From the NCBI RefSeq assembly GCF_005222485.1, contig NZ_CP029078.1, positions 7,689,501 through 7,753,500 on the forward strand: 64,000 nucleotides of DNA, written 5' to 3'. Under the pieces are notes generated by a model that made no database searches, was not told the DNA's origin, and saw only the letters and a list, made by a program, of their open reading frames with translations. The translations under genes were made by a program, and so were the position numbers. Below, in pieces: positions 1 through 64,000 of the stretch (the stretch's first letter is position 1; each line of letters starts with the position of its first letter). This DNA comes from Streptomyces griseoviridis. GTDB taxonomy: Bacteria > Actinomycetota > Actinomycetes > Streptomycetales > Streptomycetaceae.

Positions 1-581
1 CCGCGCACCCACATCCGCTCGCGCAACTCGCCGATCAGGTCGGCGTCCTCCGAGAACCGCTCGGTGAGGATGGCCCGCGCGCCGTCCAGGGCGGCCTGCG
101 GATCGGCGACGCCCTTGTCGGCGTCCACGAAGGCGGCCGCCGCGGTCAGCGGCGTGACGGTCGGATCGCCGAGCAGCCCCTCCGCCAGCGGTTCGAGCCC
201 GGCCTCCCGCGCGATCTGCGCCTTGGTGCGCCGCTTCGGCTTGAACGGCAGGTAGATGTCCTCCAGGCGCGCCTTGGTCTCGGCGCTCCGGATCCGCGCC
301 TCCAGATCCTCGGTGAGCTTGCCCTGCTCGCGCACCGACTCCAGGATCGCCGTCCGGCGCTCCTCCAGCTCGCGCAGGTAGCGCAGCCGCTCCTCGAGCG
401 TGCGCAGCTGCGCGTCGTCGAGCATCTCGGTCGCTTCCTTGCGGTAGCGGGCGATGAAGGGCACCGTCGAACCGCCGTCCAGCAGTTCCACGGCAGCCCT
501 GACCTGCCGCTCCCGTACGCCGAGCTCCTCGGCGATCCTGCCTTCGATGGACCCTGTCTCCAGGGACCCGGGTGTCGTCAC
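1..581 (-). CDS. tex: Tex family RNA-binding transcriptional accessory protein, N-terminal part (cut by window edge)
   Basis: About 193 N-terminal residues are visible; the gene runs leftward out of the window. The start is a GTG at 581 giving [20 protein letters not shown]. The text then reads like the Tex N-terminal helical domain: [20 protein letters not shown], a [10 protein letters not shown] stretch, a coiled [10 protein letters not shown] segment, and [20 protein letters not shown], which is highly characteristic of Tex. Family knowledge: Tex proteins are cytoplasmic nucleic-acid-binding factors of about 780 residues with YqgF-like, HhH and S1 domains. Those C-terminal domains lie outside the window, so completeness cannot be judged. 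Confidence 0.93.
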
Positions 582-700
582 GATCCCGTACCGCCTTCTC
601 ACTGAGGTTGCGCCGCAATTGTGGCAGGTGGCACCGACAACCGTGGCTCAGGGCGCGGGGCTTCGCGGCGCGGGCCCGGCGGCCGCGGCCCCGCGCCCGC

Positions 701-1570
701 TCACCGTTTGCCGAGCAGGTCGCCGGGGAACGCGCCGGCCGCGGCCGCGGCCCGCGCGAACACCGTGCCCAGTTCGGTCAGCCGGGCCACCCCGTCGGCG
801 CCGAGGTGTTCGTAGGGCGCCCGGTCCAGCCGGTCCGTCTCCGCCTCGACGCCGGCCCGCAGCGCGGCGCCCGCCTCGGTCAGTTCGCCTTCGCCGTCCA
901 GCAGTCCGCGCCCGCGCAGCCGTCCGCTCGCCGCGTCCCAGTCGTCCTGGCGCCAACCGCGCGTGTTCAGGACCCACTTGGGGGTCATGCCGCGGCCGGT
1001 CGCGGTGTGCGTCACCACCGCCTCCAGGCCGTCGAGCCCGGCGGCGGTCAGCGCCGCGAGGTGTCCGTCGCCGCGGTGCTCGCGCAGCAGCGTCGCGGCG
1101 TGGAAGAGGGCGAGGTGCGCCTCCTCGGGGACCGGCAGGTCGGCGTGGGCGGCGTACAGCGGCCGTCCGGGGCGCCCGCACGCCTCGGTGGCGCGCAGCG
1201 CGAGGGCGGCGGCCTCCGCCAGCTCGGGCGAGGCGAGGGCGTCCACGCCGAGCAGCCGTCGCAGGGTCGCGTCGACGGCACGCGCGCGTGCGGCGAGGAC
1301 CGCGTCGGGCCCCGCGATGTCCCAGACGGCGGGCACGTGCCGGGCGACCAGCTCGTACCGGTAGTTGTAGAAGGCCGCGGTGACGGTCCCGGCGCCGACC
1401 CGCCCCATCGCCGCGGCCCGGGTGGCGAAGTTGACCGCCCGGGGGTCGGTGATGCCGAGCGCCCCCATCTCCGTGGCCAGGTCGGGGGAGAAGAACAGGG
1501 TGGAGTGCAGGGTGTTCAGCGGGTTGTGACAGCGGCGGCCGGCGCGCGGCTCCAGAGCGGCGGTAGTCAT
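701..1570 (-). CDS. SCO6745-family winged-helix-like protein
   Basis: Protein of 289 residues starting MTTAALEPRAG at 1570; an in-frame ATG at 1579 is possible. It opens with a proline/asparagine turn (NPLNTLHSTLFFSP), followed by an Ala-rich all-helical body and a C-terminal section (WVLNTRGWRQDDWDAASGRL, then GLLDGEGELTEAGAAL) that resembles a winged-helix wing. This matches the SCO6745 family of actinobacteria, related to SalK-type proteins; function is not established. Transcribed away from the GlxA-type gene at 1705 with a 134-bp shared spacer. No catalytic motif is evident, so no reaction is assigned. Confidence 0.75.
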   Translation of the reverse strand: MTTAALEPRAGRRCHNPLNTLHSTLFFSPDLATEMGALGITDPRAVNFATRAAAMGRVGAGTVTAAFYNYRYELVARHVPAVWDIAGPDAVLAARARAVDATLRRLLGVDALASPELAEAAALALRATEACGRPGRPLYAAHADLPVPEEAHLALFHAATLLREHRGDGHLAALTAAGLDGLEAVVTHTATGRGMTPKWVLNTRGWRQDDWDAASGRLRGRGLLDGEGELTEAGAALRAGVEAETDRLDRAPYEHLGADGVARLTELGTVFARAAAAAGAFPGDLLGKR

Positions 1571-1581
1571 GCCCCGCACGT

Positions 1582-1597
1582 TACCGACTGGTTGGTA
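1582..1597. promoter_or_regulatory. imperfect 16-bp palindrome, candidate repressor site
   Basis: TACCGACTGGTTGGTA pairs at 6 of 8 positions about its centre and lies 12 bp upstream of the 1570 start. The pattern is like operators of TetR-family repressors (inference). No TetR gene is adjacent. Confidence 0.35.
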
Positions 1598-1704
1598 CGT
1601 CCAGAAGGGCCGGGTGCGAGAAGGGCGGAAGCCGGGCGGGCGATGGCAGAAAAGGTGGGGAACACGTCGTTGCGGACCTCCCGGGGCCCGCCGAGAATCG
1701 GGGC

Positions 1705-2718
1705 ATGAGGCAGCGCACGGTTCTCGTCCTTCTCTTCGACGGCGTCCAGAGCCTGGACGTCACCGGTCCCGTGGAGGTCTTCGCCGGCGCCGAGACGGCC
1801 GTGCCGGGCAGCTACCGCATCCGCACCGCGTCCCTCGACGGCGCCCCCGTCCGCGCGTCGAGCGGCCTGACCCTGGTACCTGACGGCACCCTGGCAGCCC
1901 TCGGCGGTCCCGGCCGTCCCGACCCCGACGGCCGCCTCGGCCTCGGCGAGGAGGCCGCCCCGCACACCCTGCTGGTGCCGGGCGGCGTGGGCACCCGCGA
2001 CCTCGACCCCCGCCTCGTGGAGTGGCTGCGCGTCCACGGCCCCCGCGCCGACCGCCTCGTCTCGGTCTGCACCGGAGCCATCGCGCTCGCCGCCGCGGGA
2101 CTGCTGGACGGCCGCCGCGCCACCACCCACTGGGCGTACTGCGAGACCCTCGCCCGCGACCACCCGGCCGTCGAGGTCGACCCCGACCCGATCTATGTGC
2201 GGGACGGCCCGGTCGCCACCTCGGCGGGCGTCACCTCGGGCATCGACCTCGCGCTCGCGCTGGTGGAGGAGGACCTCGGCCGCCGGACGGCCCTGACCGT
2301 CGCCAGGCACCTGGTGGTGTTCCTGCGCAGGCCGGGCAACCAGGCCCAGTTCAGCGTCCAGCTCGCCGCCCAGACCGCCCGCCGCGAGCCGCTGCGCGAG
2401 GTCCAGCAGTGGATCACCGAGCACCCCGCCGACGACCTGAGCGTGGACGCCCTCGCCGCCCGCGCCGCCCTCTCGCCCCGGCACTTCGCCCGCGCCTTCG
2501 AGGCGGAGACCGGCGTCACCCCGGGCCGCTACGTCGACCAGGTCCGGGTCGAACACGCCCGCCGCCTCCTGGAGGACACCGGCGACGGTGTCGAGGAGAT
2601 CTCCCGCGCCAGCGGCTACGGCACCCCCGAGGCGATGCGCCGCGCCTTCCTCAAGGCGCTCGGCACCCCGCCCGCCGAGTACCGCCGCCGCTTTCGTCCC
2701 GCACCCGCCCACCGTTAG
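1705..2718 (+). CDS. GlxA-type transcriptional regulator (DJ-1/PfpI domain plus AraC helix-turn-helix)
   Basis: 337 residues. Residues 1-200 form a DJ-1/PfpI-like domain (VLVLLFDGVQSLDVTGP at the start, nucleophile-elbow Cys122 in SVCTGA, then RRATTHWAYCE). From about 230 to 330 is an AraC/XylS double HTH: LSVDALAARAALSPRHFARA, then GVEEISRASGYGTPEAMRRA. Family knowledge: GlxA regulators bind DNA in the cytoplasm and the DJ-1 part senses an unknown ligand. The next gene at 2727 is a free-standing DJ-1 protein 8 bp downstream, so the two are probably co-transcribed. ATG start chosen because the DJ-1 domain begins immediately. Confidence 0.92.
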   Translation: MRQRTVLVLLFDGVQSLDVTGPVEVFAGAETAVPGSYRIRTASLDGAPVRASSGLTLVPDGTLAALGGPGRPDPDGRLGLGEEAAPHTLLVPGGVGTRDLDPRLVEWLRVHGPRADRLVSVCTGAIALAAAGLLDGRRATTHWAYCETLARDHPAVEVDPDPIYVRDGPVATSAGVTSGIDLALALVEEDLGRRTALTVARHLVVFLRRPGNQAQFSVQLAAQTARREPLREVQQWITEHPADDLSVDALAARAALSPRHFARAFEAETGVTPGRYVDQVRVEHARRLLEDTGDGVEEISRASGYGTPEAMRRAFLKALGTPPAEYRRRFRPAPAHR

Positions 2719-2726
2719 GAAAGCCG

Positions 2727-3362
2727 ATGCAGATCGCCGTCGTCCTCTTCGACCGCTTCACCGCCCTTGACGCGGTCGGACCCTACGAGACCCTCGGCCG
2801 GCTCCCGGACGCGCGGACCGTCTTCGTCGCCGAGGAGACCGGACCCGTCCGCACCGACACCGGGAACCTCGCGCTCGTCGCCGACCTGACCCTCGCCGAG
2901 GTGCCGCGCCCCGACATCGTGGTCGTCCCCGGCGGCCCGGGGCAGACCGCCCAGATGGACAACGAGGTCCTGCTGGAGTGGCTGCGCGCCGCCGACGCCA
3001 CCAGCACCTGGACGACGTCGGTGTGCACCGGCTCCCTGCTGCTCGCCGCCGCCGGACTCCTCAGGGGCCGCCGCGCGACCTCGCACTGGCTGGCCCTCGA
3101 CTCCCTGAGGCCGTTCGGCGCCGAGCCCACCGGCGAGCGGGTGGTGACGGACGGCAAGTACGTCACCGCGGCCGGTGTGTCGTCCGGCATCGACATGGGC
3201 CTGACCCTGCTCGGCCGGATCGCGGGCGACGAACACGCCCAGGCGGTGCAGCTGTTGACCGAGTACGACCCGCAACCGCCCTACGACGCCGGGTCCCCGC
3301 AGAAGGCGCCCGCGCACCTCGTGGAACGGGCCCGCGAGGCAAGCCGGTTCATCCCGTCGTAG
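2727..3362 (+). CDS. DJ-1/PfpI family protein
   Basis: 211 residues, ATG at 2727 preceded by AGGAAAGCCG. A single DJ-1/PfpI (class I amidotransferase-like) domain: MQIAVVLFDRFTALDAVGP, the VVVPGGPG loop, Cys100 in TSVCTGSLL, and RRATSHWLALD. It lacks any DNA-binding domain, unlike its upstream neighbour, and probably arose from the same ancestor or works with it on a shared small molecule (inference). Related proteins include isonitrile hydratase-like and glyoxalase-like enzymes, but substrate cannot be told from sequence. Its 3' end overlaps the convergent gene at 3349 by 14 bp. Confidence 0.9.
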   Translation: MQIAVVLFDRFTALDAVGPYETLGRLPDARTVFVAEETGPVRTDTGNLALVADLTLAEVPRPDIVVVPGGPGQTAQMDNEVLLEWLRAADATSTWTTSVCTGSLLLAAAGLLRGRRATSHWLALDSLRPFGAEPTGERVVTDGKYVTAAGVSSGIDMGLTLLGRIAGDEHAQAVQLLTEYDPQPPYDAGSPQKAPAHLVERAREASRFIPS

Positions 3363-4098
3363 TCCAGGTGAAGCGCGGGGCCCGGCGCTCAAGGAAGGCG
3401 CTGACGCCCTCCGCGGTCTCGCCGCTGCCGCGCGCCTGCTCCGTCCAGTGCGCGTCGCGGTCGGTGCGTCCGTCGGCGAACTCCTTCGCCGACGCCTGCG
3501 TCAGCTGCGACCGGGACGCCAGGATCGCGGTGAACTCCGCGACCCGCTTGGTGAGTTCGGCGTCGGGCAGCACCTCGTCGACCATCCCGGTGCGCAGCGC
3601 CCGCTCGGTGTCGATCAACTCGCCCGAGAACAGAAGGTACTTGGCGGCGGCGGGACCCACCAGCGCCACCAGCCTGCGCGTGGAGGAGGCCGCATAGACG
3701 ATCCCGAGCTTCGCCGGGGTCACCCCGAACAGCGCGCCCCGCTCGGCGAACCGCAGATCGCAGGCGGCCGCCAACTGCGCTCCGCCGCCCACGCAGTGGC
3801 CGCGGATCACGGCCAGGGTCGGCTTGGGGAACGCGGCGAGCGCCTCCTCCGCCGCCACCGCGAGCCCCTGCGCGGTCGCCGAGGAGCCGCGCAGCGTCGA
3901 GATGTCGGCCCCGGCGCAGAACGTCCCGCCGGCCCCGGTGAGCACCAGGGCCCGTACGCCGGGATCGGCGGCGAGCCGGTCGAGCAGCGGCGGCAGCGCG
4001 GCCCACATCGCGGCCGTCATGGCGTTGCGCTTGGCGGGATGGTCGATGACGACGGTGGCGACCGCGTCGGTGACGTCGTGCAGCAACTGGGGCTCCAT
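3349..4098 (-). CDS. enoyl-CoA hydratase/isomerase family protein
   Basis: 249 residues with the crotonase fold: VVIDHPAKRNAMTAAMW, oxyanion-hole loops GTFCAGADIS and GHCVGGGAQLAAACDL. The region that normally carries the hydratase Glu pair reads PAKLGIVYAASSTRRL instead of the usual PEIxxG...GGTQRL, so the first catalytic Glu and the double-Gly are missing. It may therefore be an isomerase, a thioesterase-like or another crotonase activity rather than a classical hydratase (inference). Length is normal for the family. ATG start gives MEPQLLHDVTDAV; the only overlap is the 14-bp convergent one with the DJ-1 gene. Confidence 0.88.
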   Translation of the reverse strand: MEPQLLHDVTDAVATVVIDHPAKRNAMTAAMWAALPPLLDRLAADPGVRALVLTGAGGTFCAGADISTLRGSSATAQGLAVAAEEALAAFPKPTLAVIRGHCVGGGAQLAAACDLRFAERGALFGVTPAKLGIVYAASSTRRLVALVGPAAAKYLLFSGELIDTERALRTGMVDEVLPDAELTKRVAEFTAILASRSQLTQASAKEFADGRTDRDAHWTEQARGSGETAEGVSAFLERRAPRFTWTTTG

Positions 4099-4342
4099 GT
4101 GCCGGATGCTAACCGCCCCCAGGGTGCGGTGATCAAGGAGGGGCGGGCGTCGGGAGCTGCCCGTTCGTTCCTGAAGGTGGTACGGGACGGACAGGAGCGG
4201 TCGTGCGGCCGACCACCTCTTGCGCGGGTGATCAGAAGTGTTCGATACCCGCTGACTTCTGTTCAGTCATCGGGAGCCGGGTCCGCCGTTGCCAACACTT
4301 CGACGTGTGGTGACAATCGAGCGCGAGGGCGGCGACCGGACG

Positions 4343-4846
4343 ATGGAGAACCAGGGGCGCGGGTCCGGTCCACGCCCGGACCGGGGGGCGGAGGGGTTTC
4401 CGGGACCCGGAGCGCGCGATCCGCTGCCCTACGAAGGGGTCTGGCGGTTCACGGCGCCCGCCGTCGACGCGTCGGTCCCGCAGGCCAGGCACGCGGTGCG
4501 GGATCTGCTCCAGCGCCAGGGCGTGCCGGTCTCCGACGAGCTGACGCAGGGGCTGCTGCTGATCGTCTCCGAGCTGATCACCAACGTGGTCAAGCACGCG
4601 GCCCTGCTCTCGCCGACCCTCGCGGTGGAGGTCGCCGTCGGCCCGGAGTGGGTGCGGATCTCGGTGGAGGACAACCACCCCTACCGTCCGACCGCCCTGG
4701 AGGCCGACCACGGCAGGACCGGCGGGCGCGGGCTGCTGCTGGTCGGCGAGATCGCCCGGGAGGCGGGCGGGGTCTGCGACGTCGAGCACACCGCGGGCGG
4801 CGGCAAGGTGATCTGGGTCGCCCTGCCGCTCAAGCCCGGGGGATAG
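4343..4846 (+). CDS. ATP-binding protein, anti-sigma regulatory factor-like (HATPase_c)
   Basis: 167 residues from ATG 4343; an upstream in-frame ATG at 4289 would add 18 residues. A single histidine-kinase-type ATPase domain: N-box ELITNVVKHA, a G1-like VEDNHPYRP, and G2 GRTGGRGLLLVGEIA. There is no sensor, dimerisation or membrane part. Streptomyces have many such short RsbW/SpoIIAB-like proteins, thought to sequester sigma factors or anti-anti-sigma factors. The first 40 residues are Arg/Gly/Pro-rich and probably disordered. Ends 3 bp from the convergent idi gene. Confidence 0.88.
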   Translation: MENQGRGSGPRPDRGAEGFPGPGARDPLPYEGVWRFTAPAVDASVPQARHAVRDLLQRQGVPVSDELTQGLLLIVSELITNVVKHAALLSPTLAVEVAVGPEWVRISVEDNHPYRPTALEADHGRTGGRGLLLVGEIAREAGGVCDVEHTAGGGKVIWVALPLKPGG

Positions 4847-4849
4847 CCG

Positions 4850-5443
4850 TCACCAGCCGGCCGACGGGCCCGTCAGCTCCCTGACCGCGGGGCGGGCCGC
4901 GTCCAGGACCGTCATGAACCAGGCCGAGAAGGCGCCGGTCGCGTGCCGCTCGGCCAGCTCGGCCGGGGTCACGAACGCGGTCTCCCCGACCTCCTCCGGG
5001 TCCGGCCGCAGCTCGGCCTGGACCAGGCCGATGAATAGATGGTTGTACTCCTGCTCGACCAGGCCCGACGCCGGGTCCGGGTGGTTGTAGCGGACCGTGC
5101 CGGCCTCCGCGAGCAGCGACGGCGACACCCCCAGCTCCTCGTGGGTGCGCCGGGCCGCCGCCGCGAACGGCGCCTCACCGGGGTAGGGGTGGCCGCAGCA
5201 GGTGTTGGACCACACACCGGGGGAGTGGTACTTGCCGAGCGCCCGGCGCTGGAGGAGCAGCCGGCCGCGCTCGTCGAAGAGGAAGACGGAGAAGGCGCGG
5301 TGCAGCTGGCCCGGTGGCTGGTGGGCGGCGAGCTTCTCCGCGGTGCCGATCGTGACGCCGTCCTCGTCTACCAGTTCCAGCAAGATCGCGTCCGCGGTGC
5401 CGTTCGACGAACTGTGCGTCGCGGTGGCAGGAGTGATCGGCAT
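4850..5443 (-). CDS. idi: isopentenyl-diphosphate delta-isomerase, type 1
   Basis: 197 residues from the ATG at 5443 (MPITPATATH); ATG 5449 and further upstream starts exist but add non-conserved residues. Nudix-type IDI: conserved NTCCGHP holds the catalytic Cys83 and metal-binding His85, Nudix-like RRTHEELGV around residues 98-106, and the E-x-E pair at 130/132 in LVEQEYNHLF. It interconverts IPP and DMAPP in the cytosol. Its position 9 kb from a full hopanoid operon that also encodes dxs and ispG suggests that it balances precursor for that pathway (inference). Confidence 0.95.
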   Translation of the reverse strand: MPITPATATHSSSNGTADAILLELVDEDGVTIGTAEKLAAHQPPGQLHRAFSVFLFDERGRLLLQRRALGKYHSPGVWSNTCCGHPYPGEAPFAAAARRTHEELGVSPSLLAEAGTVRYNHPDPASGLVEQEYNHLFIGLVQAELRPDPEEVGETAFVTPAELAERHATGAFSAWFMTVLDAARPAVRELTGPSAGW

Positions 5444-5608
5444 ACCCATCCTTCGCATCGGTCTTCGCGCCCCCAGTCTGCCGTACGAATCAGGCGCTCC
5501 CGGCACTTACCGGCGTGCCCGCATGTCCTGTGGGCGACCAAGGGTGGTGAAGGGCGAACCGCAGGCGCGCGTCAAGTGGAACGCGCGCCCCCGGTGGGCG
5601 CCGCCCTC

Positions 5609-6550
5609 TCAGTGGCAGAGCTTCGCCTCGTGTTCGGCGTGCCCGCGCGGCTCCAGCTGGAAGGTGCAGTGCTCGACGTCGAAGTGGTCGCCGACGCACT
5701 CCTGGAGTTCGTGCAGCATCTTCTCGTGGCCGATCGCGCTGAGCACGTCCGAGCGCACGACCACGTGCACGGAGAGCACCGGCATGCCGGAGGTGATCGT
5801 CCAGGCGTGCAGGTCGTGGACGTCCTCGACGCCGTCGAGGCCCAGCAGATGGGAGCGGACCTCCGCCATGTCGACGCCCTTGGGCGCCGTCTCCAGGAGC
5901 ACGTCCAGGGTCTCGCGCAGCAGCTTCAACGTGCGCGGCACGATCATCAGACCGATGACCAGGGAGGCGATCGGGTCGGCCGCCTGCCAGCCCGTGGTCA
6001 GGATCACCACCGCGGAGATGATCACCGCGAGCGAGCCCAGCGCGTCCGCCGCCACCTCCAGGAACGCCCCGCGCACGTTCAGGCTCTCCCGCTGGCCGCG
6101 CACCAGCAGGGTCAGCGACACCATGTTGGCGACCAGGCCGATCGCGCCGAAGACGATCGTCAGCCCGCCCTCGGTGTCGGCCGGCGTGACGAACCGCTGG
6201 ACCGCCTCCACCAGCACATAGCCGCCGACGCCGAGCAGCAGCAGGCAGTTGGCGAGCGCGGCCAGGATCTCCGCGCGGGCGAAGCCGAAGGTGCGGTTGC
6301 CGGTGGCCGGCCGGTTCGCGAAGTGGATCGCGAGCAGCGCCATGCCGAGTCCCAGGGCGTCCGTGGCCATGTGCGCCGCGTCCGCGACCAGCGCCAGCGA
6401 GTCGGCGAGCAGCCCGCCGACCACCTCGACCACCATCACCATGAGCGTGATCGACAGCGCTACCCGCAGCCGCCCGCGGTACGCGGCGGCCGCCGTCCCC
6501 GTGGTCGGCGCGTGCGTGTGCCCGTGCCCGTGGTCATGCCCAGCCCCCAT
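5609..6550 (-). CDS. cation diffusion facilitator (zinc/cobalt-type exporter)
   Basis: 313 residues from ATG 6550 (MGAGHDHGHGHTHAP). The His-rich N-terminus is a typical cytosolic metal-gathering tail. Six hydrophobic segments follow, with the transport-site motif DAAHMATD in TM2 and a second one TGWQAADPIASLVIG near TM5, then a cytosolic C-terminal domain (EVRSHLLGLDGVEDVHDLHAW) that binds metal in this family. Family knowledge: CDF proteins export Zn, Co or Cd in exchange for protons across the inner membrane. The C-terminus ends in HAEHEAKLCH, another possible metal ligand cluster. Metal identity is inferred only. Confidence 0.92.
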   Translation of the reverse strand: MGAGHDHGHGHTHAPTTGTAAAAYRGRLRVALSITLMVMVVEVVGGLLADSLALVADAAHMATDALGLGMALLAIHFANRPATGNRTFGFARAEILAALANCLLLLGVGGYVLVEAVQRFVTPADTEGGLTIVFGAIGLVANMVSLTLLVRGQRESLNVRGAFLEVAADALGSLAVIISAVVILTTGWQAADPIASLVIGLMIVPRTLKLLRETLDVLLETAPKGVDMAEVRSHLLGLDGVEDVHDLHAWTITSGMPVLSVHVVVRSDVLSAIGHEKMLHELQECVGDHFDVEHCTFQLEPRGHAEHEAKLCH

Positions 6551-6984
6551 GGCGGCAGCCCTCCTTCCCTGCGGTCTCCCTCGGTCCTGCGTCACAGTGA
6601 ACTACGGGCAGGGGGTATCCGGCAACGCGGCACTGAACACCGTTGTCATATGCCCTGACCTGCGAAAACGAAGCGCAGGTCAGGGCAGCCTCAGTCCCCC
6701 GCGGGGCCCCTCGCGCCCACCTGCCCGCGAGGGCGGCGCGGCGCCCCGATGTCCCGGATGCCCGGTCTGGGAGCGCGGTTTGTCGACGGAGCCCCCGATC
6801 ACCGATGATGATCTCGGCAAAGGCCGGTGAAGACGGTGCTGATCGGCCCGTGAACGGGCGGTGAACGGCCGTCCGCGGCGATCCGATAACCTCTGCCGAC
6901 ACGCCGCCCGCCTGGTGCAGCCAAGGGGCGTCCCCACATGCTCATGACCGGCGCCCGCGCGTCGGCACCCAGGGAGTGAGTCCG
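6551..6984. promoter_or_regulatory. 434-bp divergent intergenic region with a strong hairpin
   Basis: Separates the CDF exporter from the CDP-alcohol cassette. At 6651-6687 there is a perfect 14-bp inverted repeat (TGCCCTGACCTGCG / CGCAGGTCAGGGCA, 9-nt loop). It has no T-tract, and lies about 100 bp upstream of the CDF start and 300 bp upstream of the cassette. It could be an operator, an RNA hairpin in a leader, or a terminator. A GATAAC-like -10 candidate occurs near 6885. No ORF here is convincing. Confidence 0.5.
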
Positions 6985-8787
6985 TTGTCGACCGCCATCC
7001 TCACCGGCCAGCCGGTGCCCGGATCGTCGATCGAGGGTGATCTGCGCTCCCTCGGCTTCGACGTCAAGGTCGCCGCGCACACCAGCGACGCGGAGACGCT
7101 GCTGGCGCAGGTGCCGGGCGAGGACCGGGTCGCCGTCGTCGACGCCCGCTTCGTCGGCCATGTGCACGCGCTGCGCCTCGGCCTCACCGATCCGCGGTTC
7201 CCGCTCGCCGCGATCCCCGGCGCCGTCACCGCGCAGCCCGCCGCCCGCAGGCAACTGGTCCGCGCGCTGGCCCGGGAGACCTCCGCGGGCGGCGCCACCG
7301 CCGTCGCCGTCGACAGCCTCCCCGACCGTGTCGTCACCGCCCTGGACGGCGACGGCGCCGAGGTGCGCCGCCCCGACCTCGGCAGCCTGGTCGCCGCCGT
7401 ACCGGCCGACCCGCAGGCCCGCAACGAGATACGGCAGGCCGTGTCCGCCGTGGACGACGAGGCCGTCCGCCTGAAGTCGGCCGTGAAGGCCCGCGACGGC
7501 TTCTTCACCACCTTCTTCATCAGCCCCTACTCCCGCTACCTGGCCCGCTGGTGCGCCCGTCGCGGACTGACCCCCAACCAGGTCACCACCGCCTCCCTGC
7601 TCACCGCGCTGATCGCGGCGGGCTGCGCGGCCACCGGCACCCGCGCCGGCTTCGTCGCGGCGGGCGTGCTGCTGATCGCGTCCTTCGTGCTCGACTGCAC
7701 CGACGGCCAGCTCGCCCGCTACTCCCTCCAGTACTCCACCCTCGGCGCCTGGCTCGACGCCACCTTCGACCGGGCCAAGGAGTACGCCTACTACGCGGGA
7801 CTCGCGCTCGGCGCGGCCCGCGGCGGCGACGACGTCTGGGCCCTCGCGCTCGGCGCGATGATCCTCCAGACCTGCCGGCACGTGGTCGACTTCTCCTTCA
7901 ACGAGGCGAACCACGACGCCAGTGCCAACACCAGCCCCACCGCCGCCCTCTCCGACAAGCTCGACAGCGTCGGCTGGACGGTCTGGGTGCGCCGGATGAT
8001 CGTCCTGCCGATCGGCGAGCGCTGGGCGATGATCGCCGTCCTGACGGCGGTGACCACCCCGCGTCTCACCTTCTACGTCCTGCTCGTCGGCTGCGCCCTC
8101 GCCGCCGGCTACACCACCGCGGGCCGGGTGCTGCGGTCGGTGACCCGCAAGGCGCGGCGCACCGACCGGGCCGCCGAGGCGCTGGCCGACCTCGCCGACA
8201 GCGGCCCGCTCAGCACGCTCCTGGTACGGGCGGGCGCCGGCCGCCTCCGTCTCCCGGCCGCCGTCGCCGCGGCCCTCGCCGCCCTGCTCGTCGTCGTCCC
8301 GGCCCTGGTCTGGGGCGCCGCCTGGGCCACCGTCGGCTGCGCGGTGCTCTCCGTCCTCGCCTCCGCCGCGGCCGTCGCGCGCCCCCTCAAGGGCGCCCTC
8401 GACTGGCTGGTGCCCCCCTTCTTCCGGGCCGCCGAGTACGTCACCGTCCTGGTGCTCGCGGCCGAGGCGGACGTGAACGGAGCGCTTCCTGCGGCTTTCG
8501 GGCTGGTGGCCGCCGTCGCCTACCATCACTACGACACGGTGTACCGCATCCGCGGTGACGCCGGAGCGCCGCCGGCCTGGCTGGTGCGCGCCATCGGGGG
8601 GCACGAGGGCCGCACCCTGCTCGTCGTCGTCCTCGCCACCGTGCTCAGCGCCTCGCAGTTCACGGTCGCGCTCACGGTTCTCGCCGTGGCCGTGGCCCTG
8701 CTGGTGCTCGTCGAGAGCATCCGCTTCTGGGTGGCCTCCCACCTCGGGGGCGCGCCCGCCGTACACGATGAAGGAGAAACCGCATGA
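6985..8787 (+). CDS. CDP-alcohol phosphatidyltransferase, large multidomain form (DUF5941-like)
   Basis: 600 residues from TTG 6985, which sits 8 nt after AGGGAG; the in-frame GTG at 6976 overlaps that ribosome site and is less likely. Residues 1-150 form a soluble N-terminal domain, residues 180-400 the membrane CDP-alcohol phosphotransferase core with the full signature D237-x2-DG-x2-AR-x8-G254-x3-D258-x3-D262. The remainder has more membrane segments ending near VLVESIRFWVAS. It should move a phospho-alcohol from a CDP carrier to an acceptor alcohol at the membrane. First gene of a cassette; stop overlaps the next start (ATGA). Substrates unknown. Probably the catalytically intact member of the two phosphotransferases here. 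Confidence 0.88.
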   Translation: MSTAILTGQPVPGSSIEGDLRSLGFDVKVAAHTSDAETLLAQVPGEDRVAVVDARFVGHVHALRLGLTDPRFPLAAIPGAVTAQPAARRQLVRALARETSAGGATAVAVDSLPDRVVTALDGDGAEVRRPDLGSLVAAVPADPQARNEIRQAVSAVDDEAVRLKSAVKARDGFFTTFFISPYSRYLARWCARRGLTPNQVTTASLLTALIAAGCAATGTRAGFVAAGVLLIASFVLDCTDGQLARYSLQYSTLGAWLDATFDRAKEYAYYAGLALGAARGGDDVWALALGAMILQTCRHVVDFSFNEANHDASANTSPTAALSDKLDSVGWTVWVRRMIVLPIGERWAMIAVLTAVTTPRLTFYVLLVGCALAAGYTTAGRVLRSVTRKARRTDRAAEALADLADSGPLSTLLVRAGAGRLRLPAAVAAALAALLVVVPALVWGAAWATVGCAVLSVLASAAAVARPLKGALDWLVPPFFRAAEYVTVLVLAAEADVNGALPAAFGLVAAVAYHHYDTVYRIRGDAGAPPAWLVRAIGGHEGRTLLVVVLATVLSASQFTVALTVLAVAVALLVLVESIRFWVASHLGGAPAVHDEGETA

Positions 8788-9536
8788 TCGGCCTCGTGCT
8801 CGCGGCCGGCGCCGGACGGCGTCTGCGCCCCTACACCGACAGCCTGCCCAAGGCGCTGGTGCCGGTGGGGCCCGCGGGCATAGAGGACTCGATCACGGTC
8901 CTCGACCTGACCCTCGGCAACTTCGCCGAGATCGGTCTGACCGAGGTCGCCGTCATCGTCGGCTACCGCAAGGAAGCCGTCTACGCGCGCAAGGAGGAGC
9001 TGGAGGCGAAGTACGGCCTCACGCTCACCCTGATCGACAACGACAAGGCCGAGGAGTGGAACAACGCCTACTCCCTGTGGTGCGGCCGGGACGCCCTCAA
9101 GGACGGCGTGATCCTCGCCAACGGCGACACCGTGCACCCGGTCTCCGTGGAGCACACGCTGCTCGCGGCCCGCGGTGCGGGGCGGAAGATCATCCTCGCC
9201 GTCGACACGGTCAAGGACCTCGCCGACGAGGAGATGAAGGTCGTCGTCGACCCCGCCAAGGGCATGACGAAGATCACCAAGCTGATGGACCCCGCCGAGG
9301 CCACCGGCGAGTACATCGGCGTCACCCTCATCGAGGGCGACGCCGCCCCCGAACTGGCCCACGCCCTGAAGACCGTGTGGGAGAGCGACCCGCAGCAGTT
9401 CTACGAGCACGGCTACCAGGAGCTGGTCGACCGCGGCTTCCGCATCGACGTCGCGCCGATCGGCGACGTCCAGTGGGTGGAGATCGACAACCACGACGAT
9501 CTCGCCCGCGGACGGGAGATCGCATGCCTGTACTGA
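8784..9536 (+). CDS. nucleotidyltransferase, phosphocholine/polyol-phosphate cytidylyltransferase-like
   Basis: 250 residues. N-terminal nucleotide-binding motif LAAGAGRRLRPYTDSLPKALVPVG is that of sugar-phosphate nucleotidyltransferases; the NNAYSLWCGRDAL segment resembles the LicC-type cytidylyltransferases, and ANGDTVHP carries the metal-binding Asp. It lacks the C-terminal left-handed helix seen in GlmU-type enzymes. Expected role: activate a phosphorylated alcohol as an NDP (probably CDP) derivative for the phosphotransferases encoded on either side. Overlaps the previous gene by 4 bp and the next by 13 bp, which strongly suggests translational coupling. Confidence 0.87.
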   Translation: MIGLVLAAGAGRRLRPYTDSLPKALVPVGPAGIEDSITVLDLTLGNFAEIGLTEVAVIVGYRKEAVYARKEELEAKYGLTLTLIDNDKAEEWNNAYSLWCGRDALKDGVILANGDTVHPVSVEHTLLAARGAGRKIILAVDTVKDLADEEMKVVVDPAKGMTKITKLMDPAEATGEYIGVTLIEGDAAPELAHALKTVWESDPQQFYEHGYQELVDRGFRIDVAPIGDVQWVEIDNHDDLARGREIACLY

Positions 9537-10585
9537 CCCGGCTGATCCCCTCGCCGCTCGTCGTGGACATCCGCCCCGGTGCCCTCGACGACCTCGCCGG
9601 TGTCCTCGCCGACGAGCGCATCTCGCACTCGGGCCGGCTCGCGGTCGCCGTCAGCGGCGGCTCGGGCGCCCGGCTGCGCGCCCGCCTCGCCCCCTCGCTG
9701 CCCGGCGCCACCTGGTACGAGGTCGGCGGCGGCACCCTCGACGACGCCGTCCGGCTGGCCGGCGACATAAAGGCGGGACACTACGACGCCGTCGTCGGGC
9801 TCGGCGGCGGCAAGATCATCGACTGCGCCAAGTTCGCCTCGGCCCGGGTCGGCCTGCCGCTGGTCGCCGTGCCCACCAACCTCGCGCACGACGGCCTCTG
9901 TTCACCGGTCGCCACCCTCGACAACGACGCGGGACGCGGCTCCTACGGAGTGCCCAACCCGATCGCCGTCGTGGTCGACCTGGACATCATCCGCGAGGCC
10001 CCGGCGCGGTTCGTGCGCGCCGGGATCGGCGACGCCATCTCCAACATCAACGCCATCGCGGACTGGGAGCTGGCCAACCGGGTCAAGGGCGAGAAGATCG
10101 ACGGCCTCGCCGCCGCCATGGCCCGCCAGGCGGGCGAGGCGGTGTTCAGGCACCCGGGCGGCATCGGCGACAACGACTTCCTCCAGGTACTCGCCGAGGC
10201 CCTGGTCCTCACCGGCGTCGCCATGTCGATCTCGGGCGACTCACGCCCCGCCTCCGGCTCCTGCCACGAGATCAACCACGCCTTCGACCTGCTCTACCCC
10301 AAGCGCGCCGCCAGCCACGGCGAGCAGTGCGGCCTCGGCGCGGCCTTCGCGATGTATCTGCGCGGAGCCCACGACCAGGCCGCGGAGATGGCCCGGGTGC
10401 TGCGCGGGCACGGACTGCCGGTGCTCCCGGAGGAGATCGGCTTCACGGTCGCGGAGTTCGTGCGCGCCGTCGAGTTCGCCCCCGAGACCAGGCCCGGCCG
10501 CTACACCATCCTCGAACACCTCGACCTCAAGACCGACCAGATCAAGGACACCTACGCCGACTATGTCAAGGCCATCGGTAGCTGA
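9524..10585 (+). CDS. glycerol-1-phosphate dehydrogenase-like, iron-containing alcohol dehydrogenase family
   Basis: 353 residues from ATG 9524 (MPVLTRLIPSPL). Rossmann-like nucleotide site VVGLGGGKIIDCAKFAS and metal ligands typical of the family: Asp in GIGDAISN, His in SCHEINHAFD and His in SHGEQCGLG. The whole resembles the archaeal EgsA / bacterial AraM glycerol-1-phosphate dehydrogenases that reduce dihydroxyacetone phosphate to sn-glycerol-1-phosphate. Next to a cytidylyltransferase and two CDP-alcohol phosphotransferases, it probably makes the polyol phosphate that is activated (inference). 3-dehydroquinate synthase-like or other polyol-phosphate activities are not excluded. Confidence 0.85.
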   Translation: MPVLTRLIPSPLVVDIRPGALDDLAGVLADERISHSGRLAVAVSGGSGARLRARLAPSLPGATWYEVGGGTLDDAVRLAGDIKAGHYDAVVGLGGGKIIDCAKFASARVGLPLVAVPTNLAHDGLCSPVATLDNDAGRGSYGVPNPIAVVVDLDIIREAPARFVRAGIGDAISNINAIADWELANRVKGEKIDGLAAAMARQAGEAVFRHPGGIGDNDFLQVLAEALVLTGVAMSISGDSRPASGSCHEINHAFDLLYPKRAASHGEQCGLGAAFAMYLRGAHDQAAEMARVLRGHGLPVLPEEIGFTVAEFVRAVEFAPETRPGRYTILEHLDLKTDQIKDTYADYVKAIGS

Positions 10586-11342
10586 ACTCCGCCCGGTCGT
10601 CCACCCCGCGGGGGTGAAGGACCGGCGCAGCGGTGAGCACTGGATGGGGCGCCTCTACATGCGAGAGGTCTCCCTGCGCGTCGACCGCTACCTGGTGAAC
10701 ACCAGGGTCACGCCCAATCAGCTCACCTACCTGATGACCGTCTTCGGCGTCCTCGCCGCCCCGGCCCTCCTGGTGCCGGGGATCACCGGCGCCGTCCTCG
10801 GGGTGTTCTGCGTCCAGATGTACCTGCTGCTCGACTGCGTCGACGGCGAAGTCGCCCGCTGGAAGCAGCAGTTCTCGCTCGGCGGCGTCTACCTCGACCG
10901 GGTCGGCGCCTATCTGACCGACGCGGCCGTCCTGGTCGGCTTCGGGCTGCGCGCCGCCGACCTGTGGGGCAGCGGCCGCATCGACTGGCTGTGGGCCTTC
11001 CTCGGCACCCTGGCCGCCCTCGGCGCCATCCTGATCAAGGCCGAGACCGACCTGGTCGGCGTCGCCCGTCACCAGGGCGGTCTGCCGCCGGTCAAGGAGG
11101 CCGCCGCCGAGATGCGCTCCTCCGGCATGGCCCTGGCCCGCCGGGCCGCCGCCGCCTTCAAGTTCCACCGGCTGATCCTCGGCATCGAGGCGTCCCTGCT
11201 GATCCTGGCCCTGGCCGTCGTCGACCAGATCCGCGGCGACTTCTTCTTCTCCCGCCTCGGGGTCGCCGTGCTGGCCGGCATCGCCCTGCTCCAGACCCTG
11301 CTGCACCTGGTCTCCATCCTCGCGTCGAGCAGGCTGCGGTGA
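10563..11342 (+). CDS. CDP-alcohol phosphatidyltransferase-like membrane protein with altered signature
   Basis: 259 residues, about six membrane segments. The signature is D91-x2-DG-x2-AR-x8-G108-x3-D112 and then Ala116 where the fourth, catalytic-base Asp is expected; Asp120 lies one helical turn later. The codon (10908-10910) reads GCC, so this is not a reading ambiguity. Either Asp120 takes over, or this copy has lost or changed activity. It overlaps the upstream dehydrogenase by 23 bp and the downstream gene by the GTGA or nearly so, placing it firmly in the operon. Homologue of the family by fold, chemistry uncertain. Confidence 0.85.
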   Translation: MSRPSVAELRPVVHPAGVKDRRSGEHWMGRLYMREVSLRVDRYLVNTRVTPNQLTYLMTVFGVLAAPALLVPGITGAVLGVFCVQMYLLLDCVDGEVARWKQQFSLGGVYLDRVGAYLTDAAVLVGFGLRAADLWGSGRIDWLWAFLGTLAALGAILIKAETDLVGVARHQGGLPPVKEAAAEMRSSGMALARRAAAAFKFHRLILGIEASLLILALAVVDQIRGDFFFSRLGVAVLAGIALLQTLLHLVSILASSRLR

Positions 11343-11347
11343 CCGCC

Positions 11348-12220
11348 ATGAAGGTCGGCGCCGTCATCATCACCATGGGCAACCGCCCCGAGGAGCTGCG
11401 CGCTCTGCTCGACTCGATCGCCAAGCAGGACGGCGACCCGGTGAGCACCGTCGTCGTCGGCAACGGCTCACCCGTCCCCGACGTCCCCGACAACGTCAGG
11501 ACCGTCGAGCTGCCCGAGAACCTCGGCATCCCCGGCGGCCGCAACATCGGCATCGAGGCGTTCGGCCCCAGCGGCCGCGACGTCGACGTGCTCCTCTTCC
11601 TCGACGACGACGGACTGCTCGCCCAGCACGACACCGCCGAACTCTGCCGCCAGGCCTTCGCGGCCGACCCGAAGCTCGGCATCATCAGCTTCCGCATCGC
11701 CGACCCCGACACCGGGGCCACCCAGCGCAGGCACGTGCCGCGGCTGCGCGCCGCCGACCCGATGCGCTCCTCCCGGGTCACCACGTTCCTCGGCGGCGCC
11801 AACGCCGTCCGCACCCAGGTGTTCGCCGAGGCGGGCGCCCTGCCCGACGCGTTCTTCTACGCCCATGAGGAGACCGACCTCGCCTGGCGCGCGCTCGACG
11901 CCGGCTGGATGATCGACTACCGCTCCGACATGGTGCTGTACCACCCCACGACGGCTCCCTCCCGGCACGCGGTCTACCACCGCATGGTGGCCCGCAACCG
12001 GGTCTGGCTGGCCCGCCGCAACCTCCCCGCGCCCCTGGTCCCGGTCTACCTCGGCGTCTGGATGCTGCTCACGCTGCTGCGCCGGCCCTCGCGTCCCGCC
12101 CTGAAGGCGTGGTTCGGCGGGTTCAGGGAGGGCTGGAACACCCCCTGCGGACCCCGCAGGCCCATGAAGTGGCGTACGGTGTGGCGGCTGACCCGGCTGG
12201 GCCGACCCCCCGTCATCTGA
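11348..12220 (+). CDS. family 2 glycosyltransferase
   Basis: 290 residues from ATG 11348; GTG 11339 overlapping the upstream TGA is an alternative. GT-A fold: VGAVIITMGNRPEELRALL at the start, VVVGNGS, the nucleotide-sugar loop GIPGGRNIGIEA, the metal motif LFLDDDG, GGANAVRTQVF, and acceptor-side HEETDLAWR (ED-like). Resembles rhamnosyl/galactofuranosyl transferases that act on lipid-linked acceptors at the inner face of the membrane. A hydrophobic patch (LGVWMLLTLL) near the C-terminus may attach it to the bilayer. Fits a role in building the glycan part of the cassette product. Confidence 0.9.
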   Translation: MKVGAVIITMGNRPEELRALLDSIAKQDGDPVSTVVVGNGSPVPDVPDNVRTVELPENLGIPGGRNIGIEAFGPSGRDVDVLLFLDDDGLLAQHDTAELCRQAFAADPKLGIISFRIADPDTGATQRRHVPRLRAADPMRSSRVTTFLGGANAVRTQVFAEAGALPDAFFYAHEETDLAWRALDAGWMIDYRSDMVLYHPTTAPSRHAVYHRMVARNRVWLARRNLPAPLVPVYLGVWMLLTLLRRPSRPALKAWFGGFREGWNTPCGPRRPMKWRTVWRLTRLGRPPVI

Positions 12221-12319
12221 CAAGCTCGTCCCCGTGGGAGTCCGGCCCCGGTCCGGGGTCCGGACCCCATGTCATGTCCGCACCCGCTGCGCATTCCGAA
12301 GACGAAAGTGTTTCCCCTG

Positions 12320-13249
12320 GTGAGTGAGACAACGCACGACGGCACGGTCGCCCTCGGCACGCCCGTGTCGCCCGACGACGGCCTCACGTCGGCCCAGCTT
12401 GCCGACCGGTACGGGCTCACCGTGAGCGGCGCCCGGCCCTCGCTCGTCGAGTACGTCCGCCAGCTCTGGGACCGGCGCCACTTCATCCTCGCCTTCTCGC
12501 GGGCGAAGCTGACCGCCCAGTACAGCCAGGCGAAGCTCGGCCAGCTCTGGCAGGTGGCGACGCCGCTGCTCAACGCGGCCGTCTACTTCTTCATCTTCGG
12601 CCTGATCCTCAAGGCCGACCGGGGCATGTCCCGAGACGTGTACATCCCCTTCCTGGTCACCGGCGTCTTCGTGTTCACCTTCACGCAGTCCTCGGTGATG
12701 GCGGGCGTGCGCGCGATCTCCGGAAACCTCGGCCTGGTGCGGGCGCTGCACTTCCCGCGCGCCTCGCTGCCGATCTCGTTCTCGCTCCAGCAGCTCCAGC
12801 AGCTGATGTTCTCGATGATCGTGCTGTTCGCGGTCGCCATCGGCTTCGGCAGCATCCCCGACCTGTCCTGGCTGCTGATCGTGCCGGTGCTGGTGCTCCA
12901 GTTCCTCTTCAACACCGGCCTCGCCCTGATCATGGCGCGGGCCGGCGCGAAGACCCCCGACCTCGCGCAGCTGATGCCGTTCGTGATGCGGACGTGGATG
13001 TACGCGTCCGGCGTGATGTTCTCCATCCCGATCATGCTGGAGGACAAGCCGCGGTGGGTGGCGGACATCCTCCAGGTGAACCCGGCCTCCATCTACATGG
13101 ACCTGATGCGCTTCGCGCTGATCGAGGACTACTCGGCCGCCAACCTCCCCGACCACGTCTGGGCGCTCGCCGGCGGCTGGGCCCTGCTGCTCGCCGTGGG
13201 CGGGTTCGTGTACTTCTGGAAGGCGGAGGAGAGGTACGGCCGTGGCTGA
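12320..13249 (+). CDS. ABC-2 type transporter permease (Wzm/TagG-like)
   Basis: 309 residues from GTG 12320 (MSETTHDG); GTG 12308 or 12269 are possible starts and no start has a clear ribosome site. After a soluble 50-residue N-terminus comes the amphipathic segment LWDRRHFILAFSRAKL and six membrane helices with the family text AQYSQAKLGQLWQVATPLLNA. Belongs to the O-antigen/teichoic-acid exporter permeases. Overlaps the ATPase gene by 8 bp. It probably exports the lipid-linked product of the upstream enzymes. A 99-bp gap separates it from the glycosyltransferase gene. Confidence 0.9.
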   Translation: MSETTHDGTVALGTPVSPDDGLTSAQLADRYGLTVSGARPSLVEYVRQLWDRRHFILAFSRAKLTAQYSQAKLGQLWQVATPLLNAAVYFFIFGLILKADRGMSRDVYIPFLVTGVFVFTFTQSSVMAGVRAISGNLGLVRALHFPRASLPISFSLQQLQQLMFSMIVLFAVAIGFGSIPDLSWLLIVPVLVLQFLFNTGLALIMARAGAKTPDLAQLMPFVMRTWMYASGVMFSIPIMLEDKPRWVADILQVNPASIYMDLMRFALIEDYSAANLPDHVWALAGGWALLLAVGGFVYFWKAEERYGRG

Positions 13250-14042
13250 GCACCAGGAGACCGGGCGGACGGGTGCCCCCGTCCCGACGGTCATCGCCGA
13301 CGAACTGCACATCGTCTACCGCGTCAACGGCGCCAAGACCGGCAAGGGCAGCGCCACCGCCGCCCTCAGCCGCATCATCAAGCGCGGCTCCGACGACACC
13401 GCCCGCGGCGTGCGCAAGGTGCACGCCGTCCGTGGCGTCTCCTTCGTCGCCTACCGGGGCGAGGCGATCGGCCTGATCGGCTCGAACGGCTCGGGCAAGT
13501 CGACCCTGCTGCGCGCCATCGCCGGGCTGCTGCCCGCCGAGCGCGGCAAGGTCTACACCGACGGCCAGCCCTCCCTGCTCGGTGTGAACGCGGCCCTGAT
13601 GAACGATCTGACGGGCGAGCGGAACGTCATATTGGGCGGGCTCGCCATGGGCATGTCCCGCGAGCAGATCATGGCGCGCTACCAGGGCATCGTCGACTTC
13701 TCGGGCATCAACGAGAAGGGCGACTTCATCACCCTGCCGATGCGCACCTACTCCTCCGGCATGGCGGCCCGGCTGCGGTTCTCCATCGCCGCCGCCAAGG
13801 ACCATGACGTCCTCATGATCGACGAGGCGCTCGCCACCGGCGACCGCAAGTTCCAGAAGCGCTCCGAGCAGCGCATCAGGGAACTGCGCAAGGAGGCCGG
13901 CACGGTCTTTTTGGTCAGCCACAACAACAAGTCCATCCGGGACACCTGCGACCGGGTGCTCTGGCTCGAACGCGGCGAACTGCGGATGGACGGACCCACC
14001 GACGAGGTCCTCAAGGAGTACGAGAAGTTCACGGGCAAGTAG
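13242..14042 (+). CDS. ABC transporter ATP-binding protein (Wzt/TagH-like)
   Basis: 266 residues from GTG 13242. Walker A GSNGSGKST at 80-88, signature YSSGMAARL at 170-178, Walker B LMIDEAL at 191-197 and H-loop His227 in VSHNN. An insertion of about 30 residues (GKGSATAALSRIIKRG) before the Walker A is common in polysaccharide exporters of this type. There is no C-terminal carbohydrate-binding domain, so the substrate is probably exported without length capping as in TagH/short Wzt forms (inference). Last gene of the cassette, followed by a strong terminator. Confidence 0.93.
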   Translation: MAEHQETGRTGAPVPTVIADELHIVYRVNGAKTGKGSATAALSRIIKRGSDDTARGVRKVHAVRGVSFVAYRGEAIGLIGSNGSGKSTLLRAIAGLLPAERGKVYTDGQPSLLGVNAALMNDLTGERNVILGGLAMGMSREQIMARYQGIVDFSGINEKGDFITLPMRTYSSGMAARLRFSIAAAKDHDVLMIDEALATGDRKFQKRSEQRIRELRKEAGTVFLVSHNNKSIRDTCDRVLWLERGELRMDGPTDEVLKEYEKFTGK

Positions 14043-14064
14043 CCCCCCGGACGACCGCAGCCCA

Positions 14065-14102
14065 CGCGGGGCCCCGCCGGACTCCTCCGGCGGGGCCCCG
14101 CG
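14065..14102 (+). terminator. 17-bp perfect hairpin terminator
   Basis: Arms CGCGGGGCCCCGCCGGA and its exact complement with a 4-nt loop, 22 bp after the ABC ATPase stop. No T-tract, as usual in Streptomyces. It separates the export cassette from the hopanoid operon. Confidence 0.8.
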
Positions 14103-14352
14103 TCTGCAAAGGAAGTGTCAACTCGGCCTCGGCGCAGGAATCTTGAGGCCAATCGGTGTGTTGTTGTGATGTGCGGGACACCCCGACGATCCTCGTTGCG
14201 TTGTACAACGTAAGCTGGTCCGGTGCTGAATCGCGGCAATCGGGGCGATAACGCGCGACACCCTCGATCGAGCAGGCCGCGCGCACGGTCGGGCGGCGTG
14301 TCCGAAATAGTGTGTATTGGGTCCGCAGTGTAGAACGGGAGATGTGACGGCA
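14103..14352. promoter_or_regulatory. upstream region of the hopanoid operon with a 12-bp palindrome
   Basis: This stretch is noticeably richer in A/T than its neighbours. It holds the exact palindrome CGTTGTACAACG at 14199-14210, a candidate operator. The promoter of the hpn operon should lie here; several TA-rich -10 candidates (near 14305-14335) are seen but none is decisive. Confidence 0.5.
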
Positions 14353-14418
14353 ATGGCTACGGAAACTCCCCGGCTTCGCGCAGCACGTGCCGTCCCCGCC
14401 ACGGGCGGCCGACGATGA
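14353..14418 (+). CDS. possible 21-aa leader peptide before hpnC
   Basis: ATG 14353 opens a 21-codon frame (MATETPRLRAARAVPATGGR plus R) whose TGA overlaps the hpnC start as ATGA. GGGAG lies 11 nt upstream. The exact stop-start overlap matches the coupling used throughout this operon, so it may be translated to drive hpnC. Composition (Ala/Arg-rich) gives no functional clue. It could equally be a chance frame or an N-terminal extension artefact. Confidence 0.35.
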   Translation: MATETPRLRAARAVPATGGRR

Positions 14419-15317
14419 CCGGAACCCGCACGTCCCGCCCCGCGGACCCGGAGCGCGACACCCTCGACAAGGCGGCCGCCGAGAACTTCCCGGTGGCCCC
14501 CTTCTTCCTGCCCAGGGCCTGGCGCGACGACCTGATGGCCGTCTACGGCTTCGCCCGCCTCGTCGACGACATCGGCGACGGCGACCTGGCCCCCGGCGGC
14601 GCCGACGCCCGCCTCCTCGGTGTCGAGCCAGAGGACGCCGACGACCGGCTGCTGATGCTCGACGCGTTCGAGGCCGACCTCGGCCGTGTCTTCGACTCCA
14701 CCCCGCGCCACCCCCTGCTGCGCCGCCTCCAGCCCACGGTCCGCCGCCGCGCCCTCACCCCCGAGCCGTTCCTCGGGCTGATCGCCGCGAACCGCCAGGA
14801 CCAGCTGGTCACCCGCTACGAGACGTACGACGACCTGCTCGCCTACTGCGAGCTGTCCGCCAACCCCGTCGGCCGTCTCGTGCTCGCCGTGACCGGCACC
14901 TCGACCCCCGAGCGGATCCGCCTTTCGGACGCGATCTGCACCGCACTACAGATCGTCGAACACGTGCAGGATGTCGCCGAGGATCTCGGCCGTGACCGTA
15001 TCTATCTGCCCGCCGAGGACATGAAGCGCTTCCACGTGCGGGAGAGCGATCTCGCCACCGACCACGCGGGCGCGTCGGTGCGCGCGCTGGTCGCATACGA
15101 AACAGAACGCGCCGTCGGCCTGCTGAATGAAGGCGCCCCCCTCGTGGGTAGCGTCCACGGCAGATTGAAGCTGCTGCTCGCGGGATTCGTGGCTGGGGGG
15201 AGAGCGGCGGTCCGCGCGATCGTCGCCGCCGAGTACGACGTACTTCCCGGCCCGCCCAGAGCCGGCAGGTTCCAGCTGCTGCGCGAGGCGGGCGTGACGC
15301 TGCGAGGAAAGGGGTGA
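14415..15317 (+). CDS. hpnC: squalene synthase-like HpnC (hydroxysqualene synthase)
   Basis: 300 residues, trans-isoprenyl diphosphate synthase head-to-head type. First Asp-rich motif in FARLVDDIGDGD, second in QDVAEDLGRDRIYLPAED. Family knowledge: HpnD makes presqualene diphosphate from two farnesyl diphosphates, HpnC converts it to hydroxysqualene, HpnE reduces that to squalene. Start ATG chosen from the ATGA overlap with the short upstream frame. First enzyme gene of the operon; its stop overlaps the hpnD GTG start. The order C-D-E is that of the classical hpn operons. Confidence 0.93.
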   Translation: MTGTRTSRPADPERDTLDKAAAENFPVAPFFLPRAWRDDLMAVYGFARLVDDIGDGDLAPGGADARLLGVEPEDADDRLLMLDAFEADLGRVFDSTPRHPLLRRLQPTVRRRALTPEPFLGLIAANRQDQLVTRYETYDDLLAYCELSANPVGRLVLAVTGTSTPERIRLSDAICTALQIVEHVQDVAEDLGRDRIYLPAEDMKRFHVRESDLATDHAGASVRALVAYETERAVGLLNEGAPLVGSVHGRLKLLLAGFVAGGRAAVRAIVAAEYDVLPGPPRAGRFQLLREAGVTLRGKG

Positions 15318-16267
15318 TCCGGACCGTGGAGTCGGAACAGCAGCTCGTGTCCGCACCGGTACTCGCCGCCTACCGGTACTGCGAGGCCGTCACAGGACAG
15401 CAGGCCCGCAACTTCGCGTACGGCATCAGGCTGCTGCCCACGCCGAAGCGGCGCGCGATGTCCGCGCTGTACGCGTTCTCCCGGCGCGTCGACGACATCG
15501 GTGACGGCGCGCTGCCGAACCCGGTGAAGGCGGAACGCCTGGAGGAGACCCGGGCGCTGCTCACCCGGGTGCGGGCCGGCGAGGTCGCCGAGGACGACAC
15601 CGACCCGGTCGCGGTCGCCCTCGCCCACACCGCCGACGTCTTCCCGGTACCGCTCGGCGGCCTCGACGAGCTGATCGACGGCGTCCTGATGGACGTGCGC
15701 GGCGAGCGGTACGAGACCTGGGACGACCTGAAGGTCTACTGCCGGTGCGTGGCCGGCGCCATCGGGCGGCTGTCGCTCGGCGTGTTCGGCACCGAACCGG
15801 GCGCGCGAGGCGCCGAACGCGCGCCGGAGTACGCCGACACCCTCGGCCTCGCGCTCCAGCTCACCAACATCCTGCGGGACGTCCGCGAGGACGCCGAGGG
15901 CGGCCGCACCTACCTGCCCGCCGACGACCTCGCCAAATTCGGCTGCTCCGCCGGGTTCGACGGCCCCCTCCCCCCTGACGGCTCCGACTTCGCGGGCCTC
16001 GTCCACTTCGAGGTGCGGCGGGCCCGCGCCCTCTTCGCCGAGGGCTACCGGCTGCTGCCGATGCTCGACCGGCGCAGCGGCGCCTGCGTCGCCGCCATGG
16101 CCGGCATCTACCGCAGGCTGCTCGACCGCATCGAACGCGACCCGGAGGCCGTGCTGCGCGGCCGGGTCTCGCTGCCGGGACGCGAGAAGGCGTACGTCGC
16201 CGTCCGCGGCCTCTCGGGCCTCGACACCCGGCACGTGACGCGGCGGACCGTCAGGAGGCGTGCCTGA
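15314..16267 (+). CDS. hpnD: presqualene diphosphate synthase HpnD
   Basis: 317 residues from GTG 15314 (GTGA overlap); GTG 15326 is an alternative. Asp-rich motifs RRVDDIGDG and NILRDVREDAEGGRTYLP, with YALxxFSRR-like YAFSRRVDD and QLTNILRD characteristic of squalene/phytoene synthases. Expected to condense two farnesyl diphosphates to presqualene diphosphate. Distinguished from HpnC by the canonical second motif and by position between hpnC and hpnE. Its TGA overlaps the next small gene (TGATG). Confidence 0.93.
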   Translation: MIRTVESEQQLVSAPVLAAYRYCEAVTGQQARNFAYGIRLLPTPKRRAMSALYAFSRRVDDIGDGALPNPVKAERLEETRALLTRVRAGEVAEDDTDPVAVALAHTADVFPVPLGGLDELIDGVLMDVRGERYETWDDLKVYCRCVAGAIGRLSLGVFGTEPGARGAERAPEYADTLGLALQLTNILRDVREDAEGGRTYLPADDLAKFGCSAGFDGPLPPDGSDFAGLVHFEVRRARALFAEGYRLLPMLDRRSGACVAAMAGIYRRLLDRIERDPEAVLRGRVSLPGREKAYVAVRGLSGLDTRHVTRRTVRRRA

Positions 16268-16404
16268 TGCGCCACCCGCACGACGACACCCGCCCCGGCG
16301 CACGGCGGCGGGCAACCCCGCGCCCGCGCACCGCGTCCCTGACGGCGACGGCGGGCCCCGCCGCGTTCCCGAACGGCGGCCGGGCGGGGGAGGACGCGCG
16401 ATGA
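16267..16404 (+). CDS. 45-aa microprotein inside the hopanoid operon (DUF6380-like)
   Basis: ATG 16267 overlaps the hpnD stop (TGATG) and its TGA overlaps the hpnE start (ATGA). The product is Arg/Thr/Pro-rich (MRHPHDDTRPGARRR..., a TASLTATAG core, ending GGRAGEDAR), basic, with no membrane helix or signal. Recall of similar small Streptomyces proteins annotated DUF6380 supports it as a real gene, but that is from memory. Without it, hpnD and hpnE would be 133 bp apart, unlike the coupled genes elsewhere in the operon. Function unknown. Confidence 0.65.
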   Translation: MRHPHDDTRPGARRRATPRPRTASLTATAGPAAFPNGGRAGEDAR

Positions 16405-17828
16405 CCGACGGCAAGGCGTCAGGCGGACCGGGCACCGGGGCGCCCGCGGGCCACGGCAAGGACGCCGTCGTGATCGGCGGCGGGCTGGCCGGTGTCACTG
16501 CCGCCCTCGCCCTCGCCGACGCGGGGGTGCGGGTCACCCTCGTCGAGGGCCGCCCCCGGCTGGGCGGACTGGCCTTCTCCTTCCGGCGCGGCGAGCTGAC
16601 CGTGGACAACGGACAGCACGTGTACATGCGCTGCTGCACCGCCTACCGCTGGTTCCTCGACCGGATCGGCGGGACGGCGCTCGCGCCGCTGCAGGATCGT
16701 CTCGACGTGCCCGTTCTCGACCTGGACCGCCCCGAGGGACGCCGGCTCGGCAGGCTCCGCCGCGACCCCCTGCCGGTCCCCCTGCACCTGGGGCGCAGCC
16801 TCGCCGCCTACCCGCACCTCTCGCTCGCCGACCGCGCGAAGGTCGGCAGGGCCGCGCTCGCCCTCAAAGGGCTCGACCTCACCGATCCGGCCCTCGACAG
16901 CCAGGACTTCGGCGGCTGGCTGACCGCCCACGGCCAGTCGGCGCGTGCCGTCGAGGCCCTGTGGGACCTGGTCGGCGTGGCCACCCTCAACGCCGTCGCG
17001 GGCGACTGCTCGCTCGCGCTCGCCGCGATGGTGTTCAAGACCGGCCTGCTCTCCGAGCCGGGCGCCGCCGACATCGGCTGGGCCAAGGTCCCGCTGGGCG
17101 ACCTGCACGACCGGCTGGCCCGCGAGGCCCTCGACGCCGCGGGCGTGCGGACCGAGACCCGCACCCGCGTCAACGCCGTCTCCCGTGACGGGGACGGCCG
17201 GTGGAGCGTCCAGGTACCGGGCGAGCAACTGCGCACGGACGCCGTCGTGCTCGCCGTGCCGCAGCGCGAGGCGCACGACCTGCTGCCGCCCGGCGCCCTC
17301 GACGACCCCCAACGGCTCCTGGAGATCGGCACCGCGCCGATCCTGAACGTGCACGTCGTCTACGACCGCACCGTCCTCACCCGCCCCTTCTTCGCGGCCC
17401 TCGGCACCCCGGTGCAGTGGGTCTTCGACCGCACCGACGCCTCAGGACTCACCAGCGGCCAGTACCTCGCCGTCTCGCAGTCCGCCGCCCAGGACGACAT
17501 CGACGCGCCCGTCGCCGCCCTGCGCGAGCGCTACCTGCCCGAACTGGAACGACTGCTGCCCGGTGCCCGCGGCGCCGAGGTGCGGGACTTCTTCGTCACC
17601 CGGGAGCGCACGGCGACGTTCGCCCCCACCCCCGGCGTCGGACGGCTGCGGCCCGGCGCCCGCACCAAGGCACCCGGCCTCTACCTGGCCGGAGCGTGGA
17701 CCGCCACCGGGTGGCCCGCGACCATGGAGAGTGCGGTTCGCAGCGGTGTCAGCGCGGCCGACGCCGCGCTGAGCGCCCTGGGCCGGCCCCGCCCCCGTCG
17801 CCTCTTCGAAGTGGAGGAGGCGGCGTGA
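16401..17828 (+). CDS. hpnE: hydroxysqualene dehydroxylase HpnE (FAD-dependent)
   Basis: 475 residues. After a 20-residue Gly/Ala leader comes the FAD Rossmann motif VVIGGGLAGVTAALALADAG, then VTLVEGRPRLGG (dinucleotide-binding tail) and the C-terminal GLYLAGAWTATGWPATMESAVRSG, the second FAD-contact motif of phytoene desaturase/amine oxidase folds. Role: reductive removal of the hydroxyl to give squalene. Position after hpnC-hpnD fixes it as HpnE rather than a carotenoid desaturase. The next gene's possible GTG 17825 overlaps its TGA. Confidence 0.92.
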   Translation: MTDGKASGGPGTGAPAGHGKDAVVIGGGLAGVTAALALADAGVRVTLVEGRPRLGGLAFSFRRGELTVDNGQHVYMRCCTAYRWFLDRIGGTALAPLQDRLDVPVLDLDRPEGRRLGRLRRDPLPVPLHLGRSLAAYPHLSLADRAKVGRAALALKGLDLTDPALDSQDFGGWLTAHGQSARAVEALWDLVGVATLNAVAGDCSLALAAMVFKTGLLSEPGAADIGWAKVPLGDLHDRLAREALDAAGVRTETRTRVNAVSRDGDGRWSVQVPGEQLRTDAVVLAVPQREAHDLLPPGALDDPQRLLEIGTAPILNVHVVYDRTVLTRPFFAALGTPVQWVFDRTDASGLTSGQYLAVSQSAAQDDIDAPVAALRERYLPELERLLPGARGAEVRDFFVTRERTATFAPTPGVGRLRPGARTKAPGLYLAGAWTATGWPATMESAVRSGVSAADAALSALGRPRPRRLFEVEEAA

Positions 17829-17887
17829 CGCTCGACCAGCGCGCGGCAGGCCCCCGCACCCCCGGTACCGCAACAAGAGGAGAGACT

Positions 17888-18961
17888 GTGCCCACTGTGC
17901 CCCCGGCCTCGACCGCCGGCCAAGAGACCGCGGTGGACGTGACCGCGCTCCTGGAACGCGGCCGGACCCTGGCCACGCCGGTACTGCGGGCGGCCGTCGA
18001 CCGCCTGGCCCCTCCCATGGACACCGTGGCCGCCTACCACTTCGGCTGGATCGACGCCGACGGCAACCCCGCCGACGGCGACGGCGGCAAGGCCGTGCGC
18101 CCCGCCCTCGCGGTGCTCTCCGCCGAGGTCACCGGCGCCGCCCCCGAGGCCGGGGTGCCCGGCGCGGTCGCCGTCGAACTCGTCCACAACTTCTCGCTCC
18201 TGCACGACGACCTGATGGACGGCGACGAGCAGCGCCGCCACCGCGACACCGTCTGGAAGGTGCACGGACCCGCCCAGGCCATCCTGGTCGGCGACGCCCT
18301 GTTCGCCCTCGGCAACGAGGTCCTCCTCGAACTGGGCACCGTCGAGGCCGGCCGCGCCACCCGCCGGCTGACCGCCGCCACCCGCGCCCTGATCGACGGC
18401 CAGGCCCAGGACATCTCCTACGAGCACCGCGACCGCGTCAGCGTCGAGGAGTGCCTGGAGATGGAGGGCAACAAGACCGGAGCCCTGCTCGCCTGCGCCT
18501 GCTCCATCGGCGCCGTCCTCGGCGGCGCCGACGACCGCACCGCCGACACCCTGGAGAGGTACGGCTACCACCTCGGCCTCGCCTTCCAGGCCGTCGACGA
18601 CCTCCTCGGTATCTGGGGAGACCCGGGCGCCACCGGCAAGCAGACCTGGAGCGACCTGCGCCAGCGCAAGAAGTCCCTGCCGGTCGTGGCCGCGCTCGCG
18701 GCGGGCGGGGAAGCCTCCGAGCGGCTCGGCGAGATCCTCGCCGCAGACGCCAAGAGCAGTGACTTCGCGAACTTCTCCGAGGAGGAGTTCGCGGCCCGCG
18801 CCGCCCTCATCGAGGAAGCGGGCGGCCGGGAGTGGACCGCGCAAGAGGCCCGCCGCCAGCACACCATCGCCATCGAAGCCCTCGACGCCATCGACATGCC
18901 CGACCGGGTACGGGCCCAGTTCGTGGCGCTCGCCGACTTCGTCGTCGTACGAAAGAGATGA
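17888..18961 (+). CDS. polyprenyl (probably farnesyl) diphosphate synthase
   Basis: 357 residues from GTG 17888, chosen because AAGAGGAGAGA ends a few nt upstream; GTG 17825 overlapping the hpnE stop would add 21 residues. Chain-elongating prenyltransferase: first Asp-rich motif LLHDDLMDGDEQRR (FARM DDLMD) and second GLAFQAVDDLLGIWGD. Residues just before the FARM (HNFSL) are not bulky aromatic on position -4, so product length cannot be fixed; farnesyl or geranylgeranyl diphosphate are the options, and farnesyl is what the operon needs. Cytosolic. Confidence 0.9.
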   Translation: MPTVPPASTAGQETAVDVTALLERGRTLATPVLRAAVDRLAPPMDTVAAYHFGWIDADGNPADGDGGKAVRPALAVLSAEVTGAAPEAGVPGAVAVELVHNFSLLHDDLMDGDEQRRHRDTVWKVHGPAQAILVGDALFALGNEVLLELGTVEAGRATRRLTAATRALIDGQAQDISYEHRDRVSVEECLEMEGNKTGALLACACSIGAVLGGADDRTADTLERYGYHLGLAFQAVDDLLGIWGDPGATGKQTWSDLRQRKKSLPVVAALAAGGEASERLGEILAADAKSSDFANFSEEEFAARAALIEEAGGREWTAQEARRQHTIAIEALDAIDMPDRVRAQFVALADFVVVRKR

Positions 18962-19079
18962 TCACTATCGGCCGAATAATCCTCGCGTAGTCGCCGGCCG
19001 GTGTCCCGGGACACCCAGCACCGGCCGACGGCGGACCCACAGCAGCAGGTGACTTACACGACTGCACGAAGGGGAAGCC

Positions 19080-21086
19080 ATGACAGCGACGACCGACGGA
19101 AGCACCGGGGCCATGCCTCCCCGAGCAGCCGCGGCCAGCGACACCGCAGGCACCACCCCCGAGACGGCCGGGGTGCACGAAGCCGCCGCACACGCCGTAC
19201 AACGCGCCACCGACTTCCTCCTCGCCCAACAGGACCCCCAGGGCTGGTGGAAGGGCGACCTGGAGACCAACGTCACCATGGACGCCGAGGATCTGCTGCT
19301 CAGACAGTTCCTCGGCATCAGGGACGAGGCCACCACCCGCGCCAGCGCCCTCTTCATCCGCGGCGAACAGCGCCCGGACGGCACCTGGGCCACCTTCTAC
19401 GGCGGACCGGGCGAACTCTCCGCCACCATCGAGGCGTACGTCGCGCTGCGGCTGGCCGGCGACCGGCCGGACGCACCGCACATGGCCCGCGCCTCGGCCT
19501 GGATCCGGGCCCGCGGCGGCATCGCCGCGGCGCGCGTCTTCACCCGGATCTGGCTCGCCCTGTTCGGCTGGTGGAGATGGGAGGACCTGCCCGAACTCCC
19601 GCCCGAACTCCTGTACTTCCCCAAGTGGTTCCCGCTCAACATCTACAACTTCGGCTGCTGGGCGCGGCAGACCATCGTGCCCCTCACCGTCGTCTCCGCG
19701 AAGCGCCCGGTGCGCCCGGCGCCGTTCCCGCTGGACGAGCTGCACACCGACAAGGACCGCCCCAACCCGCCCAAGCCCCTTGCCCCGCCCACCACATGGG
19801 ACGGCCTCTTCCAGCGGCTCGACAAGGTCGTCCGCGGCTACCGCGCGGTCGCCGTGCGCGGACTCCGCACCGCCGCCCTGAACTCCGCCACCCGCTGGAT
19901 CGTCGAACGCCAGGAGAACGACGGAGCCTGGGGCGGCATCCAGCCGCCCGCCGTCTACTCGGTCATCGCCCTGCACCTGATGGGATACGACCTCGACCAC
20001 CCCGTGATGCGGGCCGGCCTCGAATCCCTCGACCGGTACGCCGTGTGGCGCGAGGACGGCGCCCGCATGATCGAGGCCTGCCAGTCACCGGTGTGGGACA
20101 CCTGCCTCGCCGCCATCGCGCTCGTCGACGCCGGAGTCCCCGCCGACCACCCCAAACTCGTGCGGGCCGCCGACTGGATGCTCGGCGAGGAGATCGTCAG
20201 ACCCGGCGACTGGGCCGTGCGACGCCCCCAACTCCCGCCCGGCGGATGGGCGTTCGAGTTCCACAACGACAACTACCCCGACATCGACGACACCGCGGAG
20301 GTCGCCCTCGCGCTGCGCCGGGTGCGCCACCACAACCCGGAGCGGGTGGACCGGGCCATCGGACGCGCGGTCCGCTGGAACCTCGGCATGCAGTCGAAGA
20401 ACGGCGGCTGGGGCGCCTTCGACGTCGACAACACCAGCCCCTTCCCCAACCGGCTGCCGTTCTGCGACTTCGGGGAGGTCATCGACCCGCCGTCGGCCGA
20501 CGTCACCGCGCACGTCGTCGAGATGCTCGCGGTCGAGGGCCTCTCCCACGACCCGCGCACCCGGCGCGGCATCGACTGGCTGCTCGCCGAACAGGAGCCC
20601 GACGGCTCGTGGTTCGGGCGCTGGGGCGTCAACTACATCTACGGCACCGGGTCCGTCGTCCCCGCCCTGACCGCGGCCGGGTTCCCCGGCTCGCACCCGG
20701 CGATCCGCCGCGCCGTCGGCTGGCTCGAATCCGTCCAGAACGAGGACGGCGGCTGGGGCGAGGACCTGCGCTCCTACCAGGACGCGGCCCGCTGGAGCGG
20801 CCGGGGCGCCTCCACCGCCTCACAGACCGGATGGGCGCTGATGGCGCTCCTCGCGGCCGGTGAGCGGGACTCCAAGGCCGTCGAGCGGGGCGTCGCCTGG
20901 CTCGCCGCGACCCAGCGGGACGACGGCTCCTGGGACGAGCCCTACTTCACCGGCACCGGCTTCCCGTGGGACTTCTCCATCAACTACCACCTCTACCGGC
21001 AGGTGTTCCCGCTCACCGCCCTCGGCCGCTACCTCCACGGGGAGCCCTTCGCGAAGAGGCCCTACCCCGAGGCCGAGGGGGGCTGA
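19080..21086 (+). CDS. shc: squalene-hopene cyclase
   Basis: 668 residues, ATG preceded by GAAGGGGAAG. The catalytic acid motif DIDDTA spans residues 401-406. At least six QW repeats are readable (QDPQGWW, QENDGAWG, QSKNGGWG, QEPDGSWFG, QNEDGGWGE, QRDDGSWDE). Cyclises squalene to hopene/hopanol as a monotopic membrane enzyme. Length is normal for bacterial enzymes. The 118-bp gap upstream is the longest inside the operon and could hold a second promoter. Its TGA overlaps the hpnG start (TGATG). Confidence 0.97.
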   Translation: MTATTDGSTGAMPPRAAAASDTAGTTPETAGVHEAAAHAVQRATDFLLAQQDPQGWWKGDLETNVTMDAEDLLLRQFLGIRDEATTRASALFIRGEQRPDGTWATFYGGPGELSATIEAYVALRLAGDRPDAPHMARASAWIRARGGIAAARVFTRIWLALFGWWRWEDLPELPPELLYFPKWFPLNIYNFGCWARQTIVPLTVVSAKRPVRPAPFPLDELHTDKDRPNPPKPLAPPTTWDGLFQRLDKVVRGYRAVAVRGLRTAALNSATRWIVERQENDGAWGGIQPPAVYSVIALHLMGYDLDHPVMRAGLESLDRYAVWREDGARMIEACQSPVWDTCLAAIALVDAGVPADHPKLVRAADWMLGEEIVRPGDWAVRRPQLPPGGWAFEFHNDNYPDIDDTAEVALALRRVRHHNPERVDRAIGRAVRWNLGMQSKNGGWGAFDVDNTSPFPNRLPFCDFGEVIDPPSADVTAHVVEMLAVEGLSHDPRTRRGIDWLLAEQEPDGSWFGRWGVNYIYGTGSVVPALTAAGFPGSHPAIRRAVGWLESVQNEDGGWGEDLRSYQDAARWSGRGASTASQTGWALMALLAAGERDSKAVERGVAWLAATQRDDGSWDEPYFTGTGFPWDFSINYHLYRQVFPLTALGRYLHGEPFAKRPYPEAEGG

Positions 21087-21727
21087 TGAGCGCACAGCCC
21101 GACCCGGCCCCGCTGCTGATCGCCTGCGCGCTCGGCATCGAGCACCTCGCCCTGCGCGCCGGCGACCGCGGCGGCGCCGGCGGGCCGGTCACCGTGGTGC
21201 GCACCGGCATGGGACCCAAGGCGGCCGACCGCTCGGTCACCCGAATCCTCGCCGACCCGCACCTCGCCGACGCCGCCGTGCTGGCCACCGGGTTCTGCGC
21301 CGGGCTCGCCCCCGGCATGCACCCGGGCGACCTGGTCGTCGCCGAGGAGACCAGGGACCCGCGCGGGACCGTCCCGTGCGTCGGCACCGAACTGCTCGTC
21401 AAGGAACTGGCGCGGACACTGCCGGGACGCACCGTCCACACCGGGCCGCTGACCGGCTCCGACCACGTCGTGCGCGGACCCGAGCGGTCGGACCTGCTCG
21501 CGACCGGCGCGATCGCGGTGGACATGGAATCCGCCGCGACGCTTCTGAGCGCCGTCCGTACGGGACCGCGCCCCGTTGCGGCCGTCCGGGTGGTCGTGGA
21601 CGCTCCAGAACATGAACTCGTCCGAATCGGCACGGTGCGCGGTGGAATATCAGCCTTCCGCGTCCTTCGTTCCGTCCTTCCCGCATTCTTCGAATGGCAC
21701 CGATCCTTGTTGCTCCCCCGGAGGTGA
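21086..21727 (+). CDS. hpnG: HpnG, adenosylhopane nucleosidase/phosphorylase-like
   Basis: 213 residues from ATG 21086. Nucleoside phosphorylase (PNP/UDP) fold: GIEHLALRAG..., VVRTGMGPKAADRS, LATGFCAGLAPGMHPGDLVVAEE, the purine/ribose segment AVDMESAAT. Family knowledge: HpnG removes adenine from adenosylhopane to yield (phospho)ribosylhopane. Translationally coupled to shc; hpnH follows 5 bp after the stop or, with a GTG at 21724, overlaps it. Confidence 0.9.
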   Translation: MSAQPDPAPLLIACALGIEHLALRAGDRGGAGGPVTVVRTGMGPKAADRSVTRILADPHLADAAVLATGFCAGLAPGMHPGDLVVAEETRDPRGTVPCVGTELLVKELARTLPGRTVHTGPLTGSDHVVRGPERSDLLATGAIAVDMESAATLLSAVRTGPRPVAAVRVVVDAPEHELVRIGTVRGGISAFRVLRSVLPAFFEWHRSLLLPRR

Positions 21728-21732
21728 GCCAG

Positions 21733-22755
21733 ATGGCCATGCCGCTGCGCCAGTCCATCAAGGTCGCTACATACCTGGCAGAACAGAAGCTCCGCAAGCG
21801 TGACAAGTTCCCGCTGATCGTGGAGCTCGAACCCCTCTTCGCCTGCAACCTCGCCTGCGAGGGCTGCGGCAAGATCCAGCACCCGGCCGGGGTGCTCAAG
21901 CAGCGCATGCCGGTCGCCCAGGCCGTGGGCGCGGTCCTGGAGTCGGGGGCGCCGATGGTGTCCATCGCCGGCGGCGAGCCCCTGATGCACCCTCAGATCG
22001 ACGAGATCGTGCGGCAGTTGGTGGCGAAGAAGAAGTACGTCTTCCTCTGCACCAACGCCATGCTGCTGCGCAAGAAGATGGACAAGTTCACGCCCTCGCC
22101 GTACTTCGCCTTCGCCGTCCACATCGACGGGCTGCGCGAGCGGCACGACGAGTCGGTCGCCAAGGAGGGCGTGTTCGACGAGGCGGTGGCCGCCATCAAG
22201 GAGGCCAAGCGGCGCGGCTTCCGGGTCACCACCAACTCGACCTTCTTCAACACCGACACCCCGCAGACCATCATCGAGGTCCTCGACTTCCTCAACGACG
22301 AGCTGCGGGTGGACGAGATGATGATCTCGCCCGCCTACGCCTACGAGAAGGCCCCCGACCAGGACCACTTCCTCGGCGTCACGCAGACCCGCGAGCTGTT
22401 CAAGAAGGCGTTCGCGGGCGGCAACCGGCTGCGCTGGCGGCTCAACCACTCCCCGCTCTTCCTGGACTTCCTGGAGGGCAAGGTCGACTTCCCGTGCACC
22501 GCGTGGGCGATCCCCAACTACTCGCTGTTCGGCTGGCAGCGCCCCTGCTACCTGATGAGCGACGGCTACGTGCCGACCTACCGCGAACTCATCGAGAAGA
22601 CCGACTGGGACAAGTACGGACGCGGCAAGGACCCGCGCTGCGACAACTGCATGGCGCACTGCGGCTACGAGCCCACCGCCGTCCTCGCCACCATGGGATC
22701 GCTCAAGGAGTCGCTGCGCGCGATGCGCGAGACGGTCTCCGGGAACCGGGGGTGA
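21733..22755 (+). CDS. hpnH: adenosylhopane synthase HpnH (radical SAM)
   Basis: 340 residues from ATG 21733, 8 nt after GGAGG. Radical-SAM cluster C38-x3-C42-x2-C45 in [15 protein letters not shown]-contact [13 protein letters not shown] text reads SIAGGEPL; C-terminal SPASM-like Cys residues in [11 protein letters not shown]. Adds the 5'-deoxyadenosyl radical to hopene to form adenosylhopane, the first step of extended hopanoids. [20 protein letters not shown] is the conserved HpnH N-terminus, which supports this start. Confidence 0.95.
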
Positions 22756-22759
22756 CCCC

Positions 22760-23917
22760 ATGACCGCCGTCTCCCTCGGCGTGCCCCAGCTCCCGCCCCG
22801 GCCGATCGCCGAGCGCCGCCTCTCGCGGCGCATCGACGTCGGGCAGGTGCCGGTCGGCGGTGGCGCCCCGGTGTCGGTGCAGTCGATGACCACGACCCGC
22901 ACCTCCGACATCGGCGCCACCCTCCAGCAGATCGCCGAACTCACCGCGTCGGGCTGCCAGATCGTGCGGGTGGCCTGTCCGACGCAGGACGACGCGGACG
23001 CCCTGTCGACGATCGCCCGCAAGTCGCAGATCCCGGTCATCGCCGACATCCACTTCCAGCCGAAGTACGTGTTCGCGGCGATCGAGGCGGGCTGCGCCGC
23101 CGTCCGCGTCAACCCGGGCAACATCAAGCAGTTCGACGACAAGGTCAAGGAGATCGCGGGCGCCGCCAAGGACCACGGCACGCCGATCCGCATCGGCGTC
23201 AACGCCGGCTCCCTCGACCGGCGCCTGCTCCAGAAGTACGGCAGGGCCACCCCGGAGGCGCTCGTCGAGTCGGCGCTGTGGGAGGCGTCCCTCTTCGAGG
23301 AGCACGGCTTCCGGGACATCAAGATCTCGGTGAAGCACAACGACCCGGTCATCATGATCGAGGCGTACAAGCAGCTCGCCGCCCAGTCCGACTACCCCCT
23401 CCACCTCGGCGTCACCGAGGCGGGCCCGGCCTTCCAGGGCACCATCAAGTCGGCCGTCGCCTTCGGCGCCCTGCTCTCCCAGGGCATCGGCGACACCATC
23501 CGCGTCTCCCTCTCGGCGCCGCCCGCCGAGGAGGTCAAGGTCGGCATCCAGATCCTGGAGTCCCTCAACCTCAAGCAGCGCGGCCTGGAGATCGTCTCCT
23601 GCCCGTCCTGCGGCCGCGCCCAGGTCGACGTCTACAAGCTCGCCGAAGAGGTCACCGCCGGCCTGACCGGCATGGAGGTCCCGCTCCGGGTCGCCGTCAT
23701 GGGCTGCGTCGTCAACGGTCCGGGCGAGGCCCGCGAGGCCGACCTCGGCGTCGCCTCCGGCAACGGCAAGGGCCAGATCTTCGTCAAGGGCGAGGTCATC
23801 AAGACCGTCCCCGAGTCGAAGATCGTGGAGACCCTCATCGAGGAAGCGATGAAGATCGCCGCACAGATGGAGCAGGACGGCGTCGCGGCGGGGGAGCCGG
23901 CCGTCACCGTGAGCTGA
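22760..23917 (+). CDS. ispG: flavodoxin-dependent 4-hydroxy-3-methylbut-2-enyl-diphosphate synthase
   Basis: 385 residues. TIM-barrel text [29 protein letters not shown] and RVNPGNIK, plus the iron-sulfur ligands Cys281, Cys284 (CPSC) and Cys316 (MGC) of the C-terminal domain. Sixth step of the MEP pathway, converting MEcPP to HMBPP. Located 4 bp after hpnH. A second ispG elsewhere on the chromosome is likely in Streptomyces (from memory), so this is probably the pathway-dedicated copy. Confidence 0.96.
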
Positions 23918-23945
23918 TCGAGCACGGACCGAAGGGGGCCCGAGC

Positions 23946-25850
23946 GTGACGATTCTGGAGACCATCCGGGGACCACGCGACCTGAAGGCGCTGTCCGAAG
24001 CGGACGTCGGTCGACTGACCGAGGAGATCAGAGAGTTCCTGGTGCAGGCGGTGGCCAGAACCGGCGGACACCTCGGGCCCAACCTGGGCGTGGTGGAACT
24101 GTCCGTCGCCCTGCACCGGGTCTTCGAGTCGCCGGTCGACCGCATCGTGTGGGACACCGGACACCAGAGCTACGTCCACAAGCTCCTGACGGGACGTCAG
24201 GACTTCTCCAAGCTGCGCGGCAAGGGCGGCCTCTCCGGCTACCCCTCGCGGGAGGAGTCCGAGCACGACATCGTCGAGAACAGCCACGCCTCCACCGCGC
24301 TCGGCTGGGCCGACGGACTCGCCAAGGCCCGCCAGGTCCGCGGCGAGAAGGGCCAGGTGGTCGCCGTCATCGGGGACGGCGCGCTGACCGGCGGCATGGC
24401 CTGGGAGGCGCTCAACAACATCGCCGCCGCCAAGGACCGCCCGCTGATCATCGTCGTCAACGACAACGAACGCTCCTACGCGCCCACCATCGGCGGCCTC
24501 GCCGACCACCTCGCCACCCTCCGCACCACCGACGGCTACGAACGCGTCCTCGCCTGGGGCAAGGACATGCTGCTGCGCACCCCGGTCGTCGGCGGCACCG
24601 TCTACGAGTCGCTGCACGGCGCGAAGAAGGGGTTCAAGGACGCCTTCGCGCCCCAGGGCATGTTCGAGGACCTGGGCCTGAAGTACATCGGCCCGATCGA
24701 CGGGCACGACATCGGGGCCGTCGAGTCCGCGCTGCGCCGCGCGAAACGGTTCCACGGCCCCGTCCTCGTGCACTGCCTCACCGAGAAGGGCCGCGGCTAC
24801 GGACCCGCCCTCGCGCACGAGGAGGACCACTTCCACACCGTCGGCGTGATGGACCCGCTCACCTGCGAGCCCCTCGTGCCGGCCGCCGCGCCCTCCTGGA
24901 CCTCGGTGTTCGGCGAGGAGATCGCCGCCATCGGCGCCGAACGGGACGACGTCGTCGCGATCACGGCGGCCATGCTGCACCCCGTCGGACTCGGCCCGTT
25001 CGCCGCCCGGTTCCCCGACCGGGTCTGGGACGTCGGCATCGCCGAACAGCACGCCACCGTCTCCGCGGCCGGCCTCGCCACCGGCGGCGTCCACCCGGTC
25101 GTCGCCGTCTACGCCACCTTCCTCAACCGGGCCTTCGACCAGCTCCTGATGGATGTCGCGCTGCACCGCTGCGGCGTCACGTTCGTGCTGGACCGGGCCG
25201 GCGTCACCGGTGTCGACGGCGCCTCCCACAACGGCATGTGGGACCTCTCCATCCTCCAGGTCGTCCCAGGACTGCGGATCGCCGCCCCGCGCGACGCCGC
25301 CCAACTCCGCGCCCAGCTCCGCGAAGCCGTCGCCGTCGACGACGCCCCGACCCTGGTCCGCTTCCCGAAGGAGTCCGTGGGCCCCGACATCCCGGCCGTC
25401 GACCGGATCGGCGGACTCGACGTCCTGCGCCGCGACGAACGGCCCGACGTGCTCCTGGTCGCCGTCGGCGTGATGGCGCGGGTCTGCCTCCAGGCCGCCG
25501 AACTGCTCCAGGCCCGCGGCATCGGCTGCACGGTCGTGGACCCCCGCTGGGTCAAGCCCGTCGACCCCGCCCTGCCCGAACTCGCCTCCCACCACCGCCT
25601 GGTGGCCGTCGTCGAGGACAACAGCCGCGCCGCGGGCGTCGGTTCCGCCGTGGCACTCGCCCTCGGCGACGCCGACATCGACGTCCCCGTACGCCGGTTC
25701 GGCATCCCCGAGCAGTTCCTCGCGCACGCCAAACGCGCCGAGGTACTGGCCGACATCGGACTCACGCCCGTCGAGGTGGCCGGGCGGATCAGCGCGAGCC
25801 TGGCCGCCGGTCAACGGGCGGCAGGACCAGTCAAGGAGAAAGCTGAATGA
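23946..25850 (+). CDS. dxs: 1-deoxy-D-xylulose-5-phosphate synthase
   Basis: 634 residues from GTG 23946 preceded by GAAGGGGG. Thiamine-diphosphate enzyme: [13 protein letters not shown], metal/TPP motif [17 protein letters not shown]...NDN, and transketolase-like pyrimidine domain with [15 protein letters not shown] and [10 protein letters not shown]. First step of the MEP pathway (pyruvate plus glyceraldehyde-3-phosphate). ATGA overlap with the next gene shows it is in the hopanoid operon. Confidence 0.97.
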
Positions 25851-27232
25851 GCAAGGAGTTCGACCTCGGCGCACTCTTGGCCGAGCGCGGAGCCGAGCGC
25901 TACGAGCTGCACGGCAAGTACCTCAACCACCAGCTCCCGCGCATGCTGCGCACCCTCGGCTTCGACAAGGTCTACGAGCGCGGCCAGGGCGCCTACTTCT
26001 GGGACGCCGACGGCCACGACTACCTCGACATGCTCGCCGGGTTCGGCGTGATGGGCCTCGGCCGCCACCACCCGGTCGTCCGCAAGGCGCTGCACGACGT
26101 CCTGGACGCCGACCTCGCCGACCTCACCCGCTTCGACTGCCAGCCGCTGCCCGGCCTGCTCGCCGAGAAGCTGCTCACCCACAGCCCGCACCTGGACCGG
26201 GTGTTCTTCGGCAACAGCGGCACCGAGGCGGTCGAGACCGCCCTCAAGTTCGCCCGGTACGCGACCGGCAGGCCCCGCGTCCTGTACTGCGACCACGCCT
26301 TCCACGGCCTGACCACCGGCTCCCTCTCGGTCAACGGCGAGTCCGGGTTCCGCGACGGCTTCGCCCCGCTGCTGCCCGACACCGCCGTACCGCTCGGTGA
26401 TCTCGACGCCCTGGCACGGGAGTTGAAGAAGGACGACGTCGCCGCCCTGGTCGTCGAACCCGTCCAGGGCAAGGGCGTGCACGAGGCACCGCCCGGATAC
26501 CTGCGCGCCGCCCAGGAGTTGCTGCACCGGCACAAGGCGCTCCTGATCGCCGACGAGGTGCAGACCGGCCTCGGCCGCACCGGTGACTTCTACGCCTACC
26601 AGCACGAGGACGGCGTCGAACCGGACCTGGTCTGCGTGGCCAAGGCGCTCTCCGGCGGCTATGTGCCGGTCGGCGCCACCCTCGGCAAGGACTGGATCTT
26701 CAAGAAGGTCTACTCGTCCATGGACCGGGTGCTCGTGCACTCGGCGAGCTTCGGCTCCAACGCCCAGGCGATGGCGGCCGGACTCGCCGTGCTGTCGGTC
26801 ATGGAGAACGACCAGATCGTCGCGAACGCGCGGGCGACCGGCGAGCTGCTCAGGTCGAAGCTCGCCGCCCTCGTCGACACCTACGAGCTGCTCGCCGACG
26901 TGCGCGGCCGCGGGCTGATGATCGGCATCGAGTTCGGCCGGCCCAAGTCGCTGAAGCTGCGCAGCCGTTGGACGATGCTCCAGGCGGCCCGCAAGGGCCT
27001 GTTCGCGCAGATGGTCGTGGTCCCGCTGCTCCAGCGGCACCGGATCCTCACCCAGGTCTCCGGCGACCACCTGGAGGTGATCAAGCTGATCCCGCCGCTG
27101 ATCGTGGGGGAGCGGGAGGTGGACCGGTTCGTCGAGGCGTTCACCGCGGTGATGGACGACGCGCACAGCGGCGGCGGGCTGATGTGGGACTTCAGCAAGA
27201 CACTGGTGAAGCAGGCGGTCGCCAACCGGTAG
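25847..27232 (+). CDS. hpnO: HpnO-like aminotransferase (aminobacteriohopanetriol formation)
   Basis: 461 residues, class III PLP-dependent aminotransferase: [46 protein letters not shown] and the PLP Lys in VAKALSGGY. Ornithine/acetylornithine-aminotransferase-like. In the hopanoid context it is expected to convert the C35 aldehyde to aminobacteriohopanetriol. Residues 440-461 form a tail ending [11 protein letters not shown]. Last gene of the operon; the operators at 27357 follow. Confidence 0.9.
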
Positions 27233-27356
27233 GACGGACAGGAGCCGCCGGCCGGGAGCCGCGGCGGCGAGGGATCGGAGCCCCGCGGCCGGTGGCGGGG
27301 TGGGCGTGGGGCCTGGCGGCCGGTGGCCGGGTGGGCGTGGGTTCCGCGGTCCGGGT

Positions 27357-27406
27357 TTGCCTCTGAGGCAAGGAAATTGCCCCAGGGGCAAAACTGGGGC
27401 TGAATA
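27357..27406 (+). promoter_or_regulatory. promoter with two near-identical 15-bp palindromic operators
   Basis: TTGCCTCTGAGGCAA (27357-27371) and TTGCCCCAGGGGCAA (27377-27391) are perfect 7-1-7 palindromes, centres 20 bp apart, so on one face of the helix. The second overlaps a likely -35 (TTGCCC, 27377). TGAATA at 27401-27406 with an 18-bp spacer is the likely -10, which would place transcription start at or near the ATG at 27413 (leaderless). Most probably the autoregulatory site of the XRE-cupin protein just downstream. Confidence 0.75.
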
Positions 27407-27412
27407 GAGGGC

Positions 27413-28039
27413 ATGAACGCCCCCGAGACCGACCCGGCGGGCGGGCCGGACGGTGAGGTCCTGCCCGTCGTCGCGCCGCACCTGCGCGAGCTGCGGCGCC
27501 GTGCCTCCCTGACCCTGGAGGCGGCGGCGCGCACCGCGGGCCTCTCACCGGCCCACCTCTCCCGGCTGGAGACCGGGCAGCGGCAACCGTCACTGCCGAT
27601 GCTGCTCGCCCTGGCCCGCATCTACGGTACGACGGTCTCCGAGGTGCTCGGCGAGACATCCGCCGACCGGGACGCCATCGTACGGGCCGCCGACATGGAG
27701 CCGACCGCCGCGGGCGGCTGGACCTACTGGCAGGCCGGAGCCCCGGGGCGCGGCATGCAGGCGCTGCGCGTCCACGTGCCGCACGGCGCCCAGGGCGACA
27801 TCGTCCGCGTCCACCCGGGCGAGGAGTGGCTGTACGTCCTCAGCGGTCGGCTCAGGCTCCGCCTCGGGGACTCCGCGCATCTGCTCGCGGCCGGGGACAG
27901 CGCGCACTTCGACTCGCTGACCCCGCACCGCATCGCCGCCCAGGACCCCGCCGGGGTCGAGCTGCTGTTCGTCCACACTCTGCTCCAGAGCCCCACGGCC
28001 ACGCTGTGCCTGGGTCCCACCACCGGAGGTATGCCATGA
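27413..28039 (+). CDS. XRE-family regulator with C-terminal cupin domain
   Basis: 208 residues. HTH at about 23-77 (LRELRRRASLTLEAAARTAG, then LSPAHLSRLETGQRQPS) and a cupin_2 barrel in the C-terminal half (HPGEEWLYVLSGRLRLRLGD, LLAAGDSAHFDSLTPH). Such regulators sense small ligands through the cupin. Probably leaderless, with the two palindromes directly upstream. Its TGA overlaps the start of the small membrane protein (ATGA). Whether it also controls hpnO or the hopanoid operon is unknown. Confidence 0.93.
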   Translation: MNAPETDPAGGPDGEVLPVVAPHLRELRRRASLTLEAAARTAGLSPAHLSRLETGQRQPSLPMLLALARIYGTTVSEVLGETSADRDAIVRAADMEPTAAGGWTYWQAGAPGRGMQALRVHVPHGAQGDIVRVHPGEEWLYVLSGRLRLRLGDSAHLLAAGDSAHFDSLTPHRIAAQDPAGVELLFVHTLLQSPTATLCLGPTTGGMP

Positions 28040-28155
28040 CCGACATGGAGGAGAAGTTCCCCCGCGCCCTGTGGGTACGGCTGATCATCTACATCGCCGT
28101 GGGCCATCTGTTCGCGGCCTTCATCTACCTGCTGTTCGAGGTGGGCGCCAAGTAG
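28036..28155 (+). CDS. 39-aa single-pass membrane microprotein (DUF6126-like)
   Basis: MTDMEEKFPRALWVRL then a hydrophobic span of about 22 residues (IIYIAVGHLFAAFIYLLFEV) and GAK at the end. Start ATG 28036 overlaps the regulator stop; GGAGGT lies 6 nt upstream. Acidic-then-basic N-terminus predicts the N-terminus inside. Size and text fit the DUF6126 family, which I recall as the usual partner of these XRE-cupin regulators. Function unknown. Confidence 0.85.
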   Translation: MTDMEEKFPRALWVRLIIYIAVGHLFAAFIYLLFEVGAK

Positions 28156-28170
28156 CGGCCGGCGGGGCGG

Positions 28171-28968
28171 TCAGTCGAGCAGCCGCTCGCGCAGCCGCTC
28201 CCGCGACCCCGCCGTGAGGCCGAGGCCGCGCTCCAGGTAGGTGTCGACGTCGCCCCAGGTCTCCTCGATCGTCTCGAAGGCCGCCGTCAGGTACTCCGCG
28301 CGGGCGTCGAAGAGGGGACTGAGCAGCTCCATCACCTCCGGCGTGTAGGCGGACTCGGCGCTGCCGCTGCGCCGCACCTTGTAGCGGCGGTGCTTCGCGT
28401 TCGACTCCAGGTAGTCGCGGACGATCGCCTCGCGCTCCACCCCGAGGGCGAGCAGCGTCACGGCTATGGACAGGCCCGCGCGGTCCTTGCCCGCCGCGCA
28501 GTGCATCAGCGCGGGCACGCTGTCGTCGGCGAGCGAGCGCAGTACGCGCGCGTGCTCCTCAGTGCGGTCCCTGATGATCGAGCGGTACGAGGCGATCATG
28601 CGCTGCGCGCCCTTGCCTTCGCCCAGGATCAGGCGAAGCTGCGCCAGGTCGCCGTCGCGGACCATCCGCCAGAACTCGGCGCCGTCGGCCGGGTCGGAGA
28701 GCGGCAGGTTCACGTTGCGCACGCCGGGCAGCTCGACGTCCGGGCCTTCGAGGCGCTGGTCGGCCTCGTTGCGGAAGTCGAAGACGGTGTGCAGGCCGAG
28801 GCTCGCGAGGAAGGCCGTGTCCTCGGCCGTCGCGTGCGCGAGGTGGCCGCTGCGGTACAGCACGCCGTGCCGCACCCGCCGGCCGTCCGTGGTGGGCAGT
28901 CCGCCCACGTCACGGAAGTTCCGTACCTGGGACAGCTCGGGCTCGGTCGACGGGATCTGCTGCGTCAA
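28171..28968 (-). CDS. tyrosine-protein phosphatase (Tyr_phosphatase_3 type)
   Basis: 265 residues from TTG 28968 (MTQQIPSTEPEL), with GAGGGAG about 6 nt upstream. The CX5R active site is HCAAGKDR, the general-acid region FRNEADQRLEGPDV precedes it. N-terminal VRNFRDVGGLPTTDG is the fingerprint of this bacterial family of protein-tyrosine/serine phosphatases. No signal peptide, so cytoplasmic. Upstream in-frame starts up to 29145 would add unrelated residues. Converges on the small membrane gene with a 15-bp gap. Confidence 0.92.
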   Translation of the reverse strand: MTQQIPSTEPELSQVRNFRDVGGLPTTDGRRVRHGVLYRSGHLAHATAEDTAFLASLGLHTVFDFRNEADQRLEGPDVELPGVRNVNLPLSDPADGAEFWRMVRDGDLAQLRLILGEGKGAQRMIASYRSIIRDRTEEHARVLRSLADDSVPALMHCAAGKDRAGLSIAVTLLALGVEREAIVRDYLESNAKHRRYKVRRSGSAESAYTPEVMELLSPLFDARAEYLTAAFETIEETWGDVDTYLERGLGLTAGSRERLRERLLD

Positions 28969-29499
28969 GGGGGCTCCCTCCCACTCGGCTCCGCCGGCGC
29001 GGCTCGATGGAATGGCCGGCGGGCCGATCCCGACGATACGACATACATACCGGCGTGCCATGAGTTGTCCGCAGGCGGTGCTCCACCGCCCGCCGTCGCT
29101 CGATGACGGCGTCGAGTGATCGCGTCTGTCGGGACATCGGGGCAACCTGCGGGGGCCCGGTGCCGGAGAGCCCGGCGCGAAGATCGCCCGGCTCTGTCGT
29201 ATCTGAACCTTCTGTCCGCATTGCTCGTCTGGTTTGCGCTTCGGTCGGTTTCCTCACAACTCGCTCTGGAATGTGAGGGAGTGGAGAAGTGTCACGTGAG
29301 GAGCGTCATATTCGTGACCGTGCGTGGCTCATCATGTCCACGTAATTCGTGGGGTCCTCGCGGGAGTTAGGAAAAGAAGCGGCGGAATTTCTGCACACAG
29401 GGTCACGGTGAATTCAGGTAAAGGATCAAGGGAAACGGGACAGCGGGGAACCACGGCTTGTCCGTTCGCGTCTTCGTCGCTTACGTTCGCCACCAATCC
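28969..29499. other. 531-bp non-coding stretch between phosphatase and riboswitch
   Basis: Divergent promoter space. Base composition drops towards the right (A/T-rich from 29200 onward). Short frames here have no ribosome site or family text. The promoter for the peptidase transcript should lie within about 29200-29480. Nothing else recognised. Confidence 0.5.
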
Positions 29500-29690
29500 G
29501 GACGGACGCCTAATCCTGCCGCCGACCGGAATCCCGGACCATTCACCCGTACTCGGCAGGAGCGGGGGACCCACAGGTACAACCGCCTGTTCCGGTCTCC
29601 GGAACGGCTCGGGGTAAAGCCGCGTCGCACGACGCGGCCGGGCATCTCCAGTCCGCACCCGACAGCTCACCTCGCAGGCGCCGGAGAGGA
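29500..29690 (+). promoter_or_regulatory. ydaO-type (c-di-AMP) riboswitch in the peptidase leader
   Basis: Blocks of the ydaO consensus appear in order: GACGCCTAATCCTGCC (29504-29519), CAGGAGCGGGGGACCCA (29556-29573), a GTTCCGG-TCT-CCGGAAC hairpin, GGGGTAAAGCCGCG (29611-29624), and GCACCCGACAGCTCACCTCG followed by CAGGCG before the ribosome site. Family knowledge: in Streptomyces these RNAs control genes for cell-wall hydrolases, and c-di-AMP binding turns expression off. The aptamer ends about 10 nt before GGAGAGG of the M23 gene. Boundaries approximate. Confidence 0.85.
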
Positions 29691-29697
29691 ATTCGTC

Positions 29698-30666
29698 ATG
29701 CCCGCGAAGGGTAAGCACCGCCGTCCGAAGGCCCTGCGCCTCACTCGTTCGATAGCCGTCGCCGGAACGGGTGGCGCCGCTCTCGCCCTCCCGCTCATGG
29801 GAGCCGCAGGCGCCCACGCCGCGACTCCGCAGTCCGTTTCCCAGTCGGTCTCCGAAAAGGCCGTCGCCTCCGCTCCGGCCGCCGGTGCGAAGTCGGCGAC
29901 CGCGGAGAAGTCGTCCGCCACCACCCGGACCTATTCCGTGCGGGTCGGTGACTATCTCTCGAAGATCGCCGACGAGCAGAAGGTCAGCGGCGGCTGGCAG
30001 CGGCTCTACTCCGACAACCGGCAGGCGGTGGGCGGCGATCCGTCGCTGATCCACCCGGGACTCAAGCTCACGATCGGCGCGAAGGCGGCGACGACGGCCG
30101 ACCAGTCGTCGAACAAGTCGTCGGACGCGCCGTCCTCCGCCGGTTCCTCGGACGCGGCGGGCTCGACGGGCTCCACCGGTTCGACCGGTTCCTCCAGTGC
30201 GTCGACCGCGCAGTCCTCCTCGGGCTCCTCGGACTCATCCGCCGCCACCGTTTCCACCGGCTTCACCCTCCCGGTCTCCGGTGCCTCCGTCGGCACCAGC
30301 TACCGCGCCTCCGGTTCCATGTGGTCGAGCGGCTACCACACCGGCGTCGACTTCGTGGTGCCGACCGGCACCGCCCTGAAGGCCGTGGGCGCGGGCAGCG
30401 TCGTCTCCGCCGGCTGGGGCGGCGCGTACGGCAACCAGGTCGTCATCCAGCTCGCCGACGGCCGCTACGCCCAGTACGCGCACCTCTCGCAGCTCTCCGT
30501 GTCGACGGGCCAGAGCGTGACCGCCGGACAGCAGATCGGCCTCTCCGGTGCCACCGGCAACGTGACCGGGCCGCACCTGCACTTCGAGATCCGCACCACG
30601 CCCGACTACGGCTCCGACGTGGACCCGCTCGCCTACCTCCGGGCCAAGGGCGTCACCGTCGGCTGA
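29698..30666 (+). CDS. secreted LysM-M23 peptidoglycan endopeptidase
   Basis: 322 residues. Signal peptide: KGKHRRPKALRLTR, hydrophobic core, cleavage after AGAHA. LysM domain at about 80-125 (TYSVRVGDYLSKIADEQ, ending HPGLKLTI). A Ser/Gly/Thr-rich linker (residues 130-190) leads to the M23 domain with zinc motifs HTGVD and HLHFE. Exported enzyme that should cut peptide crosslinks in the wall. Preceded by a c-di-AMP riboswitch, followed by a terminator; monocistronic. Confidence 0.95.
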   Translation: MPAKGKHRRPKALRLTRSIAVAGTGGAALALPLMGAAGAHAATPQSVSQSVSEKAVASAPAAGAKSATAEKSSATTRTYSVRVGDYLSKIADEQKVSGGWQRLYSDNRQAVGGDPSLIHPGLKLTIGAKAATTADQSSNKSSDAPSSAGSSDAAGSTGSTGSTGSSSASTAQSSSGSSDSSAATVSTGFTLPVSGASVGTSYRASGSMWSSGYHTGVDFVVPTGTALKAVGAGSVVSAGWGGAYGNQVVIQLADGRYAQYAHLSQLSVSTGQSVTAGQQIGLSGATGNVTGPHLHFEIRTTPDYGSDVDPLAYLRAKGVTVG

Positions 30667-30680
30667 CCCCGCCCCCCGTA

Positions 30681-30726
30681 CGCGCCGAAGGCCGGACCCC
30701 GATCCCCGGGTCCGGCCTTCGGTGCG
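30681..30726 (+). terminator. long hairpin terminator after the M23 gene
   Basis: A perfect 15-bp stem CCGAAGGCCGGACCC (30685-30699) pairs with 30708-30722; flanking bases extend it to 19 bp with one G-T pair. Begins 15 bp after the stop. Confidence 0.8.
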
Positions 30727-30867
30727 TGTGCCGCCATACGACGATTGCCGCCTCAACAGCCCTGCCCCACCTGTTATTCCTGGCTTGGGCAACACTTTAG
30801 GCGTGGCTTATCTCACCGTTCGTCAACCCTTTCCTACGGTCGCGTAGGACACATTCGAAGGTGTTCC

Positions 30868-31695
30868 ATGGCGGGCGTGACAGACGATTCGAGGAGTGAC
30901 GGCAGAACAGTGATCGGGTCGTACGTCGCGGTGGGGGACAGCTTCACCGAAGGCGTCGGCGATCCCGGCCCCGACGGAGCCTTCGTCGGCTGGGCGGACC
31001 GGTTCGCGGTCCTGCTCGCCGACCGGCGCCCCGAGGGCGATTTCACGTACGCGAACCTCGCCGTGCGAGGCAAGCTGCTCGACCAGGTGGTCGAGGACCA
31101 GCTTCCCAAGGCCGTCGAACTGGCCCCGGACCTGGTCTCCTTCTGCGCGGGCGGCAACGACATCATCCGGCCGGGCACCGACCCCGACGAGGTCGCGGAG
31201 CGGTTCGAGCGGGCCGTCGTCCGGCTCACCGAGGTGTGCGGCACCGTCATGGTGACCACCGGCTTCGACACCAGGGACGTCCCCGTGCTCAAGCGTCTGC
31301 GCGGGAAGATCGCCACCTACAACGGGCATGTGCGGGCCATCGCCGACCGGTACGGGTGCCCGGTGCTCGACCTGTGGTCGCTGCGGACCGTCCAGGACCG
31401 CCGCGCCTGGGACTCCGACCGGCTGCACCTGTCGGCCGACGGCCACACCCGGGTCGCGCTGCGGGCCGGACAGGTGCTCGGCCTCGACGTACCGGCCGAC
31501 CCCGACCAGGCGTGGCCGCCGCTGCCGCCGCGCGGGACCCTCTCGGTCCGACGCGACGACGTGCACTGGGCCCGCGAGTACCTGGTGCCGTGGATCGGAC
31601 GGCGGCTGCGGGGCGAGTCGTCGGGGGACCATGTGACGGCCAAGGGCGCGCTCTCCCCGGACGACATCAAGAGCCGGATCGCCCCGGTGGCCTGA
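30868..31695 (+). CDS. SGNH/GDSL-family hydrolase
   Basis: 275 residues from ATG 30868. Block I YVAVGDSFTEGVGDPGPDG has the nucleophilic Ser, block III reads FCAGGNDI, and block V is SDRLHLSADGH (Asp/His). No signal peptide, so probably cytoplasmic. Esterase, lipase or acyl-carbohydrate deacylase activity is possible; the substrate is not predictable. Longer upstream frames to 30745 lack ribosome sites. Convergent with the TetR gene 18 bp away. Confidence 0.92.
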   Translation: MAGVTDDSRSDGRTVIGSYVAVGDSFTEGVGDPGPDGAFVGWADRFAVLLADRRPEGDFTYANLAVRGKLLDQVVEDQLPKAVELAPDLVSFCAGGNDIIRPGTDPDEVAERFERAVVRLTEVCGTVMVTTGFDTRDVPVLKRLRGKIATYNGHVRAIADRYGCPVLDLWSLRTVQDRRAWDSDRLHLSADGHTRVALRAGQVLGLDVPADPDQAWPPLPPRGTLSVRRDDVHWAREYLVPWIGRRLRGESSGDHVTAKGALSPDDIKSRIAPVA

Positions 31696-31713
31696 GTGGC
31701 GGGGGCGTTCGGT

Positions 31714-32319
31714 TCACCCCTGCGCGGGCGGCTGCTCCAGTTCGCGGGTGAGGGCCGCGTCCGCCCAGCGCTGCGCCTGGGCGCGGGAGATCCCGCCCGG
31801 GTACGACGTCAGCTGCACGGCGAGGCCGTCGAGGAACGCGGTCAGCCGCAGCGCGGTGGCGGACGGGTCGGGACAGCGGAACTCGCCCGCCCGCACGCCC
31901 TCCTCGATCACCTCCGTGATGGCCGCCTTCCACCGCCGGTCCAGGTCCCGGGTCACCCGCTGGAGGGCCGGGTCGCGCAACGACGCCGCCCAGCCTTCGA
32001 TCCACAGGCGCCAGCCCTTGGCCTGGCCGGTCGGCGCGTACCAGCGCACCGCGGAGCGCAGCCGGCGCAGCGCCGTCGTACGGCGGCCGAGCAGCGTGCG
32101 CAGATGGACCAGGTCGTCCTCGGCCGCGTGCGCGAACGCCGCCGCGACCAGGCGTTCCTTCGTGGAGAAGTGATAGAGCACCAGCGCGTTGCTCACACCG
32201 AGCGCCGAGGCGACGTCGGCGATCCGTACCGCCGCCACACCCCGCGCCTCGATCTGCTCGACGGCGGCCCGCAGCAACTCCGTACGCCGTTCCGCCACGC
32301 TCAACCGCACCCGTGCCAC
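31714..32319 (-). CDS. TetR/AcrR-family regulator
   Basis: 201 residues. N-terminal HTH: RRTELLRAAVEQIEARGVAA, then IADVASALGVSNALVLYHFSTKERL. The C-terminal domain is BetI-like (WLEGW-type WIEGWAASLRDPALQ; LDGLAVQLTS). It follows the amino-acid dehydrogenase in the same orientation, 183 bp downstream, and may repress it through the dyad at 33756-33784 (inference). Confidence 0.92.
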   Translation of the reverse strand: MARVRLSVAERRTELLRAAVEQIEARGVAAVRIADVASALGVSNALVLYHFSTKERLVAAAFAHAAEDDLVHLRTLLGRRTTALRRLRSAVRWYAPTGQAKGWRLWIEGWAASLRDPALQRVTRDLDRRWKAAITEVIEEGVRAGEFRCPDPSATALRLTAFLDGLAVQLTSYPGGISRAQAQRWADAALTRELEQPPAQG

Positions 32320-32502
32320 GCGGTCAGAGTATGCCGTTGTCGAATGCCGGGGCCGTGCGAGGTCGGTTCCCGGCCACCCTCCACCGACCGGACCCGGACC
32401 GGGACCGGCACCCGCGTCGACACCGGCCGCCGTCCGTCCTCGTCGGCCGCTGTCCTCCCGTGCCCGTGCCCGCGTCCGTGTCCCTGTCTGCGCCGGGTGT
32501 CC

Positions 32503-33717
32503 TCACCGGTACCAGCCGAAACGTTCCGCTATCACCGGCAACCGGTCCGCGACGAGGGCGTGGGCCGCGGCGCGCGGGGTGGTGCCGTCCGTCTCGGCGC
32601 GGGTCAGGGTCCGGTCGACCAGGGTCCGCATCGCGCGGCGGGTGTACGCGAACGCCTGCTCCGCGTCCGGGCCGATGTCGCCGAACAGGGTCCACCACCA
32701 CCAGGCGTTGGTGCCGGAGTTGACCACCACGTCGGGCAGCACCGTCACCCCGCGCGCGGCCAGCGCCTCCTCCGCCTCCGGCAGCACGGGCATGTTGGCC
32801 GCCTCCACGATCCAGCGGGCCGTGACCGCCTCCTGGTTCGCCGCGTCGATCGCGTACGACACCGCGGCCGGAACCAGCACCTCCGCCTCGGCCGAGAGCC
32901 AGGCGTCGCCGGGCAGTTCGGCGTCGGAGGGGCGCAGCGCCGCCCGGTCGACGGTGCCGTACGCGTCGCGCGCCGCGAGCAGCGCCTCGACGTCCAGGCC
33001 GTCCGGGTTGGCGATCGTCCCCTTCACATCGGCGACGGCGACCACGGCGAGCCCGGCGCGGGAGAGGAAGCGGGCCGTCGCCCCGCCCATCGTGCCGAGC
33101 CCCTGCACCGCGACCCGGGCCTCCCGGTACGGCAGCTGGGCCCGGTCGAGGGCGGCGAGCGCCGACTCGGCGACCCCGCAGCCCCCGACCAGTTCGTCGA
33201 GGCCGATGCCGTCCACCTCGACGGCGAAGGCGTCCGCGAGCCGCCGTCGGGCGGCCGTCTCGTCGTCCAGGAGCGGGTACACGGCCTGGATCGACGAGAC
33301 GAGTCCGGCCTCGGCCGCCGCGCGGTCCACCAGGTCCTGGGTGAGCCCGAGGTCCTCGCCCGTGGTCCAGACGTTCTCGACGGTCGGCCGCACGGCCCGC
33401 AGGAACCGCACCAGGACGCCGTACGCGGCGGGGTCGCGCGGGTCGCAGTCGATGCCGCCCTTCGCGCCGCCGAGCGGGATGTAGCGGCCCTGCGGGTCGT
33501 AGTGCAGCGCCTCCTTCATGGTCATGCCGCGGGCGAGCCCGATCACCTCGTCCAGGGTGCAGCCCGCCCGCATCCGCAGCCCGCCGCTGGCCACCCCGCG
33601 CACCAGCCGGTCGACGACCAGGAACCCCTGGCGGCCCGTGACGTGGTCGGTCCAGGTGATCGACATCAGGGGAGCGGGCGCGCAGGCGCTCGCGGAGGGC
33701 GTCGAAGGGGCGGTCAC
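32503..33717 (-). CDS. Glu/Leu/Phe/Val dehydrogenase family protein
   Basis: 404 residues from GTG 33717 with GAGGAG 5 nt upstream; the frame stays open further but that part lies over the promoter. Conserved glycine loop RMRAGC, catalytic Lys in PLGGAKGGIDCDP, and NAD-binding VQGLGTMGGATARFL. Oxidatively deaminates an amino acid to a 2-oxo acid. The size and missing antenna fit Leu/Val-type enzymes more than hexameric glutamate dehydrogenase. Possibly feeds branched-chain 2-oxo acids (inference). Confidence 0.9.
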   Translation of the reverse strand: MTAPSTPSASACAPAPLMSITWTDHVTGRQGFLVVDRLVRGVASGGLRMRAGCTLDEVIGLARGMTMKEALHYDPQGRYIPLGGAKGGIDCDPRDPAAYGVLVRFLRAVRPTVENVWTTGEDLGLTQDLVDRAAAEAGLVSSIQAVYPLLDDETAARRRLADAFAVEVDGIGLDELVGGCGVAESALAALDRAQLPYREARVAVQGLGTMGGATARFLSRAGLAVVAVADVKGTIANPDGLDVEALLAARDAYGTVDRAALRPSDAELPGDAWLSAEAEVLVPAAVSYAIDAANQEAVTARWIVEAANMPVLPEAEEALAARGVTVLPDVVVNSGTNAWWWWTLFGDIGPDAEQAFAYTRRAMRTLVDRTLTRAETDGTTPRAAAHALVADRLPVIAERFGWYR

Positions 33718-33755
33718 GGGGGCTCCTCGCTCGCGGTGGGCGGGGGGACCGGCCG

Positions 33756-33784
33756 ACCGACGGTTACTGAATCGTCGGTCAGTA
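33756..33784 (-). promoter_or_regulatory. nested inverted repeats, probable TetR operator
   Basis: ACCGACG (33756-33762) pairs with CGTCGGT (33773-33779), and overlapping it TACTGA (33765-33770) pairs with TCAGTA (33779-33784). It lies 39 bp upstream of the dehydrogenase start. The spacing and TACTGAC style are common for TetR-family sites; the TetR gene at 31714 is the obvious candidate. Confidence 0.6.
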
Positions 33785-33986
33785 TCAGAAGAGGGATCGC
33801 CCGCTGTCAACGGCGGTGGGCGCTCCCCGCGGGGCGGGCGCCCGTACGCGGGGCGTTCGACCGTCGTCACGCTCCGCCGTATCTTTGGGCTTTCCTTGGA
33901 AACCGCCCTGACAGCACCCGGCCGCCGGGTGGTGTCAGCGGGGGCGACCATAATGGAATGCCTCACCGACTCTCCATGGAGGTACC

Positions 33987-35219
33987 GTGTCCGGTTTCCG
34001 TTCCCTGAGCTCCGGGCTCAGCTCGCTGCAGCCCGCGGCCTTCGGCGCGGACCCGAGCGGCGAGCGGATGGCCCGCATCCGCAGATCACCGCACTTCAAG
34101 GACGGTGTCTTCCAGAACCCCGGAGGCACCGCGCGGACCCGGCCCTCCGGTTCGGCCAAGAGCCTGGCCAAGGTCTACATCGACAAGGAGACCCGGGCCC
34201 GCCGCGCACCCCAGGGCACCGTGCCGGTGCACGCCACCACGCTCGCCGACATCGCCGCGCCGCCCGCCGACGGGCTGCGGCTGACCTGGATGGGCCACTC
34301 CAGCGTGCTCGCCGAGATCGACGGGCAGCGGGTGCTGTTCGACCCGGTGTGGGGCGAGCGCTGCTCGCCGTTCCCGTTCGCCGGGCCCAAGCGGCTGCAC
34401 CCGGTCCCGCTGCCGCTGGCCGCGCTCGGCCCGGTCGACGTCGTCGTGATCTCGCACGATCACTACGACCACCTCGACATGCCCACGATCAAGGCGCTGG
34501 CCGGCACGGACACGCTGTTCGCGGTCCCGCTCGGGGTCGGCGCCCACCTGGAGCACTGGGGTGTCTCCGCCGACCGGCTGCGCGAGCTGGACTGGCACGA
34601 GGCGACCCGGGTCGGCGACCTCACCCTGACCGCCACCCCGGCCCGGCACTTCTGCGGCCGCGGCCTGCGCAACACCCAGCACACCCTGTGGGCGTCCTGG
34701 GCCGTGGCCGGGCCCGAGCACCGGGTGTACCACAGCGGTGACACCGGGTACTTCGAGGGCTTCAAGGACATCGGCGCCGCGCACGGCCCGTTCGACGCGA
34801 CGATGATCCAGATCGGCGCGTACAGCGACTTCTGGCCCGACATCCACATGACGCCCGAGGAGGGCATGCGGGCCCACCTGGACCTCCAGGGCGGCGAGCC
34901 GCGCGGTGTGATGCTGCCGATCCACTGGGGCACCTTCAACCTGGCCCCGCACCCGTGGGCCGAGCCCGGCGAGGGCACCCTCGCGGCGGCCCGCGCCACC
35001 GGCTCGCGCGTCGCGCTGCCCCACCCGGGCCAGCCCTTCGAGCCCACCTCCGAGACGGTCCCCGCCGACCCGTGGTGGCGCGGCGTCGCCCTGGCCCCCG
35101 CGGGCGGCTGGCCGGAGTCGGGCGCCGGGACGCCCGACGCGCTGACGGACACGGTGAGTGACGTCCAGGGGAAGAATTCCACGGGCACCGGAGAGCCCGA
35201 AACGGTCCAGGCGGGCTGA
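33987..35219 (+). CDS. metallo-beta-lactamase-fold hydrolase (NAPE-PLD/UlaG-like)
   Basis: 410 residues from GTG 33987, 5 nt after GGAGG. Core: TWMGHSSVLAEIDGQRVLFDPVW, the metal motif SHDHYDHLD, TPARHFCGRG, HSGDTGYFEGF and the late PIHWGTFNL. These are the features of the NAPE-hydrolysing phospholipase D-like branch. Likely a phosphodiesterase on lipids or lipid-like molecules. About 90 N-terminal residues are basic and precede the fold; the C-terminal 35 residues look disordered. Followed by a strong terminator. Confidence 0.92.
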   Translation: MSGFRSLSSGLSSLQPAAFGADPSGERMARIRRSPHFKDGVFQNPGGTARTRPSGSAKSLAKVYIDKETRARRAPQGTVPVHATTLADIAAPPADGLRLTWMGHSSVLAEIDGQRVLFDPVWGERCSPFPFAGPKRLHPVPLPLAALGPVDVVVISHDHYDHLDMPTIKALAGTDTLFAVPLGVGAHLEHWGVSADRLRELDWHEATRVGDLTLTATPARHFCGRGLRNTQHTLWASWAVAGPEHRVYHSGDTGYFEGFKDIGAAHGPFDATMIQIGAYSDFWPDIHMTPEEGMRAHLDLQGGEPRGVMLPIHWGTFNLAPHPWAEPGEGTLAAARATGSRVALPHPGQPFEPTSETVPADPWWRGVALAPAGGWPESGAGTPDALTDTVSDVQGKNSTGTGEPETVQAG

Positions 35220-35254
35220 CGACCGGACAGAAAACGGCAACCGGCGAGCGCCGG

Positions 35255-35290
35255 GTGAGGGCCGGGGAGCAGTCGCTCCCCGGCCCTCAC
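35255..35290 (+). terminator. 16-bp perfect hairpin terminator
   Basis: GTGAGGGCCGGGGAGC, loop AGTC, exact complement. 35 bp after the hydrolase stop. Confidence 0.82.
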
Positions 35291-35603
35291 GCATGTCCAC
35301 AGACCGCTTCTGAGCAGCTCTGATCGATCCGATGCCGGAACCATCCGCTCGCGCGTCCGAAGTATCGATCGGCCGTACGACAGCTCATACCAGAGGGGGA
35401 TGCTCGCGGGGGGAGTTTGCGAACTGCCCCGCGCGCCCGATCTGTTCGCAACTACTGTGAGTGCTCGTCGAGCGGGGGAAGGGCTTGACGTCGACGCGGC
35501 GACGCGTCGACCGGCCCGCGACCGCTCGACGACATCGCGATGGCACACACCCGGCCGCGCCCCACGCGCGTCCGGGCACCGACGGACCAGTTCGAGGAAA
35601 CCG
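35291..35603 (+). promoter_or_regulatory. 313-bp leader of the conservon with two inverted repeats
   Basis: TTGCGAAC (35417-35424) and GTTCGCAA (35444-35451) form a spaced dyad; GTCGACGC and GCGTCGAC (35490-35511) form a hairpin with a 6-nt loop. The open frame through this region is not credible as coding because the histidine-kinase-like protein has a clear start at 35604. Probably promoter plus long leader. Confidence 0.45.
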
Positions 35604-37847
35604 ATGGCTCACCTCCGTGCACCGGCCCCCCGCGCAGACCGCCGCGACGGCGGGCGGCACGGGCGGCCGGTCGCCCGCACCGCGCCCGCGCTCCCCGAGG
35701 CCCACATACGTTCGCACCTGCGCAGGCTCGCCGTACTGCCGCCCACCGCGGTCGCCCTCAGCGCCTGCGCCGCCGTCCTGTTCACCGTCCGCTCCACCGG
35801 GGCGCACCTCGGGCCCACCCTGTGGGGCGTCCTCGCGGGCGCCTTCTCCGTGGCCCTCGCCGGCATCCTGATCGCCGCCGTGGCCGCCGACCGCGCCGCC
35901 CGTTTCCTCAGCGACCGCGTGCTCGCTCTGCGCCGGGGCAGCGCACGCGGCGAGGCCGACCTGCGCGCCCTGGTCGCGTCGCTGCGGCGCGGCGAGACCC
36001 CGCCCGCCCGCGCCCCCCGCGGCGGCCCGCCCGCCGACGCCGACGACTTCGACCTCCTCGCCTGCGACCTCGCCCGCGCGCACGACGGCGCCCTCACCGC
36101 CGTCGTCCAGGCCGCGCAGCTCTCCAGCCAGGCGGGCGACGAACAGAAACTGGAGGTATTCCTCAACCTCGCCAGGCGGCTCCAGTCGCTGGTGCACCGG
36201 GAGATCTCGGCCCTCGACGAACTGGAGAGCTCGATCGAGGACCCCGACCTCCTCAAGGGTCTCTTCCACGTCGACCACCTGGCCACCCGCATCCGCCGCC
36301 ACGCCGAGAACCTCGCCGTGCTCGGCGGCGCCGTCTCCCGGCGGCAGTGGAGCAACCCCGTCCCCATGACCGAGGTGCTGCGCTCCGCCATCGCCGAGGT
36401 CGAGCAGTACAGCAGGGTCAGGCTGGTCCCCCCGGTCGCCGGCACCCTGCGCGGGCACGCTGTCGCCGACGTCATCCATCTGCTGGCCGAACTGGTCGAG
36501 AACGCCACGGTGTTCTCCGCCCCGCACACCGAGGTCCTGCTCCGCACCAACCTCGTCACCTCCGGACTCGCCGTCGAGGTCGAGGACCGGGGGCTCGGCA
36601 TGCCCCTCGCCGAGCAGCGGAGGATGAACGCCCTGCTCGCCGACCCCGACCAGGTCAACGTCGGCCGGCTGCTCGCCGACGGGCGCATCGGCCTGTTCGT
36701 CGTCTCCCAACTGGCCCGCAGACACGGCATCGACGTCCGTCTCCAGAGCAACATCTACGGCGGCGTGCAGGCCGTGCTCGTCGTGCCGCAGGAACTGCTG
36801 GGCGCGGAACCGGGAGTGGGCACGGCGACGGCGGCCACGGCCTTCGGGCTCGGGACGGTCGTGGGGGCGGGGGCCGCCATGGCGCCGGGGGTGCGGGCGG
36901 GCGCGGGGGCGGAGGCTGGCATCGGCTTGGCGCCGGGCGCGGGCGCTGGCATGGCGCCGGGCGTGGGGGTCGGCTTGGCACCGGGCGCGGGCGCCGGTGT
37001 GAACGACGGCGCCGAGGCCGCGAGGTACCTGGTGGATGCCGGCGGTGCCAGGGCCGGGAACCACCGGGCGGACACCGTCCGGGAGGAGATCCCGGGCCAT
37101 CCGGGTCACCCGGGCCACCCGGGCCACCAGGGCCACCAGGGCCACCAGGGCGACCCGGGTCACCTGGTGCACGCCGTCCACGCCGGACCCGTCCAGTCCG
37201 GACCCGTCCACGCCGGAACCGTCCCGGGCAGAGCTGACCAGGCCGAAGCCGCTCCGGCCGGGCCCGTCCAGGCCGGGCCCGTCCCGGCGGGCGCCGCTCC
37301 CGCGCACCGGCCGCCCCCGGCTCCCGCCGACCCCTCCGCCGTCGGCCCCCTCCCCGTCCGCGGCGCCCGTCAGGAGCGGGCCAACCCCGCCGAAGCCGTC
37401 CCCGGTGTCGGGCCCGATCACCGGCGGCTGCTCGCCGAGCGGCCCGTGGAACCCCTCACCCCCCGGGTCGGTGAAGCGCGCGGCACCCTGGACAAGCCGC
37501 AGCTGCCCCGGCGCCGCGCCCAGGAGCACCTGGTGCCCGAACTGCGCGGCGGGCCGCTGCCCCGCCCGTCCGACGAACCGCCCGTGGACCACGACCCGGG
37601 ACTGATGGCCGCCTTCCGGCGCGGCGTCGGTCTCGCGGAGGCCAGGCAGCACCTGGAGGGCGACCGCCAGGACCCCGGCATCCTGCGGATGGAGTCCGCG
37701 TACACCGGCCCCGTCCACATGGACCGGGAGTCGCTGCTCGCCGGACACGCGCCGCTCGAGGTCCGGCCCGCCGACCCCGCCCGCCGCCACCCCGATCCGG
37801 CCCACGCCGGGAACGTCCCGCTCCCCGGGACGCCCCCCGCCGGATGA
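35604..37847 (+). CDS. cvnA: conservon sensor-like ATPase CvnA with long low-complexity tail
   Basis: 747 residues from ATG 35604 (GAGGAAACCG before it). Two membrane helices (VLPPTAVALSACAAVLFTV and WGVLAGAFSVALAGILIAAV), then a coiled dimerisation-like region (LNLARRLQSLVHREISALD) and a HATPase domain (ELVENATVFS N-box, VEDRGLGMP, GRIGLFVVSQLARRHG). Residues from about 405 are low complexity: GAGAGMAPGVG-type runs, then a collagen-like Gly-x-y stretch (GHPGHPGHPGHQGHQGHQ) near residue 498 and Pro-rich text. Conservon knowledge: CvnA-D form a membrane GTPase-linked switch. Confidence 0.9.
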   Translation: MAHLRAPAPRADRRDGGRHGRPVARTAPALPEAHIRSHLRRLAVLPPTAVALSACAAVLFTVRSTGAHLGPTLWGVLAGAFSVALAGILIAAVAADRAARFLSDRVLALRRGSARGEADLRALVASLRRGETPPARAPRGGPPADADDFDLLACDLARAHDGALTAVVQAAQLSSQAGDEQKLEVFLNLARRLQSLVHREISALDELESSIEDPDLLKGLFHVDHLATRIRRHAENLAVLGGAVSRRQWSNPVPMTEVLRSAIAEVEQYSRVRLVPPVAGTLRGHAVADVIHLLAELVENATVFSAPHTEVLLRTNLVTSGLAVEVEDRGLGMPLAEQRRMNALLADPDQVNVGRLLADGRIGLFVVSQLARRHGIDVRLQSNIYGGVQAVLVVPQELLGAEPGVGTATAATAFGLGTVVGAGAAMAPGVRAGAGAEAGIGLAPGAGAGMAPGVGVGLAPGAGAGVNDGAEAARYLVDAGGARAGNHRADTVREEIPGHPGHPGHPGHQGHQGHQGDPGHLVHAVHAGPVQSGPVHAGTVPGRADQAEAAPAGPVQAGPVPAGAAPAHRPPPAPADPSAVGPLPVRGARQERANPAEAVPGVGPDHRRLLAERPVEPLTPRVGEARGTLDKPQLPRRRAQEHLVPELRGGPLPRPSDEPPVDHDPGLMAAFRRGVGLAEARQHLEGDRQDPGILRMESAYTGPVHMDRESLLAGHAPLEVRPADPARRHPDPAHAGNVPLPGTPPAG

Positions 37848-37894
37848 CCACCCCAGCTCCCGCAGACCTTCGTACCCCAAGGAGACGATTCACC

Positions 37895-38329
37895 ATGGCG
37901 AGCGATGCGCCGACCAGCCAGGTATCCGATCTCGACTGGCTGATGAGCGGCCTCGTGCAGCGCGTGCCCCACACCAACAGTGCGGTACTCCTCTCCTGCG
38001 ACGGCCTCGTGAAGTCGGTCCACGGCCTCGACGCCGACAGCGCCGACCACATGGCGGCGCTGGCCTCGGGCCTCTACTCCCTCGGCCGCAGCGCCGGGGC
38101 CAGGTTCGGCGACAACGGCGACGTCCGCCAGGTCGTCGTCGAACTCGCCTCGACCCTGCTGTTCGTGACCACGGCCGGCTCCGGCACCTGTCTCGCCGTC
38201 CTCGCCGACCGGGAGGCCGACGCGGCCGTCCTCGGCTACGAGATGTCGATGCTGGTCAAGAGCGTCCGCCCGTACCTCACCACCGCGCCCCGCCGGCACG
38301 CCGTCGAACCACCGGCGATGAGGCCTTGA
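37895..38329 (+). CDS. cvnB: roadblock/LC7 domain protein CvnB
   Basis: 144 residues from ATG 37895, AAGGAG 10 nt upstream; ATG 37844 overlapping the cvnA stop is the alternative. One roadblock/LC7 domain: LDWLMSGLVQRVPHTNSAVLLSCDGL, HMAALASGLYSLG, VVVELASTLLFV. Such proteins act as GTPase partners, and CvnB pairs with CvnD in conservons. Coupled to cvnC through a close stop-start junction. Confidence 0.93.
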   Translation: MASDAPTSQVSDLDWLMSGLVQRVPHTNSAVLLSCDGLVKSVHGLDADSADHMAALASGLYSLGRSAGARFGDNGDVRQVVVELASTLLFVTTAGSGTCLAVLADREADAAVLGYEMSMLVKSVRPYLTTAPRRHAVEPPAMRP

Positions 38330-38331
38330 GC

Positions 38332-38703
38332 GTGGCGGCGGCCGGTGACGGGCCCTGGCTCGACGAGGCGGCCGGCCGGCTGGTGCGGCCCTTCACGGTC
38401 AGCAACGGCCGCACCCGGCCGACCATCGCCCTCGACCTCCTGTCGCAGGTGATGGTCACCGGAGCCACCCCCCTCGGCCATCTCGGCCCCGAGTACGCGC
38501 TGGCGCTCGACCTCTGCCGCGCGCCCGTCCCGGTCGCCGAGGTCGCCGCCCATCTGAAGCTGCCGGCGGCGGTCACCAAGGTGCTGCTGTCGGACCTCGT
38601 CGACTGCGGGGCGCTGACCACCAAGCCCCCCGTGTTCCACGACAACCCCACCGACCGGGCCCTTCTGGAGGCAGTGCTCGATGGACTACGACGACAGCTC
38701 TGA
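38332..38703 (+). CDS. cvnC: DUF742 protein CvnC
   Basis: 123 residues from GTG 38332 with GATGAGG 8 nt upstream; TTG 38326 overlapping the cvnB stop is possible. DUF742 text: RLVRPFTVSNGRTRPT, ALDLLSQVMVTG, and a winged-helix-like VAEVAAHLKLPAAVTKVLLSDL. Third component of the conservon; role unknown. Overlaps cvnD by 23 bp. Confidence 0.92.
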   Translation: MAAAGDGPWLDEAAGRLVRPFTVSNGRTRPTIALDLLSQVMVTGATPLGHLGPEYALALDLCRAPVPVAEVAAHLKLPAAVTKVLLSDLVDCGALTTKPPVFHDNPTDRALLEAVLDGLRRQL

Positions 38704-39280
38704 CCCGTTCCCCACCGCGCTGAAGATCCTCGTCGCGGGCGGGTTCGGGGTGGGCAAGACGACCTTCGTCGGCGCGGTGAGCGAGATCGCGCCCCTCAGC
38801 ACGGAGGAGCTCCTCACCACGGTCAGCGCCGCGACCGACCGGCTCGACGGGATCGAGAACAAGGTCGAGACGACGGTGGCCATGGACTTCGGCCGCATCA
38901 CCCTCGACCCGCGACACGTCCTGTACCTCTTCGGCACACCCGGGCAGGAACGGTTCTGGTTCATGTGGGACGAGCTCTCCGAGGGCGCGCTCGGAGCGGT
39001 CGTCCTCGCCGACACCCGCCGGCTCCAGGAGTGCTTCGCCGCCATCGACTTCTTCGAACAGCGCGGTGTCGGCTTCATCGTCGCGATCAACGAGTTCGAC
39101 GGCGCCCACCGCTACGACCCCGACGAGGTCCGCGCCGCCATGGACCTCGCCCCGGAGATCCCGGTGGTCCGCTGCGACGCCCGGATCTCCAGCTCGGGGG
39201 TCCAGACCCTGCTCACCCTCGTCCAGCACCTGATCGCCCACGCCCCGGCGCCCGCGCCGAGCCACGGCGTCCCCAGGTGA
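38681..39280 (+). CDS. cvnD: conservon GTPase CvnD (MglA-like)
   Basis: 199 residues. P-loop GGFGVGKTT at 20-28, switch-II-like LFGTPGQERFWFM, and base-specificity loop INEFDGA (NxxD form), as in the bacterial MglA/Rup-type small GTPases. No membrane segment. Should cycle GTP in response to the CvnA ATPase with CvnB as regulator (family knowledge). Confidence 0.93.
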   Translation: MDYDDSSDPFPTALKILVAGGFGVGKTTFVGAVSEIAPLSTEELLTTVSAATDRLDGIENKVETTVAMDFGRITLDPRHVLYLFGTPGQERFWFMWDELSEGALGAVVLADTRRLQECFAAIDFFEQRGVGFIVAINEFDGAHRYDPDEVRAAMDLAPEIPVVRCDARISSSGVQTLLTLVQHLIAHAPAPAPSHGVPR

Positions 39281-39340
39281 ACCCCGCCCACCGCCAGGGA
39301 GCCAGGACATGAACCGCGTCCACCGCGACGGAGCCCGCCC

Positions 39341-39925
39341 ATGACGTACGACCCGGCGTCGGGTCCGGCAGGCCGGCTGCTGCTCACCCCCGAGGACAAG
39401 GAGGCCCCGGCCAGGACTCGGCGGCTGCGCGGCCTCGGGCTCGGCGAGCGCCCCGACCCGTCCCTCGACGTGTACGCGGACCAGCTCGCGGAGCTGACCA
39501 GGGCGCCCTACGCCATGGTCAACTTCATCGACGACCGTGGCCAGTTCCTCGCGGGACTGCACATCCCGCCCCGGCCGCCCGCCGCCCCGGACGGCGACCG
39601 GGCCGCACCGGGCGCCTGCCGCAGGCTCGGCCGCGACCACGGGTTCTGCCCGCATGTGGTGGTCCGCGGCAGGGCGCTGGTCCTGGAGGACGTGCGCGAC
39701 TACCCGCGCTTCGCCTGCAACCCGGTCGTCGACGGCTACGGCATCCGCTCCTACCTGGGCGCGCCCCTCATAGAGAGCACCGGCATGGTCCTGGGCACGG
39801 TGTCCGTCGCGGACGTACGGCCGAGGCCCTGGGGCAAGCCGGGTCTCGCGGCCATCAAGAAGTCGGCGGCGGAACTCGTCGCCAGACTGGAACACCGGGA
39901 GGAGGCACGGAGGCAGCAGCGGTGA
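39341..39925 (+). CDS. GAF-domain protein linked to the conservon
   Basis: 194 residues from ATG 39341. A single GAF domain: YADQLAELTRAPYAMVNFIDDRGQFLAGL, DHGFCPHVVVRGRALVLEDVRDYPRF, and YLGAPLIESTGMVLGTVSVAD. Cys residues in GACRRLGRDHGFCPH and RFACNP could bind a cofactor or sense redox. Other conservons carry a P450 in this slot; here a sensory GAF protein occupies it. The TGA is followed directly by the 72-bp repeat. Confidence 0.87.
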   Translation: MTYDPASGPAGRLLLTPEDKEAPARTRRLRGLGLGERPDPSLDVYADQLAELTRAPYAMVNFIDDRGQFLAGLHIPPRPPAAPDGDRAAPGACRRLGRDHGFCPHVVVRGRALVLEDVRDYPRFACNPVVDGYGIRSYLGAPLIESTGMVLGTVSVADVRPRPWGKPGLAAIKKSAAELVARLEHREEARRQQR

Positions 39926-40165
39926 CGCCCGCCGTGCCGGGGCCAGAGACGGAGGGCCGACGCTCTCGATGCCCGTCCCACCGGAGCCGGGCGGAGTCGC
40001 CCGCCGTGCCGGGGCCGCATACGGAGGGCCCGCGCTCTCGACGCCCGTCCCACCGGAGCCGGGCGGAGTCGCCCGCCGTGCCGGGGCCGCATACGGAGGG
40101 GCCTCGCTCTCGATGCCCGTGCCACCGGAGCCGGGTGGAGACGCCTGCCGTGCCGGTCCCTACAG
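39925..40165. repeat. 72-bp tandem repeat, about 3.3 copies
   Basis: The motif GCCGTGCCGG recurs at 39931, 40003, 40075 and 40147, exactly 72 bp apart, with unit-to-unit identity very high between copies two and three and a few changes in the ends. It fills the gap between convergent genes. A plus-strand frame through it would give a 24-residue repeat, but no start or family text supports translation. Confidence 0.85.
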
Positions 40166-40945
40166 GCCGCGCCACACGTTCTCGTACGCCGCGTCCTCGA
40201 CGGCCCGACGGCGCCGCACCCCCTCCAGCTCGGTCACCGCGCTGCCGACGGCCGCCAGCACCCGGTCGACCGGATCGTCCGGCTCCTCGGCGCCGGTCCC
40301 GTTCCCGTTCTCCGTCCCGGTCCCCTCCTCGGCCGCGGTCCCGGTCCTGGTCCCGGTCCCGTTCTCCGGCTCTGTTCCGGTCCCCAGCTCCACCGACTCT
40401 CCCGAGCCGCCGACCTCGCCCGTTCCCTCCGCCTCGTCCGTCGCCTCCGCGCCTTCCGTCCCCCTGGTCCCGTCCTCGGCCGGTGGCTCGTCGCGGATCC
40501 CGACCTCCACTGTCAGCGCCACCAGCACCCGCTCGCCGTCCGCGAGGCGCCGCTCGGCCCGCGACCGTTCCGGCGAGTCGACGAGCGCCGCCCTCCGGCC
40601 GCCCAACGAGATCCGGTGGTCCCGCTTCCGGGCGATCAGCCCGTCCCGCTCGAACTCCACGACGTAGGCCGACGAGAGACCGCGGCCCCGGCGCCACAGC
40701 CAGTCCTCGACCGTCTCGTACGGCTCCTGCCGCAGCAGCGCCCGCGCCGCCTCCGCCAGCAGCCGGTCAGCGGGCACGGTCTCCGCGCCGGGCACGATCA
40801 GATCGTCGTCCAGAGTGAGCGCGCCGGCCTCGGCGAGGTCGAGCAGTTCGGCGCCCGCCAGCGCGAGCGACAGATCGCCGGTCTCCACCGGACGGTCCTG
40901 CTCCCCGCCCATGGCGACGATCACGAGGTCCCTGGCGGTGTTCAT
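40160..40945 (-). CDS. GPP34 (GOLPH3/VPS74)-family phosphoprotein-like
   Basis: 261 residues from ATG 40945, 6 nt after GGAGG. GPP34 features: LVIVAMGGEQDRP, LALAGAELLDLAEAGAL, RLLAEAARALL, WLWRRGRGLSSAYVVEFERDGLI. From about residue 160 to 220 a Gly/Thr/Glu low-complexity insert (GTGTEPENGTGTRTGT) interrupts the fold before a last helix. Eukaryotic relatives bind phosphatidylinositol-4-phosphate; the function in actinobacteria is unknown. Confidence 0.85.
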   Translation of the reverse strand: MNTARDLVIVAMGGEQDRPVETGDLSLALAGAELLDLAEAGALTLDDDLIVPGAETVPADRLLAEAARALLRQEPYETVEDWLWRRGRGLSSAYVVEFERDGLIARKRDHRISLGGRRAALVDSPERSRAERRLADGERVLVALTVEVGIRDEPPAEDGTRGTEGAEATDEAEGTGEVGGSGESVELGTGTEPENGTGTRTGTAAEEGTGTENGNGTGAEEPDDPVDRVLAAVGSAVTELEGVRRRRAVEDAAYENVWRGL

Positions 40946-40958
40946 GAGCGCCTCCACG

Positions 40959-42248
40959 TCAGCCGGCCGGGTGCGGGGCGACGGTGTCGGGACCGTCGTC
41001 CGGCGTCGGTTCCGGTCGCCGTCCGCCGTCCGTGTGCCGGGTGTCTTCCTGATGTCGTACTACGAGCATGTGGTGCGGGAAACCGATCCGCAGCACGGCC
41101 GCGGCCGACGCCGCCACCAGCACCACCCCCGCCGCCAGCAGCAGCGCGCCCCGGTAGCCGTGCTGGAGCAGCGGGGCCACCGCCAGCGGCCCGACGATCT
41201 GGCCGACGCTGTACCCGGCCGTCAACAGCGCGACCGAGCGGGGAAACCGCAGGTGGGCGCCTGTCTCCAGGGCGAGTGTGCTGATCCCGATGAAGGTGCC
41301 GCCGAACAGCACCGCCGAGACCAGCGCGGCGGCCGTGCCCCCGACGAGCGCGGGCAGCGCGATCCCCACCGCCTGCACCAGCAGCGCCGCGAGCAGCAGA
41401 TCGGGCCGTGACCAGCGCCGCCCGAGCCACGCCCACACCGCCGCCGACGGCACGGCCGCGAGCCCGACGAGCACCCACGCGCCGTTGCCCACCCAGCCGG
41501 GGGAGTCCTGGCCGATCGCCGCCACCAGGAACGTCCCGGCGACGATGTAGCCGACGCCCTCCAGGCTGTAGGAGACCAACAGCGTCCCGAACCAGCGGTG
41601 GGTGCGGGGGCGGGGCCGCGCACGGACGGCCGCCGGCGCCTCGGGTGCGGCTTCCGGGCGCAGGTTCCAGGCCGCGCCGGCGAGGACGGCGGTGAGCGCG
41701 GCCGACGCCCACCACGCGGCCCGCCAGTCCGCGACCGACCGCAGGGCCAGCACCAGCAGACCGGACAGGGCGATCCCGGTACCGACCCCGCCGAACGCCG
41801 AGCCCGGCAGATGCGGAGGACGTTCGCGCAGGTGGTGCAGGACGGAACTGACGGCGACGACGAAGACCAGGGCGCTCGCCGCCCCGGCGACGAGGCGCAG
41901 CACCAGCCACCCGCCGACACCGTGGGTGAGGGGCATCGCGGCGAGGGTCGCCGTCAGCACCAGCAGCGAGCCGCGCAGCACGGCACGCGAGCGGACCAGG
42001 GCGGGAGCGAGGATGCCCGCGAGGGCTCCGACGAGGTAGCCGACGTAGTTGGCGGTCGCGAGATCCGCCCCCGCGGCGGCCGAAAGACCCGCCTGGGCGT
42101 GCATCAGCGGCAGGATCGCCGTGTAGACGAACCGGCCGACCCCCATCCCCGCCGCGAGCGCGGCCGCGGCCCGTAGGACATGGGGCCAGGGGGAGGGGAC
42201 GGGGGTGGGTGAGTCGGGTGAGTCGGGTGACGGTATCGGGGTGCTCAT
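40959..42248 (-). CDS. YbfB/YjiJ-family MFS transporter
   Basis: 429 residues from ATG 42248 (MSTPIPSPDSP). Twelve membrane spans can be counted; GVGRFVYTAILPLMHAQAGLS and ANYVGYLVGALAG are typical of the family, and GLAAVPSAAVWAWLGRRW is the mid-loop. An in-frame stretch upstream to 42362 is Pro/Arg-rich and probably not translated. Substrate unknown; an aromatic/organic-acid exporter is a guess from the muconolactone-isomerase neighbour. Confidence 0.88.
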   Translation of the reverse strand: MSTPIPSPDSPDSPTPVPSPWPHVLRAAAALAAGMGVGRFVYTAILPLMHAQAGLSAAAGADLATANYVGYLVGALAGILAPALVRSRAVLRGSLLVLTATLAAMPLTHGVGGWLVLRLVAGAASALVFVVAVSSVLHHLRERPPHLPGSAFGGVGTGIALSGLLVLALRSVADWRAAWWASAALTAVLAGAAWNLRPEAAPEAPAAVRARPRPRTHRWFGTLLVSYSLEGVGYIVAGTFLVAAIGQDSPGWVGNGAWVLVGLAAVPSAAVWAWLGRRWSRPDLLLAALLVQAVGIALPALVGGTAAALVSAVLFGGTFIGISTLALETGAHLRFPRSVALLTAGYSVGQIVGPLAVAPLLQHGYRGALLLAAGVVLVAASAAAVLRIGFPHHMLVVRHQEDTRHTDGGRRPEPTPDDGPDTVAPHPAG

Positions 42249-42358
42249 GGGGGAGAGGCTCGGATTCCGTAGGAGGGGGGAGGGAGTGGGGGAGGGGAGG
42301 TGGGAGCAGGGGGCGTGGTGCGCGGGGCGTGCGGGGCGCCGGGTGGGCGTGCGCCGGG

Positions 42359-42685
42359 TCACGCGCCGGCGCGCTTCGCGTTCTCCGGGTGGGCCTCTTC
42401 GGGGTGCGGGTCATTGGGGTGGGAGGTGAGCGGGGTGACCTCGAAGGTCATCCAGTCGTGCAGCGGCAGGGTGCCGAGCACCTCCGCGTACAGCTCCTCC
42501 TCGTCGGCCGCCCGCCACAGGCCGACGCTGGCCGGCTCGCCCACCGGGCGCCACAGCCGTCCCAGACGCCCCGACGCGGCCAGTTCGGCCGCGCGGACCG
42601 CCTCGGCGGCCCGCCGTCGGTCGGCCTCCTCCTCGGAGACACCCTCCGGGACGGTCGTGGTGATCCGGACCAGGAACTCGCGCAT
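42359..42685 (-). CDS. muconolactone delta-isomerase-like small protein
   Basis: 108 residues, MREFLVRITTTVPEGVSEEEADRRRAAEAVRA, then LWRPVGEPASVGLWRAADEEEL and LPLHDWMTFEVTPL. This is the muconolactone isomerase ferredoxin-like fold; the last 15 residues are a hydrophilic tail. It lies divergent from a LysR gene 145 bp away, a common arrangement of regulator and target. The true substrate may not be muconolactone. Confidence 0.87.
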   Translation of the reverse strand: MREFLVRITTTVPEGVSEEEADRRRAAEAVRAAELAASGRLGRLWRPVGEPASVGLWRAADEEELYAEVLGTLPLHDWMTFEVTPLTSHPNDPHPEEAHPENAKRAGA

Positions 42686-42829
42686 GGCCTCTCCCGATGC
42701 TTCCGTGGGACGTCCCGACCCGTGCGAGGCCGGACGTCGCCGCCTCCCCTCATCGTGCCCCGGCCCCGGCGTCCCCGCCACGACCGGCTTCCTAGCTGCT
42801 GGGAGGCTCCGCCTACCAGGCGCCGTAGC
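42686..42829. promoter_or_regulatory. divergent promoter of the isomerase-like and LysR genes
   Basis: 144 bp. A partial dyad (CTTCCTAGCTGCTGGGAGG, 42788-42806) lies 24 bp before the LysR start, with the T-rich/A-rich half-site style of LysR sites only weakly met. Candidate only. Confidence 0.35.
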
Positions 42830-43783
42830 ATGGCGGGCGTGGAGCTGCGTCAGTTGCGATACTTCGTCGCGGTCGCCGATGAGCTGAACTTCGGGCGGGC
42901 CGCCGAGCGGCTGCTCATCGCCGGGCCGTCCCTCTCCCAGCAGATCAAGGTGCTCGAACGGGACCTGGGCGTCCGGTTGTTCGACCGCGACCGCCGTTCC
43001 GTCTCCCTGACCCCTGCGGGCGCCGCGCTCCTCCCGCACACCCGCGCGCTCCTCGACCGCGCCGACGACCTGCGCCGCAGGGCCCGGCGCCTGTCGGGTT
43101 CCGAACCGGTGCGGCTCGGTTACGTCAACTGGCTCCCGCCCGACCTGACCACCCGCGCCGCGGCCGTGGCCGAACTGCACGTCGACGCCTGGGTGGCGCC
43201 GTCCCACACCCAGGCCGCCCGGGTGGCCGCGGGCAGCCTCGACCTGTCGGTCTGCTGGGCGACCGGCGCCGACCTGCGGCGGCTCGGGCTGCGCTCCCGG
43301 CTCGTCGGCGCCGACCGCGTCCACGCCGTCGACATCGCCGTCGACGGCGGCTCCGACACCGACGGCCGCTCCCGCGCCGTGGCGGCCCGCGACACCGTCG
43401 TCCTCCTCGACGACGACGCGACCTCGTGGTCGTCGTGGAACGTGTACGGAGCGGATCTGGCCGCGTCGACCGGGGCCCGCGCGGTGCGGATCGGCGACGG
43501 CGGTGTGACCGGGCCCGCGTTCTTCGACCACGTGCGCCGACTGCGCTGTCCGGTCGTCAACTGCCCCAAGGGACAGACCAGTCCGCTCCCGCCCGACCTG
43601 GTCCGCCGTCCGATCCTGCCGCCCGAGGTGTACTGGACCTGGTCGCTCGTCTGGCGCGAGGCGGAGGAGCGGGCCGGTGTCCTCGGCGTCGTCGACGCGC
43701 TCTGCGACGGGGTCGGCGACCTCGGCGTGCACGCGCCGCAGGCGTGGCTGCCCGCCGACGACCCGTACGCGCTTCCGGGCTGA
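42830..43783 (+). CDS. LysR-family transcriptional regulator
   Basis: 317 residues from ATG 42830; GTG 42839 is an alternative. HTH: ELRQLRYFVAVADELNFGRAAERL, LSQQIKVLERDLGVRLFDR. Effector domain is PBP2-like but short on conserved motifs. Divergent from the isomerase-like gene, which it probably regulates. Confidence 0.9.
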   Translation: MAGVELRQLRYFVAVADELNFGRAAERLLIAGPSLSQQIKVLERDLGVRLFDRDRRSVSLTPAGAALLPHTRALLDRADDLRRRARRLSGSEPVRLGYVNWLPPDLTTRAAAVAELHVDAWVAPSHTQAARVAAGSLDLSVCWATGADLRRLGLRSRLVGADRVHAVDIAVDGGSDTDGRSRAVAARDTVVLLDDDATSWSSWNVYGADLAASTGARAVRIGDGGVTGPAFFDHVRRLRCPVVNCPKGQTSPLPPDLVRRPILPPEVYWTWSLVWREAEERAGVLGVVDALCDGVGDLGVHAPQAWLPADDPYALPG

Positions 43784-43969
43784 CCACCGCGTCACGCGGT
43801 ACCGGCCGTCTCCTGACGGGTCTGAAGTCGATCTACGACGGCGCTTAAGAAATCCTCGATGGACCTGGGGCGCCCGATACGGAAGATTGCACTGCGATTC
43901 CACCCCCCTCCCCGGTCGCGGGCCGCCTCGGCGTGCCCGCAGCGGGGTCTCACGCACGGGAGCCGCACA

Positions 43970-44998
43970 GTGAAGGCGCTGGTCAAGGAGAAGGCGGAGC
44001 CAGGGCTCCGGCTCGCGGACGTGCCGGAGCCCGCCGTCGGGACCGGTGACGTCCTGATCAAGGTGCTGCGGACCGGCATCTGCGGCACCGACCTGCACAT
44101 CCGGGCCTGGGACGGCTGGGCGCAGCAGGCGATCCGCACCCCGCTCGTGGTCGGACACGAGTTCGTCGGCGAGGTCGTGGAGACCGGCCGGGACGTCACC
44201 GACGTCACCGTCGGCGACCTGGTCAGCGGCGAGGGCCACCTGGTCTGCGGCAAGTGCCGCAACTGCCTCGCCGGGCGCCGCCACCTGTGCCGGGCCACCG
44301 TCGGGCTCGGCGTCGGCCGCGACGGCGCGTTCGCCGAGTACGTCGCGCTGCCCGCGTCCAACGTGTGGGTGCACCGCGTCCCGGTGGACCTCGACGTGGC
44401 CGCGATCTTCGACCCGTTCGGCAACGCCGTGCACACCGCGCTCTCCTTCCCGCTGGTCGGCGAGGACGTCCTGATCACCGGCGCGGGACCGATCGGCCTG
44501 ATGGCGGCGGCCGTCGCCCGGCACGCGGGCGCCCGCAACGTCGTCGTCACCGACGTCAGCGAGGAGCGCCTCGACCTCGCCCGCAAGATCGGCGCGAGCC
44601 TCACCCTGAACGTCTCCGACGCGACGATCGCCGACGGGCAGCGGGAGTTGGGGCTGCGCGAGGGCTTCGACATCGGCCTGGAGATGTCCGGACGGCCCGA
44701 GGCGCTGCGCGACATGATCGCCAACATGACGCACGGCGGCCGGATCGCCATGCTCGGCCTGCCCGCCGAGGAGTTCCCCGTCGACTGGGCGCGGATCGTC
44801 ACGTCGATGATCACCCTCAAGGGCATCTACGGCCGCGAGATGTTCGAGACCTGGTACGCGATGTCCGTCCTGCTCGAGGGCGGCCTCGACCTCGCCCCGG
44901 TGATCACCGGGCGCTACGCACACGGTGACTACGAGGCGGCCTTCGCCGACGCGGCGAGCGGTCGCGGCGGCAAGGTCATCCTCGACTGGACCCTCTGA
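43970..44998 (+). CDS. tdh: L-threonine 3-dehydrogenase
   Basis: 342 residues from GTG 43970 with GGGAG upstream. Zinc MDR enzyme: catalytic-zinc text [16 protein letters not shown] and [10 protein letters not shown], structural-zinc Cys set [15 protein letters not shown], Rossmann loop [15 protein letters not shown]. Oxidises threonine to 2-amino-3-oxobutyrate. Followed 19 bp later by kbl, the next enzyme, so threonine is degraded to glycine and acetyl-CoA. Confidence 0.95.
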
Positions 44999-45017
44999 CG
45001 AGACCCAAGGACTGATG

Positions 45018-46310
45018 ATGTTCGACTCCGTGCGCGACGACCTGCGCGCCACCCTCGACGAGATCCGCGCCGCCGGCCTGCACAAGCCGGAGCGCGTGAT
45101 CGGCACCCCGCAGTCGGCGACCGTCGCCGTCACCGCGGGGGGCCGGCCGGGCGAGGTCCTCAACTTCTGCGCCAACAACTACCTCGGCCTCGCCGACCAC
45201 CCCGACGTCGTGGCCGCCGCCCACCAGGCCCTGGACCGCTGGGGCTACGGCATGGCCTCGGTCCGCTTCATCTGCGGCACCCAGGAGGTCCACAAGGAGC
45301 TGGAGTCGCGGCTCTCTGGCTTCCTCGGGCAGGAGGACACGATCCTCTACTCCTCCTGCTTCGACGCCAACGGCGGTGTCTTCGAGACCCTCCTCGGCCC
45401 CGAGGACGCGGTGATCTCCGACGCCCTCAACCACGCGTCGATCATCGACGGCATCCGCCTCTCCAAGGCCCGCCGCTTCCGCTACGTCAACCGCGACATG
45501 GCCGACCTGGAACGGCAGTTGAAGGAGGCGGCGGGCGCCAGGCGCAGGCTGATCGTCACCGACGGCGTCTTCTCCATGGACGGCTATGTGGCGCCGCTCG
45601 GCGAGATCTGCGACCTCGCCGACCGCTACGACGCGATGGTCATGGTCGACGACTCGCACGCCGTCGGCTTCGTCGGACCCGGCGGCCGCGGCACCCCCGA
45701 GCTGCACGGCGTCATGGACCGCGTCGACATCATCACCGGCACCCTCGGCAAGGCGCTCGGCGGCGCCTCGGGCGGCTATGTCGCCGCCCGCGCGGAGATC
45801 GTCGCCCTGCTGCGCCAGCGCTCCCGCCCCTACCTGTTCTCCAACACGCTCGCCCCGGTCATCGCGGCGGCCTCCCTCACCGTCCTCGACCTGTTGGAGT
45901 CCGCGGACGACCTGCGGGTCCGACTCGCCGAGAACACCGCGCTGTTCCGCCGCCGGATGACCGAGGAGGGCTTCGAGATCCTCCCCGGCGACCACGCCAT
46001 CGCGCCCGTCATGATCGGCGACGCGTCGAAGGCGGGCAGGCTGGCCGAACTGCTCCTGGAGCGGGGCGTGTACGTGATCGGCTTCTCCTACCCGGTCGTC
46101 CCGCAGGGGCAGGCCCGGATCCGCGTCCAGCTGTCCGCGGCCCACTCCACGGACGACGTCGACCGCGCGGTCGACGCGTTCGTCGCGGCACGGGCCGAAC
46201 TGGAGAGGGAGACGCGGCACGCGTCCCTGACGGGCGCGGGAGGCGCGGCGGGGGCGGCCGGCGGCGGCGAGGCCACCGGCGGCGGTGTGCGGGCGGAGCT
46301 GGACGGCTGA
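45018..46310 (+). CDS. kbl: glycine C-acetyltransferase (2-amino-3-ketobutyrate CoA ligase)
   Basis: 430 residues from ATG 45018 (AAGG 7 nt upstream; ATG 45015 also possible). PLP fold type I alpha-oxoamine synthase: [53 protein letters not shown] Lys in [13 protein letters not shown]. Cleaves 2-amino-3-oxobutyrate with CoA. The last 30 residues are a Gly/Ala-rich tail absent from the E. coli type. Confidence 0.95.
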
Positions 46311-46337
46311 CAGGCCCGGGACCGAGCAGCCCGGACA

Positions 46338-46347
46338 TATTGCAATA
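46338..46347. promoter_or_regulatory. 10-bp palindrome at the LysR start
   Basis: TATTGCAATA, an exact palindrome in an A/T-rich island, ends 8 bp before the ATG at 46356. Either a promoter -10 region or an autoregulatory site. Confidence 0.4.
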
Positions 46348-46355
46348 ATCGGCGC

Positions 46356-47255
46356 ATGATCGAAGCGCGGCGGCTCCACATCCTCCGTGCGGTGGCTGAC
46401 CACCGCACGGTCACCGCGGCAGCCGCCGCGCTTTACCTCACGCCCTCGGCCGTCTCCCAGCAGCTGACGGCCCTGGAGCAGGAGACCGGCCACCGCCTGG
46501 TGGAACGCGGCGCCAAGGGCGTACGGCTGACCCCGGCGGGCGAGATCCTGCTCGGGCACACCCACGCGGTCCTCGCCCAGCTGGAACGGGCCGAGGCGGA
46601 GCTGGCCGCCTACTCGTCCGGCGAGGCGGGCACGGTCACCGTCGCCTCCTTCGCGACCGGCATCGCCCAGGTCGTCGCGCCCGCCCTGATCCGCCTCGCC
46701 CGCTCCGCGCCCGGCATCCGCGTCCGGGTCAAGGACGCGGAGGGCGACGCCAGCCTGCCGATGGTCCTCGACCGGCTCGTCGACGTCGCGGTCGCCGTCG
46801 AGTACCGGGGCGCGCCGCCCGCCGACGACCCGCGCCTCACGCCGTTCCCGCTGTACGCCGAGCCGTTCGACGCGGTCGTGCCGGTCGACCACCGGCTCGC
46901 CGGAGCCGCCGAGGTGCCCCTCGCCGAACTGGCCAAGGACGCGTGGATCGGCCCGTACCCCGGCAACCCGTGCCACGACGTGGTCGTCCTGGCCTGCGAG
47001 AGCGCGGGGTTCCAGCCGCGCCTCGCACACTCGTCGGACGACTTCCGCGCCGTCGTCGCGCTCGCGTCCGCCGGGGCGGGCGTCGCCCTGGTCCCGCGCT
47101 CGGCGCTGCGCGGCATGGACCTCACCGGGGTGGTCGTGCGCCCGGTCGACGGGGTGGCGCCCACCCGGCGGGTCTTCGCGGCGGTCAGACGGGGAGCGGA
47201 GGGGCATCCGCTGATCAGGCCGGTGCTCGACGCGCTGGCGGAGGCGGGCCGCTGA
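46356..47255 (+). CDS. LysR-family regulator downstream of tdh-kbl
   Basis: 299 residues. HTH: ARRLHILRAVADHRTVTAAAAAL, LTPSAVSQQLTALEQETGHRLVERG. Effector domain starts TVTVASFATGIAQVV. Follows kbl by 45 bp in the same orientation, so it may control threonine catabolism (inference). Confidence 0.92.
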   Translation: MIEARRLHILRAVADHRTVTAAAAALYLTPSAVSQQLTALEQETGHRLVERGAKGVRLTPAGEILLGHTHAVLAQLERAEAELAAYSSGEAGTVTVASFATGIAQVVAPALIRLARSAPGIRVRVKDAEGDASLPMVLDRLVDVAVAVEYRGAPPADDPRLTPFPLYAEPFDAVVPVDHRLAGAAEVPLAELAKDAWIGPYPGNPCHDVVVLACESAGFQPRLAHSSDDFRAVVALASAGAGVALVPRSALRGMDLTGVVVRPVDGVAPTRRVFAAVRRGAEGHPLIRPVLDALAEAGR

Positions 47256-47278
47256 GCCCCTCGTGCAGGCCGTCCCGG

Positions 47279-47299
47279 ATCTGGGATACTCTCCCAGAT
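47279..47299. promoter_or_regulatory. 8-5-8 perfect inverted repeat touching the start codon
   Basis: ATCTGGGA and TCCCAGAT with TACTC between, ending at the base before ATG 47300. Probably the binding site of the XRE-cupin protein on its own, nearly leaderless, promoter. Confidence 0.65.
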
Positions 47300-47929
47300 A
47301 TGAACAGTGAGGCGATCGGTGACGTCGACGCGGCCGAGGGCGTGGACGATGTCGGGGACATGACCGAAGGGCCCGACTCCGTCGACGCGCGGCTCGGTGC
47401 GAGGCTGGCCGAGCTGCGGGCCGAACGGGGCTGGTCGCTGGGGGAGTTGGCGGACCGCAGCGGCGTCAGCAGGTCCACCCTGTCCCGCGCCGAACGCGCG
47501 GAGACCAGCCCCACCGCCGCCCTCCTCAACCGCCTCTGCCATGTCTACGGCCGGACCATGTCCCAACTGCTCAGCGAGATCGAACCCGCGCCCGCCCTGC
47601 TCGTCCGCGCCCCCGACCAGCGGATCTGGCGGGACCGGACGGCCGGATTCGTGCGCAGATCCGTCTCCCCTCCGCACCCAGGACTCCGCGGCGAACTCGT
47701 CGAGGGCCGCCTCGCGGCAGGCGCCGACCTCGCGTACGACCGTCCGCCCGTGCCGGGACTCGAACAGCACATCTGGGTCCTGGAGGGCACGCTCGACGTG
47801 ACGGCACAGGACACCGAGCACCACCTCGGCACCGGCGACTGCCTACGGCTGCGGGTGTGGGGACCGACCCGGTTCCGGTGCGCGGGCCCCGACGACGTGC
47901 GGTACGTCCTCGCGGTGGTGCTGCCGTGA
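47300..47929 (+). CDS. XRE-family regulator with cupin domain
   Basis: 209 residues from ATG 47300. HTH at about 33-86: LGARLAELRAERGWSLGELA, SGVSRSTLSRAERAETSPT, LLNRLCHVYGRTMSQLLSE; cupin barrel (LEQHIWVLEGTLDVTAQD, HLGTGDCLRLRVWGP) at the end. Stop overlaps the GNAT gene (GTGA), a very common regulator-acetyltransferase pair in Streptomyces. Confidence 0.92.
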   Translation: MNSEAIGDVDAAEGVDDVGDMTEGPDSVDARLGARLAELRAERGWSLGELADRSGVSRSTLSRAERAETSPTAALLNRLCHVYGRTMSQLLSEIEPAPALLVRAPDQRIWRDRTAGFVRRSVSPPHPGLRGELVEGRLAAGADLAYDRPPVPGLEQHIWVLEGTLDVTAQDTEHHLGTGDCLRLRVWGPTRFRCAGPDDVRYVLAVVLP

Positions 47930-48462
47930 GGGTGCGACGCGTCGGGAGCGCCGCACTGCACGCGCGCGTGGACGCGTTGGCGGAGCTGCTGGTGGACACC
48001 GTCGAGGGCGGCGCGTCCATCGGGTTCCTCGCGCCCCTCGACCGGCAGGCGGCGCTCGCCTGGTGGCGGGAGCGGGCCGAAGGGGTGGCCGCGGGACGGC
48101 TCGCGGTGTGGGTCGCGGAGGACGACGGGAACCGGGTGCTCGGCACGGTCGGGCTCGACTTCCCCGACAAGCCCAACAGCAGGCACCGCGCCGAGCTGGT
48201 CAAGCTGATGGTGCACCGCGACGCCCGGGGCCGCGGCCTCGGCCGCACCCTGCTGGCCGCGGCGGAGGAGTCGGCCGCGTCGACCGGCGTCACGCTCCTG
48301 CACCTGGACACCGAGACCGACAGCCCGGCGGAACGTTTCTACGACGCCGCGGGCTGGACCCGGATCGGCGCCATCCCCGACTACGCGGCGGCGCCCCACG
48401 GCGTGCTGCGACCGACGTCGATCTACTACAAGCGCGTCGGATCCACCCCTCCCACCTGCTGA
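47926..48462 (+). CDS. GNAT-family N-acetyltransferase
   Basis: 178 residues from GTG 47926. Acetyl-CoA motif A is VKLMVHRDARGRGLGRTLL, followed by TLLHLDTETDSPAERFYDAAGWTR. Substrate unknown. Co-regulated with the XRE-cupin gene through the stop-start overlap. Confidence 0.93.
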   Translation: MRVRRVGSAALHARVDALAELLVDTVEGGASIGFLAPLDRQAALAWWRERAEGVAAGRLAVWVAEDDGNRVLGTVGLDFPDKPNSRHRAELVKLMVHRDARGRGLGRTLLAAAEESAASTGVTLLHLDTETDSPAERFYDAAGWTRIGAIPDYAAAPHGVLRPTSIYYKRVGSTPPTC

Positions 48463-48492
48463 CTGTCAGTGGCAGCCGCTACCGTGCGGGGC

Positions 48493-48852
48493 ATGCCGGA
48501 TGCCGAAGATGTACGCCGTATCGCCCTCTCCCTGCCGGACACTACGGAGAAGATCGCCTGGAGCATGCCCACGTTCCGAGTGGCGGGGAAGATGTTCGTC
48601 ACCCTCCCCGAGGAGGAGACCTCCATCGCCGTGCGCTGCCCCAAGGAGGAGCGCGACGAACTGGTCCTGGCCGAGCCGGGGAAGTTCTGGATCGCCGACC
48701 ACGAGGCGCAGTTCGCGTGGGTGCGGGCCCGGATCGCCGCGCTGGACGGCGAGGACGAACTGCGGGACATCCTGGCCGACTCCTGGCGCCAGGCGGCCCC
48801 GCAGCGACTCCTCGACAGCTACCCCGAGTTGGGGCTTCCGGTCGCCGAGTGA
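48493..48852 (+). CDS. MmcQ/YjbR family protein
   Basis: 119 residues from ATG 48493. Text PDAEDVRRIALSLPDTTEKIAWSMPTFRVAGKMFV and ELVLAEPGKFWIADH match the small MmcQ/YjbR double-wing fold proteins, of unknown biochemical role and thought to bind DNA or small ligands. Length normal. Confidence 0.9.
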   Translation: MPDAEDVRRIALSLPDTTEKIAWSMPTFRVAGKMFVTLPEEETSIAVRCPKEERDELVLAEPGKFWIADHEAQFAWVRARIAALDGEDELRDILADSWRQAAPQRLLDSYPELGLPVAE

Positions 48853-49001
48853 AACCCCCTCGGCCGTTGTCAGTGGCGCGTGGCATGATCCGAAGGCGAG
48901 GTGAGGAGCCGGGGCGGGGGTCCCGGCGATCACCTGACGACGCGTGAGCGGTGCAGGAGCCGGGTCGGGGGCGGAACAGAGGTCGGGGCGGAGGCGTGCG
49001 C

Positions 49002-50885
49002 ATGGGGATGCGGCGGGGGGACGAGGAGCGGTCCGACGACGGCCGAGAGGCCGGGGGCGGCTGGGAGGCCGGGGACGGCCGGGAGGCCGGGGATGACGGG
49101 ATGGGGGGCGGGGGCAGGGGCGCGGGTTCAGGCGTGGGCTCAGCGGGCAGCGGTGCCGGCGGGGGCTCCCGCGGGCGCTCCCTGAGCGCAGAGTCGCAGG
49201 ACGGGGGCTCCGAGGGCGGAGGGCCCCGGGGTGGAGGACCCCAGGACGGGGGCTCCGAGGGCGGAGGGTCGCAGGACGGGGGCTCCGAGGGCGGAGGGCC
49301 CCGGGGTGGAGGACCCCAGGACGGGGGCTCCGAGGGCGGAGGGTCGCAGGACGGGGGCGCCGAGGGCGGAGGGCCCCGGGGTGGAGGACCCCAGGACGGG
49401 GGCGCCGAGGGCGGCGAGCCGCAGGGCGGCAGTGGCTCGGAGGGCGGAGGGCCCATGGGCGGGGGCGCCGAGAGCGCGGGCGGGAAGGCCGCGGAGCCGC
49501 CTGAACCCCTCTTGCCCTCCGCGTCGACCATGGTGCCTGGGCCGCCGCCGGCCCTCTCGCCCACGTTCTCGCCACCCTCTCCCTCACCGCCCCCGGTCTG
49601 GTCACGGGACTTCGGGCTGTTCTTCGTCGCGCGGGCCGTCGCGCGGCTCGGTGACGCCATCCTGCCCGTGGCCCTCGCCGCCGGACTGCTCCAGCACGGG
49701 TACGGCGCCGGAGCCGTCGGCCTCGCGATGGCGGCGACGGCCGCCGCCTTCGCCGGGCTCGTCGTGTTCGGCGGGGTGATCGCCGACCGCTTCGACACCA
49801 GGAAGCTGATGATCGGCTCCGACCTGGTGCGCCTGGGCACGCAGTCCGTGCTCGCGGTCCTCTTCTTCACCGACCACGTGGTCCTCTGGGAGGTCTGCGC
49901 GATCGGCTTCGCCAACGGCGTGGCGGGCGCCGTGTTCCAGCCGGGTGTGGCCAGCACGGTTCCCCGGCTCGCCACCGACATCCAGGGCGCCAACGGCGCC
50001 ATCCGGATAGCCGAGTCCGCCGCCCAACTCGTGGGCCCCGCCCTCGCGGGCGTCCTGGTCGGCCTCTCCTCACCGGGCGGTGTCTTCGTGGCGCACGCCG
50101 CCACCTACGCCGTCAGCGCCCTGTGCCTGCTGCTGCTCCGGCTGCCGCCCGCTCCCGTCCGGGTGTCGACGGGCAGGGCCGGTGCGGTGTTCAAGGCCGA
50201 TCTGGTCGAAGGATGGCGGGAGTTCAGGGCCAGGACCTGGCTCTGGGGCGTGATAGCCGTCTGGTGCCTGTACATGATCGCCGTGTGGGGGCCGACGGTC
50301 CCGCTGGTGGCGACGGAGGTGGTGCAGCGGCACGGCGCCGGGGCCTACGGTCTGATCAACTCCGCGCTCGGCGCGGGCACGGTCGTCGGCGGCTTCCTCG
50401 CCCTGCGGCTGCGACCGCGCAGGATGCTGCGGGCGGGTGCGGCCTCTCTGTTCCTCTTCGCGGGGTTCCCAGCGACTGTCGGCGCGGGTCTTGGCGTCCC
50501 GGCGATGGCGGCGGGCGCGGCCGTCGCGGGGGCGGGCATGTCGTTCTGGGGGGTCATGTGGGCGACCAGCGTGCAGACGCAGGTGGCGCCCGACGTCCTC
50601 AACCGCATCCACGCGTACGACGTGGCGGGCTCCCTCGCGATGATGCCGGTCGGCCAGGCCCTCGCGGGCCCGGCCGCCCTGGCCCTCGGCGCCGACCACG
50701 TCCTGCTCGGCGCGGGCGTCATGAGCCTGATCGTGCCGGTGGCGCTGCTGTCGGTACCCGCGATACGTGACCTGGTCCGGGTGGACGGCACGAAGGTACG
50801 GGGCCCGGAGGAGATACCTGCGCGGGCCGAGCGGGCCGAGCGGGCCGAGCGGGTGAGGTGCGGGGAGGGCGAGCGAGCACCGTGA
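49002..50885 (+). CDS. MFS transporter with repeat-built Gly-rich N-terminal extension
   Basis: 627 residues from ATG 49002 (GGAGG 7 nt upstream). The transporter begins near residue 200 (WSRDFGLFFVARAVARLG), with about 12 membrane spans and ADRFDTRKLMIGSDLVR as loop 2-3 motif; it looks like the enterobactin-exporter/multidrug MFS branch. Residues 1-199 are Gly/Glu/Asp/Ser-rich and consist largely of a 25-residue repeat. GTG 48951 and later ATGs (49098, 49454, 49530) are possible starts; a start at 49530 would drop almost all of the repeat. Confidence 0.8.
   Translation: MGMRRGDEERSDDGREAGGGWEAGDGREAGDDGMGGGGRGAGSGVGSAGSGAGGGSRGRSLSAESQDGGSEGGGPRGGGPQDGGSEGGGSQDGGSEGGGPRGGGPQDGGSEGGGSQDGGAEGGGPRGGGPQDGGAEGGEPQGGSGSEGGGPMGGGAESAGGKAAEPPEPLLPSASTMVPGPPPALSPTFSPPSPSPPPVWSRDFGLFFVARAVARLGDAILPVALAAGLLQHGYGAGAVGLAMAATAAAFAGLVVFGGVIADRFDTRKLMIGSDLVRLGTQSVLAVLFFTDHVVLWEVCAIGFANGVAGAVFQPGVASTVPRLATDIQGANGAIRIAESAAQLVGPALAGVLVGLSSPGGVFVAHAATYAVSALCLLLLRLPPAPVRVSTGRAGAVFKADLVEGWREFRARTWLWGVIAVWCLYMIAVWGPTVPLVATEVVQRHGAGAYGLINSALGAGTVVGGFLALRLRPRRMLRAGAASLFLFAGFPATVGAGLGVPAMAAGAAVAGAGMSFWGVMWATSVQTQVAPDVLNRIHAYDVAGSLAMMPVGQALAGPAALALGADHVLLGAGVMSLIVPVALLSVPAIRDLVRVDGTKVRGPEEIPARAERAERAERVRCGEGERAP
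49203..49427 (+). repeat. 75-bp in-frame repeat in the MFS gene
   Basis: GGGGGCTCCGAGGGCGG recurs at 49203 and 49278 and, with one change, 49353 (75-bp period, three units). Each unit is itself made of related 15- to 30-bp pieces. All periods are multiples of three. Encodes a Gly-Gly-Ser-Glu repeat. Confidence 0.85.
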
Positions 50886-51054
50886 ACGGGCGGTGCCCGG
50901 GGCCTCCGGGCTCCCAGGAGGGCCGTAGCTCATCGGGCGGGGTCGGCCCTCCGTGGGCAGGGGTGGCTCCCCGGGCGGGTTCGGCCCCCTGACAGGTCGC
51001 CGACGTCGGGCAGGGCAGCCCCCGGGCACCTCCCACGCGCCGGACGGATGCGGC

Positions 51055-51978
51055 TCAGGCCCCCGTGGACACCGTCCGCCGGGCCGTGACGAACGCCCCG
51101 ATCCGCTCGCGCAGCGACCCCGCGTCCAGTCCGTGTGCGGTCACATGCTCCTCGACCGTGCCGTAGCGCCGCAGCTCCTGGCGTCCGACGCCCAGGCCGA
51201 GCACCCGGTGCGGCAGGTCGGCGAGGGCGTCGCCGACGGCGGCCGTCGACGTACCGGCCAGGTACGGCTCGACGAGGACGACGTCGGTCCCGGCCGACGC
51301 CGTGGCCCGGCGCAGGGCCGCCGCGTCGAAGGGCCGCACGGTCGTCGCGTACAGCACGGTCATGTCCAGCCCCTCGGTCGCCTCCAGCACGGCGTCCAGC
51401 ATCGGCCCGACGGCGACGACCACCCCGGAACGGCCCTCGCGCACCGCGATCAGGCGGTGCCCGTCGACAGCACGCCCGGTCCGGTTGGCCTGGAGGGAGA
51501 GCCGGACGTACACCCGGTCGTCACCGGCGGCGACCGCGTGCCGCAGCAGGGTCTCGGCCTCGTCGGGGTGGCCGGGCACGTGCACGGTCCAGCCGTCGAG
51601 GGTGTCGAGCAGCGCCACGTCACCGGGCGCCATGTGGGTGAACCCGCCGGCCGGCCAGTCGAAGGACGCGGCGGCGCTGACCAGCACCGCGCCGACGCCC
51701 TGGTGCCCGAGATCCAGCTTGACCTGCTCGAAGGGACGCTCGACGAGGAAACTGGCGAAGGTGTGCAGGACCGGTCGCAGCCCGGTCAGGGCAAGACCCG
51801 CGCCGGCCCCGACGAGGAGCTGCTCGCGGATGCCGACGTTGACGACCCGGTCGGGATGGCGGCGCATCGTCTCCTGGAAGTCGGCGGCGCCGATCTCGGC
51901 GAGGACGACCGCGACGCGCGGATCCTCGTCCAGCAGCTGGGAGACGACGGGCGCGAAACGCTCGCGCATGGTGTCCAT
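51055..51978 (-). CDS. transketolase C-terminal subunit
   Basis: 307 residues from ATG 51978 (AGAGG upstream). Pyrimidine-binding and C-terminal domains of a split transketolase: VNVGIREQLLVGAGAGLALTG (with the Glu that activates thiamine diphosphate), SFLVERPFEQVKLD, AGGFTHMAPGDVALL. Works with the subunit encoded upstream. Specific substrates unknown; such pairs occur in sugar or secondary-metabolite pathways. Confidence 0.92.
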   Translation of the reverse strand: MDTMRERFAPVVSQLLDEDPRVAVVLAEIGAADFQETMRRHPDRVVNVGIREQLLVGAGAGLALTGLRPVLHTFASFLVERPFEQVKLDLGHQGVGAVLVSAAASFDWPAGGFTHMAPGDVALLDTLDGWTVHVPGHPDEAETLLRHAVAAGDDRVYVRLSLQANRTGRAVDGHRLIAVREGRSGVVVAVGPMLDAVLEATEGLDMTVLYATTVRPFDAAALRRATASAGTDVVLVEPYLAGTSTAAVGDALADLPHRVLGLGVGRQELRRYGTVEEHVTAHGLDAGSLRERIGAFVTARRTVSTGA

Positions 51979-52733
51979 GACAGGCGGAACCTCTCTGAAG
52001 TGCGGTGCGGCAAAGGGGCGTTCAGGAGTTCTTCGGCTCCACGCGGGCGGACGACCAGGTGCGGCCTGCCCGGGTGCGCGAGGGTGAGGGCGTCGTACAG
52101 GGCGTCGTGGTCACGGCCGTCGACGGTGACCGTGGACCAGCCGGCCGCCTCGAACCGCGCGGCGATACCGCCGGGCCGGGCGTGACTGGCGGAGGCGTTG
52201 TCGACGACGACGGTGTGCAGCCGCTCGAGACCGGCGGGCCCGGCGAAGGCGATCGCCTCGTGGTTGCTGCCCTCGTCCAGCTCGGCGTCCCCGACCAGCA
52301 CCCACACCCCGGGCTCCCTGAGCCCCTGGGCGCGCAGCCCCAGCGCCGTGCCGACCCCGATCGGCAGCCCGTGCCCGAGCGAGCCGCTGCCGATCTCGGC
52401 GCCGGGCACCAGCGTCCGGTCGGGATGGTGTCCGAGCGGCGAGTCGTAGGAGCCGAACCCCGGCAGCCAGTCGACGGGCAGGAACCCCTTCGCGGCGAGC
52501 ACCGCGTAGTACGCCATCGGCCCGTGCCCCTTGGACAGCAGGAACCGGTCCCGCCCGGGATCGTCGGCCGTCTCGGGACGCACCCGCAGCACCCGGTCGT
52601 ACAGCACCCACAGCACGTCGAGCGTGGACGTGGCGGCGGGCCCGTGCTTCTCGTCGCCGGTCATCATCCCCATGAGACGGGGCAGGTCCGCGTACCCGTA
52701 AGCCCGCCGCTCTTCCTCGGTGATCGTCGTCAT
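51786..52733 (-). CDS. transketolase N-terminal subunit, frameshifted at the 3' end
   Basis: As sequenced, a 315-residue frame from ATG 52733. Thiamine-diphosphate domain: LLSKGHGPMAYYAVLA, SLGHGLPIGVGTALG, GDAELDEGSNHEAIAF...VVDNASAS. After PHLVV the text becomes RPRGAEELL and runs 193 bp into the next gene, out of its frame. Removing one G at about 52049 restores VVARVEPKNS and a stop at 52022, a normal family ending just before the next ribosome site. The first about 225 residues are unaffected, so the protein may still work. Confidence 0.85.
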   Translation of the reverse strand: MTTITEEERRAYGYADLPRLMGMMTGDEKHGPAATSTLDVLWVLYDRVLRVRPETADDPGRDRFLLSKGHGPMAYYAVLAAKGFLPVDWLPGFGSYDSPLGHHPDRTLVPGAEIGSGSLGHGLPIGVGTALGLRAQGLREPGVWVLVGDAELDEGSNHEAIAFAGPAGLERLHTVVVDNASASHARPGGIAARFEAAGWSTVTVDGRDHDALYDALTLAHPGRPHLVVRPRGAEELLNAPLPHRTSERFRLSWTPCASVSRPSSPSCWTRIRASRSSSPRSAPPTSRRRCAAIPTGSSTSASASSSSSGPARVLP

Positions 52734-52740
52734 GCCAATG

Positions 52741-52771
52741 ATCGTGCTACCTCAACCGAACTTCAGGTCAA
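52741..52771 (-). promoter_or_regulatory. MerR-type promoter of the transketolase genes
   Basis: On the minus strand a TTGACC -35 (52771-52766) and CACGAT -10 (52746-52741) are separated by 19 bp, the over-long spacing used by MerR-family activators. Between them lies the dyad ACCTGAAGTTCGGTTGAGGT (52768-52749), one mismatch from perfect in 7-bp arms. Transcription would start about at the ATG 52733, giving a leaderless mRNA. Confidence 0.7.
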
Positions 52772-52883
52772 GACCGGTCGACCGGCCGACAGATCGTCGA
52801 TAAAGGCGTGCGCGACCACCGACCCGAGTGCGGTATGGTTTCTGTGCACGTTCGGCCAGGGGAAACCCCAGGTCAGACGGGTT

Positions 52884-52957
<74 letters not shown>

Positions 52958-52975
52958 CTGGAGACAGTCGTCACG

Positions 52976-53011
52976 GAGGGCCGGTCTCGGAGCAATCCGA
53001 GACCGGCCCTC
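52976..53011 (+). terminator. 16-bp perfect hairpin after tRNA-Pro
   Basis: GAGGGCCGGTCTCGGA, loop GCAA, exact complement, then a short T-containing tail. 18 bp after the tRNA. Confidence 0.85.
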
Positions 53012-53459
53012 GGTCATTTCTGGGGACCCGATGGGGACCAGCCTGCCTTGACCGGTGTCATCGGGTGAGGACAGCCGTCGCGGGAAGCGTGCGCGGGGCG
53101 CCTGACACGCTGAGGTGCGCGGAGAGTGCCGTGCCGACGGCTGTGATCTTGTGGATGACGGCAAGGTCTTTGACGGTCCGTGGAGGTCTCGGCGGGGACG
53201 ACGCCGCGGTCCTCCGGTGAACAGGCTGCTCACGACCGGCGCAGCGCATCCTCCCGGCCGCTCCCGCCCCTGACCCACGTCTGTTCACCGGCCCGCGTGG
53301 AGGGCGCATCCGCACCGCAGTTCCGCGCGACGCGACCCACGTCCCTCCGTCTCCGCGCGACGGGACCGAAGAGGGCATCGCCGAGCCCTGGGCTCGGCTC
53401 AGCCCCGGCGCCCGCTGCACCTCGGGACCTGCGGAACCCCGGGCGGTGGGCGACGGCTG
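53012..53459. other. 448-bp stretch without a supported gene
   Basis: Starts with a GGGGACC-rich tail of the tRNA region. A minus-strand frame ending at 53058 has a short plausible run (TVKDLAVIHKITAVGTALSAHL) that might be the end of a decayed gene, but no family could be named. No structural RNA seen. Confidence 0.4.
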
Positions 53460-54710
53460 TCAGGTGCGCCAGCGGATGACCACCGCGCCGTCCGTTCCTG
53501 CTGCTCCGCCGCCACCCTTGAAGCTGCCGGCTCCCTCGGTACCGTTGTCCGCCCGGTGCCTTCTGCCTGCGCCGCCATTCCCGGTGTGGTCCTCAGTGCC
53601 TCTGGGCTTGGTGGCTCCGCCGCCCGCGCCACCGGGTCCGCCGGACCCGTAGAGGCCCCAGGTCGTGAGATGGCCGACACCCCCGGCACCCGGGCTCTTC
53701 GAGCGGCCCTCCTGACCACCGTCGCCACCAACCCCACTACGGTGGTGGGTGCCGTCGTCGCCGGGGCCTCCCGGTGTCCCCCCGCCGCCGTTGCCGCCCT
53801 TGTCTCCCGGCCGGCCGGGGGCGAAGCCGTGGCTCTTGATGTTCTTGCCCTGGCAGGTGGGTACATAGCGGGCGTCATTGGCGGCCACCGTGGTCGCCGT
53901 GCCGCCGGCGCCGCCCTCCGCGAGCGTGCCGCCCGCACCGCCGGCGCCGCCGTCCGCGTTCTTCTTCCCTCCGAGCCCCATGTGGCCGGGAGAGCCCTTC
54001 TTGCCGCCGGTGCTCCCGTCCGGGCCGCCGGGGGCGAAGACGAGCTGTCGGCCGCCGGTCAGAGTGACGGCGCTGCCGGCCTTGTCGAAGTCGGCCTGGG
54101 TGGCGGCAAGGACGGGCGCGGCCGTCCCGTCGACGCCCGGCGCCCCGTCAGAGCCGTTGCCGCCGTCCCCGTACGAGGAGACACCCTTGCCCCCGGCTCC
54201 TCCCTTGCCTCCGGCTCCGCCCGCGCCTCCTGCACGGCCGCCGCCCACGTGAAGGCGGAGTACCGAGCCCGCGGTGGCGGCTGTCAGCGTGCAGGACACG
54301 AATGAGCCACTGGCACCTCCCCCACCCGATCCGCCGGCGCCGCCCCCGCCGCCACCACCGCCGCCGTTGCGCTCGGAGATGCCGTTCCCGCCGCCGCCCC
54401 CGCCTCCCGCACCGCCTCCGCCAGCACCTCCGCCGCCCCCGGCACCGCTGCCCCACACCCACACATCGACCCTCTTGGTGCCCGCCGGGACCGTGAACTC
54501 GAAATCACCGGCTTTCGAGAATTTCTTGAAGCCCGAGGACGCCTGAGCGTCGGAGACGCCAGCCAGTGCGGGTGCCACCAGACCCGCCAGCGCCGTACCC
54601 GGCCGCCGTTTGGCCGACGGCACACTCCACGACAACGGCCTGCCGCCGCCCGCCCCACGCGTCCCGGCCGCTTCAGCGCGCCGCGACCTGCTCGGGAAGT
54701 TCATCCGCAT
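53460..54710 (-). CDS. secreted glycine-rich protein
   Basis: 416 residues from ATG 54710 with GGAGAGG about 10 nt upstream. Basic N-terminus and a hydrophobic stretch (TALAGLVAPALAGVSDAQA) suggest a signal peptide ending near residue 55. Then FSKAGDFEFTVPAGTKRVDVWVWGSG, the opening of the Gly_rich_2-type domain also found in phage-tail-like and exported proteins, hundreds of Gly residues, a Cys pair, and the typical ending DGAVVIRWRT. Adjacent to the caspase gene. Function unknown. Confidence 0.8.
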   Translation of the reverse strand: MRMNFPSRSRRAEAAGTRGAGGGRPLSWSVPSAKRRPGTALAGLVAPALAGVSDAQASSGFKKFSKAGDFEFTVPAGTKRVDVWVWGSGAGGGGGAGGGGAGGGGGGGNGISERNGGGGGGGGGAGGSGGGGASGSFVSCTLTAATAGSVLRLHVGGGRAGGAGGAGGKGGAGGKGVSSYGDGGNGSDGAPGVDGTAAPVLAATQADFDKAGSAVTLTGGRQLVFAPGGPDGSTGGKKGSPGHMGLGGKKNADGGAGGAGGTLAEGGAGGTATTVAANDARYVPTCQGKNIKSHGFAPGRPGDKGGNGGGGTPGGPGDDGTHHRSGVGGDGGQEGRSKSPGAGGVGHLTTWGLYGSGGPGGAGGGATKPRGTEDHTGNGGAGRRHRADNGTEGAGSFKGGGGAAGTDGAVVIRWRT

Positions 54711-55112
54711 CCCGCTACCACCTCTCCGCCCGCGCAGAACTCTGGATTGGTCACCATCAATCAGTAGAATGCCGCAGAAATAGGGCACTTGATTGGCCTG
54801 GCGCCCGTTACGGTGATTTCTGGACGAGGGGCGCGGAGTCTGCCGCCCTCGGGACCGGGTACACCCGGGCCGGGCTCGCGGGGGACCCCGCTCTCCCTGG
54901 GGCGGCTGGAGGATTCGTACCTTCACTGGCACGTCTTCCCCGCGCGCGTTCCGCAACCGTCCGCAGGCCGCGGCTCTGCTCGCCCGCGCCGCAGCCCTCA
55001 ACCCCCGCCCCCGGCAGCGAACTTCATGAACCGGCAGGCCGGAGGCGGACGTTGGGCGCGGGGCTGAACCACCGGGCCGGGACGCGAGGTGGAGCTGGCG
55101 AAGCGCCGTCGG
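54711..55112. other. 402-bp gap between the Gly-rich and caspase genes
   Basis: Contains a relatively A/T-rich patch (54740-54800) that is the likely promoter of the Gly-rich gene. Otherwise nothing recognised. Confidence 0.45.
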
Positions 55113-56567
55113 TCAGGCGCAGGTTCTGGTCCCTTCGGGGGGTCGGCCGTGGCCACGCGTCACTTGGAACGTCGCGTAGTCGGAGGTACTGCCCGGCTTC
55201 CTCCGGCCCACGTCCATGACCAGAATTTTGGTCCAGTCGCGGGAGGAAGCGGCGATGACGGTGGAGTCACCGACGGCTACGCCACTGGCTTTGCAGGTCT
55301 TGTTCGGGGTGTCGACGAAGAAGTCGGCCAGTCCGTTGGTGCTTGTTCCATGGGCGCTGTCACAGGTCAGAGAAACACTGCCGCCCACTTCGCCACCGCC
55401 GCCCCAACTGTCGCAGGTGCCGTTCAGCGCGGTGTTGCCGACGAGGCCGGTCAGCCGGATGGTGACGGTGTGATCAGCGGTCCGGCGCGTCTGCAACGTC
55501 GGGATCTTCAACTGCTCGGGCTCGGGGGTGAGCGTGGCGGACGCCGATGCCCTGACGGCATCCGTCTTTTCCGCGGAGGTTGGGGACGCCGAGGCGGGTG
55601 CCGACGCCGCGGGGCCTTTGGAAGCCGGATCTGGGGATTTCGACTGCTGGTTGAGCAGCAGCGGGAGGACCGCGGCGGTGGCGGCCGCGCCCACCGCCGT
55701 CACGAGGAGGGCCTTCCGCAGAGGCCGAAGCTGTGACCTCCTGGGGGCGGACGGGGCGGAGTGTTCCGTGGGCAGGGGTACCGGCCCCCGGGCCAGTCCG
55801 ACGAGCGCGGTGTCCCCGGTGGACTGGCGCTGCGGTGGTGGCAGCACGAGATCGTGCAGTTCAGCCCGTACGTATTCGTAGATCCCGTCCATGGTCAGTG
55901 GTTCCGGAGCGCTGAGCGCGCGGAGCAGCGCGGCGGTGAAGACGCTGTGCGGTGCGCCCGGTTCGGCGCGGGACGGCTGGTCGGCCGCGGTGGAGGTCAG
56001 AGTGTAGGTACCGCTGGCGGGGAGCTGGCCGAATACGAGGCCGCGGCGCGTGGACATGACCGAGACGGCGAGGCCGGAGAAGCAGCAGTCCAGCAGCAGC
56101 ACGCGGGCCCGCGCCCGGGACAGGGCGAGTTGACGCTTGATCGTGTTGATCGGAACGGCGGTGAAGCCGACCTGATCCGGATCGGTGTCCGTCACCGCGA
56201 GATGCAGCATGCCGTCGTCATCGAGCATCCCGTGCCCGGCGTAGTAGACGACCAACAGGTCCTTGGCACCGCGGGCCTGGGCGAGTGCGTTCCCGATACC
56301 GCCCGTGCTGACCGGTGCGCCGTCGAGGCCCAGCACCTTGACGTGCTCGCGGGGCAGGCCGGCGAGGAGGCCGCTTTCGGGGTGGGTGAAGGCGTTACGC
56401 AGATCCGCCACGTTGTTGTCGACGGCCGGCAGCGGAGAGATGTCCGGGTGCGTGAAGGTGCTCGCGCCGATGAGTACGGCCCGCGTCTCGGAGGCTCGGG
56501 GCAGCCAGGGCCGGTGCGGTGGCGGGCTATTCGTGGGGCTGGAGGGGGACAAGGCGCTCCGCCTCAC
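55113..56567 (-). CDS. membrane-anchored caspase-fold protease, EACC1-associated type
   Basis: 484 residues from GTG 56567; TTG 56552 is also possible, and the start is uncertain. Caspase (peptidase C14) domain: RAVLIGASTFTHPDISPLP, catalytic His in LLVVYYAGHGMLDDDG, catalytic Cys in VLLLDCCFSGLA. Around residue 290 comes a transmembrane helix (LLVTAVGAAATAAVLPLLL), then a Ser/Ala/Pro linker and a Cys-containing outer domain (NGTCDSWGGGGEVGGSVSLTC). The gene overlaps EACC1. This pairing is known from NTP-dependent biological-conflict systems, where the protease is the presumed effector. Confidence 0.85.
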   Translation of the reverse strand: MRRSALSPSSPTNSPPPHRPWLPRASETRAVLIGASTFTHPDISPLPAVDNNVADLRNAFTHPESGLLAGLPREHVKVLGLDGAPVSTGGIGNALAQARGAKDLLVVYYAGHGMLDDDGMLHLAVTDTDPDQVGFTAVPINTIKRQLALSRARARVLLLDCCFSGLAVSVMSTRRGLVFGQLPASGTYTLTSTAADQPSRAEPGAPHSVFTAALLRALSAPEPLTMDGIYEYVRAELHDLVLPPPQRQSTGDTALVGLARGPVPLPTEHSAPSAPRRSQLRPLRKALLVTAVGAAATAAVLPLLLNQQSKSPDPASKGPAASAPASASPTSAEKTDAVRASASATLTPEPEQLKIPTLQTRRTADHTVTIRLTGLVGNTALNGTCDSWGGGGEVGGSVSLTCDSAHGTSTNGLADFFVDTPNKTCKASGVAVGDSTVIAASSRDWTKILVMDVGRRKPGSTSDYATFQVTRGHGRPPEGTRTCA

Positions 56568-56914
56568 GCATCACGGCCAGCGGGTCACTGGCCCTTGTCA
56601 CGCTGATGCTGACCTCGCGGCCGTCCGTCGCCCGGATGGTGACCGTGACGTCCGAGCGGCGCTGGTTCAGCCAGGTGGACACCGATTGGACGAGGAGGGT
56701 GGCGGCACCGCCCGATCCCAGTGCGACGACGAGTACGTCGAGCCCGCCCCCCCATGTCACCTTCGGCGATGGGGCGTCGGCGCAGTTCCGTCTGTCCGCG
56801 GAACGCGTCGTTGTGGCCGAGCCATGCGCGCAGAGTACGGAGGAGTTGGTCACCGGAGGGACCGTGCGCGGATAACTCCACCATGGTTGCTGACTCTTCG
56901 TCGACAGTTTCCAT
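56527..56914 (-). pseudogene. EACC1 (effector-associated constant component 1), frameshifted at a G7 tract
   Basis: The N-terminal half is in one frame from ATG 56914 (METVDEESATMVELSAHG...GQTELRRRPIAEGDMGG), the C-terminal half in another (GGLDVLVVALGSGGAATLLV...VTVTIRATDGREVSISV...VPLQPHE, stop at 56527). The switch falls in a run of seven G on the coding strand (56747-56753). Six G would give one 128-residue protein with a normal EACC1 layout. Could be a sequencing error, a decayed gene, or a slippage switch. Confidence 0.75.
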
Positions 56915-57011
56915 GCGGCCAGTCTGCCAGCCGGACCGAGCCGCCACGGATCGTCAGGAGCGTTCTGCCGGCTCTTGGTAGGCTGGACGGATCTCGGTGG
57001 GACTTGGGCAC

Positions 57012-57974
57012 TCACGCTTCCCACAGCGTCACCGCCCACGCGGCGCCGCGGCTTCTGCTCAGGATCAGGACGTGATCGCCGCTGCGCAGGCCGGCTGTGG
57101 TCAGGAGGCGGTCGAGGCTGAGGACGGCGCCCATCGGGCCGAGATTCCCCCGTTCGGCGAGTTGCTCCGCACAGATCGGGTGGATGGGCAGGCCGAGGGC
57201 CTGTTCGAAGAACGGGGACGCGTCTGCGGGGAGGTTCTGCAGCACCGCCGCGGCGACGTCATCCCTGGTGAGGCCCGCATCTGTGAGCGTCTCGTCGACG
57301 AGCTGGGCGAGCCGGGTGCGGCTTTCCATCGCCAGGTCGAAACCAAGGCGCTCCCGGACTGCGCGCTCCGCGCCCCATTCGTGCCAGGGCGCCTTCACGT
57401 AGTCGACGTGGACCCGGTCGTTGAAGCTGCCGTCCGCGCTCATCCGCGAGGCTTTGAGGGCCGGCCGGCCCTCGCGCACGATCGTCATCGCGAAGGCGCC
57501 GTCCCCCAGGACGGAGGCGGGGTAGCGGATGCGCTTGTCCTCGGCGGGCCTGGTGCCGAAGGCCAGCAGGATGCTGCGTCGCGCCGGGTCCGCCAGCAGC
57601 AGATCATGGGCCAGTGCCCACGCCGCGGACGGTCCCACACAGGCCAGACCGCCCACGGTGAACGGGACGGCTGATGTCAGCCCTGCCCCGGCCTGGACCC
57701 GGCAGGCGTCCGAGCCCGCGAGCCGCTCGGAGGCACGGGATTCGATGTGGATCAGGAAGTCCGGCTCATGCGGATGGTCGGCCAGGAGCTCCCGGCAGGC
57801 ACGGATGGCCAGTTCGCAGGCGTCGGTGTCCGGGTGTATCGCCACCGTCCGGACCCCGCAGGCCTGGAGGGAGGCGAGCGCCTCCGCTTCGAGCCCGGCG
57901 CACGCCGGCAGGTCCGCGATCCGCACTCGCTTCTCTGGCGCAAGACAGTGAACAGCGCCGATCCCGATGCCCAT
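57012..57974 (-). CDS. KAS III-like protein with incomplete catalytic triad
   Basis: 320 residues from ATG 57974 (MGIGIGAVHCLAPEKRVRIADL). Thiolase fold: Cys102 in GGLACVGPSAAW and Asn267 in ERGNLGPMGAVLSL sit where FabH has its Cys and Asn. The place of the catalytic His (normally HQAN) reads LQNLPAD (about 235-241), with no His. It is therefore likely an acyltransferase-type or otherwise altered KAS III homologue. Single gene, not next to ACP or other fatty-acid genes. Confidence 0.8.
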   Translation of the reverse strand: MGIGIGAVHCLAPEKRVRIADLPACAGLEAEALASLQACGVRTVAIHPDTDACELAIRACRELLADHPHEPDFLIHIESRASERLAGSDACRVQAGAGLTSAVPFTVGGLACVGPSAAWALAHDLLLADPARRSILLAFGTRPAEDKRIRYPASVLGDGAFAMTIVREGRPALKASRMSADGSFNDRVHVDYVKAPWHEWGAERAVRERLGFDLAMESRTRLAQLVDETLTDAGLTRDDVAAAVLQNLPADASPFFEQALGLPIHPICAEQLAERGNLGPMGAVLSLDRLLTTAGLRSGDHVLILSRSRGAAWAVTLWEA

Positions 57975-58307
57975 CCGGTTCCCCAATCGCCTGGCCCACC
58001 GCAGTCGGCCGGCAGACCGCAATGACTTGCTTGTCGATCCCATCCGGCGCCCATGGGCATGCCCAGCACTCGATCGGGCGTCGCCCCCCGCCCGGCGGTG
58101 GTCCGTCGCTCCGGCACCCGTCCAGCCCCGGCGGGCCACCCTCAACTGGGCAATTTCACAACAAGCTTTGCAACGGGTACTTACCCCCTCATCTCTGGCA
58201 GCACACTCCCTGAACCGGCCAGGCCGTGAGCCACGTCGGACGAGGGCTGAGGGCGAAGGGGGATCCCTCCGGGCCTGAGCCGCCGGAGGGAAACCGGCCC
58301 GGCGTGC
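57975..58307. other. 333-bp gap upstream of the KAS III-like gene
   Basis: Holds an A/T-rich patch around 58150-58190 (AATTTCACAACAAGC) that is the likely promoter region. Short frames on both strands are not supported. Confidence 0.4.
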
Positions 58308-58342
58308 CCCGGCCCCGCGGCTGGTCGAGCCGCGGGGCCGGG
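58308..58342 (-). terminator. 15-bp hairpin terminator for the SnoaL-like gene
   Basis: CCCGGCCCCGCGGCT, 5-nt loop, exact complement; about 110 bp beyond the stop at 58452. It is followed at 58351-58374 by four copies of GGATGC. Confidence 0.65.
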
Positions 58343-58350
58343 CGAGCGTC

Positions 58351-58376
58351 GGATGCGGATGCGGATGCGGATGCGG
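58351..58376. repeat. GGATGC short tandem repeat, four copies plus GG
   Basis: A hexanucleotide repeat in non-coding DNA between terminator and the SnoaL-like gene. Confidence 0.7.
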
Positions 58377-58451
58377 GAGCGGGATGCAGGACGCGGGACG
58401 CGCGTGCTGGATCGTCGGACGTCGCCCGCGAAGTCCTCGCGGGCGTCCGGG

Positions 58452-58898
58452 TCAGCGTGGGGACATGGTCGGGAGCAGCTGCTTCCAGGCCAGTTCGCCG
58501 CCGGCCGCCTCCATCACCGACCAGGGGTTCCAGAAGTCGCGGAAGTGCGCGATCATGCCCTGCTCGTAGCGGACCACCGACAGGTACGTCTGGTGGTACT
58601 CACCCCCCGTGGCGACCAGCACGCAGTCGGCGGTGAAGCCCGCGACGACCAGGCCGTCCGCGGTGGCCGCGTAGAACTCGGGCTCGGAGAACTCGACCTT
58701 CAACTGGTCCCGGAACATCGTCATCTGGGTGAGCAGGGCCTCGCGGCCCTGCATCCGGGTGGGCAACCCCCAGGCCGGATAGGGGAATTCGAGGACGCCG
58801 TCCTCGGTGAAGCCGTCGATCCACTCCTCGATCCTGCCCTCCGACAGCAGATCGAGGCCGTGCCTGAACAGGTCCTTCAGCTCCTGGGGCGTGGTCAT
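58452..58898 (-). CDS. SnoaL/NTF2-like protein (PhzA/B-type)
   Basis: 148 residues from ATG 58898, AAGGAG 7 nt upstream. NTF2 fold text: LKDLFRHGLDLLSEGRIEEWIDGFTEDGVLEFPYP, LVATGGEYHQTYLSVVRYEQGMIAHFRDFWNP. Polar-ketide cyclase or ligand-binding roles are usual. Lies 127 bp downstream of the SDR in the same direction, probably one unit. Confidence 0.9.
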   Translation of the reverse strand: MTTPQELKDLFRHGLDLLSEGRIEEWIDGFTEDGVLEFPYPAWGLPTRMQGREALLTQMTMFRDQLKVEFSEPEFYAATADGLVVAGFTADCVLVATGGEYHQTYLSVVRYEQGMIAHFRDFWNPWSVMEAAGGELAWKQLLPTMSPR

Positions 58899-59025
58899 TG
58901 CGGTGCTCCTTGATCTCGCGGTTCTCGTGGTTCTTGCGCCTTTTGTGGTTCTTGCGGTGCTCGGGGCACTCGCCGTTATGGCATCGCCGGGCTCGCCAAG
59001 TTCGCCGGTCTCGTGGCCTGGTGGG

Positions 59026-59916
59026 TCAGGGGGTCCGGGTGACGATGCCGCCCAGGAGCCGGTCGATCGCACGGTCGGGCAGCAGCCTCCGCAGTACGCG
59101 GCTGCCTCTCGCGTCGCGGCCGACCGCGTACCGCGTCCTGGGCCGCTCGGTCACCAGGGCTCGGAAGATCACCCGGGCGACGTCGTCGGGGGTGGTGCGG
59201 CTGGTCAGCGCCGCGGTCTCGTTCGTGGCCATGAACCGGGGGAACGTGTGCCGGTACAGCTCCCGCACCTGCTCGGGGGCGCTCTCCAGGGCGCGGTCGC
59301 CGGCCTCGGACATCTTGCTCCACAGCGGAGTCAGCACGGCGCCCGGCTGAACGACCGTCACGGGCACGTTCTGCGGCGCGAGTTCACGGCGCAGCGCGTC
59401 GCTGAGCGCCTCCTTGGCGAACTGGGCGGCGGCGTAGGCGCCGAGGTAGGGGAGGGCGACGTTGCCGAGGCCCGAGGTCACGTTCACGATCCGCCCCGCG
59501 CCGGTCCGCAGCAGGGGCAGGAAGCCCTGGATCACCAGGAGTTGGCTCGTGACGTTGGTGTCGAGCTGGCGGCGCACGAGGTCGCCCGGCATGCACTCCA
59601 GCGGGGCGGTGACGGCGATGCCCGCGTTGTTGACCAGTCCCCGCAGTCCGGCCGCGCCGACCGACTCGGTGACCTCGTCGACGGCGGCCCGTACCGCCTT
59701 CTCGTCCGTGACGTCGAGGAGGACCGGGGTCAGCTGTCCGGTGGCGGCCGTGCGCAGCCGTTCGCCGTCCTCGGCGCGGCGGACCCCGGCGAAGACGTGG
59801 AAGCCGACCCGTGACAGCTGGAGCGCGCAGGCTTCCCCCAGCCCCGAGGAGGCCCCGGTGATGACGACGGCCCGGCCCGCGGGCGGCGTCGGACTCGACG
59901 GCTTCGGCAGCGACAC
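59026..59916 (-). CDS. short-chain dehydrogenase/reductase with altered active site
   Basis: 296 residues. TGASSGLG cofactor loop (20-27), NNAGIAVTAPLE, Ser148 in NVTSGLG and Tyr161. The catalytic Lys of the Y-x3-K motif is Gln165 (YAAAQFAKEAL), with a Lys only at 168. This may abolish classical reductase activity. The C-terminus (VTERPRTRYAVGRDARGSRVLRRLLPDRAID) is typical of SDRs of this branch. Confidence 0.88.
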   Translation of the reverse strand: MSLPKPSSPTPPAGRAVVITGASSGLGEACALQLSRVGFHVFAGVRRAEDGERLRTAATGQLTPVLLDVTDEKAVRAAVDEVTESVGAAGLRGLVNNAGIAVTAPLECMPGDLVRRQLDTNVTSQLLVIQGFLPLLRTGAGRIVNVTSGLGNVALPYLGAYAAAQFAKEALSDALRRELAPQNVPVTVVQPGAVLTPLWSKMSEAGDRALESAPEQVRELYRHTFPRFMATNETAALTSRTTPDDVARVIFRALVTERPRTRYAVGRDARGSRVLRRLLPDRAIDRLLGGIVTRTP

Positions 59917-60174
59917 GTGATTCCTCCGGGACGGGGTCGGCGGGGTGGCGGGAGCAGGGTGCGGCAGGTCCGCCGGTGGCCGGCGGCGGGCTCACAGTAG
60001 GGGGCGACGGCGGCCGGATCCGGGATGAACTCGCTTGTGGGGCTTGTCAGGTGAGGGTGGTGCGGCCGGAGAGGTGAAAAGCGGGACCAGTCGCACCCTG
60101 TGGGGTTGTGCTCACCGACCGATCATGGTCATGGTGTTCACGAAATCCCCACCTTCCGCCCCAAAGGAGGATGA
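59917..60174. promoter_or_regulatory. divergent region before SDR and EF-hand genes
   Basis: 258 bp. No clear motif except the ribosome site AAGGAGG at 60163-60169, 5 nt before the EF-hand ATG. Confidence 0.4.
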
Positions 60175-60726
60175 ATGACCGCTGCGGCGCAGGACGTCAT
60201 CACCACGAAGCTCGAACGTACGTTCGACACGATGGACGCGAACCACGACGGCTACCTGGACTGGTCCGACTACCAGAAGCTCGCCGACCGCTACATCCAG
60301 GCGTACAAGCTCGACAAGAACGACCGCAGGGCCCGCGCGCTCGTCAACTTCTGCCAGATGTACTGGCTGGAGCTGCTGCGTCACTCGGGTGTGGACGGCG
60401 ACCGGCTCACCAAGGACCAGTTCGTCACCGCCAACCGCCTCGCCGTCATCGACAGCAGCCGCCTCAACGTGACCGAGGGCGGCGGGCACGCGATCTTCGA
60501 CGTCATCGACGTCAACGGCGACAACGAGATCAGCAAGGACGAGTTCGCCCGCTTCCTGCGGGACGTGTGGAAGTCCGACGCGCCCGACGCGATGGACATG
60601 TTCGCCAAGCTGGACACCGACGGGGACGGCGCGATCTCGCGCCAGGAGTTCATCCGCGTGGTGCGCGAGCACTTCCTCTCGAACGACCCGGACGCCCCGG
60701 GCAGCCTGTTCTTCGGGCACGTCTGA
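60175..60726 (+). CDS. EF-hand calcium-binding protein (calerythrin-like)
   Basis: 183 residues. Three clear EF loops: DANHDGYLDWSD, DVNGDNEISKDE and DTDGDGAISRQE, plus a degenerate one (VDGDRLTKDQ) in the paired position. No signal peptide or membrane helix, so cytoplasmic. Layout fits the calerythrin/sarcoplasmic-type calcium buffers of actinomycetes. Confidence 0.93.
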   Translation: MTAAAQDVITTKLERTFDTMDANHDGYLDWSDYQKLADRYIQAYKLDKNDRRARALVNFCQMYWLELLRHSGVDGDRLTKDQFVTANRLAVIDSSRLNVTEGGGHAIFDVIDVNGDNEISKDEFARFLRDVWKSDAPDAMDMFAKLDTDGDGAISRQEFIRVVREHFLSNDPDAPGSLFFGHV

Positions 60727-60742
60727 GCGGACCCGTCCGCAC

Positions 60743-60783
60743 GGGTGCCACGGCCGCGTCCTGACGCGCGGTCGCGGCACCCC
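60743..60783 (+). terminator. imperfect hairpin after the EF-hand gene
   Basis: GGGTGCC...GGCCGCG and CGCGGTCGCGGCACCC form a stem with few mismatches, 17 bp after the stop. Confidence 0.6.
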
Positions 60784-60991
60784 GTCGTGACGAGCGCGGC
60801 CCCGGCCGGTGAGCCGGGTCCGCGCCCCCGTTCCCTCCGTTCCCTCCGTTCCGTCCGTTCCCCTCGTCCCCGGCCGGGCCGGCCGTCGCGCGACCGCCGG
60901 TCGCCGTAGGCCCGCCGCCCGCGGGCGTGTGCGGCCCGCGCTCCCCGAACGACGCGGGAGCCAGGCCCGTCGAACCGTGAAAGGTCACCCC
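60784..60991. other. intergenic, CCGTTCCCT-type short repeats
   Basis: At 60833-60862 a CCGTTCC(C/G)TC repeat occurs several times. Promoter for the methyltransferase cluster expected here; no -10/-35 is convincing. Confidence 0.4.
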
Positions 60992-61816
60992 ATGCTGACG
61001 CAACACCCCCACACGTCCGGTGAAGTGGGGACGTTCTACAACCGGCACACGGACATCTACGACCGTGCGCTCGGCGGCAACATCCACGTCGGCTACTGGG
61101 ACGACGAGGCCGACGACAGCCCCATGCGGGCCGCGACCGACCGGCTGACCGACCTCGTCGCCGAACGCGTCGCCCCGGCCGCGGGGCAGCATCTGATCGA
61201 CGTCGGCTGCGGGCACGGCAGCACCGCGGCGCGCATCGTCGCCCACCACGCCGTGCGGATCACCGGCGTCAGCGTCAGCGACTACCAGGTCGGCCTGGCC
61301 AACAGCCGCCCGCTCCCGGCCGACCTCCCCGGGCAGGCCACCTTCCAGCTCGCCGATGCGATGGAACTCCCCTTCCCCGACGGGTCGTTCGACGGCGCGT
61401 ACGCCATCGAGTCGCTGATGCACATGAAGGACAAGCGGGCGGCCCTCGGCCACCTCGCGCGGGTCCTGCGGCCGGGCGGACGGCTCGTCATCGCCGAGCA
61501 CCACCTCGAGGGCGAACTCGACGCCGAGGAGGCCGCCCGGATGGCCGACTCCTACGCCTTCTTCAAGATCGAGCTGACCACCGACCGGTACGGGGCGCTG
61601 CTGAGCGAGGCCGGGCTGAAGATCGTCGACCACACGGACATCACCGACAACGTCCGCCGCTCCTACGGCCCCATGGTCGAGGGCTGGCGGAACGCCGCAC
61701 GCGCCGACTCCGACGCCGGGACCGCACGCGAATGGCAGACCGCGGCCGACCTCGGCCAGTGGTTCTTCGACGCCCCGCAACTCCGCTACGGACTCTTCAC
61801 CGCCGTCCGCCCCTGA
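60992..61816 (+). CDS. SAM-dependent methyltransferase
   Basis: 274 residues from ATG 60992 (GAAAGG upstream). Class I fold: motif [16 protein letters not shown], post-[11 protein letters not shown], motif II-like [24 protein letters not shown], motif [18 protein letters not shown]-terminal [24 protein letters not shown] is typical of natural-product C- or O-methyltransferases (RebM/MitM-like). Opens an apparent biosynthetic operon with a P450 and an NRPS gene. Confidence 0.92.
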
Positions 61817-61845
61817 GCCCCACGAGCGCCGTCGAGGTCGTGAAC

Positions 61846-63108
61846 ATGTCCGCCCCGCCTTCCGACCACCGCTGCCCCTACCGCCTGGACGGCAGCGCCG
61901 CCGATCTGCACGGTGAAGCCGCGGCACTGCGGGCGCGGGGGCCCGCCGCCCGCGTCGAACTGCCCGGTGGGGTGCGGGCGTGGTCGGTGACCGACCCGGG
62001 CCTCGTCCGGCGGCTGCTGGCCCACCCCCGGGTCTCCAAGGACGCCCACCGGCACTGGCCCGCCTTCCTCGACGGCGACCTCCCCGCCGACTGGCCGCTG
62101 CGGGTGTGGGTCGACATCCGCACCGTCCAGACCGCCTACGGGGACGACCACCACCGGCTGCGCCGCCCGCTGGTCCCCGCCTTCGCCGCCCGCCGGGTAC
62201 GCGGACTGGCGCCGTGGATCGAGGAGACCACCGGCACGCTGCTCGACGGCCTCGCGGCGGCGGCGGCCACCGCCCCCGACGGGGTCGTCGACCTGCGCGC
62301 GGGCTTCGCCACCCGGCTGCCGTGGCTGACGGTCTGCGCGCTGGTCGGCCTCCCGCGGGAGTTGCACGACGGCTTCCAGGCGGTCACCGACACGGTGTTC
62401 ACCACCGATCTCACCGCCGAACAGGCCGCCGCCGTCACGGCCGGCGCCGGCAAACTCCTCGCGGACCTGCTCGCCCGCAAGACCGAGCACCCCGCCGACG
62501 ACGTCGCCTGCACCCTGATCGACGCCCACCGCGCGGGCCTGCTCAGCGAACGCGAACTCGCCGACAGCGTCTGGATGATGATCGGCGCCGGATACGGCAC
62601 CACGGCGAACCTCCTCGACCACGCCGTCGTCAACCTGCTCACCCACACCGGCCAGTTGGACCTGGTGCTGTCGGGGCGGGCGGGCTGGGACCAGGTCGTG
62701 GAGGAGACGCTGCGCCACCAGGCGCCGGTGGCCAACTTCATGATGCGGTTCCCCACCGAGGACCTGCACGACGAGCCGACCGGGCTGACGTTCGCCCGCG
62801 GCGACGCCCTCGTCATCAACTACGCGGCGGCCGGGCGCGATCCCGGGGTGCACGGACCGGACGCCGACGTCTTCGACATCACCCGCGCCACCGCCCGCGA
62901 GCACCTGGCGTTCAGCCCAGGACCCAACCACTGCCTGGGCGCCGAACTCGCCCGCCTCGAAGGGCGCATCGCGCTGTCCGCGCTGTTCGCCCGCTTCCCG
63001 CACCTCGAACTCGCCGTCGAAGCAGACCAGTTGACACCGCTGCCCTCCCTCATCTTCAACGGGCACCGGGAGATCCCCGTACGGCTCGAAGGAAACCCCC
63101 ACAGGTGA
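61846..63108 (+). CDS. cytochrome P450
   Basis: 420 residues from ATG 61846 (GAGG upstream; GTG 61840 possible). Heme-thiolate Cys363 in [15 protein letters not shown]; ExxR in [10 protein letters not shown]-helix AGYGTTANL at 248-256. The acid that normally precedes the conserved Thr is Gly251, which is unusual and can change oxygen activation. Soluble class I bacterial type. Product-tailoring role in the adjoining cluster is inferred from position. The stop is 2 bp before the NRPS start. Confidence 0.9.
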
Positions 63109-63110
63109 AC

Positions 63111-64000
63111 ATGAACCAGCACGCGTCCTACCCGTTGACGGCGTACCAGCGGGACGTGTGGTCCGTCGGTTCCCGGGCGCCGGGGTCGCCGCAGTTCAAC
63201 TGCGTGCTCCACGAACGGCTGCCGGGCGGGATCGACCGCGACCGGCTCGCCGACAGCGTGGAGCGGGCGCTGCACCGCCACGAAACGGTCCGGCTGCGGT
63301 TCGCCGACCGCGCGGGCGTGCCCTTCCAGCGGCTGACCGCGGAACGCGTCCCGGTCACCGTGCTCGACCTGTCGCGCACGTCCGAGCCCGCCGCGGCCTG
63401 CGCCGCGTGGATGCGCGACTCGCTGGCCCGCGCCCTGCCGCTCACCGGCGGCTGCCTCGTCGAGGCCACCGTCCTGCTGGAGAGCCGGGACGTCACGCAT
63501 CTGCACCTCAAGGCGCACCACATCGTCGCCGACGGCTGGACCCTCGACCGGCTGAGCCACGAGATCCTCCAGGACTGTGCCCGCGACCCGCGCACCATCG
63601 CCCCCGCTGACATCCCCGAGGCGCCCTCCTACCTCGCGCTGGTCGAGGAGGACGCCGCCTACCGCGCCGGTCCGGACGGCGACCGCGACCGCGCCTTCTT
63701 CCGCGCGTACCTCGACGACCTCACTCCGGCCCTCTTCCCCCGCCCGGCGGACGCCCGTTGGACCGCGGACCGCGCGACGGACGCCCCGGTGGCCGACGGT
63801 GGTTCCCGGAACCGGGCCCGGCACTCCTTCGTGATCGACGGCGACCTCGTCGGCCGGGTCCGCGCGGCGGGCTTCTGGCCGTTCACCTACGTCGCGGCGA
63901 TGCTCGGCACGTATCTGACACGGCTGCACCGGAGTGAGGAGGTCGTCCTCGGCGTCCCCTTCCTCAACCGGTCGGCGGCACGCAACGGTGACGTCCTCGG
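63111..64000 (+). CDS. NRPS condensation domain, N-terminal part (cut by window edge)
   Basis: ATG 63111 (or GTG 63105 overlapping the P450 stop) opens a frame that stays open to the edge, 296 residues seen. C1-like YPLTAYQRDVW, C2-like RHETVRLRF and C3 HHIVADGW with the catalytic second His and structural Asp. It begins directly with a condensation domain, which means the protein is either an initiation module accepting an external acyl group or a middle part of an NRPS assembly line. Adenylation and carrier domains should follow beyond the window. Confidence 0.9.
   Translation, partial: MNQHASYPLTAYQRDVWSVGSRAPGSPQFNCVLHERLPGGIDRDRLADSVERALHRHETVRLRFADRAGVPFQRLTAERVPVTVLDLSRTSEPAAACAAWMRDSLARALPLTGGCLVEATVLLESRDVTHLHLKAHHIVADGWTLDRLSHEILQDCARDPRTIAPADIPEAPSYLALVEEDAAYRAGPDGDRDRAFFRAYLDDLTPALFPRPADARWTADRATDAPVADGGSRNRARHSFVIDGDLVGRVRAAGFWPFTYVAAMLGTYLTRLHRSEEVVLGVPFLNRSAARNGDVL

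Follow-up and report, generated by a model that had tools for sequence, protein, structure and literature searches.

Among the closest described systems is the wall teichoic acid pathway of Bacillus (TagD, TagB/TagF, TagGH), which, according to passages of PMC7086022 and PMC10269677, relies on cytoplasmic CDP-glycerol, a lipid-linked acceptor and export by a two-gene ABC transporter. TagD makes the CDP-glycerol from glycerol-3-phosphate (G3P), so that the wall teichoic acid is sn-3; lipoteichoic acid is sn-1 (PMC7086022, same passages). In Streptomyces roseosporus, where the genes are arranged tagR-tagG-tagH, a tagG mutant was rescued by B. subtilis tagG (PMC10269677, in the part cited). Bacterial sn-glycerol-1-phosphate (G1P) dehydrogenases have so far been discussed by way of archaeal-type lipids and membrane evolution (passages of PMC5059525 and PMC6431249), and a Streptomyces dehydrogenase was treated as AraM/EgsA by Yokobori 2016 (PMC5059525). 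Synteny clusters 14531, 14532 and 14538 of PMC13118837 (2026) contain the same kinds of gene as the locus described here (nucleotidyltransferase, CDP-alcohol phosphatidyltransferase, GT2, araM, tagG, tagH and crtB), in a neighbourhood that the paper calls teichoic-acid associated; its passages cited here give no mechanism, stereochemistry, DUF5941 or CEPT1 likeness, or TagD, TagF or GGGPS distribution. In view of these two papers the original prediction, which had raised a possibly undescribed bacterial phosphoglycolipid or wall polymer, was too strong on novelty.

The window, a 64,000-nucleotide stretch of Streptomyces griseoviridis DNA, contains at 6985-14042 a cassette of seven genes, here called A to G (Table 1), all of them real as judged by open reading frames and domains. 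Pfam domains confirm in all seven the predicted parts list of two CDP-alcohol phosphotransferases, a cytidylyltransferase, a dehydrogenase, a GT2 enzyme and an ABC pair.

Table 1. Genes of the cassette and the hairpin that follows it (positions in the window)
Feature	Position	Strand	Product or description
A	6985..8787	+	600 aa; CDP-OH_P_transf (Pfam) with C-terminal DUF5941 and nucleotidyltransferase-like N-terminal fold
B	8784..9536	+	250 aa; NTP_transferase PF00483; LicC/IPCT-type, CTP:polyol-phosphate cytidylyltransferase-like
C	9524..10585	+	353 aa; Fe-ADH_2; glycerol-1-phosphate dehydrogenase (G1PDH)-like
D	10563..11342	+	259 aa; CDP-AP-fold membrane protein; CDP-OH_P_transf PF01066, 30.6 vs cut-off 22
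E	11339..12220	+	Family-2 glycosyltransferase; Glycos_transf_2 PF00535, E 3.1e-9
F	12320..13249	+	ABC-2 permease, TagG/TarG-Wzm type; ABC2_membrane PF01061
G	13242..14042	+	ABC ATPase, TagH/Wzt type; ABC_tran
Hairpin between cassette and hpnC	14064..14102	+	Probable transcription end; fold of 14060-14112

Coupling of all seven genes had been proposed. Neighbouring genes from A to E share 4 to 23 nt and G overlaps F, but F (alternative start at 12269) begins some 50-100 nt after E, and the gap holds a hairpin (12221-12275, -32.1 kcal/mol, z -3.8), so the cassette is better described as a run of five overlapping genes followed by an exporter pair. The start of A is a TTG at 6985, with an in-frame GTG at 6976. 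The hairpin 3′ of the cassette is very stable (-48.4 kcal/mol, z -7.6; none of 200 shuffled sequences folded as stably); it has no T-run and the terminator scan gave no site there. A scan of the region for sigma-70 promoters and T-run terminators, which is uninformative for a GC-rich genome, found nothing. The suggested search for seven-gene synteny in Streptomyces was positive: by our tally all seven genes occur together in 75 of 80 loci (538 loci were found, and the best 80, of which 79 are titled Streptomyces, were used), and both C and the DUF5941 domain of A are present in 101/101 sampled genomes of the genus. The cassette is thus no product of chance, and the presence of C and DUF5941 in every sampled genome suggests a function that is probably important in this industrial genus. 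The 120 best homologues of C are from Streptomyces wherever an organism is given. We take the region to correspond in S. coelicolor, in that gene order, to SCO6752-6754 and SCO6756-6758, of which only SCO6753 was found in the papers searched, in one network paper.

The reading of C as a G1P dehydrogenase was supported. Its best model is NF002022 (PRK00843, the NAD(P)-dependent G1P dehydrogenase equivalog; E 1.2e-73, 248 bits), and its best PDB matches, 4rgq and 4rfl (E 2e-42), are named glycerol-1-phosphate dehydrogenase; since 248 bits lies under the curated cut-off of 413 bits, the protein is filed as G1PDH-like. A dehydroquinate-type identity was rejected, aroB giving 21.8 bits. An Asp/His/His set, presumably the metal ligands of G1PDH, is kept by the window protein and by 42 of the 43 rows aligned, the other (L153) having Glu for Asp. 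The protein belongs to the same sequence family as Bacillus AraM and archaeal EgsA and has the same motifs, but its partner here is a cytidylyltransferase; GGGPS/PcrB (PF01884) was not found in the source genome or in any of 101 genomes of the genus, while the Bacillus subtilis control matches (7 of 14 controls did). For the genomes sampled, this absence disagrees with a 2019 survey which, in the part cited, reports the complete set of three archaeal lipid genes in Streptomyces species (PMC6431249).

B, predicted to make CDP-glycerol from G1P, matches LicC (PDB 1jyk, E 1.6e-11), and many of its motif residues are invariant across 19 aligned sequences; none of 15 NCBIfam matches exceeded its cut-off. 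TagD/TarD, the G3P cytidylyltransferase, was found over the TIGR01518 cut-off (165.4 bits) in 0/101 genomes of the genus (best 70 bits; source genome 34.5) and in 0/197 of the class, where two genomes lacking C reach 164.8-164.9 bits; the controls matched in 12 of 14, over the cut-off in 2. None of the 13 genomes with a TagD-like protein above 100 bits has C, a weak exclusion (Fisher p 0.04). By our count 42 of the 101 Streptomyces genomes, the source genome not among them, encode a TagD-like protein at 58-70 bits.

That the cassette has two CDP-alcohol phosphotransferases is correct as far as the domain goes, which both A and D possess. In A the eight residues of the signature D..DG..AR..G...D...D are the same in all 28 sequences aligned. 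In D the fourth Asp is missing, with His in its place in 31 of 42 rows and Ala in 11 (Ala in the window, His in most other lineages). A has further domains besides the predicted one: residues 1-156 form the nucleotidyltransferase-like domain, judged by eye to be probably degenerate, and the CDP-AP core is followed by the membrane domain DUF5941, of which no mention was found in the papers searched. In the AlphaFold2 model, which is not a solved structure, residues 168-595 align to residues 21-388 of CHPT1 over 317 residues, compared with 197 for the six-helix D (chain 20-246), and the six-helix core of A is followed by further C-terminal helices, as in class II (lipid-acceptor) CDP-AP enzymes. 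This likeness to CHPT1/CEPT1 is consistent with an enzyme that pairs a polar CDP-donor with a lipid acceptor (passages of PMC4634129 and PMC10156783), and A is predicted to move CDP-activated glycerol phosphate onto a lipid or lipid-linked acceptor. Compared with the eukaryotic enzymes, A is bacterial, only about 10% identical and joined to a domain of nucleotidyltransferase-like fold. Two points speak against this reading of A: the additional helices of CEPT1 have been assigned to dimerization, its lipid chamber being formed within TM1-6 (PMC10156783, in the part cited), and the first Foldseek rank for A is the six-helix AF2299. Some genomes have F-G-A without C, so A may use other CDP-alcohols as well.

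The predicted exporter is of the TagGH type. F matches TarG (PDB 6jbh, E 2.1e-8) and G matches TagH (NF010066, E 1e-52, under its cut-off), and both are homologous to the Bacillus proteins. A second, TetR-linked TagGH pair of the source genome lies outside the cassette near three TagF genes (L167/L168); its layout is that of S. roseosporus tagR-tagG-tagH (PMC10269677, in the part cited), the two being equated by layout and not by sequence, and F/G are close paralogues of this pair rather than the pair itself.

The company of C outside the genus was counted within 10.5 kb in 31 loci, neighbour Pfam domains being confirmed on single examples. B was near C in 29, adjoining it in all of these, D in 22, E in 20, and F and G in 17 each; LCP-like proteins (LCP ligases) were found in 20, GDPD-like in 12 and divergent PF04464-like in 9. 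No LCP, GDPD or TagF gene was found near the cassette in three loci of the genus searched (L161-L163), and in this genome, which encodes three GT2-PF04464 proteins, the TagF genes are some 4 Mb away. Across genomes, TagF-like PF04464 accompanies C in 45/47 C-positive as against 45/150 C-negative genomes, the two exceptions being G098 and G160; with strong matches only, outside the genus, the figures are 29/31 and 29/150. Of 59 genomes that have C or DUF5941, 12 carry PF04464 within 25 kb (our own reading of the search results), a figure that none of 5000 runs of random placement gave (mean 2.4). The genomes are related, and all p values overstate their independence. There are also 22 genomes with strong PF04464 but neither C nor a TagD-like protein above 100 bits, which means that other donors exist. 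Since TagF-like domains also transfer hexose phosphates, PF04464 is no proof of a glycerol-phosphate chain; two TagF-like capsule polymerases did use CDP-sn-1-glycerol in vitro, one of them misplacing the sugar linkage with that donor (PMC5974469, in the part cited). The words "dehydrogenase", "CDP-alcohol" and "TagD" are absent from a bifidobacterial teichoic-acid survey.

The gene company in relatives favours a wall module of the teichoic acid type over an archaeal-type or hopanoid lipid, and we consider it slightly better than an even chance (about 0.52) that the cassette is an actinomycete module of this type working with G1P. C would reduce dihydroxyacetone phosphate (DHAP) to G1P, which B would join with CTP to give CDP-glycerol of the enantiomer opposite to the TagD product. 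The CEPT1-like A would then place glycerol-1-phosphate on a membrane lipid-linked acceptor, as a priming step or a linkage unit, and D would be either its partner or another transferase of unusual kind; E would add sugar, and export by F/G would work as in TagGH. The LCP proteins encoded nearby in relatives may fix the product to peptidoglycan, and in Streptomyces the CDP-glycerol may also supply TagF-like polymerases encoded elsewhere. Compared with Bacillus, such a route would dispense with TagD in favour of a G1PDH and a LicC/IPCT-type enzyme, a source from which the enantiomer would be sn-1, and would add CDP-AP-fold transferases. The predicted sequence of making, activating, transferring, extending and exporting a polyol phosphate is thus upheld as a scheme drawn from the content, conservation, company and distribution of the genes and from predicted folds, whose chemical steps, stereochemistry and final product we infer, and the wall polymer, named as one of two products, gains from the LCP, PF04464, GDPD and TagGH-type neighbours; overall, the cassette itself is confirmed with the corrections given above and its interpretation partly supported.

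A more specific proposal, that Streptomyces and many other actinomycetes build a wall polymer partly from G1P by TagD-independent CDP-(sn-1)-glycerol and that A is a bacterial member of the class II (CEPT1-like) enzymes, its DUF5941 supplying the additional C-terminal helices that lipid-acceptor enzymes have, is offered tentatively, as a possibility short of the probable. A limited literature search found no G1P/CDP-sn-1-glycerol wall route in papers. If true, bacterial G1P dehydrogenases would have a concrete job, in Actinomycetota that of a wall-polymer enzyme, and their bacterial spread would say little on mixed membranes. With a cytoplasmic CDP-sn-1-glycerol route, a soil bacterium as common as Streptomyces would furthermore have wall polymers of opposite handedness, affecting hydrolases, phage receptors and wall turnover.

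A free membrane lipid is the best of the alternatives, although unlikely. Here A would act in a Kennedy-like manner, with diacylglycerol or a glycolipid as the acceptor of glycerol-1-phosphate, and E with F/G would make and move a phosphoglycolipid or a lipoteichoic-acid-like anchor. Against it, the cassette of other families is found in the company of LCP, GDPD and PF04464-like genes, and the exporter is of the TagGH type, F and G being 68% and 84% identical to the permease and ATPase of the second pair. It is rather improbable that B and C handle another small keto-phosphate and its CDP-alcohol, giving a polyol-phosphate wall polymer without G1P. The sub-cut-off scores of C and B leave room for this, as do the IspD-type cytidylyltransferases that neighbour C in 15 loci of a single family, 5 being SDR fusions, which suggest that other CDP-alcohols may be made there. 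A homologue search from locus L137 gave Microbispora, Nonomuraea, Streptosporangium and related genera among the matches listed, from which its family would be Streptosporangiaceae. Against a different substrate, the next-best named family of C, glycerol dehydrogenase, reaches only 87 bits, and C keeps the stretches common to solved G1PDHs (HDG..SP, GD..SN and SRP.SG).

Compared with IPCT/DIPP synthase and AF2299 of Archaeoglobus, the wall-module reading shares the logic of cytidylyltransferase plus CDP-AP enzyme, and the N domain and core of A and the fold of D are alike; in the cassette, B is a separate enzyme, the corresponding domain of A looks degenerate by eye, A has its additional C-terminal membrane domain, and an exporter and GT2 are added. 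A small soluble phosphodiester of the di-glycerol phosphate type as the product of A and D, in the manner of DIPP synthases, is suggested by the matches of both to the IPCT/DIPPS model, which lie far below the cut-off, and by the closeness of the D fold to AF2299 and IPCT-DIPPS, but is highly improbable given the polymer-type exporter and glycosyltransferase often alongside and the C-terminal extension of A. Least probable of all, and largely refuted, is the use of G1P for archaeal-type ether lipids, as the original prediction had hinted, or for a hopanoid phospholipid: G1PDH is an archaeal lipid enzyme, the 2019 survey cited above reports the full gene set in Streptomyces species and the predicted hopanoid border is real, with hpnC coming next in 78 of the best 80 loci (of 538), but the former is rejected because GGGPS was not found in the source genome or in any of the 101 sampled genomes of the genus, and a general hopanoid coupling is contradicted by the absence of hpnC/D/E near C in all 31 loci outside the genus and by the strong hairpin that parts the two groups.

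The source genome comprises a single contig of 8.96 Mb, and the closest named relatives at the cassette locus are Streptomyces. The genes are tightly packed: each of A-E overlaps its neighbour, as does G with F, and a short gap separates E from F. This gap contains a hairpin (-32 kcal/mol, z -3.8), so that F and G may form a separate transcription unit. Between the cassette and hpnC lies another hairpin, of very high stability (-48.4 kcal/mol, z -7.6); since it lacks a T-run it is designated a putative terminator.

Cassette genes A-G and associated features (window positions unless a contig is named)
Feature	Product or nature	Position	Strand
A	CDP-alcohol phosphotransferase with DUF5941	6985-8787	+
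B	Nucleotidyltransferase	8784-9536	+
C	Fe-ADH_2 dehydrogenase	9524-10585	+
D	CDP-alcohol phosphotransferase fold	10563-11342	+
E	GT2	11339-12220	+
F	ABC-2 permease	12320-13249	+
G	ABC ATPase	13242-14042	+
E-F gap	Hairpin	12233-12271	
Before hpnC	Hairpin	14060-14112	
L167, L168	Three GT2-PF04464 fusion proteins and TetR-TagG-TagH group	G000:C1 about 3,660,400-3,679,250	

The top NCBIfam match of C is the NAD(P)-dependent glycerol-1-phosphate dehydrogenase (G1PDH) model (E 1.2e-73), at 248 bits, which falls under its equivalog cut-off of 413 bits; glycerol dehydrogenase ranks second with 87 bits, and dehydroquinate synthase, at only 22 bits, lies far below that. Both top matches in a PDB search bear the name glycerol-1-phosphate dehydrogenase. 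The HDG..SP and SRP.SG stretches are retained, and the D/H/H positions, which from G1PDH structures we take to be metal-binding, are kept in 42 of 43 aligned rows, Glu replacing Asp in the exception (L153). On these matches and retained residues C is classed as G1PDH-like, its activity being predicted. Published phylogenies have handled a Streptomyces dehydrogenase as AraM/EgsA (PMC5059525; at the level of the genus Streptomyces in PMC6431249). What is new here is the tie between a G1PDH and cytidylyltransferase and wall-polymer genes.

B possesses a nucleotidyltransferase domain, its nearest PDB relative is LicC, and alignment of 19 B sequences reveals many invariant residues. We surmise its substrate from its partner C: of the 31 loci outside the genus, 29 have B next to C. 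F, G and A are grouped in several genomes without C, some adjoining LCP or PF04464-like genes; thus A belongs to the exporter group, and the B-C pair resembles a precursor supply. The reading of DUF5941 proteins as CEPT1-like is also new, as is the odd signature of D, where D and its orthologues display the CDP-alcohol phosphotransferase fold but have His (31/42 rows) or Ala (11/42, including every same-genus row) in place of the fourth catalytic Asp.

In the mechanism that we infer, at all its chemical steps, C would convert DHAP to sn-glycerol-1-phosphate (G1P), B would make CDP-(sn-1)-glycerol, A would move glycerol phosphate onto a lipid-linked acceptor, E would add sugar and F/G would export the product. 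Two TagF-like capsule polymerases took CDP-sn-1-glycerol in vitro, one of them with a misplaced linkage (PMC5974469), and the cassette region was linked to teichoic acid through synteny in 2026 (PMC13118837). Literature searches, covering passages of papers mostly outside subscription journals, brought up no suggestion that actinomycetes make CDP-glycerol from G1P.

C is found in 101/101 same-genus genomes and, over 200 bits, in 47 of 197 class genomes. The TagF-like domain PF04464 occurs in 45/47 C-positive versus 45/150 other class genomes, and, counting strong matches only and outside the genus, in 29/31 versus 29/150; because the genomes are related and these 31 span seven families (15 in a single one), Fisher p values exaggerate the contrast. 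By hand count, 12 of 59 genomes have PF04464 no more than 25 kb from C or DUF5941, where random placement gave a mean of 2.4 and never reached 12 in 5000 runs. A further new observation is that neither TagD over cut-off nor GGGPS is present in the genus sample (0/101 each). TagD over cut-off is likewise absent from the 197 class genomes, two C-negative ones falling short by <1 bit, and none of the 13 with a TagD-like match >100 bits carries C. As counter-evidence, both C and strong TagD are missing from 22 genomes with a strong PF04464 match, and a nearly full-length TagD-like match of 58-70 bits occurs in 42/101 same-genus genomes (hand count); this protein was not found in the source genome. 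Orthologues of C (47-49% identity) were also seen in four genomes within the phylum but outside the class (G332, G369, G389, G458).

A second permease/ATPase pair in the source genome (L168) shares 68% identity with F and 84% with G, which makes the two pairs close paralogues. It adjoins a divergent TetR gene, with the three TagF-like genes approximately 10 kb off, a layout equal to tagR-tagG-tagH of S. roseosporus, although a match by layout does not prove orthology. Loss of tagG in S. roseosporus could be made good by the B. subtilis gene (PMC10269677).

Among the best 80 of 538 loci, all seven genes are present in 75 and hpnC lies downstream in 78 (hand counts from the tally). Neighbours within 10.5 kb of C in the 31 loci outside the genus were labelled by phmmer with single queries, and by Pfam on one or two examples per label; since several loci are short contigs, each number is a minimum: B 29, D 22, E 20, A (whole or in part) 18, F 17, G 17, an LCP-like gene 20, a second GT2 19, a GDPD-like gene 12 and a divergent PF04464-like gene 9. 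Within the same distance hpnC, hpnD, hpnE, IDI and CDF score 0/31. IspD-type cytidylyltransferases occur in 15 loci, all of one family, and just 5 have an SDR fusion adjoining the cassette, which could provide the CDP-ribitol from which a main chain is built, glycerol phosphate then serving as the linkage unit, the arrangement of S. aureus. A lone IspD may be an isoprenoid enzyme, so that IspD neighbours are weak evidence for CDP-ribitol.

Two loci, L146 (G163:C2) and L147 (G133:C1), hold a second copy of C, accompanied by B in L146 and adjoining a very large ORF as well as a probable Obg-like gene; G133 also has two PF04464 genes at a distance of 6-8 kb. Two very small actinomycete assemblies, G067 (L149; 1.2 Mb, 76% complete) and G096 (L150; 1.0 Mb, 60% complete), keep B-C-D-E with the exporter ATPase, and L150 keeps the permease as well.
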